From Accumulibacter sp. (GTDB lineage: Bacteria > Pseudomonadota > Gammaproteobacteria > Burkholderiales > Rhodocyclaceae), in contig JAFLDO010000015.1 of NCBI GenBank assembly GCA_017302455.1, forward strand, positions 1 to 64,000: DNA of 64,000 nt. Reading direction: 5' to 3'. Positions 1 to 64,000 of this stretch are shown here, piece after piece. Each line of letters begins with the position of its first letter. Positions within the stretch are counted from its first letter, which is position 1. The position numbers and the translations under genes were made by a program. Under the pieces are notes generated by a model, which ran no database searches, had not been told where the DNA came from, and saw only the letters and a list, made by a program, of their open reading frames with translations.

Positions 1-141
1 GAACGGTTGCTCGCCAAAGGCAAGCTCAAAAAGGTCGCCTTGGTCGCTTGCATGCATAAGATGCTGACGATTATGAACGCGATCGTCAAATCGGGTATCC
101 CCTGGAATCCAGAACACCCAAACGCCCCTAAAAACGCTTGA
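1..141 (+). CDS. IS110-family transposase, C-terminal fragment (partial at window edge)
   Basis: The first 46 codons in frame 1 end with TGA at 139-141. The peptide contains a KKVALVACMHKMLTIMNAIV stretch, the conserved C-terminal helix of IS110/IS116/IS902 transposases, followed by a Pro-Trp-Asn tail. IS110 enzymes combine an N-terminal DEDD catalytic domain with a C-terminal serine-containing domain; only the last part of the latter is seen, so activity cannot be judged. The start and the 5' end of the element lie left of the window. It points toward, and interrupts, the convergent PAS-GGDEF gene. Confidence 0.8.
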   Translation, partial: ERLLAKGKLKKVALVACMHKMLTIMNAIVKSGIPWNPEHPNAPKNA

Positions 142-155
142 CTTGGAACACAGTT
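1..155 (+). mobile_element. IS110-family insertion sequence, right end only
   Basis: Only the 3' end of the element lies in the window: the transposase C-terminus plus a few bases. The right boundary is not exact. It must fall between the transposase stop (141) and about 165, where minus-strand diguanylate cyclase sequence becomes recognisable. A very short non-coding right end suits the IS110 subgroup rather than IS1111, and no terminal inverted repeat can be judged because the left end is outside the window. Confidence 0.7.
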
Positions 156-2610
156 GCTCATCCCGGATGCTCAGCCGATACGGTTGCGACAAGCTGAGAC
201 GGATTTTCTCCGCGACGATCCGGGCTTGCGAAGTCGATTGCGCGCTGCCCGAATCGAGGGCACTCAGCATCACCACAAACTCATCGCCGGCGAAACGCGC
301 CACGGTGTCCATCTCGCGCACGCAGGCTTTCAGGCGGTGCGCCACCTCGATCAACAGCAGGTCGCCGGCTTCGTGGCCGTAGGTGTCGTTCATCGCCTTG
401 AATTCGTCCAGGTCGACGAACATCAGCGCGCCCTGGCAACCGGTGCGCTTGCTGACGGCCAGCGTCTGTCGCAGGCGGTCCAGTAGCGTCAGCCGATTGG
501 GAAGTTGCGTGAGCGTGTCGTGGAAGGCCAGATGACGGATTCTCTCCTCGGCCTCGCGGCGCTCGGTGACGTCATGGGAGAGGACGACGACGCGCTTGGT
601 ACGGCCTTCGCTGTCCTTGATGGCGCCGCCGCGCGACTCCATCACACGGACGCGGCCGTCGCTGGTGACGAAGCGATATTCGAGATGCTGGCCGACGCCG
701 GTAGCGACGGTGTCACGGAACGATTGCATGACCCGTTCACGGTCATCCGCATGGATATCGGCGAAGGAGGAGGTGCCGGGAAGCTTCCGGTCGCCGACCA
801 GGCGGGCGTAGGAGGGATTGTTGTAGATCCGCCGTCCGTCGACGTCGAGAACGGCCAGGAAACCCTCGAGGTTCTCGGCGATCAGGCGGAAGAAGGCTTC
901 CTGTTCGCGCAAGGCGTCTTCGGTCTGCCGGCGTACCGTGATATCCGTGTTGGCGCCGGCGACGCGGATCGCCTTGCCGTTCTCGTCGCGCAGAATCATC
1001 GCGCGACAGATGGTGTGCAAGTAATGGCCGTCGCGGTGCCGCAAGCGGAATTCCACTTTGCAGGAGTCGGCACCGTCCGCCAAAGCCGCCCCGAACACCT
1101 GGCGAACGCGCTGCACGTCGTCGGGATGGGTCAGTCGCTGCCACAGTTTCGTATCGAAGACGAGTTCGTCGTCGACATAGCCGAGCATGTCCCACCAGCG
1201 CGGCGAATAGTAGACGTCGCTGCGTCGCAGATCCCAGTCCCAGAAGGCGTCCCGGGTACCACGCAACACCAGTGACAAACGCTCTTCGCTGGCGCGCAGC
1301 GCTGCCTCCGCTTGCTTGTTGGCGGTGATGTCTTCGGTGAAGATGACGATGCCGCCGACGCTTCGCTGCGCGTCGTACCAGGGATGGATCTCCCAGCGCA
1401 CCCACTTCACCGAACCGTCGAGCCTTTCGAAGCGGTCCCCTTCCGAGCGCAATTCCTCGCCCGCCAGGCCTCGGCGATGCGCTTCCTTCCACTCTTCCGG
1501 GAGTTCCGGGAAGACGTCGTAGTGTGACAGGCCCTGCAGATCGCGCTTTTCCAGGCCGTGATCGGCGAACCAGCGGTTGCTCGCGTACAGATAGCGCATG
1601 TCGCGGTCGAACATCGCCAGTCCGGCCGGCGCGTATTCGATGAACAGTCGACGCTGTTCTTCGCTGGCGGCCAGCGCCTCCTCCGCCTGCTTGATCGTGG
1701 TGATATCGGAGAACAGCGTCACCACCTGGCGGATCTTGCCTTGCACGTCGGGCACCGTGCTGACGGTCTGCATCTCGACATACAACTCGCCGTTCTTGCG
1801 CCGGTTCCAGACTTCGCCGGACCAGTAGCCATCTTCGTTCAGCGCGCGCCGCCTGGCCGCGTAGAACGCCTTGTCCTGACGCTCTGAGGCGAGAAATCGC
1901 GAGTTGCGGGCCATGGCTTCTTCACGGCTGTAGCCGGTGATGCGGGTAAAGGCGCGATTGACCTCGACGATCGTGCCGTCGGTGGCGCTGATCATGATGC
2001 CTTCGCGGGCATGCGAGAAGACGCAGGCCGCCAGTTGCAGTCGGACCTCGCTCTGCTTGCGGTCGCTGATGTCGCTGATCATGACGCGAAAGACGGCAGC
2101 GTCAGCGTCGTCGCGAGCACTGGTGGCGTCCACGCGCGCCCAGAAGGTGTCGCCGCCCTGCTTCACCATCCGCAGTTCGCACGCCGGCGATTCGCCGGCC
2201 GCGAGCAGCCGTTTGCGGTAGAGATAGTAGATGACCTGATCGTCATTGAGGATGAAGCGGGCAAACGGCTGGTCGATCAGCAGATCCCGGGGCACGCCCA
2301 GCAGGCTGGCGCAGGTCAGGTTGGCCTTGAGGATCAGGCCCTGTCGGGAAAGCGTCAGGTAGCCCGCCGGCGCCAGGTCGTAGAGTTGCCGATACTGCTC
2401 GCGCGACGCCTCGATCTCGGCCTGGGCACGGCGCAGCTCCTCGTTCTGCCTGTCGAGCGCCATCCGTTGCACGCGCAGTTCATGCAGCGTCCACTGCAGG
2501 GATTCGGGCGACGGCGCGCCTTGCGGCTCCGCCAGGCCGGGCTCCGGCACCGGGGCTGATGCCGGCGAGCGCGGCGCTTCTGTAGCGTCCTTCTTCTCCT
2601 CGGTGCTCAC
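142..2610 (-). pseudogene. Multi-PAS diguanylate cyclase, truncated in its GGDEF domain by the IS110 element
   Basis: A GTG at 2610, preceded by GGAGGTAG, opens a continuous frame. It has a short coiled coil (about residues 45-70), five PAS domains (starting near 70, 188, 317, 440 and 567) and a GGDEF domain from about 688. The signature is present as AGDEF at residues 774-778. After about residue 810 (VAEKIRLSLSQPYRL) homology stops. The SIG...YxAK part of the GGDEF fold, and any following EAL domain, are missing, and the frame runs without a stop into the IS110 element to base 1. No signal peptide or membrane segment is visible, so it would be a cytosolic c-di-GMP synthase. The missing C-terminal subdomain should abolish activity. 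The frame is otherwise intact, suggesting a recent insertion. Confidence 0.85.
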
Positions 2611-3270
2611 CGGCTACCTCCATGGTCCATGTACGGCAGCGATTCGTCCGCTGGGTCGACGAATGGCCTCCATCGCATGCACATCGGTCGCGCCTCATCC
2701 ACCGAAAACAGTCGCCGCCTTCCAGCAGGTCGACGACCGAATTCCCAGCCCCCCCACTATAGACCAGCTTGTGCCGCGATCACGCAGATCGGGCAGAGAT
2801 TGTAAAGAAGTCATTATAGTTCTGTGATGACCGGAACCAGGCAGGCGCCGCTAGATCGGCTTGCTGGCGCGGGTGGGGGCCTTGCGCTCGGCCTTCTTCT
2901 TCAGGCCGAGGGACGGATGTCCCGCGTCGAAAATCGTAGCGCCTGGCTTGAAATGCTGTCAAGGCGCCGCTTGCTGGCGGCCGCAAACAAGCCATTCGCT
3001 CGACCAGGGAGCGTAGTGCGCGTGTCGTGTTGGCAACACGACGGCTCGTGATGGCAATTTGTCGCGCCGTGATCGAATCACGACACGTCGTGGAAGGAAT
3101 TTGCTTCACCGGGCTGCCATCACGACCTGTCGTGATGGCAGCACGCGACGGCGTGTTGCCAATTTGTCGTGCCGTGATCGAATCACGAGGCATCGTGCCA
3201 GGATTTTGTCGCCGGGTGATGGCGGCACGACGCGCGCACGCCCTTGGCCAAGGCGGTGAACACGCGACCC
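2611..3270. other. 660-bp intergenic region without a convincing gene
   Basis: The region lies between the 5' end of the PAS-GGDEF gene and the 3' end of the MmeI-like gene. No open frame shows recognisable similarity or good codon structure. The right third (3024-3235) holds the palindrome cluster described separately. The part next to 2610 presumably carries the promoter of the PAS gene, but no clear -35/-10 pair was identified. Confidence 0.6.
3024..3235. repeat. Cluster of palindromes with a degenerate 105-bp direct repeat
   Basis: Four near-perfect palindromes occur in about 165 bp: 3024-3042 (9-bp arms, 1-nt spacer), 3068-3082 (CGTGAT/ATCACG around CGA), 3115-3140 (12-bp arms TGCCATCACGAC / GTCGTGATGGCA, 2-nt spacer) and 3173-3187 (identical to 3068-3082). 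The stretch at 3056-3092 recurs with a few changes at 3161-3197, giving a 105-bp period, and a weaker third copy seems to begin near 3212. It resembles REP/BIME-type intergenic palindromes and is not CRISPR. Confidence 0.65.
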
Positions 3271-6200
3271 TCAGCCGGCGGCGGCCGCGCGTTGCAGGTT
3301 CAGCGCCAGCAGCCGGCGCAGGATTTCTTCGTCGGGCATCGCCGGGGTGTAGTCGCTCCAGCCATACGCGGCGGCGACGGCGTGGTCGAGTTCCTGATGC
3401 GCGAGCGCGAGCCAGGCGGGACGGGCATTGTAGAGGTTGGTGAGGGTGCGTTTCTTCAGATCGGCGGCGTGGCCGGACCTGGCCACCGGACGCTTCGGGA
3501 AGCCGGCTTTCTCTTCTTCGGGGGTAATCACCCAATCGACCCATTCGGCGGGGTTGAGCCAGTTTTCGCGCAGTTCGTCGAGGCGCCGCGCGGCTGATCC
3601 GATTCGCTCGGCGAGCGGACCAGTCGGCGCAGTCTGGGCCGTGTCGCGGGGGGTCAGGTGCTCGGGGAAAGGGAAGGTTTCGAACGTGGTCCTGGAGGTA
3701 TAGCGCGGGCGATCCTCAAGGCTCGTCCCCATGCGAAGCGCCCACAACGCGTGAAAGCGCGATTGCAGGATGCCAAAGGTCGCATCGTCCGGGCGCGCTA
3801 CGACGACAAGATTCTTGTCCGCCACCACCGCCGCCGGCAGCCAGACGAAAACGCGGTGCTTGGCGACTTCCGGTGTCGCGATGAAGCGAGGCAGTCTTGC
3901 AACTTCCCGTTTCATGTCTGCCGCTGATCGCTTGAACAACCAGAATTTTTCGCGAATACTCCTTTCGGCATTAGTGTCGCGCTCCGGCTTGACAAGCGTC
4001 AAGACATGAACGAACGGCGTTTCAAACAACATGGCGGCGGTCTGAGAGTATTCCGCGAAATCGACGATCCACTTGTCTCCCGGGCGCTGCGTGACATCCA
4101 TACCGTTGCGCCAAGGGCGAACCACGTCCGCATTTGGCCGGCCGTTCGGATTTGGCAAACTTAGCCACTGGCGTGCCAGCGCGCCGGGAACGTCGAAGGC
4201 TCCGCCCTTGGTGATTCCCTGGAAAGCGGCGCAAGCGTTCTCCGCCAAGGCCTTGGCCTGCGTCAGATCAAGCCCCGCGCCTGCCGTCAGATCGGCGTGA
4301 ATGGCGGCAACCTCGGCGTCGTCCAGCCGAGCGCTGCCGTCGATGCCCGAACCTCTCCCGAAACCCAGCAGCGACACCCGCACCGCCGCCCCTTCATTGA
4401 CCCACGCTTCATCGCTCCAGGCTTCGAAGATGCGCGTCGTGTCGACGATGCGATCGAGCACCTTGCGGTTGGCCCCGCCGCGAATCGAGTTGGTGGCGAC
4501 CAGCCCTGCCCGCTCGCACAAGCCGGCCTCGATCTGCGCGCGGCTTTTCTCGAACCAGTAAGTCACCAGGTCGGCGCCGCCGGGAACGCGGCCTGCGTAG
4601 CGCTTGCGCAGGCGTTCGACGTAGTCGGCACCGAGTTCGCCGCGCATCATCTTGTCGCCGAGAAACGGCGGATTGCCGACGATCACATCGGCCTTCGGCC
4701 ACACCGCTTCGCTGCCGTCGGCGTCGAGCAGCGCGTCGCGGTGCTCGATATGGTCGAGCGGCGCCAGGATCGGGTTGCGGCGGAAGTCGTAGCCGTTCTT
4801 CAGCATCCACTGTATTTCGCCGACCCACACCGTCACCCGCGCCAGTTCGGCGGCGTAGGCGTTGATCTCGATGCCGAGCACGTTGGCCGGGCTGCTTTCG
4901 ATGGTGAGTTGCCGTTGCAGGCCGAGCGCTTCGGCGTCGAGGTTGGCGCGGTGCTCGAGTGAGCACGGTCAGCTCCCGTGATGGGAAATCGCTCAACTTT
5001 GGTCAAGCAAGTTGATGGCTTTGTCGATAACTCCATGATTTCTTGAATAATCACGATAACTGATGGAGTGCTCGAAGTGCCATCACGGTGTGATCAGGAC
5101 TTGGTCAACAAGAGTGATGTGTTGTAATGGTCTGACTTTGTTTGGTTTTTCTTGTTACCCTGTCATAAATAATCACGAGCGTGATGGGCTCGATGACTCG
5201 GAGACGGGTCAAGGGCAGGCTGCGGCACTATGCAGCCTGGCGAAGCACCCCCTTGACGCGGCGGAGAGTCGATACGCTCGATCATGGCTGTTGGTGCGGC
5301 ATTTCGCGCCAACAGCCATGATGACTGGCTGCGGTTTCTCAGCCAATCATTCGCTAAGCCATCAAGTTCTGTGAACATTGAAACATCAAAAACGTTGGCG
5401 GTACACACTCGAGGTCCTTGAGCGCGCGCAGGCTGAGGTACAGGAAGTTGCCCGAGCCACAGGCGGGGTCAAGGACGCGGAAGCTTTTCAGGCGCTCGAT
5501 GTAACCGAGGAACAGCGCCTGGGCTTCCTTCCAGGCGCTCTGCGAGCCTTTGCCGCCCGCGTGATATTTGGCGACCAGCGGGCCGATGCGCGCGCGGGCT
5601 TGCGCCCATTCGCGCGCCAGCGGTTCGACGATGACCGGATTGACGAGCTTCATGATCGTCCCCGGGTCGGTGTAGTTGGCGCCGAGCGGGGCGCGGATCT
5701 TCGGGTCGAGGCCGCGTTCGAAGAGCGTGCCGAGAATCGACGGCTCGATGGCGCTCCAGTCCATCTTGCTGGCGGCGTGCAGCGCGGCGACCTCGCCGGG
5801 CGTCAGTTCGATCAGGTCGACATGGGCAAAGAGGCCGCCGTTGAACCAGGCGATGTCTTCGAGCAGGAAGTCGCCGCCGTTCTGCATGGCCTGGAAGAGT
5901 TCACCGAGCGCGGCGCCGAGCTTCACCGTGTCGGCGCCGCGCTTGGCCATGACGCGCTCGAAAAGGTGCTTGGGCAGCAGTTCGATGTCTTCGGCAAACA
6001 TGCAGAACAGGCACTGGATCAGGAAGTGCGCGACCTTCTGCGGATCGTGGCCACGGCTGGTCATCGATTGGGCGATGTCGGCGAAGCGGCCGGCGGCGTC
6101 GGCGGTGATCTCGCGCACGGTGCGGCCCGGACGGAAGCTTTCGGGGTCGGTGAACAGCCGGCGCAGCTTTTGCAGGTTGTCGGGCGTGCCGATGTCTTCG

Positions 6201-6571
6201 AGGCGGATGGTGTGCGTCTCGGACGGCGTGCCGGTGAAATGGGTGTGGATCTGCGTCACGTCGCGGTTGCTGACGACGAGCAGCGGCGGGTTGTCGAGGG
6301 CCAGCGCGTAGGTCATCAGTTGCTTGAGGGCGCCGCCGAGGTCACCGCCCGGACCCTTGTTCTCCCAGCCGAAATGCCCGCGCTTCCAGACATCCGCCCA
6401 GCCATGCCCGGCGCCGGTGCGCGTCGCGCCGCGTTCGAAACAATAGTTGTCCGAATCGTTCGGGGCGTCGACGCCGAGCAGCGCGCACAGGTCGAGGAAG
6501 AAGGCCTGCGAGCCGGCGCGCTCGGAGAGTGGGTTGTCGCGCCATCTGGCGATGAACTGGCTGGGGGTCAT
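3271..6571 (-). pseudogene. MmeI-like fused restriction endonuclease/adenine methyltransferase, split by an insertion
   Basis: Translation starts at ATG 6571 (MTPSQFIARWRDNP). Without the 448-bp insertion and one CTCGAG copy the gene is a single 948-codon frame, close to MmeI (919 residues). The N-terminal nuclease domain has D60-x9-E70-x-K72 in the same D-x9-ExK spacing as MmeI. Helical and methyltransferase domains follow, with motif I DPACGSGNF near residue 370 and motif IV NPPF at about 482-485, then target-recognition and C-terminal regions. The insertion falls after residue 388, between motif I and LGIEINAYAAEL. The N-terminal piece then picks up a few foreign residues and stops at 5354; the C-terminal piece has no native start. 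Such enzymes need both activities in one chain, so the system is very probably dead. All catalytic motifs remain, so decay is recent. Confidence 0.9.
4960..5407. mobile_element. 448-bp non-autonomous insertion (MITE-like) in the MmeI-like gene
   Basis: The element is bounded by CTCGAG at 4954-4959 and 5408-5413. Removing it with one copy restores the host frame exactly (LKDLE joined to HRANL). The ends TGAGCACGGTCA and, read inward from the right, TGTGTACCGCCA match at 8 of 12 positions, a weak terminal inverted repeat. It has no credible protein gene and is visibly AT-richer than its surroundings, especially 5020-5170. It holds strong nested hairpins: arms 5208-5215/5250-5257 enclosing 5216-5223/5232-5239, and a perfect 14-bp stem 5281-5294/5309-5322. 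The family is not recognised. A MITE or deleted insertion sequence is most likely. Confidence 0.75.
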
Positions 6572-6687
6572 GGGCGTGGCGCTGAGCGTTGGCAGAGCGT
6601 GGAAGCATAGCCGATGGGCGACCATGGTTGTTGAAAGTCCGTCGGCCTGTCGGTTAGACTTCGGCCAATCATTTGGAGTGGCCAACC

Positions 6688-6897
6688 ATGAACACGATGG
6701 AACGAATTGTCGAGGAAGTGCGGACGCTGCCTGAGACGGATGCGCGAGAAGTGCTGGATTTTGTTGGCTACCTCAAGTCCAGGCGCGCACAGACCATGGC
6801 GGCAACTGCGGACATGAGCGAATTCGATCAGTTCGGTGCGGTGTTCGATGGCAAGTTCAACCGTGATGAGTGCTATGACCGCGAAGTGCTTCGCTGA
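6688..6897 (+). CDS. VapB/DUF2281-like antitoxin
   Basis: This 69-residue protein starts at ATG 6688, which has GGAG about 10 nt upstream; an ATG at 6673 is less likely. The N-terminal helix-rich part (MERIVEEVRTLPETDAREVL) and the FNRDECYDREVLR tail resemble small DUF2281-type antitoxins that pair with PIN toxins. It overlaps the toxin by 23 nt, the usual arrangement for a coupled antitoxin-first pair. It should bind and inhibit the downstream PIN protein and repress the shared promoter. The DNA-binding fold is not obvious from sequence alone. Confidence 0.75.
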   Translation: MNTMERIVEEVRTLPETDAREVLDFVGYLKSRRAQTMAATADMSEFDQFGAVFDGKFNRDECYDREVLR

Positions 6898-7282
6898 CAC
6901 GAACGTCGTCCTGTATACCATTGGGAAGGACAGCCGCAAGGCGGAGATTGCGCGCGGCATCCTGGCGGCGCGTCCGCTGGTCAGCGCGCAGGTCATCAAT
7001 GAGGCCATCAATGTCTGCCTGCGGAAGCTCGATTTTGGTCGGACGAAGGCGTACGCCTTCGCAGATAGTGTGATGCGGCTTACCGATGTGCTGCCCGTCG
7101 ATGAAACGACCATCCGCAAGAGCGCAGAGCTGGCCATCCGCTACCAGCTTGCCAATTGGGATGCACTGATCGTGGCAGCAGCCGTGCTCGCCGGCTGCGA
7201 TACGCTCTATTCCGAGGACCTGCAGAATGGACAGGTGCTGGCAGACCAGCTGTCTGTCGTCAATCCGTTCGTCACCGCATGA
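6875..7282 (+). CDS. VapC-like PIN-domain ribonuclease toxin
   Basis: This 135-residue protein starts at ATG 6875 (MTAKCFADTNVVLY), inside the antitoxin gene. The PIN acidic residues are visible: Asp in FADTNV, Glu in VINEAIN, Asp in NWDALIV and Asp in LYSEDLQ. They would form the Mg-binding site for cleavage of RNA, often initiator tRNA or rRNA in this family. Length and motifs are complete, so the toxin looks functional. The pair sits beside the broken MmeI-like gene and may be what remains active in this small defence patch. Confidence 0.85.
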   Translation: MTAKCFADTNVVLYTIGKDSRKAEIARGILAARPLVSAQVINEAINVCLRKLDFGRTKAYAFADSVMRLTDVLPVDETTIRKSAELAIRYQLANWDALIVAAAVLAGCDTLYSEDLQNGQVLADQLSVVNPFVTA

Positions 7283-7361
7283 AGCACTGGCCATACGCTT
7301 GCGTCGAAACCCTGATCGGTTGCTCTTGGCTCTCGATGAGGGCCGTATCGATCAGCGGCGT

Positions 7362-8441
7362 TCAGCGCACCTTGATCTCGGTCCACATCCGCGACAGGAT
7401 GCGGCGCGTTTTCGGGTCGAAATCGCGCAGCATTTCGAGCCGCCGCAGGTCGCCGGGCGGCGGGAAGATGCCGGGATTGCCGGCAATCTCGGGGCGGATG
7501 TGCGGCGTCGCGGCGGCGTTCGGGTTGCCGGCGCCGATCAGGTTCGAGACATCCGCAGCGTTGGTGCCGTCGAGGATGAAGTCGATGAAGCGGTGCGCGA
7601 GGTCGGGGCGCTGGCCGCCCTTGAGCAGGACGAAACTGTCGACCGCCAGCACCGCGCCTTCCTTCGGCGTGCGGAATTCGATGGCGAACGGCCGTTTCGC
7701 TTCCAGCGCGTCCTGCTGCGCCCGGTACATGTCGCTCGAGTAGCCGTGGGCGAGCCAGATGTTGCCGATCGCCAGGTCCTTGATGTAGGTGCTGTTCGAG
7801 AACGTCGCCCAGTAGGGCTTGGCGCGCAGGATGAGACGCTTGGCTTCGTCCCAGCGCGCCGGGTCGATCTCCTGCACCGAGTAGCCAAGGTATTTCATGG
7901 CCGCGGCCATCAGTTCGCGCTGGCTGTTGAGCACAGTCACCTTGCCCTTGAGCTTCTCGAGGTAGCGCGGCTCGAAGATCAGCGCCCAGGTGTCGGTCGG
8001 CAGGCCAAGCTGGGCCAGCCGCCTGGCGTTGTAGCCGAGCAGCGTCACCGTCGTCGCGTAAGGCACGGCGTAGCGCATGCCGGGATCGTACCAGGGCTCG
8101 CGAAACTCGGCCTTCAGGTTGGCGAGGTTCGGCAGCCTGGCCTTGTCGAGCGGGCGCAGCGCCGCCTTGCGGAGTAGCGTCTCGACGGCAAAGCCGGTGG
8201 GAACGACCAGATCGTAGCCGGTGGCGCCGGCTTCGAGCTTGGCCAGCATCTCCTCGTTGTCGGAGTAATAGTCCTGGTTGACGCGGCACTGGCACTGCGC
8301 CTCGAAACGGCGAACCGTGTCTTCCGAGAGGTAGCTGTTCCAGATGTAGAGATAGAGGACATCTTCGGCGTGCGCCGGCGTCGCCAGAGCGCCAAGCAGC
8401 AGCAGCGCCAGCCGGCGGACGACGCGCAACAAGCTCCTCAC
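7362..8441 (-). CDS. potD: Polyamine ABC transporter periplasmic binding protein (PotD-like)
   Basis: This 359-residue protein begins at a GTG (8441) that overlaps the stop of the upstream permease in a GTGA junction. A signal peptide (VRSLLRVVRRLALLLLGALA, cut after AHA near residue 24) is followed by LYLYIWNSYLSEDTVRRFEA, the typical start of mature PotD/PotF proteins. The fold runs to a C-terminal SRMWTEIKVR. It should deliver spermidine or putrescine to the PotABC complex. It is the last gene of a potA-potB-potC-potD operon, the same order as in Escherichia coli. Which polyamine is bound cannot be decided from the sequence. Confidence 0.9.
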   Translation of the reverse strand: MRSLLRVVRRLALLLLGALATPAHAEDVLYLYIWNSYLSEDTVRRFEAQCQCRVNQDYYSDNEEMLAKLEAGATGYDLVVPTGFAVETLLRKAALRPLDKARLPNLANLKAEFREPWYDPGMRYAVPYATTVTLLGYNARRLAQLGLPTDTWALIFEPRYLEKLKGKVTVLNSQRELMAAAMKYLGYSVQEIDPARWDEAKRLILRAKPYWATFSNSTYIKDLAIGNIWLAHGYSSDMYRAQQDALEAKRPFAIEFRTPKEGAVLAVDSFVLLKGGQRPDLAHRFIDFILDGTNAADVSNLIGAGNPNAAATPHIRPEIAGNPGIFPPPGDLRRLEMLRDFDPKTRRILSRMWTEIKVR

Positions 8442-9229
8442 ATCCTGCCCTTCAGCGCGTCCGGCGCCAGCCTCGCGGCCAGCGCAATCAGCGTCAGCGT
8501 CAGCGCCATCAGCAGCGTCGAAACGGCATTCACTTCCGGCGTCACGGCCACCTTGATCATCGAGTAGATCTGCAGCGGCAGCGTGGTGACGCCGACACCG
8601 GCAACGAAGAAGGTGATCACGAAATCGTCGATCGAGAGGGTGAAGCTCATCAGGAAACCGGCCAGCACGGCCGGCAGGATCAGCGGCAGGGTGACGCGCC
8701 GGAACGTCTGCCAGGGGCCGGCGCCGAGATCGCGCGCGGCCTCGAAAATGCTTTCGTCGAGCATCGCCAGGCTGGTGCGCACGACGATCGCGACGAAGCC
8801 GATCGAGAAGGTGATGTGCGCAATGAGGATCGAGACGAGGCCGAGCGTCAGGTCGAGCACCTGGCGGAAGAACAGCAGCAGCGACACGCCGAGCAGGATC
8901 TCGGGCATCGCCACCGGCGTCAGCACGAGAAAAGGCAGACAGCGCAGCAGACCGGAGCGCCAGCGCTGCATGGCCATCCCGGCCATGGTCCCGAGCACGG
9001 TCGCCAGCGTCGCGGCGGTGAGGGCAATGAGCAGCGAGTTGGCGGCGGCGCCGAGCATCTGCTCGTCGGCGAACAGCGTCGCGTACCAGCGCGTCGTGAA
9101 GCCGACCCACTCGGCGTTGAGCAGCGAGTCGTTAAAGGAGAAGAGGACGACCACCGCCAGCGGCAGGTAGAGAAAGGCATAGACGGCGAGCGCCGCCGCC
9201 CATAGCCAAGCGGTTGCCCGCCCCTTCAT
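8438..9229 (-). CDS. potC: Polyamine ABC transporter permease (PotC-like)
   Basis: A 263-residue inner-membrane protein with about six transmembrane segments. The EAA loop for docking the ATPase is visible as EAARDLGAGPWQTFRRVTLP. ATG 9229 overlaps the stop of potB (ATGA), and its own stop overlaps the GTG of potD. The start is fixed by MKGRATAWLWAAALAVYAFL, a typical first transmembrane helix. It forms the channel together with PotB. Confidence 0.9.
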   Translation of the reverse strand: MKGRATAWLWAAALAVYAFLYLPLAVVVLFSFNDSLLNAEWVGFTTRWYATLFADEQMLGAAANSLLIALTAATLATVLGTMAGMAMQRWRSGLLRCLPFLVLTPVAMPEILLGVSLLLFFRQVLDLTLGLVSILIAHITFSIGFVAIVVRTSLAMLDESIFEAARDLGAGPWQTFRRVTLPLILPAVLAGFLMSFTLSIDDFVITFFVAGVGVTTLPLQIYSMIKVAVTPEVNAVSTLLMALTLTLIALAARLAPDALKGRM

Positions 9230-10080
9230 GGCGAACTCCGGCGCGGTCGTCCGGCCCACGCCGAAATGCCGGCGAGCAGCAGCACGGCGATGGTCAGGAG
9301 GATCGACAGCGTAGCGCCGAGCGGCCAGTCGCGGCTTTCCAGGAACTGCTCCTTGATCAGGTTGCCGACCAGGATGTCGCCCGTGCCGCCAAGCAGTTCG
9401 GGAATCGCGAACATGCCGAGTACCGGGATGAAGACCAGCGCCGAGCCGGCCCAGATGCCGGGCAGTGACAGCGGCAGCGTGATTCGCCGAAAGCGCGTCC
9501 AGGTATCGGCGCCGAGATCCTGCGCCGCTTCCAGCAAAGCCGGGTCGTGCTTTTCGAGGTTGGTATACAGCGGCAGGATCATGAACGGCAGGTGCACGTA
9601 GACCATGCCGGCGATCACGGCGAACGGGCTGTACAGCAGATCGGCCGGGCCGAGCACGATGATCCAGGCGTAAATGCGAATCAGGAAGTTGCTGGCAAAG
9701 GGCAGGATGACGAGCAGCACCAAGAGGTCGCGATGACGCCTGGCGCTGCGTGCGATGGCGAGGGCCAGCGGATAGGCGAGAACGAGGCAGAGCAGCGTCG
9801 TCGCCGCGGCGACGAGGAAGGAACGGAGAAAGATCTCGGCGTAAATCCAGTCGCCGAAGAAGAAACGGTAGGTCTCCAGCGACAGATTCCACTGCCCGTC
9901 CTGCCGGGCAGGCGCCAGCCCCCCGAAATCGCCCGGCTCCCGGAAGGACGCGCCGAGCATCAGCAAGGCCGGCGCGAGAAAGAAGACGAGCAGGAACAGC
10001 GTCGGCGGCAGGCTGACCAGCCACCGGGTCAGCGATTCGCCCGGCCCGCCGGCGTGGCGGGCGCTTCGCCTCTCAGTCAT
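9226..10080 (-). CDS. potB: Polyamine ABC transporter permease (PotB-like)
   Basis: This 284-residue membrane protein starts at ATG 10080, 8 nt inside the end of potA. It has an N-terminal helix (WLVSLPPTLFLLVFFLAPAL), a periplasmic loop and further helices. The EAA motif reads EAAQDLGADTWTRFRRITLP. It is the longer of the two permeases, as expected for PotB. Overlap with both neighbours implies translational coupling. Confidence 0.9.
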   Translation of the reverse strand: MTERRSARHAGGPGESLTRWLVSLPPTLFLLVFFLAPALLMLGASFREPGDFGGLAPARQDGQWNLSLETYRFFFGDWIYAEIFLRSFLVAAATTLLCLVLAYPLALAIARSARRHRDLLVLLVILPFASNFLIRIYAWIIVLGPADLLYSPFAVIAGMVYVHLPFMILPLYTNLEKHDPALLEAAQDLGADTWTRFRRITLPLSLPGIWAGSALVFIPVLGMFAIPELLGGTGDILVGNLIKEQFLESRDWPLGATLSILLTIAVLLLAGISAWAGRPRRSSP

Positions 10081-11158
10081 GCAGGAAGACCCCGGCGGCG
10101 AGCCGCCAGGCGACGTCCACCGGTTCGCCGCGTTCGAGGAAGCTGGCGGGTCCGGGAAGCGAGTTGGCGAGCAGCGCTTCGAGCACGACGCCATTGTCGA
10201 GGGCGATCTTGTAGACGGTAACGTCACCCAGGTACAGGTGGTCGCGGACGACCCCGTGGAAGTGGTTCTCCAGCGCCTGCGCCTCACCACGAGCGACGAT
10301 ACGGATTTGCTCCGGACGCAGGGCCAGGGCACCGCGTTCGCCCGGCCTGGCGTCGACGGCCGAAGCGCCGACGATCTCGCCGAGTCCGACTGCGAAGAGC
10401 CGCAGGTGGTCGGCGGCGACTTCCCGCACCTCGACCGGCAGCAGGTTGACGGTGCCGATGAAATCGGCGACGAAACGATTGCGCGGGTAGCCGTAGATCT
10501 CCTGCGGGGCGCCGATCTGCTCAAGGCGCCCCTTGTTCATCACCGCGATGCGGTGCGACAGCGCCAGCGCCTCCTGCTGCGAATGGGTCACGAAGACGAA
10601 GGTGATGCCGACCTCGCGCTGCAAGGCGATCAGTTCGCCCTGGATCTGCTCGCGCAGCTTGGCGTCGAGCGCCGCCAGCGGCTCATCGAGCAACAGCAGG
10701 CGCGGTTTGTTGATCAGGCTGCGCGCCAGCGCGACGCGCTGCTTCTGGCCCCCCGACAACTCGTGCGGAAACTGCCGCGCCTTGTCGGCCAGATCGACGA
10801 GTCCGAGCGCTTCGTCGAGACGGCGACGAATCTCGGCGTGGCCGGTGCCGGCCATCTCCAGCGGGAAAGCAACGTTCTGCGCCACGGTCAGGTGCGGAAA
10901 GAGCGCGTAGCTCTGGAAGACCGTGTGCACCGGGCGCTTTTCAGGGGGAATGCCGGCCAGCGGGCGGCCGTCGAGCAACAGTTCGCCGCCATCGGGTTCA
11001 TCGAAGCCGGCGATGATGCGCAACAGCGTGGTCTTGCCACAACCGGACGGACCCACCAGGGTAAAGAACTCACCCGCCTCGATCGACAGGGAAACGTCGT
11101 CAAGGGCCTTGAGGTCGCCGAAGCGGCGGCTGACGTTGCGGATCTCGAGCAGTGCCAT
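10073..11158 (-). CDS. potA: Polyamine ABC transporter ATPase (PotA-like)
   Basis: This 361-residue protein starts at ATG 11158 (MALLEIRNVSRRFG). Walker A is GPSGCGKT at 36-43, the signature is LSGGQKQRVALARSL, and Walker B is LLLLDEPLAALD. A C-terminal TOBE region runs from about residue 250. It powers import through PotB/PotC. It is the first gene of the operon; the promoter should lie in the 190 bp shared with the divergent alcohol dehydrogenase, where no clear -35/-10 pair was recognised. Confidence 0.92.
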   Translation of the reverse strand: MALLEIRNVSRRFGDLKALDDVSLSIEAGEFFTLVGPSGCGKTTLLRIIAGFDEPDGGELLLDGRPLAGIPPEKRPVHTVFQSYALFPHLTVAQNVAFPLEMAGTGHAEIRRRLDEALGLVDLADKARQFPHELSGGQKQRVALARSLINKPRLLLLDEPLAALDAKLREQIQGELIALQREVGITFVFVTHSQQEALALSHRIAVMNKGRLEQIGAPQEIYGYPRNRFVADFIGTVNLLPVEVREVAADHLRLFAVGLGEIVGASAVDARPGERGALALRPEQIRIVARGEAQALENHFHGVVRDHLYLGDVTVYKIALDNGVVLEALLANSLPGPASFLERGEPVDVAWRLAAGVFLHD

Positions 11159-11348
11159 GGTGACCTGCAGTCTAACGCATAAAGTCCGCGCTCCGCCAAG
11201 GGTCTGCAGGCGCGCGTGCCGCGAACCACTCGCCGCGGCGGTCAGCGCCGTTGGCCGGGCGCGTTGCGTCGAGCCAGGGGCGAAGCATAGAATCGTCGGC
11301 GTTCGCTTGCCGCAGCCTGGCAAGGAACGCCATGCGGAGGTCTGCCAA

Positions 11349-12356
11349 ATGAAAGCGATGATTCTGGATGCGCAGGGCCAGCCCTTGCGGCTGGCCGAAG
11401 TGCCTCGGCCAAAACCCGGTGCCGATCAGGTCCTGCTCGAGGTACGCGCCTGCGGCGTCTGCCGCACCGACCTGCACGTCATGGACGGCGATCTGCGACA
11501 ACCGCGACTGCCGCTGGTGCTCGGCCACGAGATCGTCGGCGTGATCGTCGACAAGGGCGCCGAGGTGCAGCGATTCGCGCTTGGCCAGCGCATCGGCGTC
11601 CCCTGGCTCGGACGCACCTGCGGCCATTGCCGTTACTGCAGCAGCGGCGCCGAGAACCTTTGCGACGCGGCGGAGTTCACCGGCTACACGCTCGACGGCG
11701 GCTACGCCGAATTCGCGCTCGCCGATCAGAACTACTGCTTCGCCCTGCCTGACACTTATTCCGACGCCGAGGCGGCACCGCTGCTCTGCGCCGGGCTGAT
11801 CGGTTACCGCTCGCTGGTTGCCGCCGGCGACGCGCGGCACCTCGGCATCTACGGTTTCGGCGCGGCCGCGCACATCATCGCGCAGGTGGCTCGCTGGCAG
11901 GGACGCGAGGTCTTCGCCTTCACCAAGCCGGGCGATGTCGAAGGCCAGGCTTTTGCCCGCCAGCTCGGCGCGGCCTGGGCCGGCGGAGCCGACGCGGCGC
12001 CACCTCGGGAAATGGACGCGGCGATCCTCTTCGCACCGGTCGGCGACCTGGTGCCGCAAGCGCTTCGCCACACGGTCAAGGGCGGCACCGTGGTCTGCGC
12101 CGGCATCCACATGAGCAACATTCCCGAGTTCCCCTACTCGATTCTCTGGGGAGAGCGCTGCATCCGCTCGATCGCCAACCTGACCCGGCGCGATGGTGAG
12201 GAGTTCTTCGCCGTTGCGCCCCGGGCCGGTGTCAGGACGGAAGTGGAGTGTTTTCCCCTCGAATCGGCCAACGAGGCGCTGCACAGGCTGCGAATTGGCC
12301 AGATCCGTGGCGCCGCCGTTCTCGTTGCCGGCCAGGACACGTCTCAGAAACTGTAG
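11349..12356 (+). CDS. Zinc-dependent alcohol dehydrogenase family protein
   Basis: A 335-residue member of the medium-chain dehydrogenase superfamily. ATG 11349 follows GGAGGT with 7-nt spacing. The catalytic zinc region reads CGVCRTDLHVMDGD and GHEIVG, the structural zinc site is CGHCRYCSSGAENLC, and the nucleotide-binding loop is GFGAAAH. This loop variant and the length fit the alcohol dehydrogenase subfamily represented by TIGR02822. It would oxidise an alcohol or reduce an aldehyde with NAD(P). It is divergent from potA and overlaps the convergent DUF1302 gene by 13 nt at its 3' end. The substrate is unknown. Confidence 0.88.
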   Translation: MKAMILDAQGQPLRLAEVPRPKPGADQVLLEVRACGVCRTDLHVMDGDLRQPRLPLVLGHEIVGVIVDKGAEVQRFALGQRIGVPWLGRTCGHCRYCSSGAENLCDAAEFTGYTLDGGYAEFALADQNYCFALPDTYSDAEAAPLLCAGLIGYRSLVAAGDARHLGIYGFGAAAHIIAQVARWQGREVFAFTKPGDVEGQAFARQLGAAWAGGADAAPPREMDAAILFAPVGDLVPQALRHTVKGGTVVCAGIHMSNIPEFPYSILWGERCIRSIANLTRRDGEEFFAVAPRAGVRTEVECFPLESANEALHRLRIGQIRGAAVLVAGQDTSQKL

Positions 12357-13909
12357 CGCAGCTCCGTATAGACGCGGTCCTTGGCGTCGTAGCGACCGAA
12401 GTAGCCGTACGCCGGCCCGTTGAAAATATCGACGCCAAGTGCGAGACGCCAGTTCTTCTCGAAGTTCCAGTTGACTCGCGGGCGGAGCATCCAGTCGGTG
12501 CGGTTCAGGCTGGCGACCCACAAGGCCTGCGCCTCGACCTTGTCGCCGAACTTGTGGTTGAGCAGCAGGCTGTAGCCGCTTTCGTTGGGCGACGTCAGCG
12601 TGTCCGGATTGTGGTCGAAGAAGTGGGTCTGGAAGAGCTGAACATTGATCCGGGTGTCGGTGAACTGGGTGAAGTCGAGGCCGAGCACCCAGAGAAGCGT
12701 GTTCTGCGACACGACCCCGTCGGGATCCGTGGCGTTGGCGACCTGGACGTTCAGGCCGTTGGTGTACACGGCCTCGGCCTTGAAAACCACTGAGCCAAAG
12801 TCCTTGGCCACCGTGCTGCCGAACTGGTCGATACGATCGTGCCGGGCCTGGTAGACGACGGTCGGCACGGGACCGGGGACGATTTCCCGGTAGAAGGTTG
12901 GCGCCACGCTCATGCTGCTGTAGGCAAAAGCCGCCACATCCCAACCGTCCCGCAACATCGACAGGCGCATGCCGTAGTTGGTATTGGAGAGATTGCGCGT
13001 CGGAAACTTCTCGTTGCGGAAGGTCGCCGTCGGATACGGCACCAGGGTGTAGTTATAGAACTCGGCACCCGGCTTGCCGATGTTGTCGTAGCTGGCGACC
13101 GGGATCCACAGCAGTTCGGCGTGCAGATCGTCCTTGAAATACTCCGCTCTGACAGCCCACTGCGGAATCCGCAGGATGTCGAATTCGGGCAGCACGAAAT
13201 GCCGCAAGTCCTTGGCGGAAACCACGTCGCCGAACAGCAGGCCGACCATCTCGCCCCAGATGACATGCTGCCGGCCGACACGGAAATCCCAGTCACCGGC
13301 GCCAATGTCGAGGTAGTTCTCACGCAGCAGGACGTTGAACCGCTGGTTGTTTTCCACGGCCTGCGGGTAGAAGTCGGTCACCGAGTAGACGGCGTCATAG
13401 TCGATGCGCGCACCCAGCTTCCATTTGACATTGCTGCTCAGGCTGCCCTGCGCACTGAGATCGAAGCGCGTCATCATCTCGGACCAATGCGCCGGCTGCG
13501 GATAGGTATAAGCCATCACGTTGTCGACAAAGCCCTTGAAGCCGGCCGTCCGCGACGGCGCGCTGCCACTGGCCGCGTCGGCCGTCGGCTTGAGCAGGGC
13601 CTCGTCACCGAACAGCGCATCCCGATTGGCCGCGCCTTCTGTCTCCTTGACCGGTTCCGCGGTTTCCTTGAGCGGCTCCTCGGTTTCCTTGACCGGATCG
13701 TCATCGCCAAACAGGGCATTCCGACCCTTCGGCAGATCGGCGTCCGGCTTCGCGGCGAGCAGCGTCGCCGACGCTGCGGCCGCCAACGGCCGCGAGACGG
13801 CGATCGGCGGACCGCCGGCGCTGCCGGTGGTATCGGCCTGCACGCAAAGCGGCACCGTCGCCCAGAGCAGCGCGAAACACGCGCACGGCCTTCTAGTTGT
13901 GTTCTGCAT
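12344..13909 (-). CDS. DUF1302-type outer-membrane beta-barrel protein
   Basis: A 521-residue exported protein. ATG 13909 gives a signal peptide MQNTTRRPCACFALLWATVP with predicted cleavage after VQA. A low-complexity acidic segment follows (about 60-110), with PVKETE/PLKETA repeats and two LFGD motifs. Then comes a long stretch of alternating aromatic strands ending in YTELRYSF, the terminal-Phe signal used for outer-membrane assembly. WDFRVGRQHVIWGEM is typical of DUF1302/DUF1329-associated porin-like proteins. The gene starts 17 nt inside the preceding ABC ATPase, so the two are probably co-translated. It may serve a hydrophobic substrate or lipid-trafficking system; this is inference. Confidence 0.75.
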   Translation of the reverse strand: MQNTTRRPCACFALLWATVPLCVQADTTGSAGGPPIAVSRPLAAAASATLLAAKPDADLPKGRNALFGDDDPVKETEEPLKETAEPVKETEGAANRDALFGDEALLKPTADAASGSAPSRTAGFKGFVDNVMAYTYPQPAHWSEMMTRFDLSAQGSLSSNVKWKLGARIDYDAVYSVTDFYPQAVENNQRFNVLLRENYLDIGAGDWDFRVGRQHVIWGEMVGLLFGDVVSAKDLRHFVLPEFDILRIPQWAVRAEYFKDDLHAELLWIPVASYDNIGKPGAEFYNYTLVPYPTATFRNEKFPTRNLSNTNYGMRLSMLRDGWDVAAFAYSSMSVAPTFYREIVPGPVPTVVYQARHDRIDQFGSTVAKDFGSVVFKAEAVYTNGLNVQVANATDPDGVVSQNTLLWVLGLDFTQFTDTRINVQLFQTHFFDHNPDTLTSPNESGYSLLLNHKFGDKVEAQALWVASLNRTDWMLRPRVNWNFEKNWRLALGVDIFNGPAYGYFGRYDAKDRVYTELRYSF

Positions 13910-14702
13910 TGTTCGTTTCCCCACCTGAGGGCGTCGCTTCGGTCGAAGGGCGGTTCTCCGGGTTACCGGCACCGCCTTCCGACGGGCGGTGACGCGCGAG
14001 GGACCACTTGGTGCTTGAACGCACGCCGAGCATGGCGATCTCCCCGTCCTCGATACGGACCAGTCGGTCCGCTCGAGCGATCACGCGTTTGTCGTGGGTG
14101 GAGAAAATGAAGGTCGTCTTGAAGGCACGGTTGATCTTCTTCATCAGCAGGAGGATCTCCTCGCCAGTCCGGTGATCGAGGTTGGCCGTCGGCTCATCGG
14201 CGAGGACGATTGCCGGCTTGATCGCCAGCGCCCGGGCGATGGCCACCCGCTGGCGTTGGCCACCACTCAACTGGTTCGGACGATGCTCCGCGTATTTCGA
14301 CAGACCGACGACATCCAGAAAATATGCCACGCGCTTCCGCCGCTCCGACGCCGTGACATCGCGCCGGTGAAGCAGTGGGTATTCGACGTTCTCGGCAGCC
14401 GAGAGGACCGGCAGCAGATTGAAGGTCTGGAAGATGAACCCAATCGTGCGTGCGCGCAGATCGGCGAGCTGATCGGGCGTACGGTCGCTGACGTCCTCGT
14501 CGTTGATGAAAATCCTGCCGCTGGATGGCGTGTCGATGCAGCCGATCAGGTTGAGAAGCGTCGTCTTGCCACTCCCCGACGGGCCGGCGATCGCCAGAAA
14601 AACCCCAGGATCGAAAGCCAGAGTAATGTCTTTGAGGGCTTGGACTTTCTGTTCGCCGAGCAGATAATCCTTGTTTACATGTTCGATGCGGACAACGCTC
14701 AT
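13893..14702 (-). CDS. LolD/MacB-type ABC transporter ATPase
   Basis: A 269-residue ATPase starting at ATG 14702 (MSVVRIEHVNKDYLLGEQKV). Walker A is GPSGSGKTT, the signature LSGGQRQRVAIARAL, and Walker B VLADEPTANLD, all typical of the LolD/MacB/FtsE group that works with FtsX-like permeases. A roughly 40-residue Pro/Ser-rich tail after the ATPase core is unusual for the family. No permease gene adjoins it. It is divergent from the LolA-like gene and overlaps the DUF1302 gene, so the three appear to form one envelope transport set whose membrane component is encoded elsewhere. Confidence 0.85.
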   Translation of the reverse strand: MSVVRIEHVNKDYLLGEQKVQALKDITLAFDPGVFLAIAGPSGSGKTTLLNLIGCIDTPSSGRIFINDEDVSDRTPDQLADLRARTIGFIFQTFNLLPVLSAAENVEYPLLHRRDVTASERRKRVAYFLDVVGLSKYAEHRPNQLSGGQRQRVAIARALAIKPAIVLADEPTANLDHRTGEEILLLMKKINRAFKTTFIFSTHDKRVIARADRLVRIEDGEIAMLGVRSSTKWSLARHRPSEGGAGNPENRPSTEATPSGGETNNAEHN

Positions 14703-14756
14703 TCGCTGGCACTTCCTGCCAACCGCGTCGACGGTCAGCACAATGGGGTGAAAACT

Positions 14757-15554
14757 ATGGAAATCATGACGTTCCGCCATACGAGTGTCAAGACTGCGTT
14801 GGCCCTTCTGTTTGTTGCCATCCTCACCTGGACGCACCCCGCGCCGGCCGCCGATGCCGGCGCACCGTCCGTCAGCGATGATGCAGAGGCCCGCTTGATC
14901 GTCGAGAAGGCCGATCAGGTGCGTTTCCCGGCCGAGGGATTTCAGGTCGACGTGGCGATCACGACGACCGGCAGCGGACAGTCCGCTGACGTGCGCAAGT
15001 ACCGCGTGTTGTCCAAGGGCAACACCAACAGCGTCGTCATGGTGACCGAGCCAGCGTCCGAGCGCGGCCAGATTCTGCTCATGAAAGGCCGCGACCTGTG
15101 GGTTTTCATGCCCGATGTGTCGCAACCGATTCGCCTCGCCCTGTCCCAACGACTGACCGGTCAGGTGGCCAATGGCGACCTGGCGCGCGCCAATTTCGCC
15201 GCGGACTACAACCCGAAACTCCTGCGTACGGAGAAGATTGGCAACGATGACTATAACGTGCTCGAACTGATCGGCGTCGACCGCAGCGTCACCTATCAGC
15301 GCGTGGTCTACTGGGTGCGTGACAAGGATTTCTGGCCATACAAGGCGGAGTTCTACTCACTCTCCAATCGCCTGCTGAAGACCTGCAAGTACGAGAACTT
15401 CAAGCCCATGGAAGGCCGAAAGCGGCCAACCCGACTGGTCATGGAGGACGCACTGCGCGGCGGCGAGCAGTCGGTTCTCGAATATGGAAGCATGAAGCTG
15501 CGCGATCTGCCCGACAAGATATTCACCAAGGATTACCTGAAGAAGCTCGACTAG
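14757..15554 (+). CDS. LolA-like outer-membrane lipoprotein-sorting protein
   Basis: A 265-residue periplasmic protein; ATG 14757 or 14766 both give a signal peptide ending near residue 30. The mature part resembles the LolA-like family annotated as outer-membrane lipoprotein-sorting protein: GQILLMKGRDLWVFMPDVSQ, the VANGDLARANFAADYNP segment, and VVYWVRDKDFWPYKAEFYS. These proteins have an open half-barrel for lipid or lipoprotein. The 54-bp gap to the divergent ATPase leaves room for only a very compact shared promoter. It is not the housekeeping LolA, which is shorter and different in sequence. Confidence 0.82.
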   Translation: MEIMTFRHTSVKTALALLFVAILTWTHPAPAADAGAPSVSDDAEARLIVEKADQVRFPAEGFQVDVAITTTGSGQSADVRKYRVLSKGNTNSVVMVTEPASERGQILLMKGRDLWVFMPDVSQPIRLALSQRLTGQVANGDLARANFAADYNPKLLRTEKIGNDDYNVLELIGVDRSVTYQRVVYWVRDKDFWPYKAEFYSLSNRLLKTCKYENFKPMEGRKRPTRLVMEDALRGGEQSVLEYGSMKLRDLPDKIFTKDYLKKLD

Positions 15555-15775
15555 CAGCAGCCTCGCCTTCTTGCGACGCCAGCCGGACGACGACTCGCGG
15601 GCGACGGAGGCAGAGCACAGGCCGCCCGCCGGCTTGAGGATCGCGCGGCCACTGCTTTGCCAAATCCATCACACTTGCCGCCGCGAGGCGGCGAATATCC
15701 GTCTCACTTCGTAGTACCATGCCACGTTGGAGCGGCAGCCGGCCGGACCGCAGCTGAACAGTAGAAGGGTGGCGA

Positions 15776-16564
15776 ATGTTTTTATCGAATCTGACGGAAC
15801 TGACGATCAGCCAAGGCTACCGCCGGTTCTTCAAGGTCGTGCCGGCGCTCACCGACGAACTGCGCGCCGAGAACTACCGCATCCGCCACGAGGTGTATTG
15901 CCGTGAACTGGGCTTTGAGCCCGAGCGCCCCGAGGGCCTGGAAGCCGACGCATTCGACGCTCAGTCGGTGCACTGCCTCGTGCAGTCCGCCACCACGGGA
16001 CAGTACGTCGGATGTGCACGCCTGGTGCTGGTTGATCTCGACAAGCCACAAGCGCCGCTGCCGTTCGAGATTGGCTGCGAGGCCACACTTGACAGGTCGA
16101 TTATCGATCCGATGGCCATCGACCGCTCCCACATCGCCGAAATCTCCCGCCTGGCGGTGATCGGCAGCTACCGCCGGCGGCAGGGCGAGCAGAACCGACC
16201 GATTTCCATTTCCGAAGAGGACTTCGGTACCGAAAAGCAGCCACGCCAGCCCTATCTGGCACTCGCGGTCTATCTCGGGCTGCTCGCGCTGGCCCGCCAT
16301 TACGGCATCACGACGCTCTTCGTGCTGACCGAACCGCGCTTGGCGATGAACCTTACCCGACTCGGTGTGCGGGTGCAGAGGATCGGCGGCGAAATACAGC
16401 ACCGCGGAACTCGAGTTCCGTCGATGATGTCGGTGAACGAGATCATCGACGGCATGAATTTCCTGCTCCGTTCGCTCTTCGAGGTGATCGCGCGGGAAGT
16501 CAGGGATGGCCTCGGCGCTAGCGACGAGTACGCCGTGCGCGCCAGGCATCACCCTCTTGTTTAG
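15776..16564 (+). CDS. PEP-CTERM/exosortase system-associated acyltransferase
   Basis: A 262-residue protein of the autoinducer-synthase/GNAT-like fold: ENYRIRHEVYCRELGFEP at the N-terminus, then GCARLVLVD and EISRLAVIGSYRRR in the core. This pattern matches the family found beside exosortase loci (TIGR03694). Such proteins are thought to make an N-acyl amino acid or similar lipid, but their product is not established. No exosortase, PEP-CTERM substrate or glycosyltransferase is adjacent. The gene precedes the HDOD-kinase gene by 78 nt on the same strand. Confidence 0.85.
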   Translation: MFLSNLTELTISQGYRRFFKVVPALTDELRAENYRIRHEVYCRELGFEPERPEGLEADAFDAQSVHCLVQSATTGQYVGCARLVLVDLDKPQAPLPFEIGCEATLDRSIIDPMAIDRSHIAEISRLAVIGSYRRRQGEQNRPISISEEDFGTEKQPRQPYLALAVYLGLLALARHYGITTLFVLTEPRLAMNLTRLGVRVQRIGGEIQHRGTRVPSMMSVNEIIDGMNFLLRSLFEVIAREVRDGLGASDEYAVRARHHPLV

Positions 16565-16642
16565 GTGCGCCGCAAGACATGCGCGCTCCACGCGCCGCGC
16601 CGCCCGCTGTTAGAGAGCGAACCGGCGTGTCTTCGCCGCGCC

Positions 16643-18844
16643 ATGTATAGCCTGCCCGAGCCGATCCGTCAGGCAATGGAGTCCGGGCGAGTCCCCTCTC
16701 CACCGCAGGTACTGCTGCGACTGCTGCAGATGGTCGACGACGACGGCACCACGATGTCCGAACTTGCCCGACTGGTCGAACAGGATCCGGGGTTATGCAC
16801 ACGAGTCCTGACTGCAGCCAACTCGCCGGCCATCCGGCGGGGCAACCCGATGCGCAGCATCGAGAGCTGCCTGATCGCGCTCGGTACCCGCCTGGTACGC
16901 TCGATTGCCACCTGCCTGTCGGTCCAGAGCCTCTTCGATGAGCGCGCCGCCGCCCGAATCGTCGACCTTTCAGCCTTCTGGACCCATTCGCTGCTCACCG
17001 CCGAGTTGTCTCGCAGCCTCGCCGCGGCGAGTGGCTACCCGCGGCCGGACGAAGCTTATCTGGCCGGTCTGCTGCATGATGTCGGGGAACTCATTCTCCT
17101 CTCGGCGCTTGGTGATCCCTATGTGCAGATCCTTGCCGCTGCCGGCAGCGAAACCGCCCTGTCAGAACTGGAGAGCGAGCAACTGGGCGTCCACCATGGC
17201 GAGATCGGCACCTGGCTGGTGGATCAGTGGCAACTCGACTCAGCGTTTGCTGACGGCATTCTTTTCCACCATCTGCCGGCAGACCAGATCGTCACCGCCG
17301 CCCAGTTGCCCCAGGTGGTCTGGCTGGCGCATGCGCTGAGTGGCGGCGACGAGGCCCCGGACGTGCTGACGGACCTTGCCGACCAGATGTTGGGGGACAC
17401 CGACAGGCTGCCCCTGCGCGTGTTGCGCGAACAGGCCGAGCAACGGATGTGCGTGATTGCCGACGCGATCGGCATCGCCCCCCCAGACCCGGCAACTGGC
17501 GACCGCGCGGCGGGCCTGCCGCGCGTGCTCGCCGGCCGCAGGCACCACCCAGGCGAGGCGCAGACCCGCATCGCGACCCTGATCGGCAACCAGGCCCTGA
17601 TGCAACCCCTGCAGCAGGATCTCTTCGCCCTCACGACCGATGCCGAGGTCCTGCTCGCACTGCGCGAATCCGCGCGCATCCTGTTCGACCTCAACCGTCT
17701 CGCCTTCCTGCTCTGCGATCCGGTCGACGGCCGCCTGACGGGCAAGGAGATCGCCGGACAAGCGGCGATCTTCGCCCAGATCAGCATCGTCCCCGAGGCA
17801 AGGCGAAGCCTGGTCGCCACCGCCGCCCTCGGCGGCCAGATCTGCTCTACCTACGACCAGCAGCCAGCCCCTGCCCCGTCCCTGCTGGACATGCAATTCG
17901 CCAGAGCCCTGTCCAGCAGCGGCCTGCTCTGCCTGCCCATGGTCGGCAAAACGCGAACCGTAGGGGTCATCATCGCCGGCCTGAGTGCCGGCCAACACGC
18001 CCGCCTGTCTCGCCGCCTGCCCTGCCTGGCCAATTTCGGGCGCATCGCCGGCATCAGCATCAACAACTGGCGTACCGCGCGGGACGTGCGGCAGCAGGCA
18101 GAAGAGGAAGCGTCGGTTCGCTTCACTCGCAAGGCCAGACGTGTCGTCCACGAAGCCGGGAACCCGCTGACGATCATCAAGGGCTACCTGAAGATACTCG
18201 ACGGCAAGCTACCGGAAGGAATCGAAGTTCATCAGGAACTGAGCGTGCTCAGCGAGGAGATCGACCGTGTAGCGGCCATAGTGCGGCGCTTGAGCGAAGT
18301 TCCCGGGGCGCTGCCCGACCACCAGGTGGTCGACATCTGTGATCTGCTGCGCGACCTGCTGCTGCTCTACCGCGACACCCTGTTCGAGTCGCGCGGAATT
18401 GCCGTGGAAACGCTCCTGCCGACGCACCCCGTATGGGTTGCCTGTGACCGTGACAGCATCAAGCAGATCGTCGTCAATCTCTGCAAGAATGCCTCGGAAG
18501 CGCTCTCGCGCGGACAGCGCCTGAAGCTTTCGGTCACCGATGACATCCGCTCCCAGGGACGCCAGTACACGGAACTCCGTTTCGAGGACAATGGTCCAGG
18601 CATGAGCGAGCTCGCGATGCGCGCCCTCCAGCGCCCCCGCGACGGCCGACTCGGGGAGGTGCGCGGCCTGGGCCTGTCGATCGTCGGCACGCTGGCCAGC
18701 AGGCTGCAGATTCCGGTCACCTGCCGCAGCCAGGCCGGCTCCGGTACCATGATTGCGCTACTCTTGCCGACACTGCAGCCAGGCGAGCACGAAACACGCC
18801 ACACGAGGAAAACGATCTCATCGCCGGACACCGGCCAGGAGTAA
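16643..18844 (+). CDS. HDOD-GAF-like sensor histidine kinase
   Basis: A 733-residue protein from ATG 16643; an in-frame GTG at 16565 is possible, and neither has a good ribosome-binding site. Residues 1-200 form an HDOD domain (VPSPPQVLLRLLQMV, LAGLLHDVGELIL). A GAF-like region spans about 330-480. The kinase part has its phospho-acceptor His near 502 (VVHEAGNPLTIIKGYLKIL), an N-box KQIVVNLCKNASEAL, DNGPGM and GLGLSIV. There is no membrane segment, so it should sense a cytosolic cue. It ends 2 nt before the REC-PAS-GGDEF-EAL gene, its probable partner. The combination suggests phosphorylation-controlled c-di-GMP output. Confidence 0.88.
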   Translation: MYSLPEPIRQAMESGRVPSPPQVLLRLLQMVDDDGTTMSELARLVEQDPGLCTRVLTAANSPAIRRGNPMRSIESCLIALGTRLVRSIATCLSVQSLFDERAAARIVDLSAFWTHSLLTAELSRSLAAASGYPRPDEAYLAGLLHDVGELILLSALGDPYVQILAAAGSETALSELESEQLGVHHGEIGTWLVDQWQLDSAFADGILFHHLPADQIVTAAQLPQVVWLAHALSGGDEAPDVLTDLADQMLGDTDRLPLRVLREQAEQRMCVIADAIGIAPPDPATGDRAAGLPRVLAGRRHHPGEAQTRIATLIGNQALMQPLQQDLFALTTDAEVLLALRESARILFDLNRLAFLLCDPVDGRLTGKEIAGQAAIFAQISIVPEARRSLVATAALGGQICSTYDQQPAPAPSLLDMQFARALSSSGLLCLPMVGKTRTVGVIIAGLSAGQHARLSRRLPCLANFGRIAGISINNWRTARDVRQQAEEEASVRFTRKARRVVHEAGNPLTIIKGYLKILDGKLPEGIEVHQELSVLSEEIDRVAAIVRRLSEVPGALPDHQVVDICDLLRDLLLLYRDTLFESRGIAVETLLPTHPVWVACDRDSIKQIVVNLCKNASEALSRGQRLKLSVTDDIRSQGRQYTELRFEDNGPGMSELAMRALQRPRDGRLGEVRGLGLSIVGTLASRLQIPVTCRSQAGSGTMIALLLPTLQPGEHETRHTRKTISSPDTGQE

Positions 18845-18846
18845 CG

Positions 18847-21051
18847 ATGCAGGCCATACCCAACGTCGACTTTTCGCCACAGATCCCGGAACCAACGACA
18901 AGCGGCAGCACCCTCCTGATCGTAGACGACGAGGAACGCATCAGGACGGCCTACCGACAACTGCTGGCGGCCGAGGGACGCAAGATCGAGGACTGCGGCA
19001 GCGGCAGCGAAGCCCTCCGCCGGCTCGAACGTCGCGACGTCGATCTGCTGATCCTTGATCTGAACCTGCCCGACATCCATGGGCTGGAAATCATGGAATG
19101 GATGGTGACGAAGCACATCGCGACGGCGGTTGTCGTCTTCAGTGGCGACGAATCCATCGACTCGGCGATCCGCGCCCTGCGCCACGGTGCGCTGGAGTTC
19201 GTCCGCAAGCACGGCAGTCCCCAGGAACTCATCGACACCGTAGACCGTGTCCTACACCGCTGCCGGATCGAGCGTGAACACGCCCTGATGACCGTTCGAC
19301 TCGAAAACTCCGAACGCCTGCACCGCTTCCTGGTGGAACAATCACCCGACATCATCTACACGCTCGACAAGAAAGGCCACTTCATCTTCGTCAATGGCCG
19401 AGTGCACGGCCTGCTCGGCTACACGCGCGAGGAACTCCTCGGCAAGCACTACTCGACGATCGTGCATCCGGATGACCAGGAGCACGCCCGCTTTGCCTTC
19501 AACGAGCGCCGGATCGGCGATCGAGCCAGCACCAATGTCGAAATCCGACTGCAAACGAAGACCCACAGGGTACGCCATTTCGAGAACCGGACGATCGTCG
19601 CCATTCTCAGCGCGCAAGGTCTTTACGCCGCCGCCCACGACGGACCGGCGACTCGCCACTTCATGGGCACCTCCGGCGTCGCCCGCGACATCACCGACCG
19701 CAAGAAGGCCGAGGAGACCATTGCTTTCCAGGCCTTTCACGACCTGCTCACCGGACTCCCGAACCGCGTCCTCTTCAAGGATCGACTGGCGGTTGCCTTG
19801 ACGCAGGCAAGGAGAAAAGGCAAGCGGCTGGGCGTGATGTTCATCGACATCGATCGCTTCAAGCTCGTCAACGACACGTATGGCCACCATGAGGGTGACG
19901 AACTGCTCAAGAGCTTTGCCCAGCGAGCGCGCAGCTGCCTACGTTCCGGCGACACGCTGGCACGCCAGGGGGGCGACGAATTCACCGTCCTGTTGCCCGA
20001 CCTGACCAGCGGCGAGGATGCCGCTGTCATCGCCGCCAAGGTCCTGGCGGAAGTCAAACGACCTTTCAGGATCGCCGGACTGGATTTTTTCACCACCGTC
20101 AGCATCGGCATATCGCTCTTCCCGGACAGTGGCGAAACCCCGGAAACCCTGCTGCGCAATGCCGACATTGCCATGTACCAGATCAAGGGGCGTGGGAAGA
20201 ACGGCTACCTCCAATACGCACCCGAGATGCACAGCGGCCACAGCATGCGGATCACGCTCGAGAGCGATCTGCGCGCCGCCCTCGAAGGCGGCGACCAGTT
20301 CGAACTCCACTATCAACCCCAGATCCGCTTCAGCCAGGGACTGACGATCGGCATGGAAGCACTGATCCGCTGGCGCCACCCGCAGCACGGTCTGATGGCG
20401 CCGGACACCTTCATTCCGCTGGCCGAAGAAACCGGGTTGATCGTCGCCCTCAGCGACTGGGTACTGGACAGGGCACTCGGCCAGTTGGCGGTCTGGCGTC
20501 GCCAGGGATTCACCAGTCTGCAACTGGCCATCAACCTCTCACCGAAGGATTTCGAGCGCAACGACCTGCCCGAACGACTCGTTGGGCGCCTCGCTGCGCA
20601 CGCCATTCCGGCGGACGCCATCGACATCGAGATTACCGAAAACCTGTTGATGAAGGAGGCCGAGAAGAACATCGATATCGTCAAGCAACTGCGCGGCTGC
20701 GGACTGCGCGTTGCCATCGACGACTTCGGCACACGCTACTCGTCACTGAACTATCTGCGCCGCTTTCCGATCAACAGCATCAAGATCGACCAGTCGTTCG
20801 TCCGAGATCTGAACCCGCAAAACCAGAGTTCGACCGCGATCATCCACGCGATTTCCTGCATCGCCCACAGCTTCGGCTTGCGCGTCCTGGCCGAAGGCGT
20901 GGAGACTGAAGCCCAGAGAAAACTCCTCAGCACGCTCGACTGTGACGATATGCAGGGTTTCCTGTTCAGCCGGCCGCTGGCCGCGGCCGAGTTCGAGGAT
21001 TTCCTGACCGCCGGCGCCTTCCCCTCGCGCGAAGGGCCGCGCGTCTGCTAG
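18847..21051 (+). CDS. Response regulator with PAS, GGDEF and EAL domains
   Basis: A 734-residue protein. The receiver domain (21-140) has acidic residues DDEE and phospho-acceptor Asp71 in ILDLNLPD. A PAS domain spans about 150-290, GGDEF about 300-460 with intact GGDEF near 375, and EAL about 475-720 with EAL near 504. Both enzymatic signatures are kept, so it could make and degrade c-di-GMP. The EAL-domain loop reads DDFGTRYSS instead of the usual DDFGTGYSS, a change near the catalytic metal site that may weaken phosphodiesterase activity. ATG 18847 lies 2 nt after the HDOD-kinase stop, so the pair is an operon. Confidence 0.92.
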   Translation: MQAIPNVDFSPQIPEPTTSGSTLLIVDDEERIRTAYRQLLAAEGRKIEDCGSGSEALRRLERRDVDLLILDLNLPDIHGLEIMEWMVTKHIATAVVVFSGDESIDSAIRALRHGALEFVRKHGSPQELIDTVDRVLHRCRIEREHALMTVRLENSERLHRFLVEQSPDIIYTLDKKGHFIFVNGRVHGLLGYTREELLGKHYSTIVHPDDQEHARFAFNERRIGDRASTNVEIRLQTKTHRVRHFENRTIVAILSAQGLYAAAHDGPATRHFMGTSGVARDITDRKKAEETIAFQAFHDLLTGLPNRVLFKDRLAVALTQARRKGKRLGVMFIDIDRFKLVNDTYGHHEGDELLKSFAQRARSCLRSGDTLARQGGDEFTVLLPDLTSGEDAAVIAAKVLAEVKRPFRIAGLDFFTTVSIGISLFPDSGETPETLLRNADIAMYQIKGRGKNGYLQYAPEMHSGHSMRITLESDLRAALEGGDQFELHYQPQIRFSQGLTIGMEALIRWRHPQHGLMAPDTFIPLAEETGLIVALSDWVLDRALGQLAVWRRQGFTSLQLAINLSPKDFERNDLPERLVGRLAAHAIPADAIDIEITENLLMKEAEKNIDIVKQLRGCGLRVAIDDFGTRYSSLNYLRRFPINSIKIDQSFVRDLNPQNQSSTAIIHAISCIAHSFGLRVLAEGVETEAQRKLLSTLDCDDMQGFLFSRPLAAAEFEDFLTAGAFPSREGPRVC

Positions 21052-21695
21052 CCCCTGTTCGTACTCGCTGGCCATCATGCGCACACCATGCCCGAGTCAT
21101 GATGGCTCGAGCCATTCGGTGCAGTTGCGGCGACTCTGTTGTCACCGCCCACAAGATCGAGTACGCCTCCATCCCAGGGCTAACGGTAATTGCAGGAGAG
21201 GCAGCCAACCCGTATCATGAAACATCTAGAGGCGCGTTCTGCTCGCCGACGGAAGGTTGAGGCACCAGGGATGGTGCTTGACCGAGGCAACAGATTGGTC
21301 GCGCCAAGTTCTTTTTCGGGCCTCGCGACCTCATCGTCGGCGACGTTTTCTGCTTCCCGAAAGTTGGATTGCTTCACATTAACCCTTCTGAAAAGGCGAT
21401 GTGAAATGAATCTCTTTCCCGCTTTTTCCCGATCGGTTCCGATTTCCGGGTGTTGCCTATACTGTGCAGCACGGTCGCGAGAGCCCGCGCGCCAGGCTTT
21501 CACCGACCTTCATTCTGTAGCAACTTCGCTGGGCAACACTTACCGTATTCTCGCAGACAACCACTTGAGCATCGATCAGACCGAGATCCACCGACGCGGA
21601 TGCGTTGGCGGCTCACGCCGAGCAATTCACCTCCCTGTCTGTGCGGCCGGGCCATGCTTATGCGTGCCGGAATTCTTCGAACACCCTCAGAGATC
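21052..21695. other. 644-bp region with no recognised gene
   Basis: Possible frames here have no recognisable domains. Just after the EAL gene an inverted repeat GCCATCATG (21071-21079) / CATGATGGC (21098-21106) could form a hairpin with an 18-nt loop. A TATACT hexamer at 21458-21463 could be a -10 element, but no matching -35 is seen. Base composition is lower in GC than the flanking genes, as expected for non-coding DNA. Confidence 0.5.
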
Positions 21696-23900
21696 ATGAT
21701 GCGCTACGTGCTTCTCGGCCTCACCGGCTTCTTGATCATCTATGGATCGCTGTACCCATTCGATTTCTCTCCAGCGGCACCGGACGCCATCGTACGTATG
21801 TTTTCGAACTGGAAACTGACGAGTTCGCGTGGTGATATCTTGGGCAACATCGTCTTGTTTGTTCCATGGGGACTGGCCGGCGTGTTTTCCATGGCGCCTC
21901 GTCTCGGCGCCGGTGTCGCCGTAGCGCTTACGGCTGGACTGGGTTTCGCAATCGCACTCGGTGTTCAGGTGGGTCAAGTATGGGTTCCATCGCGGTTCGC
22001 CTCAATGGGCGACGTTTTCTGGAACTTGGTTGGCTTGGCTACGGGTGCATTGCTCGGCCGTCTATTGCTGAAGCACCTTCAGTCTGGCCGCGGAAAGTCG
22101 GTAGACACGCTGGTAGCCTGGTCTTTGATCGTTGCGTGGGTTCTGGTCGAGTGGTCGCCCTTGGTTCCCAGCCTCGACTTTCAACTGGTCAAGGATCAAG
22201 TCAAGTTGCTGCTGGCCGGTGGTCCGGTATTCTCGATTCCGGGGATTGTGCTGCAAACGGCGGTGGCACTGTTCCTGGGGAGTCTGCTCAGTTTGGCATT
22301 CGGTGGCCGGCGCGCTCTGTGGCTGTTGCCCTCTGTGCTCGGCAGCATCGCCCTCGGCAAACTGTTTTTCCGTGGTGCGTCCATGGATGCATCCGTCTTG
22401 CTCGGCTTCACTCTTGGCACTTGTGGGTGGTGGGCAATCTACCGTCTGTCTGAGGACAGACGAAACCTCATCGTCGTCTGCTCATTGCTTGCTGCCTACA
22501 CGACCGAAGCTCTCTCACCCTTTGTCCTGCGCGATACGCCGGCAGCCATTTCCTGGGTGCCCTTTGCGGCCATGTTGCAAGGGTCAATGATGACAAATCT
22601 GGGGGCGTTGCTCGGTCGCCTTGTCCTGTACGCAAGTATTCTGCAGACGTTCCGACATGCTGGCGGCACACCGAGCATCGCCAGTGTAGGTCTCGCCTTC
22701 TGGGTCATGGTGATGGAACTGATGCAGACCCTAATCGACACCAGGTCGGCTGATTTCACGGAGCCGTTGCTGGTCTTGCTGCTGGGGCAAGGCATGGGGA
22801 TGTTGGTCGCTCGTGCGCCGGCTGATCAGAAACTCAGGGCCGCTCCTCCTCGACACAGTCTGGGCGGTCAGACAGACAGCCGAAAGACACAACTGCTGGC
22901 ACTGATAGCCGCCGTCCTGTTCATAGGCATCGGTGTCCGCATGTTGCTGCGACTGCCCAATATTCCATACAACGTAAAGGAGTTGTTTTGGAACGACGGA
23001 AGCATTGCCGATCTTGCCTTGTTTGCTCTCGCACTTCTATGGGCCGGCGTCGGATCGGTCTGGTTGGCTCGTCGCTTGGTCGGCTCGCCTGTGCCTGAAC
23101 TCACGCTGCCAGTGTTTGCCCTTGCCGTGAGCCTGATAAGCCTAACGCTGCTATCGTCCAGCGTTACCGCCGAGAGTATCGGAGACATCGCCGGATCATC
23201 GAACCTGTTCTGGTCTGTCACCAACGAGACCACTTGGGGTGAGGTCTGGCGACAGATCTTTCTCAGGCTTGATGCCCCCGAGATCATCGGATTTCTTGAG
23301 CGTTGCGTCCGCTATTCATCCTTTTACGCTCCCCTCCCCATTTTTCTCGGGCTCATGATTGCTGTCCGCCAGTGGTTGCCTGACCGTTGCGGTGGCTACT
23401 CGTGGCTGTTGCGTCTCCTGGCGAGCGCGCTGTTGGTCCTGTGGCTGTGCAAAGCGGTGGCTTTCGACTGGTCGTCAACTGATAACCTTTACGAACTGAT
23501 TGCGCGTGACGGCGAATGGGGATGGGGTGGTGGGGGCTACCTGTATGCCGTGCTGCTGCTGATTTGCCTAAATGGGCTGGTGTTGGCTGACTTGCCTGCA
23601 GCCAGGAATGGTGAGCGTGCTGGCATCCTGCTGTTCTCCCTTGTGGCGTTTCCTCTGGGTTGGTGGCTGTTGAATCAGGGCCTCGAACAGCAAGTCCAGA
23701 AATACGGGCTGGTTTTTTCGGGAGTCCAGTTCTTGCTCGGCCCAGACCGCAGCCATACTCTGAGTTCCGAGATTCTCTTCATGCGCTGGTGCGCAGTTCA
23801 AGCCTGTGGTGTCCTTGTTCTCGGGGTAGGCATATGGCTGGGGAACGCGGCGTTGATGGGCGGCCGTGCGGGTCTCCCACGAAGTGAAGGCTCGGCTTGA
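21696..23900 (+). CDS. VanZ-family polytopic membrane protein
   Basis: A 734-residue protein starting at ATG 21696 (or 21699). It opens with a VanZ-like block: YGSLYPFDFSPAAPDA, a cytosolic stretch with SSRGDILGNIVLFVPWG, then alternating hydrophobic helices. About 14-16 transmembrane segments are apparent over the whole length, with soluble loops near 390-430 and 520-560. VanZ proteins of this long type occur in bacterial exopolysaccharide and PEP-CTERM neighbourhoods, but their function is unknown. Codon use is less GC-biased than neighbouring genes. An upstream ATG pair (MLMRAGILRT...) could extend the N-terminus by about 14 residues. Confidence 0.75.
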   Translation: MMRYVLLGLTGFLIIYGSLYPFDFSPAAPDAIVRMFSNWKLTSSRGDILGNIVLFVPWGLAGVFSMAPRLGAGVAVALTAGLGFAIALGVQVGQVWVPSRFASMGDVFWNLVGLATGALLGRLLLKHLQSGRGKSVDTLVAWSLIVAWVLVEWSPLVPSLDFQLVKDQVKLLLAGGPVFSIPGIVLQTAVALFLGSLLSLAFGGRRALWLLPSVLGSIALGKLFFRGASMDASVLLGFTLGTCGWWAIYRLSEDRRNLIVVCSLLAAYTTEALSPFVLRDTPAAISWVPFAAMLQGSMMTNLGALLGRLVLYASILQTFRHAGGTPSIASVGLAFWVMVMELMQTLIDTRSADFTEPLLVLLLGQGMGMLVARAPADQKLRAAPPRHSLGGQTDSRKTQLLALIAAVLFIGIGVRMLLRLPNIPYNVKELFWNDGSIADLALFALALLWAGVGSVWLARRLVGSPVPELTLPVFALAVSLISLTLLSSSVTAESIGDIAGSSNLFWSVTNETTWGEVWRQIFLRLDAPEIIGFLERCVRYSSFYAPLPIFLGLMIAVRQWLPDRCGGYSWLLRLLASALLVLWLCKAVAFDWSSTDNLYELIARDGEWGWGGGGYLYAVLLLICLNGLVLADLPAARNGERAGILLFSLVAFPLGWWLLNQGLEQQVQKYGLVFSGVQFLLGPDRSHTLSSEILFMRWCAVQACGVLVLGVGIWLGNAALMGGRAGLPRSEGSA

Positions 23901-24295
23901 GTTGACGATCGTGGCTGAGTCTTGAAGGCGGCCCACGAAATGCCTCCGAAAATGAGCACCTCACAACTTTCGAAAGACGCCTCGACAGGTGCTTCTTCAG
24001 TGTCGACGAACACATGGCTTGGCACATCAAGAGCATGCCGGTGGCCATCCTGTTCGCACTCATGATTGCGCTGAGTGAAATCTGACACAGCACGAATCTT
24101 CACTTTCGCGTAGCATCCGTTCCGCCGACATCGGCCAGCGACGTGGTGTTACGCTTGGCGTCCGGCGGAATGCACCTCTGCTCTTGCGCCACGCTCGCCC
24201 CTAGAAGGGCAGGCACCCACGCCCAAGCGTCACAGCTCATGTCAAATTGACCTTACGACGCCAACGATCCATTTACCGCAGCCACCACGCAACCC
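23901..24295. other. 395-bp region with no recognised gene
   Basis: Short frames on both strands lack recognisable domains. A plus-strand frame ending in TGA at 24084-24086 encodes a hydrophobic tail (MAWHIKSMPVAILFALMIAL) that could be the relic of a longer gene, but no start or matching upstream part is seen. The promoter for the asparagine synthase-like operon should lie here; no convincing sigma-70 or -24/-12 element was found. Confidence 0.45.
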
Positions 24296-26098
24296 ATGAA
24301 AGATAAGCTATCTGGCCAGATTGATCTGGTCAGCCTATTCGGCGCAAGCGCCGTGCCGACTTTGATCACCTCGCTGGCACTGCGGGGTGACGATGTCGCC
24401 CACGACACCCAAACTATCTGCGCAGTTGTCGGTTCGCCCTCGGTCGACAGCGAGAGCGCCGCCAACAGCGCGCGACGACCGGGATCTGCCGCATTGATCC
24501 TGAAGGCGTGGCGGGCTGATGGTATCGGCATCGCCCCACGCCTCACCGGCAGTTACGCCCTTGTGATCGTCGATGCGGCACGCCAATGCGTCTTCCTGGC
24601 CGTGGATCGCTTCGCGATCGAGACGCTGTGCTATCGCGCCGACGCACGGACACTCGCCTTCTCCGACCGTGCGGATTGCGTTGCGGGGCGAGGCGACGAA
24701 CTGGACCCACAGGCGATCTTCGACTACCTGTACTTCCACATGATTCCGGCGCCGCGCACCATCTTCAGCCAGGTACGCCGCCTGCCGGCTGCGCACGCCG
24801 TGCTTGTCGACCGCCAAGGAGCGCATGTGATGCGCCACTGGGCCCTGCAGTTCGACGAACAGCACCGGCAACCGTTCGCCAAGGCAAGGGACACCTTCCG
24901 CCAACTGGTTCTTGACAGTGTCGCTGAAGAACTGGCGGGGCACCAGCGCGTTGGCGCCTTCCTCTCGGGTGGCACGGACAGTTCGACGGTTGCCGGCATG
25001 CTTGGCCAGGTCACCGGCCGGCCAGCGCCTTGCTACTCGATCGGTTTCGATGCCGAGGGCTACGACGAAATGGAGTATGCCCGAATCGCCGCGCGACACT
25101 TTGGCTGCGAACATCACGAGTACTACGTGACGCCGGATGACTTGCTGGCCAGCATCCCGGCAGTCGCCCAGCATCATGACCAACCCTTCGGCAACTCTTC
25201 CTCGCTGCCGGCCTACTACTGCGGCAAGATTGCCCGCGCCGATGGCTGCAGCAAGATGCTCGCCGGAGACGGCGGCGACGAACTGTTCGGGGGCAACTCG
25301 CGCTACGCTACGCAACGCGTGTTCGAGTTCTACCAATCTGTTCCCAGCGGAGTCAGGCGCTTGATCGAGCCGATGTGCGGCGACGACAGTCCTCTGCGAC
25401 GAATACCCGGCCTCCGGCAGGCGACGGGTTATGTTCGTCATTCACGGGTGCCGATGCCCGATCGACTGCAGAGCTTCAACCTCCTCACCCAATTGGGCCC
25501 GGCCACGGTACTTGCCCCTGATTTTCTTGCCCGGATCGATTCGAGCGAGCCGTCTCGACACATGCAGGCCACCTGGAACGAGTGCCACGCGCCAAGCCTG
25601 ATCAACCGCATGCTCGCCTATGACTGGCGCTACACCCTTGCCGACAGCGACCTTCCCAAGGTTCGCGGGGCAACGCAAATGGCCGGGATCCAGGTCGGCT
25701 ATCCGCTGCTTGCTGATCGCGTGACGGACTTCTCGATGAGCTTGCCACCCGACTGGAAGCTCCGTCGGTTCAAGCTCCGCTGGTTTTTCAAGGAGGCGCT
25801 ACGCGGCTTCCTGCCGGACGAGATCATCACCAAGAAAAAGAAGGGCTTTGGCCTGCCTTTTGGCGTTTGGGCGACCCGCAACCCGGCGTTGAAGCATCTC
25901 GCCGAGGACTCGCTGCAGACGCTCGCGGCGCGTGGAATCGTGCGTCCCGATTTCATCCGCAAGCTGATCAGCGAATACCTGCCGGAGCACCCCGGTTATT
26001 ACGGCGAGATGGTGTGGATACTGACGATGCTCGAACAGTGGCTGCGCAGGCAGGAGAGCACGGGCCTGACGCTGCGCTTCCAGGCCCGCAATGACTGA
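24296..26098 (+). CDS. Asparagine synthase-like amidotransferase without the N-terminal Cys (exosortase-associated type)
   Basis: This 600-residue protein has an asparagine-synthase architecture: an N-terminal class-II glutaminase-like domain (about 1-190) and a C-terminal ATP-PPase domain with FLSGGTDSS near residue 223 and LAGDGGDELFGGNSRY. The N-terminus (MKDKLSGQID) lacks the Cys2 nucleophile needed to hydrolyse glutamine, so it may use free ammonia or another amine, or form a non-asparagine amide. The DYLYFHMIPAPRTIFSQVRRLP segment is like the subfamily I associate with exosortase-A loci. It heads the run ligase-decarboxylase-aminotransferase-GNAT after a 199-bp gap. Confidence 0.85.
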   Translation: MKDKLSGQIDLVSLFGASAVPTLITSLALRGDDVAHDTQTICAVVGSPSVDSESAANSARRPGSAALILKAWRADGIGIAPRLTGSYALVIVDAARQCVFLAVDRFAIETLCYRADARTLAFSDRADCVAGRGDELDPQAIFDYLYFHMIPAPRTIFSQVRRLPAAHAVLVDRQGAHVMRHWALQFDEQHRQPFAKARDTFRQLVLDSVAEELAGHQRVGAFLSGGTDSSTVAGMLGQVTGRPAPCYSIGFDAEGYDEMEYARIAARHFGCEHHEYYVTPDDLLASIPAVAQHHDQPFGNSSSLPAYYCGKIARADGCSKMLAGDGGDELFGGNSRYATQRVFEFYQSVPSGVRRLIEPMCGDDSPLRRIPGLRQATGYVRHSRVPMPDRLQSFNLLTQLGPATVLAPDFLARIDSSEPSRHMQATWNECHAPSLINRMLAYDWRYTLADSDLPKVRGATQMAGIQVGYPLLADRVTDFSMSLPPDWKLRRFKLRWFFKEALRGFLPDEIITKKKKGFGLPFGVWATRNPALKHLAEDSLQTLAARGIVRPDFIRKLISEYLPEHPGYYGEMVWILTMLEQWLRRQESTGLTLRFQARND

Positions 26099-26297
26099 TG
26101 GCGGATCCTGCGCGTGACGACTGGCGTCGTTCGCACGCTGACGCGAGGGCCAACGGCAAAGCCATCGGCGGCTTTCCGCTGACGGCAGCGCCAGTTGCGT
26201 GCAGGGGGTTGTCGGCCAGCGGGAACAAATTCACAGCCAGAAAACCTCTTGTGGTTAAAATTCGCCTCCATCCCTACCATCCGACCACTCCGAAACT

Positions 26298-27944
26298 ATG
26301 ACCGATGCGAGTCTCCTGCACGAACTGATCTCCCGCTCCGCAAGCAGCCGTCCGGACGCCACCGCGCTCGCCTACGGCAAACAGTCGATGAGCTACGGTT
26401 TCCTGCAACAGTCGATCGAGAGCTTCGTCGGCGGCCTGGTCGGCCTGGGCCTGCAGCGTGGAGAGCGGATCGCCATCTACCTCGAGAAGCGGCCGGAAAC
26501 CGTCGTCGCAAGTTTTGGCAGCGCCGCCGCCGGCTGCGTCTTCGTACCCCTCAACCCCTTGCTCAAGGCGGATCAGGTCGCCTATATCATGCGCGACTGC
26601 AACGTCCGCGTGCTGGTCACCTCCAGCGAGCGGCTGTCGCTGCTGGCATCCGTTCTGCCTTCCTGCAAGGATCTGCGGCACGTACTGCTGGTCAATGCCG
26701 GCCCCTTGCCCATCGCTGCAGGTCAATTTCCCCTGTGGCGCTGGGACGACCTGCTCCAGCCTGGCGGCCCATGCGGCCACCGCGTGATCGACACCGACAT
26801 GGCGGCCATCCTCTACACCTCAGGGAGTACCGGCAAGCCGAAGGGGGTCGTTCTCTCGCACCGCAACATGGTAGCGGGCGCCAAGAGCGTCGCGAGTTAC
26901 CTCGAGAACACTGCTGACGACACCCTGCTGGCGGCGCTGCCATTGTCTTTCGATGCCGGATTCAGCCAGTTGACCACCGCCTTCCACGCCGGAGCGCGCG
27001 TGGTCCTGCTCAATTACCTGTTGCCGCAGGACGTACTCAAGGCGCTGGCGCGCGAACGCGTTACCGGGCTGACTGCTGTCCCGCCACTCTATATTCAACT
27101 CTCGGAACTCGATTGGCCGACCGCCATCGGCGAACAACTGCGCTATTTCGCCAATACCGGCGGGCGTATGCCTCGCGAAACGCTGACCGCCTTGCGCAAA
27201 CGTCTGCCAAAGAGCAAGCCCTACCTGATGTATGGACTCACCGAAGCCTTCCGCTCGACCTACCTGCCGCCCGAGGAGGTTGACCGGCGGCCGGACTCGA
27301 TCGGGAAGGCGATCCCCAACGCCGAGATCCTCGTCTTGCGTGACGACGGAACACCGTGCGCGGCCGACGAACCCGGCGAACTCGTGCACCGTGGCGCACT
27401 GGTCGGCATGGGCTACTGGAACGACCACGAAAAGACCGCAGAACGCTACAAACCGCTTCCAGCCCAGACACCAGGACGGGATGCCGGTCTGGTGCTCCCC
27501 GAAATCGCCGTCTTCTCCGGCGACACGGTACGCATGGATGAAGAGGGCTTCCTTTACTTCATCGGTCGCCGCGACGAGATGATGAAGACCTCGGGCTACC
27601 GCGTAAGCCCAACCGAAGTCGAGGAAGTGCTCTACGCTACCCGGCAGGTCGGCGAATGCGTCGCCTTCGGCGTTGACCACCCCAAACTTGGGCAAGCCAT
27701 ACAGGTGATAGCCACCCCACCCTCCGGCAGCAGTCTCGACACGACCGCACTGTTGGCCGAATGCCGCCGACAAATGCCCGCCTACATGGTGCCGGAGAAC
27801 ATCCTCGTTCGCCAAGGCCCCTTGCCACGCAACCCCAACGGCAAGATCGACCGCAAGGCACTGGCCAGCGAGTTCCTGGCAAACGCGTCGCCTGTGCCGG
27901 AAAGCGGTGTCACCGCCGCGTGCTCACCGGGGACCGGCAAGTGA
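26298..27944 (+). CDS. Acyl-CoA ligase (AMP-forming), exosortase A system-associated
   Basis: A 548-residue adenylate-forming enzyme. Motifs in order are YTSGSTGKPKG (A3), YGLTEAF (A5), SGDTVRMD (A7), IGRRDEMMKTSGYRVSPTEV (A8) and NPNGKIDRK with the catalytic Lys (A10). Sequence and neighbourhood match the ligase subfamily found with exosortase A (TIGR03098). It would activate a carboxylic acid as an adenylate and pass it to CoA or a carrier. It is followed by the PLP decarboxylase with a GTGA overlap, a pairing conserved in exosortase loci. The acid it uses is unknown. Confidence 0.9.
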   Translation: MTDASLLHELISRSASSRPDATALAYGKQSMSYGFLQQSIESFVGGLVGLGLQRGERIAIYLEKRPETVVASFGSAAAGCVFVPLNPLLKADQVAYIMRDCNVRVLVTSSERLSLLASVLPSCKDLRHVLLVNAGPLPIAAGQFPLWRWDDLLQPGGPCGHRVIDTDMAAILYTSGSTGKPKGVVLSHRNMVAGAKSVASYLENTADDTLLAALPLSFDAGFSQLTTAFHAGARVVLLNYLLPQDVLKALARERVTGLTAVPPLYIQLSELDWPTAIGEQLRYFANTGGRMPRETLTALRKRLPKSKPYLMYGLTEAFRSTYLPPEEVDRRPDSIGKAIPNAEILVLRDDGTPCAADEPGELVHRGALVGMGYWNDHEKTAERYKPLPAQTPGRDAGLVLPEIAVFSGDTVRMDEEGFLYFIGRRDEMMKTSGYRVSPTEVEEVLYATRQVGECVAFGVDHPKLGQAIQVIATPPSGSSLDTTALLAECRRQMPAYMVPENILVRQGPLPRNPNGKIDRKALASEFLANASPVPESGVTAACSPGTGK

Positions 27945-29185
27945 ATAAACCCGACCGCGCAGTACCCAGACACGCGCCGATGAGCCAGTTCCCGGTCAAG
28001 GACGGCGAACTGCTGGTTGGTGGCATCCCGCTGTCGCGACTCGCCGCGCGCGTCGGCCAGACGCCTTTCTACGCCTACGACCGGCAGTTGCTCACGCGCC
28101 GGGTCGCGCTGCTGCGCGCGGCCCTGCCAGCGTCGTTGAAGCTGCACTACGCCATGAAGGCGAACCCGATGCCGGCCCTGGTCTGTCACATGGCAGGACT
28201 GGTGGATGGAATCGACGTGGCCTCTGCGGGCGAACTGAAAGTCGCTCTCGACGCCGGAGCGAATCCACGCGAGATCAGTTTTGCCGGACCGGGCAAGCGA
28301 CGCGCCGAGTTGTCCCAGGCGGTTGCCGCCGGCATCCTGATCAACATCGAGTCGTTTCGCGAAGTCGCCGAGTTGGCGGCGATCAGCCATGAGACAGGCT
28401 GTGCGGGACGCGTCGCCGTGCGCGTCAACCCTGATTTCGAGCTGAAGAGCTCGGGGATGAAGATGGGTGGCGGCGCCAGGCAGTTTGGCGTGGACGCGGA
28501 GCAGGTCCCCGACTTGCTCACCGAGATTGGCCGCTACGGCCTGGCTTTTGAGGGCTTCCACCTCTTTGCCGGCTCGCAGAACCTGCGCCCCGAGGCGATC
28601 GCTGAAGCGCAGATCAAGAGTTTTGAACTCGCCCTGCGCCTCGCCGGGTCGGCGCCAGCACCGGTGCGCTTCCTGAATCTCGGCGGCGGTTTCGGCATCC
28701 CCTACTTCCCGGGGGAACAGCACCTCGAACTGGCGCCGATCGGCGCCAACCTCTCCGGCATCGTCGAACGCGCCGCCCGCGAGTTACCCGCGGCCGAACT
28801 GGTGATCGAACTTGGACGCTACCTGGTCGGTGAGGCCGGCCTCTACGTCACGCGCATCCTTGACCGCAAGACCTCGCGTGGTCAGACCTTCCTGGTCACC
28901 GACGGTGGCCTGCACCACCATCTGTCGGCGTCGGGCAATTTCGGCCAGGTTATCCGCAAGAACTACCCGGTCGCCATCGGTAACAGGATGATTCCCGCAA
29001 GACTCGAAACAGTTTCGGTGGTTGGCCCCTTGTGCACGCCGCTCGATCTGCTGGCTGAGCGCATGGAACTTGCTGAAGCGCAAGCGGGCGATCTGGTCGT
29101 TGTCCATCAATCCGGCGCCTATGGCATGACGGCGAGTCCACAAGCTTTCCTCGGCCATCCGGCCTGCGTCGAGATCCTGGTATGA
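27941..29185 (+). CDS. PLP-dependent decarboxylase, exosortase A system-associated
   Basis: A 414-residue fold-type III decarboxylase related to LysA. The chosen GTG at 27941 overlaps the ligase stop and has GGGGA upstream; an internal ATG at 27980 is the alternative. The PLP Lys is residue 73 in LHYAMKANPMP. A Gly-rich phosphate-binding stretch, LNLGGGFGIPYFPGEQ, follows, and the C-terminal half carries VVGPLCTPLDLL with the active-site Cys of diaminopimelate/ornithine-type enzymes. It belongs to the subfamily paired with the ligase (TIGR03099). It would turn an amino acid into an amine, perhaps the acceptor for the activated acyl group. Confidence 0.9.
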   Translation: MNKPDRAVPRHAPMSQFPVKDGELLVGGIPLSRLAARVGQTPFYAYDRQLLTRRVALLRAALPASLKLHYAMKANPMPALVCHMAGLVDGIDVASAGELKVALDAGANPREISFAGPGKRRAELSQAVAAGILINIESFREVAELAAISHETGCAGRVAVRVNPDFELKSSGMKMGGGARQFGVDAEQVPDLLTEIGRYGLAFEGFHLFAGSQNLRPEAIAEAQIKSFELALRLAGSAPAPVRFLNLGGGFGIPYFPGEQHLELAPIGANLSGIVERAARELPAAELVIELGRYLVGEAGLYVTRILDRKTSRGQTFLVTDGGLHHHLSASGNFGQVIRKNYPVAIGNRMIPARLETVSVVGPLCTPLDLLAERMELAEAQAGDLVVVHQSGAYGMTASPQAFLGHPACVEILV

Positions 29186-29344
29186 GTAACGGCCCGCAGC
29201 GCCGGGGGCGTGCGCCTGGCCAGCCCCGGTCGTCTGGCTGCTGAACGGCCGGCCTTGAGATTCGCTCGCTTCGACCCCGGTCCTTGTGGCTTCCCAAAGC
29301 CGCGGGTATCGCCATTGCCGAACACCCCTGTTGTACCCCTACCG

Positions 29345-30457
29345 ATGTCCTGGCACTCGCCGCAAGCCGGCCGATGGACAACAGAGCATTTCCGCCATTT
29401 CGTGCACGGCCGATATGCACTTGCCGAAGCCTACCGACTTGCCGGTGTCGACCGCAACAGCGCTTTTCTCGCTCCTGCCTACCATTGCGTGACAATGCTC
29501 GATCCCGCGTTGGCCCTAGAGGGAGAGGTACATCTGTATCCGCTCCGAGCCGATCTTGCGCCCGACCCCGTCGCACTCGACAAGGTTCTTGGCACCGTAC
29601 GGAAGCCGGTCAAGGCACTTCTTGCGACACACTACTTTGGTATTGCCCAAGACTTCACTACGCTGCGGCAGTGGTGCGCAGAGCGCGACATCGTCCTGAT
29701 CGAAGATTGTTCGCACGTCCTGTTTACCGAGCAGTTCCAGGCCAGCGGCACCGGTTCGCATGGCCGTTTCGTGGTGTCCAGTCCCTACAAGTTCTTCGCC
29801 TGCGACGACGGGGGCTTGCTGCACTCTGCCGACGCTCGCCTCCTCGACGGCCTGGCGACCGAGTCGGCACCACTGAGCGACGAGTTGCGTGGCCTCAAGC
29901 GCGTTCTGGAAGGCAGCCGATCACCAACGCTGACCACCAGCGACATCGCATCGATCGACCGGCAACTCGTGTCTCTCAGCGCCAAACCGGTGGTTCCCGG
30001 CAAAGACGCAATCACTGAACGGTCGGTCCCTTCCTCCTGCTACTCGGCGGCGTTGACGGCCCGGGCCTCGCTGCGCAGTTCCCGTTTCGTCGTGGCCCAC
30101 TCGCCCCTGAACGACAACATCCTCCGCCGGCGAGCAAACTACGATCGCTGGGTCGAAAGCCTCGCCAGCGTCCCCAACTGCCATGCGTTGTTTCCCGTCT
30201 TGCCACGAGACTGCGCGCCCTATATGTTCCCGCTACACATCGACCATCCAGACCCGCATTTCTACTGGCTGAAGCACCTCGGCGTCCCGATCTGGCGCTG
30301 GGATGAGATGGCTGACTCGGGTTGCCCGATCGCTCGGGAGTATCGGCTTCACCTGCTGCATCTGCCATGCCACCAGGCGCTGACCGAGGATCAGATGACG
30401 TGGATGACGACCGCCGTCGCCCGGACTCTCCAACACGTCGCCGGGGCCGTTCCGTGA
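29345..30457 (+). CDS. DegT/DnrJ/EryC1-like PLP aminotransferase
   Basis: A 370-residue protein with a sugar-aminotransferase-like fold: GRYALAEAYRLAGV near the N-terminus, FLAPAYHC, LIEDCSHVLF with the cofactor Asp, and Lys149 in SSPYKFFACDDGG as the probable PLP Schiff base. The start is uncertain: ATG 29345 has no ribosome-binding site. Another frame upstream (from about 29284) encodes GIAIAEHP...DVLALAASRP...AFPPF, which could be the true N-terminus joined by a one-base shift at about 29400. The gene ends in TGATG, overlapping the GNAT gene by 1 nt. Activity toward a sugar or amine of the exopolysaccharide pathway is inferred. Confidence 0.75.
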   Translation: MSWHSPQAGRWTTEHFRHFVHGRYALAEAYRLAGVDRNSAFLAPAYHCVTMLDPALALEGEVHLYPLRADLAPDPVALDKVLGTVRKPVKALLATHYFGIAQDFTTLRQWCAERDIVLIEDCSHVLFTEQFQASGTGSHGRFVVSSPYKFFACDDGGLLHSADARLLDGLATESAPLSDELRGLKRVLEGSRSPTLTTSDIASIDRQLVSLSAKPVVPGKDAITERSVPSSCYSAALTARASLRSSRFVVAHSPLNDNILRRRANYDRWVESLASVPNCHALFPVLPRDCAPYMFPLHIDHPDPHFYWLKHLGVPIWRWDEMADSGCPIAREYRLHLLHLPCHQALTEDQMTWMTTAVARTLQHVAGAVP

Positions 30458-32631
30458 TGGGATGGGAAATCCACACCGCCAAAACCGCTTTCGCCCAGTT
30501 TGCGGAGGCCTGGGACCAACTGAACGCCAGTCTGTACGACGGCCACCCGTTGTTCGACAGTCGGTTCATTGGACCGCTGCTGGATCACTTCGGCACGGGC
30601 GACGAGCGGCTTTGCATTCACCGGACAGATGCTGGCCTATCGGGCGCCCTGATCCTGTACCGAGGGCGGATCGGCGGGTGGTCGAGTTTCCACCCATCGC
30701 AGTTGCAGGCAACGCCGGTCCTCCTTGCGGACGCCACCGTTCTCGAAACCCTGTTCGCCGCCCTGCCGGGAGCGCCGTGGACCATCGAACTGTACGCCGT
30801 CGACCCGCGCTATGCGCCCGATTTCTCGCGCCTCACCTTGCCGCAGATCGTCACGGCACACGTGTACACCATCGGGATTCAACCGGCAGAGCAATTCACC
30901 GATTATTGGAATGGACGCTCGAGAAACCTCACAAAAAACGTTCGGCGCTATTTTCGGCGAGCTCAGGAGGAAGCTCCTCCAGTTCCCCTTTCATCATTTT
31001 GCGACACAGTCGATATGGGAGCCTGCGTGGCGCGTTATGGAGCACTGGAAACGACTGGCTGGAAAGGGAAGGCAGGAACGGCGATAGCCGCTGAGAACGA
31101 ACAGGGGGCATTCTATCGCGAGGTCTTGGGCCGCTTTGCGGCTACCGGTCAGGCAACAGTGTACGAACTCCACCTCGGAGGTCGCCTAGCATCGTCACGC
31201 CTTACCATCTCCAGTGACAGGATGCTAATCATCTTGAAAACGACCTACGACGAATCCATGGCACGCTTCGCCCCGGGCCGGCTACTGCTCTATCGTCTCA
31301 TCGAGGAGCAATTTGCGCTTCCCGGCCGGAAGACCGTCGAGTTCTACACCAATGCGACCAGCGATCAGCAGGAGTGGGCCACCTTTGGCTGCACTCTGCA
31401 GAACATTCAGTTGTTCCGTGGCCCGCTGAATGCCGTCATGTTCGCCGTGTCGCGAGCTTGCCGGCAGCGTCTGCGAAGCATCCGGGGCGAAATGCCGGTA
31501 GAGGATTCGCCGACGACAGGAGTCGCCAGCTGCCGAAGCATCGACGACCTGCGGGCGGAACAGTACGACCTTGGCGAATTCATGACCACCGACAATGTGG
31601 AGGCTTCCACCAACTGGTTCGAACTGCTGCAGAACAAGGTCTATCCCCTGGACCCCGGTGTCCGCTTCTACATCACCGCAGGGAAGAAGCGCCCGCGGGT
31701 CATCCTGCCCTTGCGCTTGACGACAAACGGGTCGGCCAGAACGATCGAGTCGCTGAGCAATTACTACACCGCGTTGTATGCCCCGCTGGTGGCTCGGGAT
31801 GGCGAGCTGCTTGACGTACAGAGCCTGCTCACGGCAGCGGTGCATGACCACAAGGGCGCCCAGGTGATGCGTTTTGGGCCCATGGATCCGGACTCAGACG
31901 CGTACAGCGCCCTGTTCAGCGGCCTGCGCGCGAACAACTGGATACCGTTCCGGTTCTTCTGCTTCGGCAACTGGTTCCTGCGCGTAGAAGGAACCTGGGA
32001 CGACTATCTGAAGAAGCGACGCGCCACGCTGCGCAGTTCCATCCGGCGCGCGTGCAAGAAGTTTGCCGCGGAAGGTGGAACCCTGGCGATCGTGACGACG
32101 ACCGAACAAATCGAGCAAGCCATTGCCGAATTCCAGGCCATCTATTCGGCAAGCTGGAAGAAGCCGGAACCTTATCCCGAGTTCGTCCCTTCCCTGATCC
32201 GACACCTTGCTGTCCGGGGCATGCTCCGTCTCGGCTTTGCGCGGCTCGGAGAGCAGACGATCGCCGCCCAGCTCTGGATCGTCGGCGGCAGGAAAGCCAG
32301 CATCTACAAGGTTGCCTACCACGAGCATTTCTCGGCCTACTCGCCGGGAACCCTGCTGACGGCGCATCTCATGCAGCATGTCATCGAGAGTGACAAGGTT
32401 GAGGAGGTGGACTACCTGATCGGCGACGACGAATACAAGCGTCGGTGGATGAGCGACCGTCGGGAGCGATGGGGAATCGTCGCTTACAACCCCGCCAGCC
32501 TGCTTGGTTTCGCACTGCTGGTCAAGGAGGTCGGCGGCCGGGCGCTCAAACCGACCTATCAACGGATGCGCGCCCTTTGTCGCAGAGTCTGGACACGCAT
32601 CAGCGCTCCCGGTCCCAAGGAAGAGGGATAG
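30457..32631 (+). CDS. Tandem GNAT (FemAB/CelD-like) protein
   Basis: A 724-residue protein made of two related halves. Each has the CelD/FemAB acetyltransferase pattern: a basic helix (NLTKNVRRYFRRAQEE in the first, LRSSIRRACKKFAAEGG in the second), a substrate region, and a late strand-helix module (MARFAPGRLLLYRLIEE in the first, FSAYSPGTLLTAHLMQHVI in the second). Single-domain relatives occur in exosortase and polysaccharide loci, where they are thought to acylate or amino-acylate a sugar or cell-wall group. The first half may have diverged. There is no signal peptide, so it should act in the cytosol on precursors. It is the last gene of the run beginning at 24296. Confidence 0.75.
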   Translation: MGWEIHTAKTAFAQFAEAWDQLNASLYDGHPLFDSRFIGPLLDHFGTGDERLCIHRTDAGLSGALILYRGRIGGWSSFHPSQLQATPVLLADATVLETLFAALPGAPWTIELYAVDPRYAPDFSRLTLPQIVTAHVYTIGIQPAEQFTDYWNGRSRNLTKNVRRYFRRAQEEAPPVPLSSFCDTVDMGACVARYGALETTGWKGKAGTAIAAENEQGAFYREVLGRFAATGQATVYELHLGGRLASSRLTISSDRMLIILKTTYDESMARFAPGRLLLYRLIEEQFALPGRKTVEFYTNATSDQQEWATFGCTLQNIQLFRGPLNAVMFAVSRACRQRLRSIRGEMPVEDSPTTGVASCRSIDDLRAEQYDLGEFMTTDNVEASTNWFELLQNKVYPLDPGVRFYITAGKKRPRVILPLRLTTNGSARTIESLSNYYTALYAPLVARDGELLDVQSLLTAAVHDHKGAQVMRFGPMDPDSDAYSALFSGLRANNWIPFRFFCFGNWFLRVEGTWDDYLKKRRATLRSSIRRACKKFAAEGGTLAIVTTTEQIEQAIAEFQAIYSASWKKPEPYPEFVPSLIRHLAVRGMLRLGFARLGEQTIAAQLWIVGGRKASIYKVAYHEHFSAYSPGTLLTAHLMQHVIESDKVEEVDYLIGDDEYKRRWMSDRRERWGIVAYNPASLLGFALLVKEVGGRALKPTYQRMRALCRRVWTRISAPGPKEEG

Positions 32632-32743
32632 GCAAGGACAAACACCATCACGCAGGGGTCACCGCCCCGACAGCACTTCCGCAGGCTTCCGCTGACGAGC
32701 ATGCCCCATCCCGCTACGCCGGCCCAGGGGAGGCGCGCGCGCC

Positions 32744-32762
32744 CCGCAGCGCAGCGCTGCGG
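32744..32762. terminator. GC-rich hairpin between convergent genes
   Basis: CCGCAGCG (32744-32751) and CGCTGCGG (32755-32762) form a perfect 8-bp stem around CAG. It lies between the end of the tandem GNAT gene and the end of the convergent EamA gene. There is no T-run, so it may end transcription only weakly or need Rho. Confidence 0.4.
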
Positions 32763-32799
32763 CAACTGGTGAAGACAACCTTCATGGTCGGCACGGCAG

Positions 32800-33699
32800 C
32801 TAGCCGCGGCTGACCAGCAATACGCCGGCCAGCACCAGCGCAGCACCTGCCAGTTGCGCTGCCGACATCGGCTCGGCGAGCAGCCACCAACCGAAAACGA
32901 TGGTCAACAAGGGGCCAAGAGTGCCAATCAGTACCGCCTTGGCCGAGCCGATGCGGCGGATCGCCGCCGACTGCATGAATACCGGCAGAACCGTCGAGAC
33001 GACAGCCATCGCCAGTCCGTAGGCGTAGATCGTCGGCGGCTGGCGCAGCGCCGACAGCGACTGCGTGGCGAGAAAGTGCAGTTGCGTCGCGAGCGTCGAT
33101 ACCAGCATCGCCAGGGCCGTGAAGCGCGCAGCGCCAAGCCGTTGAATCGCCGGCCCGCTCCCGGCCAGGTACAGCGCATAGGAAAGGGAGGAGCCGAAGA
33201 CCAGCGCAACGCCGGTCAGCACAGTCGCCATCTCGCCGGCGACACGCAGGTCATGGGCGAAGGCCAGCGCGATACCGGCGTAGGACAACAGCAAAGCGGC
33301 AACCTCTCGCCGCGCCAGCGATTTGCCCATGAACAGCACGCCAATCAGCACCGTCAACGTCGGATAGGTGAACAGGATCAGCCGCTCGAGGGCGGCCGAG
33401 ATGTACTGCAGGCCAAGGAAGTCGAGGATACTGGCGCCATAGTAACCGAGCAGACCGAGAGCGCCCAGCATTCCCCAGTCGTTCCTGGTCAGCGGCGGTG
33501 CCGAGCGGCTTGCAGCGAAGCCTACCCAGAGGAAGGCCGGCAACGAAAAGACCATGCGCAGCGACAGCAGCGTCACCGCATCGACGGGTGCCGCCGCATA
33601 GGCCAGCTTGACGAAGATCGCCTTGAACGAAAAACCGAGAGCGGCGAGTACCGCGAGGACGACACCCAGACGTTCGGCGGACCAGTGTTTCCAGGGCAT
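32800..33699 (-). CDS. EamA/DMT-superfamily transporter
   Basis: A 299-residue inner-membrane protein starting at ATG 33699 (MPWKHWSAERLGVVLAVLAA). It has about ten hydrophobic helices arranged as two EamA repeats; the second begins near residue 160 (GVALVFGSSLSYALYLAGSG). Proteins of this kind export amino acids or other metabolites. The gene is divergent from the LysR regulator with under 100 bp between them, so it is likely that regulator's target. Confidence 0.85.
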   Translation of the reverse strand: MPWKHWSAERLGVVLAVLAALGFSFKAIFVKLAYAAAPVDAVTLLSLRMVFSLPAFLWVGFAASRSAPPLTRNDWGMLGALGLLGYYGASILDFLGLQYISAALERLILFTYPTLTVLIGVLFMGKSLARREVAALLLSYAGIALAFAHDLRVAGEMATVLTGVALVFGSSLSYALYLAGSGPAIQRLGAARFTALAMLVSTLATQLHFLATQSLSALRQPPTIYAYGLAMAVVSTVLPVFMQSAAIRRIGSAKAVLIGTLGPLLTIVFGWWLLAEPMSAAQLAGAALVLAGVLLVSRG

Positions 33700-33796
33700 G
33701 GGAGCAGGAGAATTGGTAAAATACGAATGATGGCCTTTCCAACCTACCACGACAATTGGCAAATCGGCACCAAAGCGTTCGCCGTGAACGAATGCA

Positions 33797-34687
33797 ATGC
33801 ACTATGACCTCACCGACCTGCGGCTCTTCGTAGCCATCGCCGAGGCGCAGAACCTGACCCGCGGCGCCGAGCGCGCGCACCTGGCGCCCTCATCCGCCAG
33901 CCACCGCATGCGTCTGCTGGAAGCCGGCATCGGCACCTCGCTGCTCTTGCGACAGGCACGCGGTGTCGTGCTGACGCGTGCCGGAGAGGTACTGCTGCGC
34001 CACTCGCGACAGGTCCTGGCACAGCTCGAACAGCTCCACGCCGACCTTGCACCCTACGCCGAGGGTGTGCGCGGTCACGTTAGCCTGTGGGCCAATACGC
34101 ACGCGACGCACAGCTTCCTGCCCGACGATCTCGCCGACTTCCTGCGCCGTTACCCGCAGGTCAGCGTCACGCTGGCCGAACATACCAGCCCCGAGATCGT
34201 CATGGCCATCGCCCGCGGCGAGGTCGAGGTCGGTGTCGTTGCCGAGCGCGTCGCCGGCGCCGACGTCGAAATGATCCCCTACCGCGCCGATCGCCTGGTC
34301 CTCATCGCGCCGGTCGCGCACCCGTTGGCCGCCTGCGCCAGCGTCCGCTTCGGTGAGGTGCTTGACCACCCTTTTGTCATGTTGCACGCGGGATCGGCCA
34401 TCCACACCTTCACCATGAATGCCGCCGCTGCACTCGGCCGGCACATCAATGTGCGCATCCAGGTCCGCAGCTTCGATGCCGTCTGCCGGATGGTCGGCGC
34501 CGGCGTCGGTGTTGGCCTCGTGCCGCGCAGCGCGTTGTCGCGCGGCGAAAGAGAACAATCGCCGAGCGTGGTCGAACTCGACGAGTCCTGGGCACAGCGC
34601 GATCTGCAGGTATGCGTGCGCAAGCGAAAAGACCTGTCCGGCTTCGCCGCAGCGCTGGTCAACGGCCTTGTCGAGCGCCAGACCTAG
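33797..34687 (+). CDS. LysR-family transcriptional regulator
   Basis: A 296-residue protein with an N-terminal winged helix-turn-helix (DLRLFVAIAEAQNLTRGAER, then APSSASHRMRLLEAGIGTSL) and a C-terminal type-2 periplasmic-binding-like effector domain from about residue 90. Length and layout are standard. It lies divergent to the EamA transporter, the typical arrangement for an autoregulated LysR and its target. The effector is unknown. Confidence 0.92.
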   Translation: MHYDLTDLRLFVAIAEAQNLTRGAERAHLAPSSASHRMRLLEAGIGTSLLLRQARGVVLTRAGEVLLRHSRQVLAQLEQLHADLAPYAEGVRGHVSLWANTHATHSFLPDDLADFLRRYPQVSVTLAEHTSPEIVMAIARGEVEVGVVAERVAGADVEMIPYRADRLVLIAPVAHPLAACASVRFGEVLDHPFVMLHAGSAIHTFTMNAAAALGRHINVRIQVRSFDAVCRMVGAGVGVGLVPRSALSRGEREQSPSVVELDESWAQRDLQVCVRKRKDLSGFAAALVNGLVERQT

Positions 34688-34921
34688 CCTCGCCGCGCTT
34701 CTACCGTAGCTCCTCAATGGCAGGCCGCGGCCCGCCATTCGACAAGCTCGACCGCGCTACCCGGGGTCGCCTCGCGGCCTGCCTGTTTGACTGCTGCGGC
34801 CCCGATCGGGCACACTTCGCGGAACGCTGAGGCGTCTGTTCTGCCGGCCAGCGTCTAATGCGTTTACGATGAAAGTGATAACCGGAGCGCCACCTCAGGC
34901 GCGGGACAGCGGAGGTAGAAA

Positions 34922-35935
34922 ATGCGCGTGTTTCAGATTCAGGACGACTGGGGAATGGCCAACCTGCGCATGGCAGAGCGCCCGGAGCCGCGGCCCGGGG
35001 CCGGGCAGGTGCTGCTGCGCATGCGCGCCTCCTCGCTGAACTACCGTGACCTGGTCGTTCCCGAACGTGGCTATGGCAGCTTTACCGGCACGCTGCCGCT
35101 GATCCCGATCTCGGACGGCGTCGGCGAGGTCGTTGAGGTGGGGCCCGGGGTCAGCCGGGTGGCCGTCGGTGACCGCGTCTGCCCCACCTTCTTCCAGGGC
35201 TGGATCGCCGGCGAACCTGACTTGGCGCGCATGAAACCTTCATTGGGAGGCCCGCTCGACGGCACCATGGCAGCGTTCATGTGCCTGTCCGAGGAAGGCG
35301 TCGTCAAGGCACCTGCGTACCTCGGCGACCTGGAAGCGGCGACGCTGCCCTGCGCAGCGCTGACCGCGTGGAGCGCGCTGGTGACCTACGGCGCGGTCAG
35401 GGCCGGCGAGCATGTCCTGATACAGGGTTCCGGTGGCGTGGCGCTGTTCGCACTGGCCTTCGCCAAACTCGCTGGCGCGCACGTCACCGTGATTTCATCC
35501 AGCGACGAGAAGATCGAGCGCCTGAAAACGCTGGGCGCCGACGCGACGATCAACTACCGGACAATTCTCGAATGGTCGAAGCCGGCGCGCGAGATCACCG
35601 ATGGCCGCGGCTTCGACCATATCGTCGAACTCGGTGGCGAGAAGACGCTGCCGCAGTCACTGCGCTGTATCCGCCCCGGCGGCACGCTGTCCATGATTGG
35701 CGTGCTGTCCGGCTCTTCGCTGTCGACGCCGCTTGGTCTGATCATCACTCGGCAAGTCCGACTGCAGGGCATCACCGTCGGCCACCGCGACGGCTTCGAG
35801 GCAATGGTCCGGGCCCTCGAACAGCATCGTGTGCCGGTCCTCGTCGACCGTGTCTTTGCGTTCGACGAGTTGAAGGACGCGTTGGGCTATCTGAGGAGCG
35901 GCGCCCAGTTCGGCAAGATCTGCATCCGCCACTAG
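34922..35935 (+). CDS. MDR/quinone oxidoreductase-like NAD(P)-dependent dehydrogenase
   Basis: A 337-residue medium-chain dehydrogenase. ATG 34922 follows GCGGAGGTAGAA. It has the GroES-like N-terminal domain (SLNYRDLVVPERGYGSF) and the Rossmann loop IQGSGGVALFALAFAKLAGA. The zinc-binding Cys and His residues of classical alcohol dehydrogenases are absent, so it belongs to the zinc-free quinone-reductase side. It stands alone on its strand between the LysR gene and phaM. Substrate is not deducible. Confidence 0.85.
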   Translation: MRVFQIQDDWGMANLRMAERPEPRPGAGQVLLRMRASSLNYRDLVVPERGYGSFTGTLPLIPISDGVGEVVEVGPGVSRVAVGDRVCPTFFQGWIAGEPDLARMKPSLGGPLDGTMAAFMCLSEEGVVKAPAYLGDLEAATLPCAALTAWSALVTYGAVRAGEHVLIQGSGGVALFALAFAKLAGAHVTVISSSDEKIERLKTLGADATINYRTILEWSKPAREITDGRGFDHIVELGGEKTLPQSLRCIRPGGTLSMIGVLSGSSLSTPLGLIITRQVRLQGITVGHRDGFEAMVRALEQHRVPVLVDRVFAFDELKDALGYLRSGAQFGKICIRH

Positions 35936-36217
35936 ACGGCCCGGGACGCTTCGGGAGCGGCTCGATTTTCAGGTGCACGAAGCACCTGCAGCCCTCCTGC
36001 AACTCCCTGGCGCCCCTGCTGTCTGACAACCCAAGGGAAGCCTCACTGCGCCACGACACGTCGGGCCATGCAGTGGCCACGCTGACCGGGCGGCGTAAGC
36101 AGCCGTTCCGAACAGCGTCCAGACAGCCGGCCGCCCGGCACCGAGGATTGCCGCCAAACGCCGACACCGCCGGAAATTTGCTAACATGCGCCACACACCA
36201 ACCACCGGAGCAACTAC

Positions 36218-36664
36218 ATGCCCAATCAAACCTCGTTGACCGATCCACTCAGCTTCGCCAGGAAAATGTGGGGGGGGATGGGCATGTCCCTGCCCGGAAT
36301 GGTGACGCCAACCCTCGATGTCGCCGAGATCGAGAAGAAAGTGGCTGATCTCAAGGCCGTGGAAAACTGGCTGAAAATGAACCTCTCGATGCTGCAGATG
36401 ACCATTCAGGGACTAGAGATGCAATGCGTGACGCTGAACGCCGTACGCGCGATGGGCCAGATGGCGGGAGGTTACGGAGCAGCCGCGGCGGCGACCGAAG
36501 GTGGCCAGTCAGCGGCGCCTTTGGCGGGTGCCGGCAGCGACACGCTCAAGCAAGCAGCGATGTGGCCATGGACCCTTCTGCAGCAGATGCAGGAGCAGAT
36601 GCAGCAGGCGGCAGCCGCGGCGGCGACAGCAGCCACCCAGAACGAAGACGCGCCAAAACCCTAG
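36218..36664 (+). CDS. phaM: PhaM-like polyhydroxyalkanoate granule regulatory protein
   Basis: A 148-residue protein. The first 70 residues match PhaM: FARKMWGGMGMSLPGMVTPT, LDVAEIEKKVADLKAVENWL and MNLSMLQMTIQGLEMQ. The rest is Ala/Gln rich with a WPWTLLQQMQEQMQQ helix and an acidic-Pro tail; the basic DNA-binding C-terminus known from Cupriavidus PhaM is not evident. PhaM activates PHB synthase and places granules relative to the nucleoid. The protein supports active polyhydroxybutyrate metabolism in this organism. No phaCAB gene is in the window. Confidence 0.88.
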   Translation: MPNQTSLTDPLSFARKMWGGMGMSLPGMVTPTLDVAEIEKKVADLKAVENWLKMNLSMLQMTIQGLEMQCVTLNAVRAMGQMAGGYGAAAAATEGGQSAAPLAGAGSDTLKQAAMWPWTLLQQMQEQMQQAAAAAATAATQNEDAPKP

Positions 36665-36779
36665 ATCAGCCGGCCCAGGTGACGCCTTTTGCGCGTCGCC
36701 GCAAGGGACGATCGGCAATGACGAGAGCGACTTGGCCCAGCGCGAGCCGAAGTCGCCGGCCAACCGAAACCAGGCCGAA

Positions 36780-37946
36780 TCAGATAACTGAGCCCGCCTG
36801 CAGGGCGGCGATCTCCTGCTCGCCGAATCCGGATTCGCGCAGAATCTCCTCGCTGTGCTCGCCCGGCGAAGGAGCCGCCCGGTCGACCGCAAAGACCCAG
36901 CCGGAAAGCTTCACCGGCGGCGCGTACTGAGTAAGCCCATCGGCCTGCACGACCATCCCGCGCGCCCGAAACTGCGGATGCTCGAGCGCCTCGGCCACAT
37001 CGAGCACGGGCGTGACGCAGCAATCCACGTTGGCAAAGAAATCGCGCCAGTAAGCCTGACTTCGACTGGCGAAAAGTTCCACCAGTTCGCGACGCAAGGC
37101 GGCAGCCGCGGCGCCACGCGCGCCATGCCGTGCTTGCCAGTCGGGGCGACCGATCGCCTCGCAGAATACCTGCCAGAATTTCTGCTCGAGTGGGGCCACC
37201 GCCATGTAGCGTCCATCGGCCGTCGCATAGACGCCATAACCCGCGTCACCGCCGCTGAGAATATCGCCACCACGCGCCGGCACGGCGCCAGCGGTCTGCA
37301 GTGCGAACAAGGGGAAGAGGTTGTGCGCCAGCACGGCTTCGCTCATGGCCACGTCGACCAGGCGACCCTGCCCGGTCCGCTGCGCGTCGAAGAGTGCTGC
37401 CAGAATGCCCATCACGGCGGTCATCGCGCCGCCGAGCAAGTCGCCGACCTGTAGATTGGGAATCGCCGGCTGGCCCCCATCGATGCCGATCTGATCGAGC
37501 ACACCGGCAAAGCCGATATAGTTGAGGTCGTGTCCGGCCGCCATTGCCAATGGGCCGGTCTGGCCATAGCCGGTGATCGCGCAATAGACGATCTTCGGAT
37601 TGACCGCCCGCAACGCTTCGTAACCAATTCCCAGCTTGTCGCTCACCCCCGGCCGGAAGCTCTCGACGACGATGTCGGCAGCACGCGCCAAACGGAGGAG
37701 CACCTCACGGCCCTGCGCCTGCTTGAGGTCAAGCCGCAGACCGCGCTTGTTGCGGTTGACGCTGCGAAAGAAAACGCTGACGCCGTCCGGACCGTCGCCC
37801 AGGATACGCGCATAGTCGCCGGCCGCGTGATCTTCGATCTTGATCACATCGGCGCCCATATCGGCCAGATGCAGTGTGGCGACCGGACCAGGCAGCAGGC
37901 GAGTCAGGTCGAGAACACGCACACCAGTCAACGGACCGCCGCTCAT
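36780..37946 (-). CDS. CaiB/BaiF family CoA-transferase or alpha-methylacyl-CoA racemase
   Basis: This 388-residue protein starts at ATG 37946, overlapping the stop of the small exported protein (ATGA). Family III features are MSGGPLTGVRVLDLTRLLPG, ADMGADVIKIED and NRNKRGLRLDLK. The active-site Asp lies in GHDLNYIGFAG, the form typical of alpha-methylacyl-CoA racemase (GHDINYL), which makes racemase activity slightly more likely than CoA transfer. It ends the operon of acyl-CoA synthetase, liv transporter and exported protein, suggesting import and CoA-level catabolism of a branched-chain or similar acid. Confidence 0.85.
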   Translation of the reverse strand: MSGGPLTGVRVLDLTRLLPGPVATLHLADMGADVIKIEDHAAGDYARILGDGPDGVSVFFRSVNRNKRGLRLDLKQAQGREVLLRLARAADIVVESFRPGVSDKLGIGYEALRAVNPKIVYCAITGYGQTGPLAMAAGHDLNYIGFAGVLDQIGIDGGQPAIPNLQVGDLLGGAMTAVMGILAALFDAQRTGQGRLVDVAMSEAVLAHNLFPLFALQTAGAVPARGGDILSGGDAGYGVYATADGRYMAVAPLEQKFWQVFCEAIGRPDWQARHGARGAAAAALRRELVELFASRSQAYWRDFFANVDCCVTPVLDVAEALEHPQFRARGMVVQADGLTQYAPPVKLSGWVFAVDRAAPSPGEHSEEILRESGFGEQEIAALQAGSVI

Positions 37947-38512
37947 CCGTCGGCCGCGCAGCGCAACAACCAGGTAGCATCCATATCGATCACCTCTCCC
38001 TTCTTCAGCGTCTGTTCGAGAAACTTCCCGCGAAACAACCAGCCGGTCGTCCCTTGTTGCGGCGACCAGGGCGTCTCCCAGTCTTCGACGGAAACCTGGA
38101 CGCGCGTCACGTCGACTTCAACGGCGTCGGCACCCTTATCCACGCAAGGCATGGCGGCGGCCAGCCGCGCATGGTCCGCAGGCGTCTGGGCGGCGGCCTG
38201 CTTGCCGATGCGCGGGCAGGCCTGCGCCGTCCGTCGCGTGCGCGAAACCCCGGCAATCGAGCCCCTCAGCCAATAGACCGGCGTCCTCAACAGGAGGCCG
38301 GCGCCGCCCTCGCGAAAAATGACGCAGTCGCCAATTTGCGGATCGGACGGCAGCGCTGCCGGTCCCGCTGCCGCACCGCCCTCATCCGCCAACACCGAAA
38401 CGGCCAGCACCGCCGCAGCAATGGCCCAGACGAGACGAGTCACTCGCCAGGGCGTATGGAAGGAAGATACACGCCCGGACGGATCATCGTCGAGCTCCGC
38501 ATGCCGGCTCAC
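37943..38512 (-). CDS. Small exported protein of unknown function
   Basis: A 189-residue protein if the GTG at 38512, overlapping the livF stop (GTGA), is used. A GTG at 38443 would give 166 residues with a cleaner signal sequence (VTRLVWAIAAAVLAVSVLA). The mature part has a few Cys residues (GDCVIF, AQACPRIG, MPCVDKG, WLLRC) and a WETPWSPQQGTTGWLFRGKF segment; no known domain is recognised. It sits within the liv/CaiB operon, so a periplasmic role linked to the same substrate is possible. It is not a liv component. Confidence 0.65.
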   Translation of the reverse strand: MSRHAELDDDPSGRVSSFHTPWRVTRLVWAIAAAVLAVSVLADEGGAAAGPAALPSDPQIGDCVIFREGGAGLLLRTPVYWLRGSIAGVSRTRRTAQACPRIGKQAAAQTPADHARLAAAMPCVDKGADAVEVDVTRVQVSVEDWETPWSPQQGTTGWLFRGKFLEQTLKKGEVIDMDATWLLRCAADG

Positions 38513-39321
38513 GAAAGCCAGCGCTTGCGACGGCGGTAGTGCTTGACGTCGCGGAAGCTCTTGCGTCCGACCGAGGACAGCCCGAGGTAGAACTCCTTGA
38601 CGTCTTCGTTGGCCGCCAGGTCGCCGGCCGCACCCTCCATGACCACCCGGCCATTTTCGAGGATGTAACCGAAATCGGCGTAGCGCAAGGCCATGTTGGT
38701 ATTCTGCTCGGCGAGCAGGAAGGTCACGCCTTCCTTCTGGTTCAGATCCTTGACGATGGCAAATACCTCGTCGACGATCTGCGGCGCCAGGCCCATCGAG
38801 GGCTCATCGAGCAGCACCATGCGCGGGTTCGCCATCAGCGCGCGGCCGACGGCACACATCTGTTGCTCACCGCCCGAGGTATAGGCCGCCTGACTGCTGC
38901 GACGGGTCTTCAGGCGGGGGAAATACGTATAGACCTTGTCGAGAGTCTCGGCGATCGCCGCCTTGCCATCCTTGCGCGTATACGCGCCGGTCAGCAGGTT
39001 TTCCTCAATGCTCAGGTGACCGAAGCAGTGCCGACCCTCCATCACCTGAATGACGCCGCGTTTCACCAGCTCGGCCGGTGTCAGCGCCTCGATGCGCTCG
39101 TCGCGCAACTCTATCGTCCCTTTGGTCACCGCGCCTCGCTCCCCGTGCAGCAGGTTGCTGACCGCACGCAGGGTCGTCGTCTTGCCGGCGCCGTTGCCAC
39201 CCAGCAGCGCGACGATCCCGCCCTCGGGAACGCTGAACGAAACGCCCTTGAGAACGAGGATCACGTGGTTGTAGATCACCTCGATGCTGTTGACTCGGAG
39301 AAGGATGTTGGCAGTGCTCAT
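38509..39321 (-). CDS. livF: Branched-chain amino-acid-type ABC transporter ATPase LivF
   Basis: A 270-residue ATPase: Walker A GGNGAGKTT, signature TSGGEQQMCAVGRAL (a variant of LSGGQ), Walker B MVLLDEPSMGLAP, and a C-terminal basic tail KHYRRRKRW. EGRHCFGHLSIEENLLTG is typical of LivF. It is downstream of the binding-protein gene, separated by a strong hairpin. It pairs with LivG to drive import through LivH/LivM. Confidence 0.9.
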   Translation of the reverse strand: MSTANILLRVNSIEVIYNHVILVLKGVSFSVPEGGIVALLGGNGAGKTTTLRAVSNLLHGERGAVTKGTIELRDERIEALTPAELVKRGVIQVMEGRHCFGHLSIEENLLTGAYTRKDGKAAIAETLDKVYTYFPRLKTRRSSQAAYTSGGEQQMCAVGRALMANPRMVLLDEPSMGLAPQIVDEVFAIVKDLNQKEGVTFLLAEQNTNMALRYADFGYILENGRVVMEGAAGDLAANEDVKEFYLGLSSVGRKSFRDVKHYRRRKRWLS

Positions 39322-39338
39322 GGCGCCTCTTCGCTAAG

Positions 39339-39372
39339 CTGTCGGCACTCCCAGCAGCGGGAGTGCCGACAG
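39339..39372 (-). terminator. Perfect 14-bp hairpin between the binding-protein gene and livF
   Basis: CTGTCGGCACTCCC (39339-39352) and its complement at 39359-39372 form a 14-bp stem with a 6-nt loop. It lies in the 80-bp gap after the binding-protein gene. No T-run follows on the minus strand, so it more likely stabilises the upstream mRNA or partly attenuates transcription than ends it fully. That would give more binding protein than LivF. Confidence 0.55.
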
Positions 39373-39401
39373 GGGACCCGCCGTGGCGAGCCCACTGGGA
39401 T

Positions 39402-40739
39402 CTACTTTTTGCATTCCTCTGGCGTACGCGGCTTCAGCTTCTTTTCTTCCGCATACTTGCTCGAAGCCAGCATCACCATCGGACGCAGATTCTTCTCGTC
39501 GGCCTGATACCAGTCGGAGCTGAACTCCCACTTGCTGCCATTCCAGGTGTGTACGCGCACCCAGGCCGATCCCATGTGATCGAGGCAGGAGGTCTGCACC
39601 GGCCGCATCACGCCGGCAAAGCCCATGCTGTCCAAGGTCTTCTGGTCGAGGTTGAGGTTTTCGAGACCCCAGCGAACCTGTTCGCCGGTCATGACCTTGC
39701 CCTTGCCGAAACGCTCCTGCGCCTTGCGGACGCCTTCAACCCCGAGCATGGCCGAAAGCAAACCACGCATGTAGAGCACCTGGCCAACTTCCGCTTTCGG
39801 CCCGGTGCCTTGCCCCTTCGCGTACACCTGTTCGAGCATGTCCTTGACGACCCTGGAGTTGGGTTCGGCGCCATGCTGCAGGGTCAGCGCGCTGTAGCCC
39901 TTGGCACCTTCGGCAACGTCCTTGACATCGGGCTCGGCACCTGCCCACCAGATGCCGATCATCTTGTCACGCGGATAACCCGTCGACTGCGCCTCGCGCA
40001 GCGCCGTGGAGTTCATGACTCCCCAGCCCCAGAGCAGGACATAGTCGGGCTTCTGTTGGCGAATCTGCAACCAGGTCGCCTTCTGTTCGACACCGGGGTG
40101 CGCCACAGGCAGCAGCTGCACGTCGAAACCATAGGTCTTGCCAAGTTCCTGCAGCACCGGGATGGGTTCCTTGCCGTACGGGCTGTCATGATAGACGAGG
40201 GCAATCTTCTTGCCCTTGAGCTTGGCGACGCCACCTTCCTTCTTGGCGATGTGCTGGATGGCAACATCGGCGCCGACCCAGTAGGTCCCGAGCAAGGGGA
40301 AGTTCCACGTGAAGACGGCGCCATTCTGGGATTCGCTGCGCCCGTAACCGGCCGTGATCAACGGAATCTTGTCGACCGGTGCCTTTTCGGTCAGCGCGAA
40401 GGTGACCCCTGTGGATAAGGGCTGGAACACCGTAGCGCCGCCATTCTTGCCTTTCAGGCGTTCGTAGCATTCGACGCCGCGGTCGGTCGCGTAGGCCGTC
40501 TCGCACTCCTCGAAGCTGATCTTGACGCCGTTGATCCCGCCCTTGGCATTCACCAGCTTCAGGTAATCCACATAGCCGTTGGCCCACTGAGAGCCATTGG
40601 CGGCGTAGGCGCCGGTGCGGTAAACCAGCACCGGAAAGAACTGCTCCTTGACCTGCGCCAGCGCCGCCGGCGCTGCGGCCAGCGACGATAGAACGACCGC
40701 AGTTCCCAAAGCAGTCAGAACGAGCTTGCGAAGTTTCAT
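39402..40739 (-). CDS. ABC transporter substrate-binding protein (liv-type)
   Basis: A 445-residue periplasmic protein. ATG 40739 follows GGAG; the signal peptide ends near AALAQ at residue 29. The mature part has the type-1 binding fold: QWANGYVDYLKLVNAKGGIN, PLSTGVTFALTEKAP and KIALVYHDSPYGKEP. Its length and aromatic-rich C-terminus are closer to aromatic- or short-acid-binding members than to classical LivJ/LivK. It lies between livM and livF. Ligand is unknown. Confidence 0.85.
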   Translation of the reverse strand: MKLRKLVLTALGTAVVLSSLAAAPAALAQVKEQFFPVLVYRTGAYAANGSQWANGYVDYLKLVNAKGGINGVKISFEECETAYATDRGVECYERLKGKNGGATVFQPLSTGVTFALTEKAPVDKIPLITAGYGRSESQNGAVFTWNFPLLGTYWVGADVAIQHIAKKEGGVAKLKGKKIALVYHDSPYGKEPIPVLQELGKTYGFDVQLLPVAHPGVEQKATWLQIRQQKPDYVLLWGWGVMNSTALREAQSTGYPRDKMIGIWWAGAEPDVKDVAEGAKGYSALTLQHGAEPNSRVVKDMLEQVYAKGQGTGPKAEVGQVLYMRGLLSAMLGVEGVRKAQERFGKGKVMTGEQVRWGLENLNLDQKTLDSMGFAGVMRPVQTSCLDHMGSAWVRVHTWNGSKWEFSSDWYQADEKNLRPMVMLASSKYAEEKKLKPRTPEECKK

Positions 40740-40824
40740 CAACGTCTCCTCTTGTTGGTATGGCAATACAGCGTTTGCAGAACGACTCCCGAACGGCAGC
40801 GAAACAGATCTGCCGGCAAAGCGA

Positions 40825-41901
40825 TCAGTGCGGAAACGGCCAGAGCCGCAGTTTCTCCTTGCCCGTAGACCAGAGACGAGCGATGCCATGTGGCTCCTTG
40901 ATCAGGAAGAAGATGATCAGGGCGCCGAAGATGATCAACTCGGCGTGCGAGATGCCGGCGGTCGAGATGGTGATCCCGAAAAGCCCGCCGATGGCCGGCA
41001 GGAACTGATTCAGGGCGATCGGCAGGATGACGATGAAGGCGGCCCCGAAGAAGCTGCCCATGATCGAACCGAGGCCACCGATGATCACCATGAACAGCAA
41101 CTGGAACGAGCGATCGACCGAGAAAGCGGCCGGCTCCCACGAGGCGAGATGGATAAAGCCCCATAGCGCGCCGGCGGTGCCGACGAAGAAGGAACTGACG
41201 GCAAACGCCGAGAGCTTGGCAAACAGCGGCCGAATGCCGATCACCTCGGCGGCAACGTCCATGTCGCGGATCGCCATCCACTGCCGGCCGATGGCGCTAC
41301 GCGTCATGTTCTTTGCCAGCAGCGCGAAGACCGTCAGCCAGCCCAGGCAGAACAGGTACTTGTCGACGGGAGCAGCAATCGGCCAGCCGAGCACCTGCAG
41401 ATTGGAGACCGAGACCGAGCCGGACGAAGCGTTGTCCGTAAACCACGGAACGCGCAGAAAGACCCAGTCGGTGAAGAACTGTGCCGCCAGGGTGGCCACC
41501 GCCAGGTAGAGCCCACGCACCCGCAGGCTGGGGATGCCGAAGACTATTCCCACTGCGGCCGCGGTCAGCCCCCCCAGCAAGAGAGAAAGGAGCAACGGCA
41601 GGCCTTCGATGCGGATATGAAAGTTGTAGGCGGCATAGGCCCCGACTGCCATGAACGCCCCGGCGCCGAGGGTGATCTGCCCGCAGAAGCCGACCAGAAT
41701 GTTGACGCCGAGGGCCGCCAGCGACAGGATCAGGAAGGGGATCAGGATCGCACGCAGCAGGTACTCGTCGACGAGCAGCGGAATGCCGATGAAGGCAAAC
41801 ACCAGGAGGCCGACAATCGCCCAGCGGTCCTGAGCGATCGGGAAGATCTGCTGATCGGCAGCGTAGGATGTCTTGAACTGCCCGTTTTCTCGATATAGCA
41901 C
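40825..41901 (-). CDS. livM: Branched-chain amino-acid-type ABC transporter permease LivM
   Basis: A 358-residue membrane protein: an N-terminal soluble extension (MLYRENGQFKTSYAADQQIF), then about eight to ten transmembrane segments. GFCGQITLGAGAFMAVGAYA is the conserved LivM loop, and VIIGGLGSIMGSFFGAAFIV the ATPase-contact region. It follows livH on the same strand with a 15-nt gap. Confidence 0.9.
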   Translation of the reverse strand: MLYRENGQFKTSYAADQQIFPIAQDRWAIVGLLVFAFIGIPLLVDEYLLRAILIPFLILSLAALGVNILVGFCGQITLGAGAFMAVGAYAAYNFHIRIEGLPLLLSLLLGGLTAAAVGIVFGIPSLRVRGLYLAVATLAAQFFTDWVFLRVPWFTDNASSGSVSVSNLQVLGWPIAAPVDKYLFCLGWLTVFALLAKNMTRSAIGRQWMAIRDMDVAAEVIGIRPLFAKLSAFAVSSFFVGTAGALWGFIHLASWEPAAFSVDRSFQLLFMVIIGGLGSIMGSFFGAAFIVILPIALNQFLPAIGGLFGITISTAGISHAELIIFGALIIFFLIKEPHGIARLWSTGKEKLRLWPFPH

Positions 41902-41916
41902 TGGCCTGCTCCTCGA

Positions 41917-42846
41917 TCAGACGCGGTCAATGATCTTTTCGCCGAACAGCCCTTGCGGCCTGAACAGCAGAAACACCAGGGCCAACTGGTAGGCAAACCA
42001 GATTTCGATGCCGCCGCCGATCATCGGGCCGAGATAGACCTCCGAGAGTTTTTCGCCGACGCCGATGATCAGTCCGCCGATGATCGCACCGGGAATCGAC
42101 GTCAAGCCGCCGAGGATGACCACCGGCAGGCCGCGCAGCGCTACCGTCGCCAGCGAAAACTGGACACCCAGTTTGGAACCCCAGATCACCCCGGCGACCA
42201 GCGCGACGACGCCGGCGACGCACCAGACGATGACCCAGATGCGATTGAGCGGGATACCGATCGACTGCGCCGCCTGATGATCGTCGGCCACCGCCCGCAA
42301 GGCGCGTCCCGTGACCGTCTTCTGGAAAAAGAGCGCCAGCAGTGCGACAAGCACTGCCGCAATCAGCGCCGCCACGAAGTCCTCCTTGTTGATCAGCAAC
42401 CCACCCTCGAAGCTTCCCTCGAGAATCATCACCGGATCCTTGGGCATGCCGATGTCGATCTTGTAGACGTCGCTGCCGAAGATGCTCGTCCCGACGCCTT
42501 CGAGCACGTAGGCGATTCCCAGGGTCGCCATCAGCAGCGTTGCACCCTCCTGGTTCACGAGATGCCGCAGGACCAGACGCTCGACAAGCCAGGCGACGAC
42601 GAACATCAGCGCCCCGGCAGCGAGAAAGGCGATCGTGTTGGCCAGGAACGGGCTGTCCAGACCCAGCCAGGCCGGAATCCAGACCGCGAAACGCGCCATC
42701 GCCAGAGCGGCGAACAGTACCATTGCCCCCTGAGCGAAGTTGAAGACTCCCGAGGCCTTGAAAATCAGGACAAAGCCGAGGGCGACCAGGGAATACAGCA
42801 TGCCGGCCATCAGGCCACCGATCAACGTTTCCAGAAAAAAACCCAT
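41917..42846 (-). CDS. livH: Branched-chain amino-acid-type ABC transporter permease LivH
   Basis: A 309-residue polytopic inner-membrane protein. FNFAQGAMVLFAALAM near the N-terminus and VILGGLTSIPGAIIGGLIIG in the C-terminal half are family hallmarks. It begins 12 nt after livG and is followed by livM. It is the translocation subunit partner of LivM. Confidence 0.9.
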   Translation of the reverse strand: MGFFLETLIGGLMAGMLYSLVALGFVLIFKASGVFNFAQGAMVLFAALAMARFAVWIPAWLGLDSPFLANTIAFLAAGALMFVVAWLVERLVLRHLVNQEGATLLMATLGIAYVLEGVGTSIFGSDVYKIDIGMPKDPVMILEGSFEGGLLINKEDFVAALIAAVLVALLALFFQKTVTGRALRAVADDHQAAQSIGIPLNRIWVIVWCVAGVVALVAGVIWGSKLGVQFSLATVALRGLPVVILGGLTSIPGAIIGGLIIGVGEKLSEVYLGPMIGGGIEIWFAYQLALVFLLFRPQGLFGEKIIDRV

Positions 42847-42858
42847 CAGACTCTCTCC

Positions 42859-43641
42859 TCAGTGGCTGGCGCCAAGATAGGCACTGATGACTTCGGGATT
42901 GGCGCGGACGGCGTCCGGCGCGCCGTCGCCGATCTTCTTGCCGTAGTCGAGAACCACCACGCGGTCGGAGATATCCATGACCACGGCCATGTCGTGTTCG
43001 ATCAGCACGATCGTCGTGCCGAACTGGTCATTGACATCGAGGATGAAGCGGCACATGTCCTGCTTCTCCTCGACGTTCATTCCGGCCATCGGCTCGTCGA
43101 GCAGCAGAATGCTCGGCTCCATCGCCAGCGCGCGCCCGAGGTCGACGCGCTTCTGCAGGCCGTAGGGCAGGCGACCCACCGGCGTCTTGCGAATATGCTG
43201 GATCTCGAGGAAATCGATCACTTCCTCGACCTTGGCGCGATGGGCCAGTTCCTCGCGCCGCGCCGGCCCCCACCAGAAGGCCTGCTGGATCAGGTTGCTG
43301 CGGATCTTCAGGTTGCGCCCGGTCATCAGGTTGTCGATGACGTTCATCCCCTTGAACAGGGCAATGTTCTGAAAGGTCCGCGAGATGCCGGCTTTGGCGG
43401 CCTTGTAGGGGTTCATCTTGCTGAAGTGCTGACCGCGCAGGACGATCTCTCCCTGCTGCGGCCGGTAGACGCCGTTGATGACGTTGAGCATCGAACTCTT
43501 GCCGGCGCCGTTCGGGCCGATGATGGCTCGAATCTCGTGTTCGCGGACGTCGAAGGAAATGTCGGTGAGCGCCTTCACGCCGCCAAAGGACAGAGAAACG
43601 TTCTTCAGGTCGAGGATGACTTCGCCGATCTGCCGACTCAT
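42859..43641 (-). CDS. livG: Branched-chain amino-acid-type ABC transporter ATPase LivG
   Basis: A 260-residue ATPase with Walker A GPNGAGKSS, the GISRTFQNIALFKGMNVIDN stretch, and Walker B LLLDEPMAGMN. In place of the usual LSYG signature it carries LPYGLQKRVDLGRAL. Its ATG at 43641 shares a base with the stop of the acyl-CoA synthetase, so the transporter is translationally coupled to a CoA-activating enzyme. Confidence 0.9.
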   Translation of the reverse strand: MSRQIGEVILDLKNVSLSFGGVKALTDISFDVREHEIRAIIGPNGAGKSSMLNVINGVYRPQQGEIVLRGQHFSKMNPYKAAKAGISRTFQNIALFKGMNVIDNLMTGRNLKIRSNLIQQAFWWGPARREELAHRAKVEEVIDFLEIQHIRKTPVGRLPYGLQKRVDLGRALAMEPSILLLDEPMAGMNVEEKQDMCRFILDVNDQFGTTIVLIEHDMAVVMDISDRVVVLDYGKKIGDGAPDAVRANPEVISAYLGASH

Positions 43642-45599
43642 CAGGCGGCCCTCCCGGCGATGCCGAAGGTCTTCACATCGCGGATCGCCAGATCGGCCGC
43701 CACCTTGCCTTGCCGCCCGTCCTCGAACTTGACCGCCGTCTCGATGAACTGGCTGCTCCTGCCGCTGTACAGCGCATCGATCAATACGGCGTACTTCTCG
43801 GCGACGAAGTTCCGGCGCACCTTGCGCGTCCGCGTCAATTCGTCGTCGTCCGGATCGAGTTCCTTGTGCAGGATCAGGAAGCGATGAATCTGCGAATCGG
43901 CGAGGGCGCCCTCGCCCACCAGTTCGCCATTGACCTGCTCGATCGACTCCTGGATCAAGGCATGGACTTCCGACTTCGCGGCCAGATCGGTATAACCCGA
44001 ATAGGCGATTCCGCGCCGCTCGGCCCAGTTGCCGACGGCACCGATGTCGATGTTGATGAAGGCGCAGACCATCTCGCGGCGATCCCCGAAAACCACCGCC
44101 TCCTTGATGTAGGGGAAGAACTTGAGTTTGTTCTCCAGATAGTTGGGTGCATACATCGCCCCGTTGGCCAGCTTGCCGACATCCTTGGCGCGGTCGATGA
44201 TCTTCAGATGCCCGTCGTCGTCAAAGAGGCCCGCGTCGCCGGTCATGAAGTAGCCTTCGGCGTTGATCGCCTCGGCCGTCGCGTCGGGGCGCTTGTAGTA
44301 CTCCTTGAGCAGCATCGGGCCCTTGACCAGGATCTCGCCGTTGTCGGCGATCTTCACCTCGACTCCCGGCGCCGGCTTGCCGACGCTGTCGAACTTGATC
44401 TCGCCGTCAGGCTGCAGACAGACGTAGGCACAGGTCTCCGTCTGACCGTAAAGCTGCTTGAGATTGATGCCGATCGAGCGATAGAAACGGAACAGATCCG
44501 GGCCGATCGCCGCGCCGGCCGTATAGGCGACCCGGATACGACTCATGCCGAGCACGTTCTTCAGCGGACCGTAGACCAGGAGATTGCCGAGCACGTAAAG
44601 CAGGCGATCGGCAAGTGGCACGCGCTGGCCGTCGAGGATCTCGGCACCGCTGCGGCGAGCGACGGCCATGAACGCGTGAAACATCTTCTGCTTGATCAGG
44701 CTGGCGTCCTCCATGCGGATCATCACCTGCGTCAGCAGGTTTTCGAAAACGCGCGGCGGAGCGAAGTAATAGGTGGGGCCGATCTCGCGCAGATCGGTCA
44801 TCACCGTCTCGGCGGACTCCGGACAGTTGATCGTGAAGCCGGTGACCATCGCCTGGGCAAAGGAGAAGAGGTGGTCGCCCACCCAGGCCATCGGCAGGTA
44901 CGAGAGGATGTCTTCATCGGCGCTCAGATGATCGAATTCCGCCCCGCCACGCGCCGCACTGATGAAGGCGTGATGCGTCAGGCGCACGCCCTTCGGTTTG
45001 CCCGTCGTCCCGGACGTGTACAGCATGACGCTCACATCATCGGCGCTGCCGGCGGCGACTTCGCCGGTCAGCAGATCCGGATGGTTGCGATTGTGGATCC
45101 TCCCCATCGCCATCAACTCGCGAATGTCGTGGATGAACGGCAAGGTGTAGTGGCGCATGCCGCGCGGATCGTCGTAGAGCACGTGCTCGAGCTGCGGCAG
45201 CTGAGCCTGTATCTCGAGCACCTTGTCGACCTGCTCCTGGTCCTCGACGAAGACAAAACGGACTTCGGCGTCAAGCAGCACGAACAGCATCTCGTTGGCC
45301 ACGGCGTCCTGATACAGCGGCAGCGGCACGCCGCCGAGGCACTGCACGGCCGTCATCATCATGTACATGCGCGGACGATTGTCGCCAACGATGGCCAGAT
45401 TCTCGCCGCGCTGGAAACCCATCTCGGCGAGGCCGCAGGCGAGTGCGCGCACCTCGTCGGCGACGGCGGTCCAGGTCCACGACTGCCAGATGCCCAGATC
45501 CTTCTCGCGCATCGCCGTCTTGCCGCCGCGAACCTGTGCATGGTGAATCAGCAAGCGAGGAAAGGTGTCCAGCGCTTGCGGAGAAGCGCTCTCCGCCAT
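43641..45599 (-). CDS. AMP-dependent long-chain-type acyl-CoA synthetase
   Basis: A 652-residue adenylate-forming enzyme, FAA1/FadD15-like. GGAGGAGACAAG precedes ATG 45599. Motifs are YTSGTTGKPKGV, YGQTETCAY, MTGDAGLFDDDGHL and IIDRAKDVGKLANG. The FAA1-type order and its location first in a liv operon suggest it activates the imported acid. The CaiB/AMACR-like enzyme at the operon end would act on the resulting CoA ester. The real substrate cannot be named. Confidence 0.88.
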   Translation of the reverse strand: MAESASPQALDTFPRLLIHHAQVRGGKTAMREKDLGIWQSWTWTAVADEVRALACGLAEMGFQRGENLAIVGDNRPRMYMMMTAVQCLGGVPLPLYQDAVANEMLFVLLDAEVRFVFVEDQEQVDKVLEIQAQLPQLEHVLYDDPRGMRHYTLPFIHDIRELMAMGRIHNRNHPDLLTGEVAAGSADDVSVMLYTSGTTGKPKGVRLTHHAFISAARGGAEFDHLSADEDILSYLPMAWVGDHLFSFAQAMVTGFTINCPESAETVMTDLREIGPTYYFAPPRVFENLLTQVMIRMEDASLIKQKMFHAFMAVARRSGAEILDGQRVPLADRLLYVLGNLLVYGPLKNVLGMSRIRVAYTAGAAIGPDLFRFYRSIGINLKQLYGQTETCAYVCLQPDGEIKFDSVGKPAPGVEVKIADNGEILVKGPMLLKEYYKRPDATAEAINAEGYFMTGDAGLFDDDGHLKIIDRAKDVGKLANGAMYAPNYLENKLKFFPYIKEAVVFGDRREMVCAFINIDIGAVGNWAERRGIAYSGYTDLAAKSEVHALIQESIEQVNGELVGEGALADSQIHRFLILHKELDPDDDELTRTRKVRRNFVAEKYAVLIDALYSGRSSQFIETAVKFEDGRQGKVAADLAIRDVKTFGIAGRAA

Positions 45600-45788
45600 C
45601 TTGTCTCCTCCGGTGCCTTCACCGCCAGCCGCGCGGCGGGAAGCCCTTGTCGTTTATGTGCAACGCTTGATTCTAGTCCGTTTTCGTCGGCAATCATTGT
45701 GCAGCGCGGCATCGCTTGCCGCTGCGGCGAAGGCGCTCTGCACAACGCCACAGCGAACCTTCGCCGGAGTCTAAGCGCTTCTGCCGCC

Positions 45789-45813
45789 TATAATTGTCGC
45801 CTGCGAGACAATT
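45789..45813 (+). promoter_or_regulatory. TATAAT box overlapping a 22-bp Crp/Fnr-sized palindrome
   Basis: TATAAT at 45789-45794 overlaps the palindrome AATTGTC-N8-GACAATT (45792-45813). Arms are 7 bp and perfect, and the 22-bp length equals a Crp/Fnr operator. It ends 11 bp before the GTG of the Crp/Fnr gene. No good -35 lies 16-18 bp upstream. The placement suggests autoregulation, and possibly control of the divergent operon starting at 45599. Confidence 0.55.
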
Positions 45814-45824
45814 CGGATACGCTT

Positions 45825-46517
45825 GTGTTGATCGAACCACGGATTCAGTCGCTCGACGACATGCTGTGCGCCTCCTGCTGGGCCCGGCAACTGTCGGCAG
45901 ACGAACTCGATCAGGTCAGGCGGGACACCTTTGTGCGCACCATCCCTGCCGGCGGTTATGTCTGCATGAAGGGGGAAGCGGTCGACTACTGGCTGGGCAT
46001 CGTCGACGGTCTCGCCAAGATGGCCAGCAACTGGCGCACCGGCAAGGCGACGAGCTTCGTCGGCCTGTCCAGCGGCAGCTGGTTCGGCGAAGGCTCGCTG
46101 ATGAAGGACGAGCCGCGGCGCTACGACGTGATCGCCCTGCGCGAATCGCGGATCGCCTACATGAAGCGCAGCCGGTTTCAACACTTGCTCGACCACAGCA
46201 TCCCCTTCAACCGGTTCCTGCTGCTCCAGCTCAACGAGCGCCTCAGCCAGTTCATCGGCATGATCGAGCACGAACGACTGCTCGACAGCGATTCTCGACT
46301 CGCTCGCTGCCTGGCCTCGATGTTCAATCCCCTGCTCTACCCCGGCAGCAGCCTGGAACTGCGCATCTCCCAGGAAGAAATCGGCCTGCTCGCCGGCATT
46401 TCGCGCCAGCGCGTCAACCAGGCTCTCCACAAGCTCGAAGAAGCCGGACTGCTGCGCATCGACTATGGCACCCTGACCATCCTTGACCTTGCCGGGCTGC
46501 GCAGTTTCGGCGAGTAG
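45825..46517 (+). CDS. Crp/Fnr-family transcriptional regulator
   Basis: A 230-residue regulator. GTG 45825 is chosen because it lies right after the palindrome; TTG 45828 or ATG 45861 are alternatives. The cyclic-nucleotide-binding fold covers about 30-150 (PAGGYVCMKGEAVDYWLGIV, SGSWFGEGSLMKDEPRRYDV). The helix-turn-helix lies near 185-210 (ISQEEIGLLAGISRQRVNQA). The Cys residues in LCASCWARQ are not arranged like Fnr iron-sulfur ligands. It is divergent to the acyl-CoA synthetase/liv operon and is the most likely regulator of it. Confidence 0.88.
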   Translation: MLIEPRIQSLDDMLCASCWARQLSADELDQVRRDTFVRTIPAGGYVCMKGEAVDYWLGIVDGLAKMASNWRTGKATSFVGLSSGSWFGEGSLMKDEPRRYDVIALRESRIAYMKRSRFQHLLDHSIPFNRFLLLQLNERLSQFIGMIEHERLLDSDSRLARCLASMFNPLLYPGSSLELRISQEEIGLLAGISRQRVNQALHKLEEAGLLRIDYGTLTILDLAGLRSFGE

Positions 46518-46581
46518 GCCAGCCGGCGAATGCCCAGCTCCGTAGCGCGCGTCGACCCAAGCGATTTCGGGAACAGCGGAA

Positions 46582-46610
46582 TTGAACAAGTCATTGATCT
46601 GGGTTAGTAT
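46582..46610 (+). promoter_or_regulatory. Predicted sigma-70 promoter of the DUF485-actP operon
   Basis: TTGAAC (46582-46587) and TAGTAT (46605-46610) are separated by exactly 17 bp. Each matches the consensus at 4 of 6 positions. They lie 87 bp upstream of the DUF485 start, inside the gap after the Crp/Fnr gene. Confidence 0.5.
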
Positions 46611-46654
46611 TCCGCGCGGCGAGGGGAGGCGCTTGTCCACACCCAGTCAATCTG

Positions 46655-46673
46655 TTGTGAAACCGCGTCACAA
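46655..46673. promoter_or_regulatory. TTGTGA-N7-TCACAA palindrome upstream of the acetate permease unit
   Basis: A perfect 6-bp palindrome (46655-46660 and 46668-46673) lies between the predicted promoter and the DUF485 start. The half-site TGTGA is like Crp, but the spacer is 7 rather than 6, so a classical Crp site is uncertain. Position downstream of the -10 would favour repression. Confidence 0.35.
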
Positions 46674-46696
46674 AACAAGAGTGGAGGAAGCAAACA

Positions 46697-47187
46697 ATGA
46701 GTAGCGTTATGTACGAGCGAATGCGGGTCAATCCCAAATTCCAGAAGCTGGTCAGCGAGCGGGGACGCTTCGCGTGGACCTTGTCGGCCATTGTGCTGAT
46801 CCTGTTCTACGGTTTCTTCATGCTGGTCGCCTTCAACCCAGGGCTATTGGCAAAGAAGATCGCCGAGGGATCGATGTGGCCGATCGGCTACACCATCGAG
46901 TTACCTGATTAGCAATGAACTTCAGCCACCCAAATTGAACGCCACCGGAGCGGCGCACAGGCGACTCCTGAGACACCATACACCCTCTTCCGTGGTGCGA
47001 TGGGGACAGAATAGGCCTCGGGTACCTCACCAAGTGGGCCTGGCTGACGTTCATTGCTAATCAGGTCGAGTTATGCCTGTTCGTCTTTTTCTGGCTGCTG
47101 ACGGTCGTCTACGTTCGCCGCGCCAACGGTGAGTTCGATGACCTGACCGCCGACCTGATCAAAGACGCCCAGAAGGAGAAGCTATGA
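46697..47187 (+). pseudogene. DUF485 acetate-permease partner protein, disrupted by a 164-bp element
   Basis: ATG 46697 follows GGAGGAAGC. Removing 46903-47066 and one CGAGTT copy gives a perfect 106-residue DUF485 protein: two transmembrane helices (LSAIVLILFYGFFMLVAF and CLFVFFWLLTVVYVR), the linker MWPIGYTIEL and a charged tail ending KDAQKEKL, with its stop overlapping the actP start (ATGA). As it stands, translation ends after residue 71 (IELPD), losing the second helix. DUF485 genes are almost always paired with ActP, so loss may affect acetate permease assembly or expression. The downstream half keeps no good start. Confidence 0.88.
46903..47066. mobile_element. 164-bp MITE with 26-bp terminal inverted repeats
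   Basis: The ends 46903-46928 and 47041-47066 are inverted repeats with 1 mismatch in 26; the outer 18 bases (ACCTGATTAGCAATGAAC) match perfectly. Flanking CGAGTT copies at 46897-46902 and 47067-47072 are a 6-bp target duplication. No protein is encoded. It is unrelated in terminal sequence to the 448-bp insertion, though both make 6-bp duplications. The parent transposon is not recognised. Confidence 0.85.
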
Positions 47188-48848
47188 TGCATCGACTGAT
47201 AACCGCTCTCACCCTGCTCGCTGCCTCCGGCATGGCTCTTGCCGGTCCAGCCATGGATGCGAGCGGAGCCAAGCAGGCTACCAACTGGCACGCGATCATC
47301 ATGTTCCTGATCTTCGTCGCGATGACCATGGGCATCACCTACTGGGCGGCCGGCCGCACCAAGTCCACTGCCGACTTCTATACTGCCGGCGGCGGCATCA
47401 CCGGCTTCCAGAACGGACTGGCGATTGCCGGCGACTACATGTCGGCGGCAACCCTGCTCGGACTGACGGCGATGGCCTATACCTCCGGCTATGACGCCTA
47501 CATCTACATGCTGGCGTTCTTCGCCGGGTGGCCGATCATCCTCTTCCTGATGGCCGAGCGCCTGCGCAACCTGGGCCGTTTCACCTTTGCCGACATCACC
47601 TCGTATCGGCTTGACCAGGGCAAGGTGCGGACGATGGCCGCGATCTCGTCGCTGGTGGTGGTCGTCTTCTACCTGATCGCGCAGATGGTCGGTGCCGGGC
47701 AGTTGATCAAGCTGCTCTTCGGCCTCGACTACAACATCGCGATCTTCGTGGTCGGCATCCTGATGATGGTCTACGTCACCCTCGGCGGTATGGTCGCGAC
47801 GACCTGGGTGCAGATCATCAAGGCCTGCATGTTGCTCTTCGGCGGTACGCTGACCCTGCTCCTGGCCTACTGGCAGTTCGGATTTTCGCTGACGACGTTG
47901 CTCGAGAAGGTGGAAGCCGTGCACAAGCTCGGTCCCAAGCTGATGGCCCCGGGCAGCCTGCTGGCCGATCCGATCACGGCAATCTCCCTCGGTCTCGGCC
48001 TGATGTTCGGTACTGCGGGTCTGCCGCACATCCTGATGCGCTTCTTCACCGTCGGCAACGCCAAGGAAGCGCGCAAGTCGGTGCTCTACGCCTCCGGCTT
48101 TGTCGGCTTCTTCTTCAACGTGATCTTCCTCATGGGACTGTGCGCGGTCATCATCGTCGGCCAGAACCCCGAGTTCTTCGAAGGTGGCGTGGTCGGCGGC
48201 AAGATCATCGGCGGCGGCAACATGGTCGCCATGCACCTGGCCAAGGCCGTCGGCGGCAACATGCTGCTCGGCTTCCTGGCGGCGGTGGCCTTCGCGACCA
48301 TCCTGGCGGTTGTTTCGGGTCTGGCCCTGGCCGGTGCCTCGGCGATCTCGCATGACATCTACGCGCGCGTGATCCGCAAGGGACAGGCGACCGAGAAGGA
48401 AGAGATTCGCGTGTCGCGCTTCGCCACCATCGGTCTCGGCATGCTCGCGATCGTGCTGGGCATCCTGTTCGAGAAGATGAACATCGCGTTCATGGTCGGT
48501 CTGGCCTTCGGCGTCGCTGCTGCGGCCAACTTCCCGGTGCTGATCCTGTCGATGTACTGGAAGGGCCTGACAACTCGCGGCGCGCTGTGGGGCGGTTACG
48601 GCGGCGTCATTTCCGCTGTGCTGTTCGTCCTCTTCTCGAAGTCGGTGTGGGTCGACGTGCTGGGCAACAAGGCTGCCTTGTTCCCCTACACGCAGCCGGC
48701 GCTGTTCGCGATGCCGATCGCGTTCATCTTCGCCTACATCTTCTCCAAGAGTGACACCGGGCCCCGCTCGAAGCTCGAGAAAGAGGCGTTCGAAGACCAG
48801 TACGTGCGCGCACAGACCGGTTTCGGCGCTTCCGGTGCCAGCCACTGA
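47184..48848 (+). CDS. actP: Cation/acetate symporter ActP
   Basis: A 554-residue sodium:solute symporter, near the 549 residues of Escherichia coli ActP. ATG 47184 follows AGAAGGAGAAGCT. An N-terminal signal-like segment precedes about 13 transmembrane helices. Family marks are [37 protein letters not shown] and [15 protein letters not shown]. It imports acetate with sodium, fitting an organism that stores volatile fatty acids as PHB. Its own ribosome-binding site is intact, but it now lies downstream of the disrupted DUF485 gene, so coupling from that gene is lost. Confidence 0.93.
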
Positions 48849-48869
48849 GCGACCCATCCTGTAGCACGA

Positions 48870-48899
48870 CCCTGGCGGACCCGAACAGTCCCGCCAGGG
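48870..48899 (+). terminator. 9-bp stem terminator-like hairpin after actP
   Basis: CCCTGGCGG (48870-48878) and CCGCCAGGG (48891-48899) form a perfect stem with a 12-nt loop, 22 bp after the actP stop. No T-run follows, so a Rho-independent function is only moderately likely. Confidence 0.5.
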
Positions 48900-49052
48900 G
48901 CCTCAAACGCCGGCCATCTCCTAGCTCTCAGCGAAGGACATGGCCGGCGGCTTTTCCCCACCGCCAGTCGCACTTGCGGCACTCGGATTAAAGTTCGCGG
49001 ACATTCGTCCGTGAAGGAGATGATAGTCACCACCACGGACGGGACTCCCAGC

Positions 49053-50396
49053 ATGCATCCAGTCATCAGGCTTTCTTCCGCCTTCCTCGTGCTCTCCCTG
49101 CTGCCCCCGGGGGTCGGCGCTGCCTGGCAGGTCATCTCTGCCGAGCCGGGCAAGCGTGTCGAGATCGACCGCGCCAGCATCAGGAAGGACGAGACCGGAA
49201 AGTCCGTAGCGCAAGGACGGATCGTTCTTGAAAAGCCGATCGTCGACCCGAAGACGTCGTCTTCCTACCGGATCGTCGAGGCTGTCAACCGCTACGACTG
49301 TGCGTCACGCAGCTACAGCACGCTGAAGCGGAGCTATTTCAAGGACGAAGGCGACCTGCTCCGCGAGGAGGAAGTCAAGGTCCAGATCGAAATGCCCGTC
49401 CGCACCGGCATGCTCGACGACAAGCTGCTGCGCGAGGTCTGCCGCCCGAAACCGGGCCCTGACGCGGCGACGGCAGCGAGCAAGGTCGCCGACAAGGTCA
49501 ACCAGGCGGCCGGCGAACTGCGCAAGGCCAACGAAGCGCTGGTCCAGAAGGAAGTCAAGCGAGCGAACCTGCAGACACCGAACGTCGACAAGGCCGAAGC
49601 CGAGCCGAGATCGTCACCGGCCGCCAAACCGACTGCTGCCGCCGCCATGCCGGCGCGGGTCCATTCGGCCAGGCCCGCAGCGCCAAGACCCGGCGAGACC
49701 TCTCCGGCCATCGCACACGCGCATGGCCACTGGGCGTACGAGGGCGAAGGCGGACCCGACAACTGGGGCAAGCTCAAGCCCGAATACGCGACCTGCGCGA
49801 CGGGCAAGCGCCAGTCGCCGATCGATATCCGCGACGGCTTTCGCGTCGACCTGGAACCGATTCAATTCGTCTATCGCCCGTCGCAGTTTCGTGTCGTCGA
49901 CAACGGCCATACCGTACAGGTCGAGGTCAGCGGCAGCAGCATCAGCCTGCTCGGCAGAAGCTATGACCTGACCCAGTTCCATTTCCACCGTCCTTCAGAA
50001 GAACGCGTGAACGGCAAGGCCTTCGACATGGTCGCCCACCTGGTCCACCGGGCCGAGGACGGCAGGATCGCCGTGGTCGCCGTGCTCCTCGAAAAGGGAC
50101 TCGAAAACCCGGTCATCCAGAGCGTCTGGAACAACCTGCCACTGGAGAAGAACGAGTATGTCACGCCGCCGGAGTTGAGCATCGACGTGTCCCAGTTGCT
50201 GCCGCAGGACCACAGCTACTACACCTACATGGGTTCGCTGACGACGCCGCCGTGCAGCGAAGGCGTCCTCTGGCTGGTCCTCCGGCAGCCGCAGCAGATC
50301 TCGCCGGAACAGCTGGCCATCTTCTCGCGTCTGTATCGAAACAACGCCCGCCCGGTGCAGCCAAACTTCGCGCGGATGATCAAGGAATCACGTTGA
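49053..50396 (+). CDS. Periplasmic alpha-carbonic anhydrase with an N-terminal adhesin-E-like domain
   Basis: A 447-residue protein from ATG 49053 with signal peptide MHPVIRLSSAFLVLSLLPPG (in-frame GTG 49011 and ATG 49020 are alternatives). Residues about 25-135 resemble surface-adhesin protein E-like domains (EIDRASIRKDETG, VNRYDCASRSYSTLKRSYF). An Ala/Pro/Lys linker (140-235) follows, then alpha-carbonic anhydrase. Zinc ligands are His310, His312 (FHFHRPSEE) and His329 (MVAHLVH), and LTTPPCSEGVLWLVL carries the active-site Thr. The 17-residue gap between the second and third His is normal for bacterial enzymes. It would hydrate CO2 outside the inner membrane. Confidence 0.88.
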   Translation: MHPVIRLSSAFLVLSLLPPGVGAAWQVISAEPGKRVEIDRASIRKDETGKSVAQGRIVLEKPIVDPKTSSSYRIVEAVNRYDCASRSYSTLKRSYFKDEGDLLREEEVKVQIEMPVRTGMLDDKLLREVCRPKPGPDAATAASKVADKVNQAAGELRKANEALVQKEVKRANLQTPNVDKAEAEPRSSPAAKPTAAAAMPARVHSARPAAPRPGETSPAIAHAHGHWAYEGEGGPDNWGKLKPEYATCATGKRQSPIDIRDGFRVDLEPIQFVYRPSQFRVVDNGHTVQVEVSGSSISLLGRSYDLTQFHFHRPSEERVNGKAFDMVAHLVHRAEDGRIAVVAVLLEKGLENPVIQSVWNNLPLEKNEYVTPPELSIDVSQLLPQDHSYYTYMGSLTTPPCSEGVLWLVLRQPQQISPEQLAIFSRLYRNNARPVQPNFARMIKESR

Positions 50397-51311
50397 TCGA
50401 CGCGGCCCCAGCCCGCTGGCCGCCGACGCTTCGGCATCCCGGCAGTGGCTGACGACGGCCTGCAGCAGGAGCTTCTGCACCGCCGGGGGCAGGTCGTGTC
50501 CCATTCCCCTGATGATCGCCAGCCGGGCACCGGCAATGTGTTTCGCCGTATCGTACCCGGCAGCCACCGGCACCAGCGGATCGTCGGCACCGTGAATGAC
50601 CAGCGTGGGTGTACGGATTTTCGCCAGTTCCCTGCGTCGATCACCAGCCGCAATGATCGCCAGCAACTGTTGATAGTGCCCGGCCGCGTAGTTCGCCCGC
50701 CGGATGGCGCGCGCCAATTGCTCGCGCAGATCCGCCTGGTCGGAGGGAAATCCCGGACTGCCGATGACCCCGAACACTCGCATCAGGTGGTCGAGCTGGC
50801 TGCTCGGATCATCGGGTCTCGCCGGTCGGCGTAGCAGTTGCCGCAAGACGGCCGGCTTGCCGCAGGCGACACGCCAGTTGCCGCTCGACGACATGATCGA
50901 GGTCAGGCTCAGCAGGCGATCCGGGTAGCGCGCCGCCATGCACTGGGCAATCATGCCCCCCATCGAGACGCCGACCAAATGGGTGCGTGCGACCTGCAAG
51001 GCGTCGAGCAGGCCGATCGCATCGTCGGCCATGTCGCTCAGCCGGTAGGGCGAACGAACCGGCAAGCCGAGCACGCCGCGAGCGATCGACGGCAGTAGCC
51101 GGGGCCGCTGCCGCCAGTCGATGTGAGTCGAATGGCCAACGTCACGGTTGTCGAAGCGGATGACGCGAAAGCCGCTGCCGACCAGACTCTCACAGAAAGC
51201 ATCCGGCCAGGCAATCAACTGCATGCCGAGGCCCATGATCAACAGGATCGCTGACGAGCCTCGATCACCCAGCGTCTGATAACAGATGTCGATGCCGTTC
51301 GCGCGTGCCAT
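50388..51311 (-). CDS. Alpha/beta-hydrolase fold protein
   Basis: A 307-residue hydrolase from ATG 51311 (MARANGIDICYQTLGDRGSS). The nucleophile elbow is GVSMGG, the oxyanion region is IMGLGMQL, the acid is in LVIHGADDPLVP, and the catalytic His in RGMGHDLPP. It resembles esterases or AB-hydrolase-1 proteins annotated as PHB depolymerase-like or haloperoxidase-like. Its 3' end overlaps the convergent carbonic anhydrase gene by 9 nt. It follows another hydrolase gene on the same strand after 77 bp. Substrate unknown. Confidence 0.82.
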   Translation of the reverse strand: MARANGIDICYQTLGDRGSSAILLIMGLGMQLIAWPDAFCESLVGSGFRVIRFDNRDVGHSTHIDWRQRPRLLPSIARGVLGLPVRSPYRLSDMADDAIGLLDALQVARTHLVGVSMGGMIAQCMAARYPDRLLSLTSIMSSSGNWRVACGKPAVLRQLLRRPARPDDPSSQLDHLMRVFGVIGSPGFPSDQADLREQLARAIRRANYAAGHYQQLLAIIAAGDRRRELAKIRTPTLVIHGADDPLVPVAAGYDTAKHIAGARLAIIRGMGHDLPPAVQKLLLQAVVSHCRDAEASAASGLGPRRST

Positions 51312-51388
51312 CGCCTCGCCGCCGACCTGCCCCGGATCGGCCTGCTGGCCAGGCGGCGCGCCCCCGCCGACACGGCTCACCTTGACCC

Positions 51389-52180
51389 TCAGTAGCTCGC
51401 CGGACGGCGGGGATCGGGATAAAGGTAGCTCCGCAAGCCCGATCGGTCGAAGGGACGCCAGTCGCCTTCGGCTTGGGCAAGCCGATCGGCAAGTGCGTAG
51501 AGCGTCAGCGGGTTGAGACCCATACCCAGATGGCTGGCCTGCACCTCGATGTTGTCGGTGTGCGGGCTCTCGCGCTCGAGGCTGCACTGCCAGGCGACGA
51601 CGCCGTCGCTGCGGCTGAAGATCGAGGTCGTCGGTACCGGCGGCGGCGACCGCAGCGGCTCGTGGATGTCGGGGGCGCCGATCTTGTGGCCAGTCGCCCA
51701 TTCGTAGATGCGCCAGGCGTTGGTGGCTTTCGGATGGCCGGTGAAGGGTGTTCCCATGGTGATCACCTGGCGGACCACATCCGGTCGCGCCTTGGCCAAC
51801 TCGCGCGCGTAGAGACCGCCGAGGCTCCAGCCAATCAGGCTGAGCGATCGACCATGCTCTTGTGACAGCTTGTCCAGGCGCTCCAGGCAGGCATCGATCA
51901 CGCCCGCGCGTGGCCCGCGATTGATTCCGAGGCCCCAGGGGTAAGTGGCGTAGCCTCGACTGCTCAGATAATTGCGCAGCGGCAGCGTCGACAAGTCGCC
52001 GGTAATCAGACCGGGGAAGACCAGCACCGGGTGACCATCGCCGCGCGGCGCGAGACTGAGCAGCGGTGTCGCCGCAAGGCTCGCGCCGTACTCCCAGCCG
52101 GCGCGCATCTCCAGCGCCAGCCTGACCCAGCCCGGCGACCGCAAGAGGCCAAGTTCATACCACTGATGGGGTTCGTACAT
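51389..52180 (-). CDS. Alpha/beta-hydrolase (lipase-like)
   Basis: A 263-residue protein from ATG 52180 (MYEPHQWYELGLLRSPGWVR), preceded by GGAGGAGACGG. The nucleophile motif is IGWSLGGLYAR, with VLVFPGLITGD as the oxyanion strand and a likely catalytic His in VQASHLGMGLNP. It resembles triacylglycerol-lipase or PHA-related hydrolases with no signal peptide. It is in tandem with the next hydrolase, probably an operon. Acyl ester substrate is inferred only from the fold. Confidence 0.8.
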   Translation of the reverse strand: MYEPHQWYELGLLRSPGWVRLALEMRAGWEYGASLAATPLLSLAPRGDGHPVLVFPGLITGDLSTLPLRNYLSSRGYATYPWGLGINRGPRAGVIDACLERLDKLSQEHGRSLSLIGWSLGGLYARELAKARPDVVRQVITMGTPFTGHPKATNAWRIYEWATGHKIGAPDIHEPLRSPPPVPTTSIFSRSDGVVAWQCSLERESPHTDNIEVQASHLGMGLNPLTLYALADRLAQAEGDWRPFDRSGLRSYLYPDPRRPASY

Positions 52181-52237
52181 CCGTCTCCTCCTCGCATCCG
52201 CCGCGACAAGCCCGCCGGTTGCCTGCCCACACGCACG

Positions 52238-52693
52238 TCAGCGATTGACCGTTGTGCGCTTGTTCTGATCCTGAACACTGGTCCGGGCACGCGCCTGCGC
52301 CTCTGCCTCTTCCACAGCGATGTGCTTGTCCAGCAGCGCCTGCGCGGCCGTGATCTCGGCCGCTTCAGCCACTCTTTCGGCGGCAACCCGACGCTGCTCT
52401 TCATCGGCCAGCTGGCGCACGATCTGGTCGTCGGTCCTGCTCCAGCCCCAATAGCCGACACCACCCACCAGGGCGACAACCAGCGCCGCCGCGCCGGCCC
52501 ACAGCGCTGGCCTGCCAGCAGGCGAGGAGGTTGACGGCGCCGCTGCAGGAACAGTCATCGCCGCTGCCGCGGGCGCTGGAGGGCCGACCGGCATCGACTG
52601 GGACAGTGGCAGTCCAGCCGTCTGGCGTGCGCCGCAATCCGGGCAAAACTTGCTCTCCGGCGCGATGGCCTTGCCACAATTCGTGCAAAACAT
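52238..52693 (-). CDS. Zinc-ribbon membrane protein
   Basis: A 151-residue protein. The N-terminal zinc ribbon is MFCTNCGKAIAPESKFCPDC with four Cys. A Pro/Ala linker leads to one transmembrane helix (LWAGAAALVVALVGGVGYWG), followed by an Ala/Glu-rich helix (residues about 100-140) that could form a coiled coil. The orientation would put the ribbon in the cytoplasm and the helix in the periplasm. It lies 49 bp downstream of the Gln/Pro-repeat protein gene on the same strand and may act with it. No function is known. Confidence 0.75.
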   Translation of the reverse strand: MFCTNCGKAIAPESKFCPDCGARQTAGLPLSQSMPVGPPAPAAAAMTVPAAAPSTSSPAGRPALWAGAAALVVALVGGVGYWGWSRTDDQIVRQLADEEQRRVAAERVAEAAEITAAQALLDKHIAVEEAEAQARARTSVQDQNKRTTVNR

Positions 52694-52742
52694 GTTGAAT
52701 CCCCGATGTCCAGGCCGTGCCGTCGCGTTTCGCGAACCGCGC

Positions 52743-55700
52743 CTAGCACTTACCCGAGGCAGCACAGGCGCTGACTCGCTGCATGTTTTCCTCCACCCGC
52801 TCGCTGAAGCCGTTGAGCATCTCCTGCAGGTCGGTCAGGCGAACCAGAACGACCTCGCCCGGCAGGCAACTGCTCGAGCCACTGGCGACCACCTTCATTT
52901 CGGCGAAGGCGCCTTCCCCGGCAGGCAGCTTCGAGAACCCGATCAGATCACCAGTGTTCAGGAAGCACTCTACGCCCGCGGACGCCTGCGCCACGTTGAG
53001 CGGTTGCGCAGTCTGGAACAGGTAGATTCGCGCATAGCCGGAGGCCAGCACGTCGGCAAGCACCAGGGGACGACCATTCTGATGCATGGCGACACTGAGG
53101 CGCACCTGTTTGCGCACTTGCTGGCGGACTTCTTCGGGAATCTGTATGGGCACCGCACTGCCCACCGCCTCCTGGACCCGTGACGATGCCGCTTGCACAT
53201 CCACCCCTGCCAATTGATCCTTGAGCGCCGCGTTGCCCTGAACGCTGGTCTTCACGTGCTGCCGCACCGTCGTCATCTGGCTGCGCAGCGTCGCCGCTTC
53301 AGGCGCATCATAGACCGGGGACGCCCCGTAAGGGGTCGAATAAGCGTAACCCTCTTCAAACGCCGACGAGATCTGCATATCCCCCATCAAGGCCAGCGGA
53401 TCGTTGTAGCTCGTGACCGGCGAAGCAAAGGCCACCCAGGTCGCCGCTGCCACCACCACCGGCACCGCGAAGCGCGCGTAATGACCGCGGTAGTCATCCG
53501 GCACGAAGCGCGACGGGCGGTACTGGGCCACCGGCGCACCGTGGATGTAGACCACGTCGTACCGACGAACCACGGGCCTCGGTTCATACTCCGGCCGGCC
53601 GTTCCACCAGCGTGCGTAACGCGTCCGCTCGATCATTCGGCGCTCACGGCCATCCTGATCACGGAAGGAAGTGAAGCGATCCTGAAAAACCGGTCTGCCA
53701 TCGGGCAGTACCGCCGCTCGCAGGCCATTACGGTGGGTGACGAAGCTCGTCCCACTCCCCACGGAACGACGTTCGAAATCACGCCCCTGGGTCACCAGAC
53801 GGCCATCCGCATAGACACGGGTCGTTGTCCCGTCGCGCGTATCGTCGGTCTGCTTGAAACCGGTCACGCGCTTCGTCCCGTCGGGCAACTGCTGCTGCGA
53901 GACCACGATCTGCGAACCGTCGGCGTTCTTCTGACGAATGTCGAAGCTGTTGCGATTGCCGTGCGGCACCACGCTGGTCGCCGCATCGACAACGACCGCT
54001 TGCGCTGGTGTCGACCGGCGTCCATCCGGGGCGGGCCGACGGACATCAGACGACTGCTGAGCTTGCGCGGGTAGCGAAGCCTGCCCTGGCTGGCCCGCTG
54101 GCCGAGTGACAGCAGGTGCTTCGGCTAGGCCCGGCGCGCTCACGGGCGCGGTCGCGGGCGCTTGACCCGGCGCGACTGGCTCACGCGGCCGGTGTCCATC
54201 CGACGGCGCCAATTGAGCTTGTGCCGCCGCCGGTGCGGGCTGGACCGACGGCCCGAGCACAGCGGATGCTGGCGGTTTTCCCGGCACGGCCGCGGTCGCT
54301 GGCGTCTGCAACACGAGGCCGGACTGGCCTGGCCGGCGTCCATCCGGCGGTGGCCCCGGCACCTGCGCGGTCACGGGAGGCTGCACGGGCTGGACGGGTG
54401 GCCGGATTGCAGCGGGTGCCGGCGCTTGGCCCGGCGCGGTCGCGGGCGCTTGACCGAGCGCGACTGCCTCCCGTGGCCGGCGTCCATCCGGCGGCGGCGA
54501 TTGAACTTGCGCCGCAGGCGGCGCCGGGACCGGCTGGGCCAAGGGCCGGACCGCTGCGGATCCTGGCGGCTGGCCCGGTGCAGTCGCGGGTGCTGGCGTC
54601 TGCACTACCACGACTGATTGGCTGGGCCGGCGTCCATCCGGCGTTGGCGGCTGCCCCTGCGCGGTCATGGGAGGCTGCACTGGCTGAGCCGCTGGGCGAA
54701 TCACAGGCGGGGCTTGCGCCTGGCCCGGCGCCGTCGCGGACGCTGGCGTCTGCACCACCGGGCCTGGCTGGCCGGAACGGGCGCCATCCCGCGGCGGCGC
54801 TTGCACTTGCGCCACCGCAGAAGCTTGTGCCGGCAAGACCGGCGCCGGTGCCCGGATCGCGGTCGGTGCCTGGCCTTGGCTGGACATGGTCGTGGGCGCC
54901 TGGCCAACCGGGCCCGGCTGCCCGGGTCGGCGACCATCAGGCGGCGGCAGACCTAGCCCGGCACCGGCAACTTGAGGCTGCTGACCAGGTTGACGAATCA
55001 CACCGGGGGACTGCCCCAACGGAGCTTGCGGGACCGCTTGAAGTGCCCGCGGTGGCTCTTGCTGCAGAGGCTGCTGCCTGGCGCGTTGCTGCTCCTGTTG
55101 CTGCGCCTGCTGTTGCGCACGCTGCTGCTCTTGCTGTCGCGCCTGCTCCCTGGCGCGCTGCTGCTCGTGTTGCTGCGCCTGCTGTTGGGCGCGCTGCTGC
55201 TCCTGCTGTTGCGCCTGCTCCCTGGCGCGCTGCTGCTCCTGTTGCTGCGCCTGCTGTTGGGCACGCTGCTGCTCCTGCTGTTGCGCCTGCTGCCTGGCGC
55301 GCTGCTGCTCCAGTTGCTGCGCCTGCTGTTGCGCACGCTGCTGCTCCTGCTGTTGCGCCTGTTGCCTGGCGCGCTGCTGTTCCTGTTGCTGCGCCTGCTG
55401 TTGCGCACGCTGCTGCTCCTGCTGTTGCGCCTGTTGCCTGGCGCGCTGCTGTTCCTGTTGCTGCGCCTGCTGTTGCGCCTGCTGCCTGGCGCGTTGCTGC
55501 TCCAGTTGCTGCGCCTGCTGTTGCGCACGCTGCTGCTCCTGCTGTTGCGCCTGTTGCCTGGCGCGCTGCTGTTCCTGCTGCTGCGCCTGCTGTTGCGCAC
55601 GCTGCTGCTCCTGCTGTTGCGCCTGCTGCCTGGCGCGTTGCTGTTCCTGTTGCTGCGCCTGCTGCTCCTGCTCCCGCGATGGTGGCGAAGGCCTCCTCCC

Positions 55701-55859
55701 ACCGGCCGCCAGATTGTTCGGGCATTTGGGATCGGTATTGCCATCTGGACAGTTCAACGCCAGCGTGATGACCTCAGGAGCGGGCGCAGAAGCCGCTTCC
55801 GCCCAGGGGAGAGCCAGAGTCAGGCACAGCGCCAGCATCGTTGATGCAAAACCCTTCAT
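52743..55859 (-). CDS. Giant Gln/Pro-repeat secreted protein
   Basis: A 1038-residue protein from ATG 55859 with signal peptide MKGFASTMLALCLTLALPWA, cut near AEA. After LNCPDGNTDPKCPNN come about 18 copies of a 12-residue repeat (EQQRARQQAQQQ/EQQRAQQQAQQQ), residues about 60-275. Then seven Pro-rich units of roughly 50 residues follow, with the core PPPDGRRP. The C-terminal third (about 650-1038) has a charged DGRERRMIERTRYARWWNG region, a hydrophobic stretch near AVPVVVAAATWVAFASP and a Cys-containing tail VSACAASGKC. The Gln region would form extended helices or coiled coils; a cell-surface or periplasm-spanning role is inferred. The protein family is not recognised. Confidence 0.8.
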   Translation of the reverse strand: MKGFASTMLALCLTLALPWAEAASAPAPEVITLALNCPDGNTDPKCPNNLAAGGRRPSPPSREQEQQAQQQEQQRARQQAQQQEQQRAQQQAQQQEQQRARQQAQQQEQQRAQQQAQQLEQQRARQQAQQQAQQQEQQRARQQAQQQEQQRAQQQAQQQEQQRARQQAQQQEQQRAQQQAQQLEQQRARQQAQQQEQQRAQQQAQQQEQQRAREQAQQQEQQRAQQQAQQHEQQRAREQARQQEQQRAQQQAQQQEQQRARQQPLQQEPPRALQAVPQAPLGQSPGVIRQPGQQPQVAGAGLGLPPPDGRRPGQPGPVGQAPTTMSSQGQAPTAIRAPAPVLPAQASAVAQVQAPPRDGARSGQPGPVVQTPASATAPGQAQAPPVIRPAAQPVQPPMTAQGQPPTPDGRRPSQSVVVVQTPAPATAPGQPPGSAAVRPLAQPVPAPPAAQVQSPPPDGRRPREAVALGQAPATAPGQAPAPAAIRPPVQPVQPPVTAQVPGPPPDGRRPGQSGLVLQTPATAAVPGKPPASAVLGPSVQPAPAAAQAQLAPSDGHRPREPVAPGQAPATAPVSAPGLAEAPAVTRPAGQPGQASLPAQAQQSSDVRRPAPDGRRSTPAQAVVVDAATSVVPHGNRNSFDIRQKNADGSQIVVSQQQLPDGTKRVTGFKQTDDTRDGTTTRVYADGRLVTQGRDFERRSVGSGTSFVTHRNGLRAAVLPDGRPVFQDRFTSFRDQDGRERRMIERTRYARWWNGRPEYEPRPVVRRYDVVYIHGAPVAQYRPSRFVPDDYRGHYARFAVPVVVAAATWVAFASPVTSYNDPLALMGDMQISSAFEEGYAYSTPYGASPVYDAPEAATLRSQMTTVRQHVKTSVQGNAALKDQLAGVDVQAASSRVQEAVGSAVPIQIPEEVRQQVRKQVRLSVAMHQNGRPLVLADVLASGYARIYLFQTAQPLNVAQASAGVECFLNTGDLIGFSKLPAGEGAFAEMKVVASGSSSCLPGEVVLVRLTDLQEMLNGFSERVEENMQRVSACAASGKC
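54030..54960 (-). repeat. Tandem Pro-rich repeat region, about seven units of roughly 150 bp
   Basis: Each unit encodes a block beginning PDGRRP and ending near AQ-P, with alternating GQAPATAPGQ and IRPPVQPVQ segments. Units are diverged at the ends but the CGGCGTCCATCCGGC core recurs at regular spacing. Coding is within the large repeat protein. Confidence 0.7.
55040..55675 (-). repeat. 36-bp tandem repeats encoding a 12-residue Gln-rich unit
   Basis: About 18 copies alternate between two forms, and runs of several copies are nearly identical, such as 55310-55450 and 55500-55640. The high identity suggests recent expansion or recombination. On the opposite strand the same DNA reads as an artificial Leu/Ala-rich protein. 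Confidence 0.8.
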
Positions 55860-56000
55860 TCCGTCTTCCCCAGGTCGATGCCATGCCCATGCACTCGAGG
55901 ATCGGGCTGGACCGCGCATCGCGTTACGTACTATCCCTGAGAACAACGCGCGAAGTTGGCCCTACGCTGACGACCTGTTCAGAATGCCGGTGGCAGCCGC

Positions 56001-57524
56001 TCAGCCTGAGGCCTTGTTGCCTGTTGCCGCGCTTACCGCCGTCGGCGGCGATTCGGGATCTCGTTTGCGCGCTTTGCTTACTCGGTGCCGCGGCCGTGGA
56101 GCCGTGTTCGGTAGCACCGGCCCGGCCTGTGACAGTTGCTGCAGTTCCCCATAGGCGATGGTCAAAGCCCGCGCGAGCGAGTGCACGTCCGGCAGGGCAG
56201 CGCGGGCGACCGTCAAGCCAAAGTCCAGGGAATCGCCATAGCTGAACACCGTGATGTTGAGGCCCAGACCATGCGTGACGATACTCAGGGGCCAGCAGGC
56301 ACGCACCCGGGCACCGGCCAGAAACAGGGGCCGCCGCGGACCCGGCACATTTGAAATCGCCAGATTGGCCAGCGGCGGGATGACCTTGGTCAAGCCCGAC
56401 CGACCATAGAGCGAAGCCAACACGCTGAGGATCCAGGGCGCGCCTAGCGACGGAAAATCGGTCGGGATCACCGACCGTGCATGCGTCGTCAAGGACTTGG
56501 CGGCACCGGCGGCGGCGCGAACCGCGTGCAGACGACGCAACGGATCGGCCAGATTGGTCGCCAGCTTGACCAGCGTCAAGGTCGCCTGGATGCTCGTATC
56601 GGTGTCACCCGCCGCGCGCAGCGAAACCGGCATGGTGGCGATCAGCGACTTGCGCGGGACGCCGCCGTGTTCCTGCAGATAGCGACGCAGCGCACCACTG
56701 CAGATGGTCAGGACGATATCGTTGAGCGTCGCATCCTGCCGCCGGGCTATCTCCTTGACGCCGGAAAGCGACAGCGAGACTGCGGAGAACCCACGCTCGC
56801 CGGTAATCGGAACGTTGAGCGGTGTCTTCGGGCCGAAGGCGAGGTTCTGCCGCATACCCGCGGACTTGTCCTTGGCGTCCGCCTTGACCAGGCCGGCCAG
56901 CAGCTGCAGTCCCGCGGGCAGTGACTTGGCGGCATTGACGCACTGGAACGCCGTCTGACGCAAAGCAGCGCCCAGCCGCTGCCCGATACCCGGATTCTCT
57001 GCCGCGCCGATCCGCTCGCTCCAGTCGGCCGGCACCTGCGCCGGCTCGCGGGTCTCGTCGAACAGTGCCGCCGCCAGGGCCATGCCGGACACCCCATCGA
57101 GCGCAGCGTGATGGATTTTCAGGTACAAGGCGATCTCACCAGTCGCCAGCCCGTCGATGATCGTCAGCTCCCACAGCGGGTAGCGTCGATCGAGCAGGGT
57201 GGCATGGAGCCCAGCGACACAGGCTTCAAGTTCGGAGAAACCGGCAGCTTCCGACAGGACGACGTACCGAAGATGATGCGAGAAGTCGGGGGCGCCACCA
57301 TCGATCCAGACCGGATTGGCAAACCCCAGCGGCATCGGCGCCAGCCGCGCGCGCATTGGCGGCGAGAGCGCCAACCGCGGCAGCAATTGTCGCCGGATCT
57401 CGCCGGCGAAGTCGCCGCTCCGCTCCGCCGACGCCTCCAGCAGAAACAAGGCGGCCACATGCATCGGCGTCGCCGGCGTTTCCAGGTGCAGAAACGCGCC
57501 CTCCAGCCCACTCATGTCTTTCAT
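56001..57524 (-). CDS. WS/DGAT family wax ester synthase/diacylglycerol acyltransferase
   Basis: A 507-residue enzyme starting at ATG 57524 (MKDMSGLEGAFLHLETPATP). The catalytic HHAALDG lies near residue 140 and PLWELTIIDGL just before it; NVPGPRRPLFLAG and GLNITVFSYGDSLDFG mark the C-terminal domain. These enzymes join fatty acyl-CoA to an alcohol or diacylglycerol, making storage wax or triacylglycerol. It fits the carbon-storage theme of the window with phaM and actP. The last about 30 residues (KARKRDPESPPTAVSAATGN) are a low-complexity tail. Monocistronic as far as can be seen. Confidence 0.9.
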   Translation of the reverse strand: MKDMSGLEGAFLHLETPATPMHVAALFLLEASAERSGDFAGEIRRQLLPRLALSPPMRARLAPMPLGFANPVWIDGGAPDFSHHLRYVVLSEAAGFSELEACVAGLHATLLDRRYPLWELTIIDGLATGEIALYLKIHHAALDGVSGMALAAALFDETREPAQVPADWSERIGAAENPGIGQRLGAALRQTAFQCVNAAKSLPAGLQLLAGLVKADAKDKSAGMRQNLAFGPKTPLNVPITGERGFSAVSLSLSGVKEIARRQDATLNDIVLTICSGALRRYLQEHGGVPRKSLIATMPVSLRAAGDTDTSIQATLTLVKLATNLADPLRRLHAVRAAAGAAKSLTTHARSVIPTDFPSLGAPWILSVLASLYGRSGLTKVIPPLANLAISNVPGPRRPLFLAGARVRACWPLSIVTHGLGLNITVFSYGDSLDFGLTVARAALPDVHSLARALTIAYGELQQLSQAGPVLPNTAPRPRHRVSKARKRDPESPPTAVSAATGNKASG

Positions 57525-57646
57525 TGACGAAGCCTCATCATGCCTCCGAGGATTGGCCGTTCCCGCCGGGTTCCTGAAGCGGCGTCAACTCCCGCTGCCT
57601 TAGCCCGCGGAGCGTGCCAGCGCGAACGCGTTACGCACCCGCTGAC

Positions 57647-59785
57647 TCAAGGATCCGCCTTGCGAAGGGCCGCTTCCGTGATCTCCTGGACTTCCTCCAG
57701 CGTTGTCGCGGCCAACGCTTCCTGGGTAACCGCTTCCATCTCTCCGAGCGTCATCTGCCGCAAGAAGCGGCGGATAGCCGCCGCGTGAAACGGGTTCATG
57801 CTCAAGCTCCTGACGCCCATTCCCAGCAACAGGCAGACGGGAGCCGGGTTCCCCGCAGCCTCGCCACACACCGACACACCGATCCCTTGATCCAGTGCTG
57901 TGCGCACCACATGCTGCGTTGCCCGCAGAACGCTCGGATGCAGGAAGGCCTGCACGCCTTGGGACTCCAGGGCCTGGCGGTCCGTCGCCAGGATGAAGTG
58001 GGCGAGATCGTTGGTCCCGATCGATACGAAGTCGACCATTTTGACGACGTCATGGATTTTGATCACCGCCGCCGGGGTTTCGATCATGGCGCCGATCGCC
58101 ACGCGCCTGGCGAGTTGCTCGGCTTCGATCACCTCGGCGACCAGATGGCGAGCCTCCCGCAGATCGGCAACGCCCGTGACCATGGGAAACATGATGCGCA
58201 CGTCACCCATCGCCGCGGACTTCAGGATGGCCTGCACCTGACGGCGGAACATGCTCTTCTCGGCCAGGGAGAAGGCCAGGCCGCGCTTGCCCATGCGGAA
58301 GGCAAGCTCACTGTCGCTGCCATCAAATCGCGGGACCTTGTCGCCACCGAAGTCCATGGTCCGGATGACGACGGCGGACGGATTGAGCGTTCTCGCCACC
58401 GCGGAATAGGCCGCCACCTGCTCGTCCAGGGTCGGGGCCTGCGCGACGTCGAGAAAGAGGAACTCCGACCGGAAGAGGCCGACACCGTCCAGCCGATACT
58501 CCGAGACCAGGTGTGCCTCATCCGGCCGGCTGATGTTCGCGTACAGTCCGATACGCACGCCATCCTTGGTGGTGGGTTCCTCCGCCGCATCCGGCACGGC
58601 AAAACTCTCGTTGGCGACATGTCTGCTTCGGCGTTCGGCGAAAAGCTCGGATTGCATCCGGGTCGGCGCCACGATCACCGTACCCGCCTCCGCATCCACC
58701 AGCAAACGGTCGCCGGTTGCCAACAGATCCGCAACATCCTTGATGTCGCTGACTGCCGGGATGTTGCGGGTGCGCGCGAGAATGGCGACATGCGAGGCGG
58801 GACCGTTGCGCTCGGTGACCAGAGCGACCAGATTGACGCGGTCCACCTGAAACATGTCGGACGGCAGGAGTTCCCTGGCGACGAGAATCGTGTGCGGCGG
58901 CAGGGAGGCGAGGCGACTGGCTGGCGACTCGCCGCAGCCCCCGATATTGCGCAAGACGCGGCGGCCGACGTCACGAATGTCGGCACCCCGCTCGCGCATG
59001 ACTTCGTGAGTCAAGGCCTCCAGCATCTCGGCCATTCCCCGGACTTCCTCGGCGACAACCTGGTCGACCTTGATCAGTTCCGCACGCACGCGCCGCTTGC
59101 AAGTGTTCCAGAACTCGTCGTCATTGAGCATGGCCAGTTGTACATCGAGCAAGGCGCTTTCCGCGGCCGCCATGTCGTCGGCGAGATGTCTGTCCTTGTG
59201 GTCCAGTTCGCGCACCGCCGCCGCCAGCGCCTCGTCGAGACGTCTGATCTCTTCGTCGATGTCATCGGCTGCGACGGGTTGGTGCTCGACCGGCAATTCG
59301 CTTTCCGCCGGCAGGTGGATCCAGGCCACGCCCTCCACCATCCCCGGGGAAAGCCCTCGACCTTGCAGGGTGGCACTCGCCATTCTGCTGAAGGCGCGCA
59401 GCTGGCTCACCTGAAACTCTCTTTTCGTTACCGTGCTCTTCAGTCGTCTTGTCTGGGCCGCCGTCCTGCCGATCAGATACGCATAGAGCGCCATGGCGGC
59501 GATCTCGATCAGCGCGTTGATCGCGGCAATGGCGGCCGAGGCGTCCGTGCCCCAGGGAAACTCGTACGCGAGCCGCAGCAGCGGCAGCATCGCGGCGAGC
59601 GCATACGCCAGGTACCGCTGGTGCCGCCAGGCAGCAAAGCCGACCGGAAGAGCGTAGAGCAGCGGAAACCCGATTTCTTCGCCCGCCCTGACGTCGACCC
59701 ACAAGACGAGTACCGCGACAGCGATGCTGAAGAGCGCGGGGTGTCGGTTGCTGACCTTTTCCAGCAAGCGCGGCGCAAGCGGCAT
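57647..59785 (-). CDS. PTS enzyme I fused to an N-terminal membrane domain
   Basis: A 712-residue protein from ATG 59785 with AGGAG 8 nt upstream. Residues about 15-115 hold four hydrophobic segments (FSIAVAVLVLWVDV, FPLLYALPVGFAAW, YALAAMLPLLRLAY, NALIEIAAMALYAYLIG) resembling the membrane sensor part of some signalling proteins. A short coiled coil leads into enzyme I: the phospho-His in GPASHVAILARTRNIPAV near residue 330, the PEP-binding barrel with GLFRSEFLFL, GTNDLAHFILATDR, and Cys in VCGEAAGNP near 640. The usual N-terminal HPr-binding helices are compressed. No HPr or EIIA is nearby. It may feed phosphate into a regulatory rather than sugar-uptake route. Confidence 0.85.
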   Translation of the reverse strand: MPLAPRLLEKVSNRHPALFSIAVAVLVLWVDVRAGEEIGFPLLYALPVGFAAWRHQRYLAYALAAMLPLLRLAYEFPWGTDASAAIAAINALIEIAAMALYAYLIGRTAAQTRRLKSTVTKREFQVSQLRAFSRMASATLQGRGLSPGMVEGVAWIHLPAESELPVEHQPVAADDIDEEIRRLDEALAAAVRELDHKDRHLADDMAAAESALLDVQLAMLNDDEFWNTCKRRVRAELIKVDQVVAEEVRGMAEMLEALTHEVMRERGADIRDVGRRVLRNIGGCGESPASRLASLPPHTILVARELLPSDMFQVDRVNLVALVTERNGPASHVAILARTRNIPAVSDIKDVADLLATGDRLLVDAEAGTVIVAPTRMQSELFAERRSRHVANESFAVPDAAEEPTTKDGVRIGLYANISRPDEAHLVSEYRLDGVGLFRSEFLFLDVAQAPTLDEQVAAYSAVARTLNPSAVVIRTMDFGGDKVPRFDGSDSELAFRMGKRGLAFSLAEKSMFRRQVQAILKSAAMGDVRIMFPMVTGVADLREARHLVAEVIEAEQLARRVAIGAMIETPAAVIKIHDVVKMVDFVSIGTNDLAHFILATDRQALESQGVQAFLHPSVLRATQHVVRTALDQGIGVSVCGEAAGNPAPVCLLLGMGVRSLSMNPFHAAAIRRFLRQMTLGEMEAVTQEALAATTLEEVQEITEAALRKADP

Positions 59786-60025
59786 GCTTTCACTCCTTCT
59801 CTCGGCGTCGAGGATCCGTCGACTGAAGACCCGCAACCAACGCGACGTGCCTCAAGTTCATTCCACGGCTAGTGTACGCTCGTCACGGACGCCCGCCCAC
59901 GCCGCTTTCACCGTCGATCACCCAACGGATGGGCGGTGGCCCCCCGCCACCGCCAGACAGCAGTCAGAGCTGGACGGCGGGGCCGGCGATGTCGGCAACA
60001 GACCAATCGACACCACTCGAGGCAC

Positions 60026-60532
60026 TCAGTTGCGAGGCGGGCCGCCGGGGCCGAATCTGCCCCACTGCCCCATGTGTTCGATCTTGCCCTTGAAGAACAG
60101 GCGCGCCTTCTCCTTCTGCGTCGCGTCAAGGCTGTCGTAAACCGCCAGCCAGCGGTCGCGATTGGCCTCGTGCTGCTTGCGCCCGGCATCCTTGAGCGCG
60201 TCCATCTGCCTGGCGATGGCGCGCAGGTCGGCGCCCGGCTGGCTGACGGCGGCCAGTACTTCCTCGTGTTGCTTGCGCCGCTGGTCGCGCATTTCATTCA
60301 TGCTTGCCTTGCCGGCCTTGTCGGCCTCCTGCCAGATCGCCTCCTGCCTCGCGTCGAGCTTGAGTTCGTCGTGCAGCCGGGACATCTCCTTCATGCCGTA
60401 AGCCATCCGCTGCTCCATCCGGCCACCGCCGGCACCGCAGCGCTCCGGATTCATGGCGAAAGCCGTGCCGCCGACGCCGAGGGCGAGAAGCACTGCAGCA
60501 ACGAGAATACGCGGGGAGAATTTCGATTTCAT
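60026..60532 (-). CDS. Spy/CpxP-like periplasmic protein
   Basis: A 168-residue protein with signal peptide MKSKFSPRILVAAVLLALGV, cut near AFA. AGGAG lies 7 nt before ATG 60532. The mature part is a charged all-helix protein with LDARQEAIWQEADKAGK and SLDATQKEKARLFFKGK, diverged forms of the Spy/CpxP LTxxQ motifs, and a Gly/Pro tail. Such proteins are envelope chaperones or feedback inhibitors of a sensor kinase. It is divergent from the adjacent two-component operon, the same layout as cpxP-cpxRA, so it is probably both target and modulator of that system. Confidence 0.82.
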   Translation of the reverse strand: MKSKFSPRILVAAVLLALGVGGTAFAMNPERCGAGGGRMEQRMAYGMKEMSRLHDELKLDARQEAIWQEADKAGKASMNEMRDQRRKQHEEVLAAVSQPGADLRAIARQMDALKDAGRKQHEANRDRWLAVYDSLDATQKEKARLFFKGKIEHMGQWGRFGPGGPPRN

Positions 60533-60621
60533 GTAAAGACTCCTTATATCAGATTGATTGATCGCGCCGTGAGATGCTGTTTGCCACCTCCCGCGATGTC
60601 GTCATTCTGCTTCGCCTGCCG

Positions 60622-60667
60622 TTGCAAACGATTTCCGAGCGGTGACAGGTCTTTGCAAATTGTTTCC
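60622..60667. promoter_or_regulatory. Direct repeats TTGCAAA-N3-TTTCC between spy-like and regulator genes
   Basis: TTGCAAACGATTTCC (60622-60636) and TTGCAAATTGTTTCC (60653-60667) agree at 12 of 15 positions and start 31 bp apart, about three helical turns. They lie in the 198-bp divergent intergenic region. Direct repeats on one face of the helix are typical of OmpR-family regulators, so they may be binding sites for the adjacent response regulator. Confidence 0.5.
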
Positions 60668-60730
60668 CCTGTTCGGAACCACCCGGCAGGGAGGCATAGA
60701 ATGACAAGGGTACCCACAGGCATCACGACC

Positions 60731-61453
60731 ATGAAGAAGATCCTGCTGATTGACGACGATTCCGAACTGCGTCCCCTGCTCGCCACCTATCTCGGACGGC
60801 ATGGTTTCGACACGCTGCTGCTGCCCGACACTCGCCAGCTCGATGCGTTTCTCCAACGCTATCAACCCCACCTGCTGGTGCTCGACCTGATGCTTCCCGG
60901 TGAGGACGGTCTGGCCGCCTGCCGCCGTCTGCGCGCCCGCGGCGAGACGCTGCCGGTGATCATGCTGACTGCGCGCGACGAACCGGTCGACCGGGTGATC
61001 GGCCTGGAGATGGGTGCCGACGATTACCTGGGCAAGCCTTTCGACCCCCGCGAACTCGTCGCCCGCATCGAGGCTGTCCTGCGTCGCGGCACGCGCCCGG
61101 CGGCGGCGCCTGATCCCGAAGGTGGCCTGGTGTGCTTCGGCGAATGGCTTTTCGACCGCGGCGCCCGTCAGTTGTCGAGGAACGGCCAGGTGGTAGCACT
61201 GACCAGTGGCGAATTCGCGCTGCTGAACGCACTCGTCGCCAATGCCAACCGCCCGATGAAGCGCGAACGCCTGCTCGAATTGACGCGCGGTGAAAGCACG
61301 GAATCGTTCGACCGTGCGATCGATGTCCAGATTCACCGCTTGCGTCGCCTGATCGAGGTCGATCAGGCACACCCGCGCTATCTGCAGACCGTCTGGGGGG
61401 TCGGCTATGTCTTTGTTCCCGATGCAGCAAGCGCCGGCAGCGCCGACCCGTGA
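60731..61453 (+). CDS. OmpR-family response regulator
   Basis: A 240-residue regulator from ATG 60731 (MKKILLIDDDSELRPLLATY). Receiver domain 1-120 has DDD acidic residues, the phospho-Asp in VLDLMLPGEDG, Thr in MLTARDE and Lys in YLGKPFDP. The winged-helix DNA-binding domain covers about 135-235 (LTSGEFALLNALVANANRPM, FDRAIDVQIHRLRRLIE). Its stop overlaps the kinase start by GTGA. It pairs with the downstream kinase to control the divergent Spy-like gene. Confidence 0.92.
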   Translation: MKKILLIDDDSELRPLLATYLGRHGFDTLLLPDTRQLDAFLQRYQPHLLVLDLMLPGEDGLAACRRLRARGETLPVIMLTARDEPVDRVIGLEMGADDYLGKPFDPRELVARIEAVLRRGTRPAAAPDPEGGLVCFGEWLFDRGARQLSRNGQVVALTSGEFALLNALVANANRPMKRERLLELTRGESTESFDRAIDVQIHRLRRLIEVDQAHPRYLQTVWGVGYVFVPDAASAGSADP

Positions 61454-62760
61454 GACTTTTCCCCAATTCGCTTGCCGGACGCACCGTGCTCCTGGTGGTT
61501 GCGGTCATCGCCGTGGCCGAGTTCGCTACGCTGTCGCTGATCGGGCATTTTCGACGTACATCGCACCTCAATCAGACCGTTCAGTTGATCGCCAGTCAGG
61601 TACGCCTGCTGCAGATCGTCCTGCCCAGCCTCGACGCCGCGGGACGCCGCCAGCTGAGTGGCGCCGATGCCGGCGAGCGGGGCCTGCAGTTGGGTCCCGA
61701 CGACAGTCACGTACCGCGCCATCAGCCGAGATTCCGCTTTGCCCGCCACCTCGCGCTCGAACTCGGCGAACGTCTCGGCGAACCGGTGCTGCTCAGGCAT
61801 GGCGGGCCGGGGCAGCGTACGGGCCTGTGGATCGGTTTCCTCGCCGGTGGCGAGCGCTGGTGGCTGATTTTGCCGCCACCGCGTTTCGAGCCGCAGGAAC
61901 TCCCGGCTGATCTGTGGCTGGGCCTGGCCGGGACGCTGGCTGCCGTGCTGCTGATCGCCGGCTTGTTCGTGAGAGGTATCGTCCGCCCGCTGGCACGTCT
62001 CGGCGACGCCGTCGCGGCGACGGGTGACGGCGCGGCACAGCGGGTGACGCCTGACGGACCACGCGAAGTCCGACGGCTTGCCGCCCGCCACAACACGATG
62101 CTCGACCAGTTGGCGACAGCCGCCGCCGAGCGTCGCGAGATGCTTGCCGGTCTGACGCACGACCTGCGGGCGCCGCTGGCCCGCCTGCGCCTGCGCCTGG
62201 CGCTGCTCGACAGCGATACCGAGCGCGCCGGCATCGCGCATGACCTGGACGACATGGAGCGGATCGTCGGCCAGTGTCTGCAGTTCCTGCGCAGCGAGGA
62301 GGCCGATCGAGCACCCGTGCCGCTGGCCATCGCCGCCTTGTTGCGCGACGGGGTCGCCCGCCAGCGCGAGCTCGGCCGGGCCATCGAGCTGACCATCAGC
62401 GCCGCCGCCGAGCCGCGCAAGGTCGCGATCGCCGCGGGTAATCTGCAGCGTCTCCTCGACAACCTGATCGACAATGCCCTCCAGCACGGTGTGCCACCGG
62501 TGCACGTCGAGTTCAGCATGGCTGGCGAGTCGCTCGCCAGGCTGCTCGTGCGTGATCACGGGCCCGGAATCGCAGAGGCGGATCGCCAGCGTGCGCTCGA
62601 GGCCTTCGCCCAACTCGAGCCCGCGCGGGCGACCAATGGCAGCTGCGGGCTGGGCCTGGCGATCGTCCGGCGAATCGCCGCCGGTTGTGGCGGTGAAGTC
62701 CTCCTGGGCGAGGCGCCCGACGGCGGACTGGAGGTTGTCGTGTGTTTGCCCACTTCCTGA
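61450..62760 (+). CDS. EnvZ-type membrane sensor histidine kinase
   Basis: A 436-residue kinase starting at the GTG 61450. Transmembrane segments lie near 11-33 (TVLLVVAVIAVAEFATLSLI) and 152-175, bracketing a periplasmic sensor of about 115 residues. HAMP follows (GIVRPLARLGDAVAATGDGA). The H-box is LTHDLRAPLARLRLRL, the N-box LQRLLDNLIDNALQHG, with DHGPGI and GLGLAIVRRI nucleotide-binding loops. It is the cognate kinase of the overlapping OmpR-type regulator. The stimulus is unknown, though a Spy-like partner suggests envelope damage. Confidence 0.92.
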   Translation: MRLFPNSLAGRTVLLVVAVIAVAEFATLSLIGHFRRTSHLNQTVQLIASQVRLLQIVLPSLDAAGRRQLSGADAGERGLQLGPDDSHVPRHQPRFRFARHLALELGERLGEPVLLRHGGPGQRTGLWIGFLAGGERWWLILPPPRFEPQELPADLWLGLAGTLAAVLLIAGLFVRGIVRPLARLGDAVAATGDGAAQRVTPDGPREVRRLAARHNTMLDQLATAAAERREMLAGLTHDLRAPLARLRLRLALLDSDTERAGIAHDLDDMERIVGQCLQFLRSEEADRAPVPLAIAALLRDGVARQRELGRAIELTISAAAEPRKVAIAAGNLQRLLDNLIDNALQHGVPPVHVEFSMAGESLARLLVRDHGPGIAEADRQRALEAFAQLEPARATNGSCGLGLAIVRRIAAGCGGEVLLGEAPDGGLEVVVCLPTS

Positions 62761-63073
62761 CCGGCGCGGCCCATCGGCCAGGGTCGCGCCGTTCGCGGAC
62801 GACACCGGCAAGAGGAGGCCGTCGCTGGAGGCGTTTCGCCGACCAGCGTATCGGAATCCTGTTCTCCCTCGTCGCACATGCTGGATGACAAGCCAGGCAG
62901 CGCCTCGGAAAGGTGCTCTCCCCGGCCGTCCCGAGCACCGTGGTGGACCGCACAGACAGCCACGAGAACCTACGCTAGAGTGCAGATCGCTTCAATTCAA
63001 AGACTTGAAAAGCCGACGAATCCGGGCATCATTATTGCTTTCTGAAAGAGGTTTCCTTGCAAAGGTTGCAGCG
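62761..63073. other. 313-bp region without a recognised gene
   Basis: Between the histidine kinase and the partial gene at the right edge. The last 80 bases turn AT-rich (around 62985-63060), as expected for a promoter. A TTGAAA is visible near 63004 but a matching -10 is only weak. No hairpin terminator of note after the kinase stop was found. Confidence 0.5.
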
Positions 63074-64000
63074 ATGAGCAATGTCCACCGACTCGAACGT
63101 GCCTCGAACAGTGATCCGATCCCTCCCGAGGGAACGCGGAGGATCGTCGATGGCGAAGAGCGCGTCCTTTATGACGGCTACTGGATCAAGACCTACCCGG
63201 TCCCGATCGACTCCTTGCAAGCCAAGAAGCTGCTGATCGAAGCGCTCACCCGCCGCTTGTTCAACCACACGGAACACGGCCTCAACATCCCCGGTTGCCG
63301 ACTCGGCGAAGCACGCCAAGCCTATCAGGCGGAAGCCGACCCGAGCAGGCGCCGGGTGAAGGCCGCGATGCTTGCTGGTGCGCTATTCAACAGGGCTACC
63401 GATATCTTCCGAAAACTCGTGGAACTGCAGGCAGACGGCATCGAAATCCGCAGCGACGATGCCCTGATGCGCGAATGCGGCCAGTGTCTTCTCGATGCGA
63501 TGGACCTCGGCCATCTGGTCCTCCATCGCAGCGGCGAAGAGGGAATCGACGAACTCTGGGGCGAACCCTTCCGCGCCTTTTCGATCCCGATCGAGGAGTT
63601 CTACGAAAGTCGTTACATCAAGATCGGCCAAAGCATGCGCGACATCGACCGCATTGCCGATGCGATGATCGCCAACTTCAGCGGCATCCCAGCCTTTGCG
63701 GCGATCGAGCCGCTGGTTCGCGATTTTGCCCGCGCCGCCCGGGTCAAGGCCGAAACCCTGCGCACCGACCCGGACATCTTCGATGTCTGGGCAGAACTGG
63801 TCACGGCCTGCGAACGGCTCGCCAATTTCACTCCGCAAGAAGCGGCCAACATGAAGGGGGGACTCACGGCCCGTCTGGCGCATCGGGTTTCCGACGGACT
63901 CCTGCTGCTGCGCAGCGGCCGGGATTTGGTTTTCTACATTGCCCGCGCGCGCACGCCGATGCCCAGGAGCACCTCCGAGTACATTGCGCGCTGCGAGGCT
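63074..64000 (+). CDS. Uncharacterised protein, partial at the right edge
   Basis: A frame from ATG 63074 (MSNVHRLERASNSDPIPPEG) stays open for 309 codons to the end of the window. It is soluble, with no signal peptide or membrane segment. Features include LYDGYWIKTYPVPIDSLQAK and ALTRRLFNHTEHGLNIPG near the N-terminus, and a central helix-rich part (FSIPIEEFYESRYIKIGQSM). No domain is recognised. Codon use matches neighbouring real genes. Start is chosen as the first ATG after the AT-rich stretch; ribosome-binding sequence is weak (AAAGG about 12 nt upstream). Confidence 0.75.
   Translation, partial: MSNVHRLERASNSDPIPPEGTRRIVDGEERVLYDGYWIKTYPVPIDSLQAKKLLIEALTRRLFNHTEHGLNIPGCRLGEARQAYQAEADPSRRRVKAAMLAGALFNRATDIFRKLVELQADGIEIRSDDALMRECGQCLLDAMDLGHLVLHRSGEEGIDELWGEPFRAFSIPIEEFYESRYIKIGQSMRDIDRIADAMIANFSGIPAFAAIEPLVRDFARAARVKAETLRTDPDIFDVWAELVTACERLANFTPQEAANMKGGLTARLAHRVSDGLLLLRSGRDLVFYIARARTPMPRSTSEYIARCEA

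Follow-up and report, generated by a model that had tools for sequence, protein, structure and literature searches.

We found that the restriction-modification gene in the window, i.e., the whole stretch of 64,000 nucleotides that was analysed, is split by a 448-bp insert that is very probably a MITE-like non-autonomous transposon, moved in trans by the proteins of another element, and that this insertion broke the MmeI-like gene in an effectively one-way manner. About one third of the insert is made up of a structured module, designated R1, that the first, sequence-only reading of this DNA had overlooked. Defence genes are often broken by mobile elements, and a knockout of this kind is ordinary in itself; what matters more is that several unrelated transposons carry the same folded, covarying module at fixed internal places. 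The features are listed in Table 1, in which G000 is the genome of the window and the other G numbers denote other genomes.

Table 1. Features of the insert, the split gene, the three-gene transposon, and the settings of module R1
Feature	Position or setting	Strand	Basis
Left copy of 6-bp target duplication CTCGAG	4954..4959		Sequence; single CTCGAG in the G010 orthologue
Right copy of 6-bp target duplication CTCGAG	5408..5413		Sequence
448-bp MITE-like element	4960..5407	+	Own-genome copy; G025 copy at other site; empty sites
Left tip TGAGCACGGTCA	4960..4971	+	Same tip in relatives and in three-gene transposon
Right tip TGTGTACCGCCA	5396..5407	-	8/12 identical to left tip
Subterminal GGTCA-n-TGATG repeats, two	4967..5018 (4967-4984, 5001-5018)	+	Same arrangement at ends of three-gene transposon
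Similar GGTCA-n-TGATG repeats	5103-5120; 5359-5376	+; -	Pattern in the element
Structured module R1, four helices, probably RNA	5191..5335	+	cmsearch 150.3 bits; covariation; fold z -6.0
MmeI-like gene, N-terminal part	5414..6571	-	D-x9-ENK, helicase-spacer domain, DPACGSGNF; translation, Pfam, PADLOC
MmeI-like gene, C-terminal part	3271..4953	-	NPPF, target recognition domain; translation, Pfam, PADLOC
Three-gene transposon, 6-bp duplications	G026 CTCAAG; G000:C6 ACCAGA; G008:C74 GGTGGT		None at G010:C46 and G026:C8
ParB-IstA-IstB element	R1 89-197 nt beyond istB, convergent		5 loci
Other IS21 type	R1 between istB and istA, antisense		2 loci; beside related IstB, 1
IS110-type transposase	R1 349-382 nt beyond, convergent		2 loci
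ISL3 transposase	R1 before, same strand		8 loci (3 by Pfam, 5 by nucleotide homology)
MITE B			3 loci; further copies in G026
MITE C, about 200-240 bp			9 loci
No transposon recognised around R1			11 of 41 loci

By its domains and motifs, the split gene is an MmeI-like type IIG restriction-modification gene that is otherwise intact. Joining the flanks on a single CTCGAG restored the 948-codon frame that the sequence-only reading had stated, which starts with the ATG at 6571 and is free of internal stops, and the three motifs named by that reading (D-x9-ExK, DPACGSGNF, and NPPF, which we take to be motifs of an MmeI-like type IIG enzyme) were all read in the translations, namely D-x9-ENK and DPACGSGNF in the N-terminal half and NPPF in the C-terminal half. 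According to Pfam, the N-terminal part contains MmeI_hel and the start of MmeI_Mtase, and the C-terminal part the rest of MmeI_Mtase together with MmeI_TRD; these three domains scored above the Pfam cut-off and MmeI_C below it, and an N-terminal nuclease domain had no Pfam match at E 0.01. Both halves were matched by PDLC03627, the type IIG model of PADLOC, and NCBIfam returned nothing for either of them at E 0.001. Beside the start of the broken gene (6673-7282) lie a 74-aa and then a 148-aa ORF that, judged by eye, resemble a pair of antitoxin and PIN-domain toxin; just past its stop (3023-3231) are two imperfect 104-bp direct repeats, 73% alike and rich in short palindromes; and elsewhere in the window (54131-55650) there is an extended tandem array that repeats at 12 and 36 bp (39 registers).

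To establish which state of the gene is ancestral, we relied on relatives. The N-terminal part was matched in 9 of the 28 genomes of the genus, with close orthologues in G025 (93%), G010 (91%), and G004 (89%), all of which have uninterrupted frames (1009, 972, and 976 codons, respectively). Because these three orthologues align across the joined junction without gaps (114/117, 113/120, and 109/120 identical bases, respectively), the insert is, by this comparison, the derived state of the gene. Empty sites, which the earlier reading had proposed looking for in related strains, were thus found in three relatives, whose orthologues lack the 448 bp and show solely the uninterrupted state at the insertion point; the junction hexamer is a single CTCGAG in G010 and TTCGAG in G025 and G004. 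The CTCGAG copies reported on both sides of the 448 bp are indeed present, and on their own prove nothing, because chance alone makes such a hexamer frequent (29 in the window versus 32.1 expected). The insertion nevertheless goes beyond chance, because the 448 bp are bounded by transposon ends and the three orthologues are uninterrupted exactly there.

Insert and duplication together add 454 bp, which is not divisible by three and shifts the frame, such that the frame of the N-terminal part continues into the insert and stops at 5354. The insertion point falls within the methyltransferase domain, which is thereby divided in two. Given the shifted frame and the split domain, the single-chain enzyme has most likely lost its function and would neither methylate nor cut; in methylome predictions for this genome, the gene should not be counted as active. 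Comparison with two of the three orthologues, G004 and G010 (G025 was left out), gave dN/dS values of 0.118 and 0.138, respectively, for codons 1-559 of the joined frame, and of 0.165 and 0.307 for the codons after 559. These low values and the lack of any other stop in the joined frame suggest that the break is recent.

The insert itself displays most traits of a MITE. It contains no transposase gene and no recombinase gene was seen in it; the only ORFs overlapping it are two small ones (103 and 81 aa) without a Pfam match at E 0.01, in agreement with the earlier description of a non-autonomous element devoid of coding capacity. Its terminal inverted repeats, rightly called weak in that description, extend over 18 nt at 78% identity if the palindromic duplication is included and amount to 8/12 in the element proper. 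Its ends are shared with an autonomous element (see below), and the 6-bp duplication is supported by the window copy and the single-copy empty site in G010; it was not seen at the three other copies with both ends, i.e., it is visible at one of four. Folded as DNA, the element taken as a whole did better than its shuffled versions (z -8.5; 0 of 100 shuffles as good). Many copies per genome, a trait that is common for MITEs and not strictly defining, was not observed, and the one full-length copy in G000 counts against a MITE because it is few for such an element.

When the element was searched for elsewhere, as had been suggested, we detected the element or its ends in 7 of the 28 genus genomes (G000, G025, G007, G010, G005, G001, and G008), with related copies at other sites. 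G025 carries a full-length element, 84% identical, at another site; G007 matches at 87% over the left 294 bp and has a tip elsewhere; G010 and G005 hold diverged relatives with both ends; and G001 and G008 hold right-end pieces. The left 241 bp was matched in 2 of 297 genomes of the family, a sample that did not include other genus copies known to exist. A single plasmid record matched (72.5% over 80 bases, in the module part), and phages gave no match to the element. A strict two-repeat pattern proved too strict as a detector, finding 1 of 399 genomes, our own. Of 199 family genomes, 87 contain the short tip TGAGCACGGTCANC, which is seemingly far more frequent than its reversed pattern. In G005, an IS66-type insertion, bordered by an 8-9-bp repeat, sits within one relative of the element (L036, 6549-8506); the IS66 transposase was accordingly rejected as the autonomous form.

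A more plausible parent emerged from the left tip, whose pattern was found in 16 stretches of the GTDB collection. By reading, two of these are likely chance matches in genes (L124 and L128), two are relatives of the element (L130 and L137), and several of the remaining 12 lead into the same coding start. The complete transposon in G026 spans 3,861 bp and has three genes: the first (206 aa) is zinc-ribbon-like by eye and without a Pfam match at E 0.1; the second (491 aa) encodes an rve-type DDE protein that scored 104.5 bits with the NCBIfam IS481 model, below its cut-off of 224; and the third (281 aa) encodes an AAA ATPase (AAA_22). In PDB, the transposase weakly resembles retroviral integrases (best E 1e-4), and the ATPase had no match at E 0.01. 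By these searches, the three-gene transposon is assigned to no named family, its DDE protein being nearest IS481 in NCBIfam. Among the five transposon copies whose two ends fall within a single stretch, three are flanked by 6-bp duplications. The copy in our own genome (G000:C6:596-4458) is 87% identical to that of G026 (DDE protein, 90%), its frames are open (217, 491, and 344 aa, the last counted from a start that lies further upstream than that of the 281-aa frame in G026), and it is likely the helper transposon. Between the short element and the G026 transposon, 38/62 bases of the left end, 32/62 of the right end, and 21/25 of the left tip are identical, and the interiors are unrelated. 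Of 200,000 placements drawn at random in the window, 4 did as well over the first 25 bases and 2 over the last 45, about 3 being what the element's own position would give. Two other candidate parents were rejected: paired GGTCA-TGATG ends were not seen in 30 IstB loci (1.5-kb flanks, some left ends missing), which argues against IS21 (IstB-profile matches, many of them weak, occur in 28 of 28 genus genomes), and ten stretches of a second DDE group (32-39% identical) showed no convincing end.

Taken together, the short element was probably moved in trans by the three-gene transposon, whose proteins would have recognised the subterminal GGTCA/TGATG repeats, putative protein-binding sites. Insertion into CTCGAG duplicated 6 bp, shifted the frame, and split the methyltransferase domain; the event is effectively one-way, and regaining the gene would require a rare precise excision. 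The sequence-only reading had instead pictured a reversible, phase-variable insertion, in which the element leaves and returns and thereby switches the restriction-modification enzyme on and off. We consider such switching highly unlikely, even though the gene is otherwise intact, precise excision via the 6-bp direct repeats would leave it just as it was before, and a likely helper resides in the same genome: the absence of a visible recombinase, ends that belong to a DDE transposon, and the single full-length copy in this genome leave the proposal unsupported, and precise loss of DDE-transposon insertions is known to occur at a very low rate. That the 448 bp have long belonged to the gene, or are an intron removed by splicing, for which their strong structure (z -8.5) might speak, is improbable in the extreme in view of the three uninterrupted orthologues, the frame shift caused by 454 added bases, the failure of Rfam covariance models to recognise a group I or II intron core in the element (E 1, over 4700-5700), and an apparent RNA strand of the module that is antisense to the gene. 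A misjoining of two repeats during assembly is conceivable in a 126-contig genome and has an equally negligible probability, given the clean 6-bp duplication, the exact transposon ends, and the counterpart, 84% identical, that occupies a different site in G025.

We then turned to module R1. Folded as RNA, the module reached a z of -6.0, compared with -3.1 for the left 141 bp of the element and -0.7 for bases 5050-5190. An alignment of 23 module copies revealed four helices with 32 pairs, with standard pairs in 96.5% of 736 cells. Two-sided changes affected 12 pairs and 69 cells; shuffling gave 6.6 pairs and 20.1 cells, with none of 500 shuffles as high, and sliding the structure by 1-3 columns left no more than 6 pairs and 11 cells. 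The scoring is biased towards the structure, which was predicted from the very alignment used for it, and the shuffle statistics ignore kinship. Compensatory changes are present in all four helices. Among non-Watson-Crick cells, we counted 28 G-T versus 2 A-C in the 23-copy alignment, and 72 G-T versus 15 A-C and 47 others in a wider model-fitted alignment comprising 48 unique rows of the best 61 of 83 matches (the 22 weakest, mostly second matches on the other strand, were left out). Because one-sided changes are thus mostly G-T rather than A-C, the module appears to be an RNA read on the + strand of the window, antisense to the restriction gene. Rfam offered no credible match to the module, only sub-threshold ones of animal or plant microRNA type, and a search for intrinsic terminators gave one weak site at the module edge (5192-5176, - strand; 0.6 expected by chance), i.e., none beyond chance. 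Nor did the literature (open-licence PMC, judged from listings) yield anything on R1 or on the element.

The R1 model matched 45 of 297 family genomes, in 24 of 68 genera, and, in a class-wide draw with stricter filters (E 1e-5), our own genome and 1 of 320 others. Transposons that are unrelated rarely have more in common than their host; the surroundings of the module, inspected at 41 loci, nonetheless include several transposon types (Table 1), and its orientation to the transposase differs between them. For the ISL3 lineage, 21 loci were retrieved and 19 counted (L235 is a duplicate and L225 lacks the upstream side); in 10 of these 19, including G000:C95 of our own genome (37% protein identity) and G013 (35%), the module lies 0-47 nt before the matched transposase frame, and nine copies of G074 and G128 (38-39%) are without it. 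Homology continues through the module within the ISL3, the IS110-type, and both IS21 lineages; on this evidence, the module is an inherited internal part of those lineages, and the fact that unrelated families also carry it implies capture or exchange. Three G026 copies of MITE B share 270-280 bp at 98.6-99.6%, and one end of MITE B matches the end of the ParB element. Relatives of the 448-bp element differ in this respect: those of the window and G025 carry the module, and those of G005 and G010 seemingly hold remnants only (by eye). An IS66 context was set aside as weak, for it was represented by one locus with an IS66 C-terminus nearby, where unit homology ends about 20-40 nt past the module. 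As separate observations, an IS21-like element of our own genome (L105, 1194-4717; G000:C61) carries an additional ParB-like gene ahead of istA and istB, with R1 beyond istB, and one copy of MITE B (L041, 6296-6576; G026:C1) is flanked by large genes reminiscent, by eye, of a Wadjet-type (MukB-like) operon.

Our tentative reading, in which we place somewhat less than even confidence, is that R1 may be an undescribed structured RNA of ~135 nt that forms a shared functional part of unrelated transposons (ISL3, two IS21 types, IS110-type units, and at least three MITE families) in one bacterial family, passed between them and selected even in gene-less elements. A rather doubtful alternative, which we nonetheless take seriously, is that the module is a small selfish insert like pneumococcal RUP, which hit several IS types independently and is conserved by recent descent only, without being a functional RNA. 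The variable orientation of the module to the transposase would fit such a passenger, as would the account in PMC2229807, where RUP is reported from more than six IS families in pneumococcus. What tells against it are the compensatory changes in all four helices, its constant position ahead of ISL3 transposases, even at 35-37% protein identity, the module and flanks common within each lineage, and the failure to find a duplication or borders of the module itself among the loci that carry it. If R1 is instead the shared RNA, it would serve mobile elements that are otherwise unrelated as a common device for control or processing, and what the transposons gain from it becomes directly testable. 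One conceivable role, unlikely on balance and put forward with low confidence by analogy with a proposal that PMC2229807 presents for NEMIS and ERIC, is that the module might control the processing or stability of transcripts running through the transposon.

Finally, we compared these elements with known systems. Tn5053/Tn402, Tn7, Mu, and IS21 likewise combine a DDE transposase with an AAA protein; the parent transposon differs from them in its 6-bp duplications and its third, zinc-ribbon-like ORF without a Pfam match. MITEs are short, lack a transposase, and have inverted tips, a target duplication, and ends resembling those of an autonomous element that the genome also carries, all of which is found in the 448-bp element; unlike MITEs, it has one full-length copy, and its interior holds a covarying module common to unrelated IS types. 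The element alone adds a member to a known kind, and the shared module sets it apart. For cas genes, PMC10359306 reports knockout by IS or MITE insertion, likewise a case of a mobile element breaking a defence gene, the target here being a type IIG restriction-modification gene instead. IStrons, as outlined in PMC4227781, join one class of structured RNA to different IS families, much as R1 does; R1 differs in that no group I intron and no sign of splicing were found, and in that it lies inside elements and is common to MITEs. As far as the descriptions in PMC2229807 go, NEMIS, ERIC, RUP, and CIR are small mobile repeats with folding transcripts, RUP, like R1, occurring in several IS families; by those descriptions they are whole elements, whereas R1 is an internal part of several elements.
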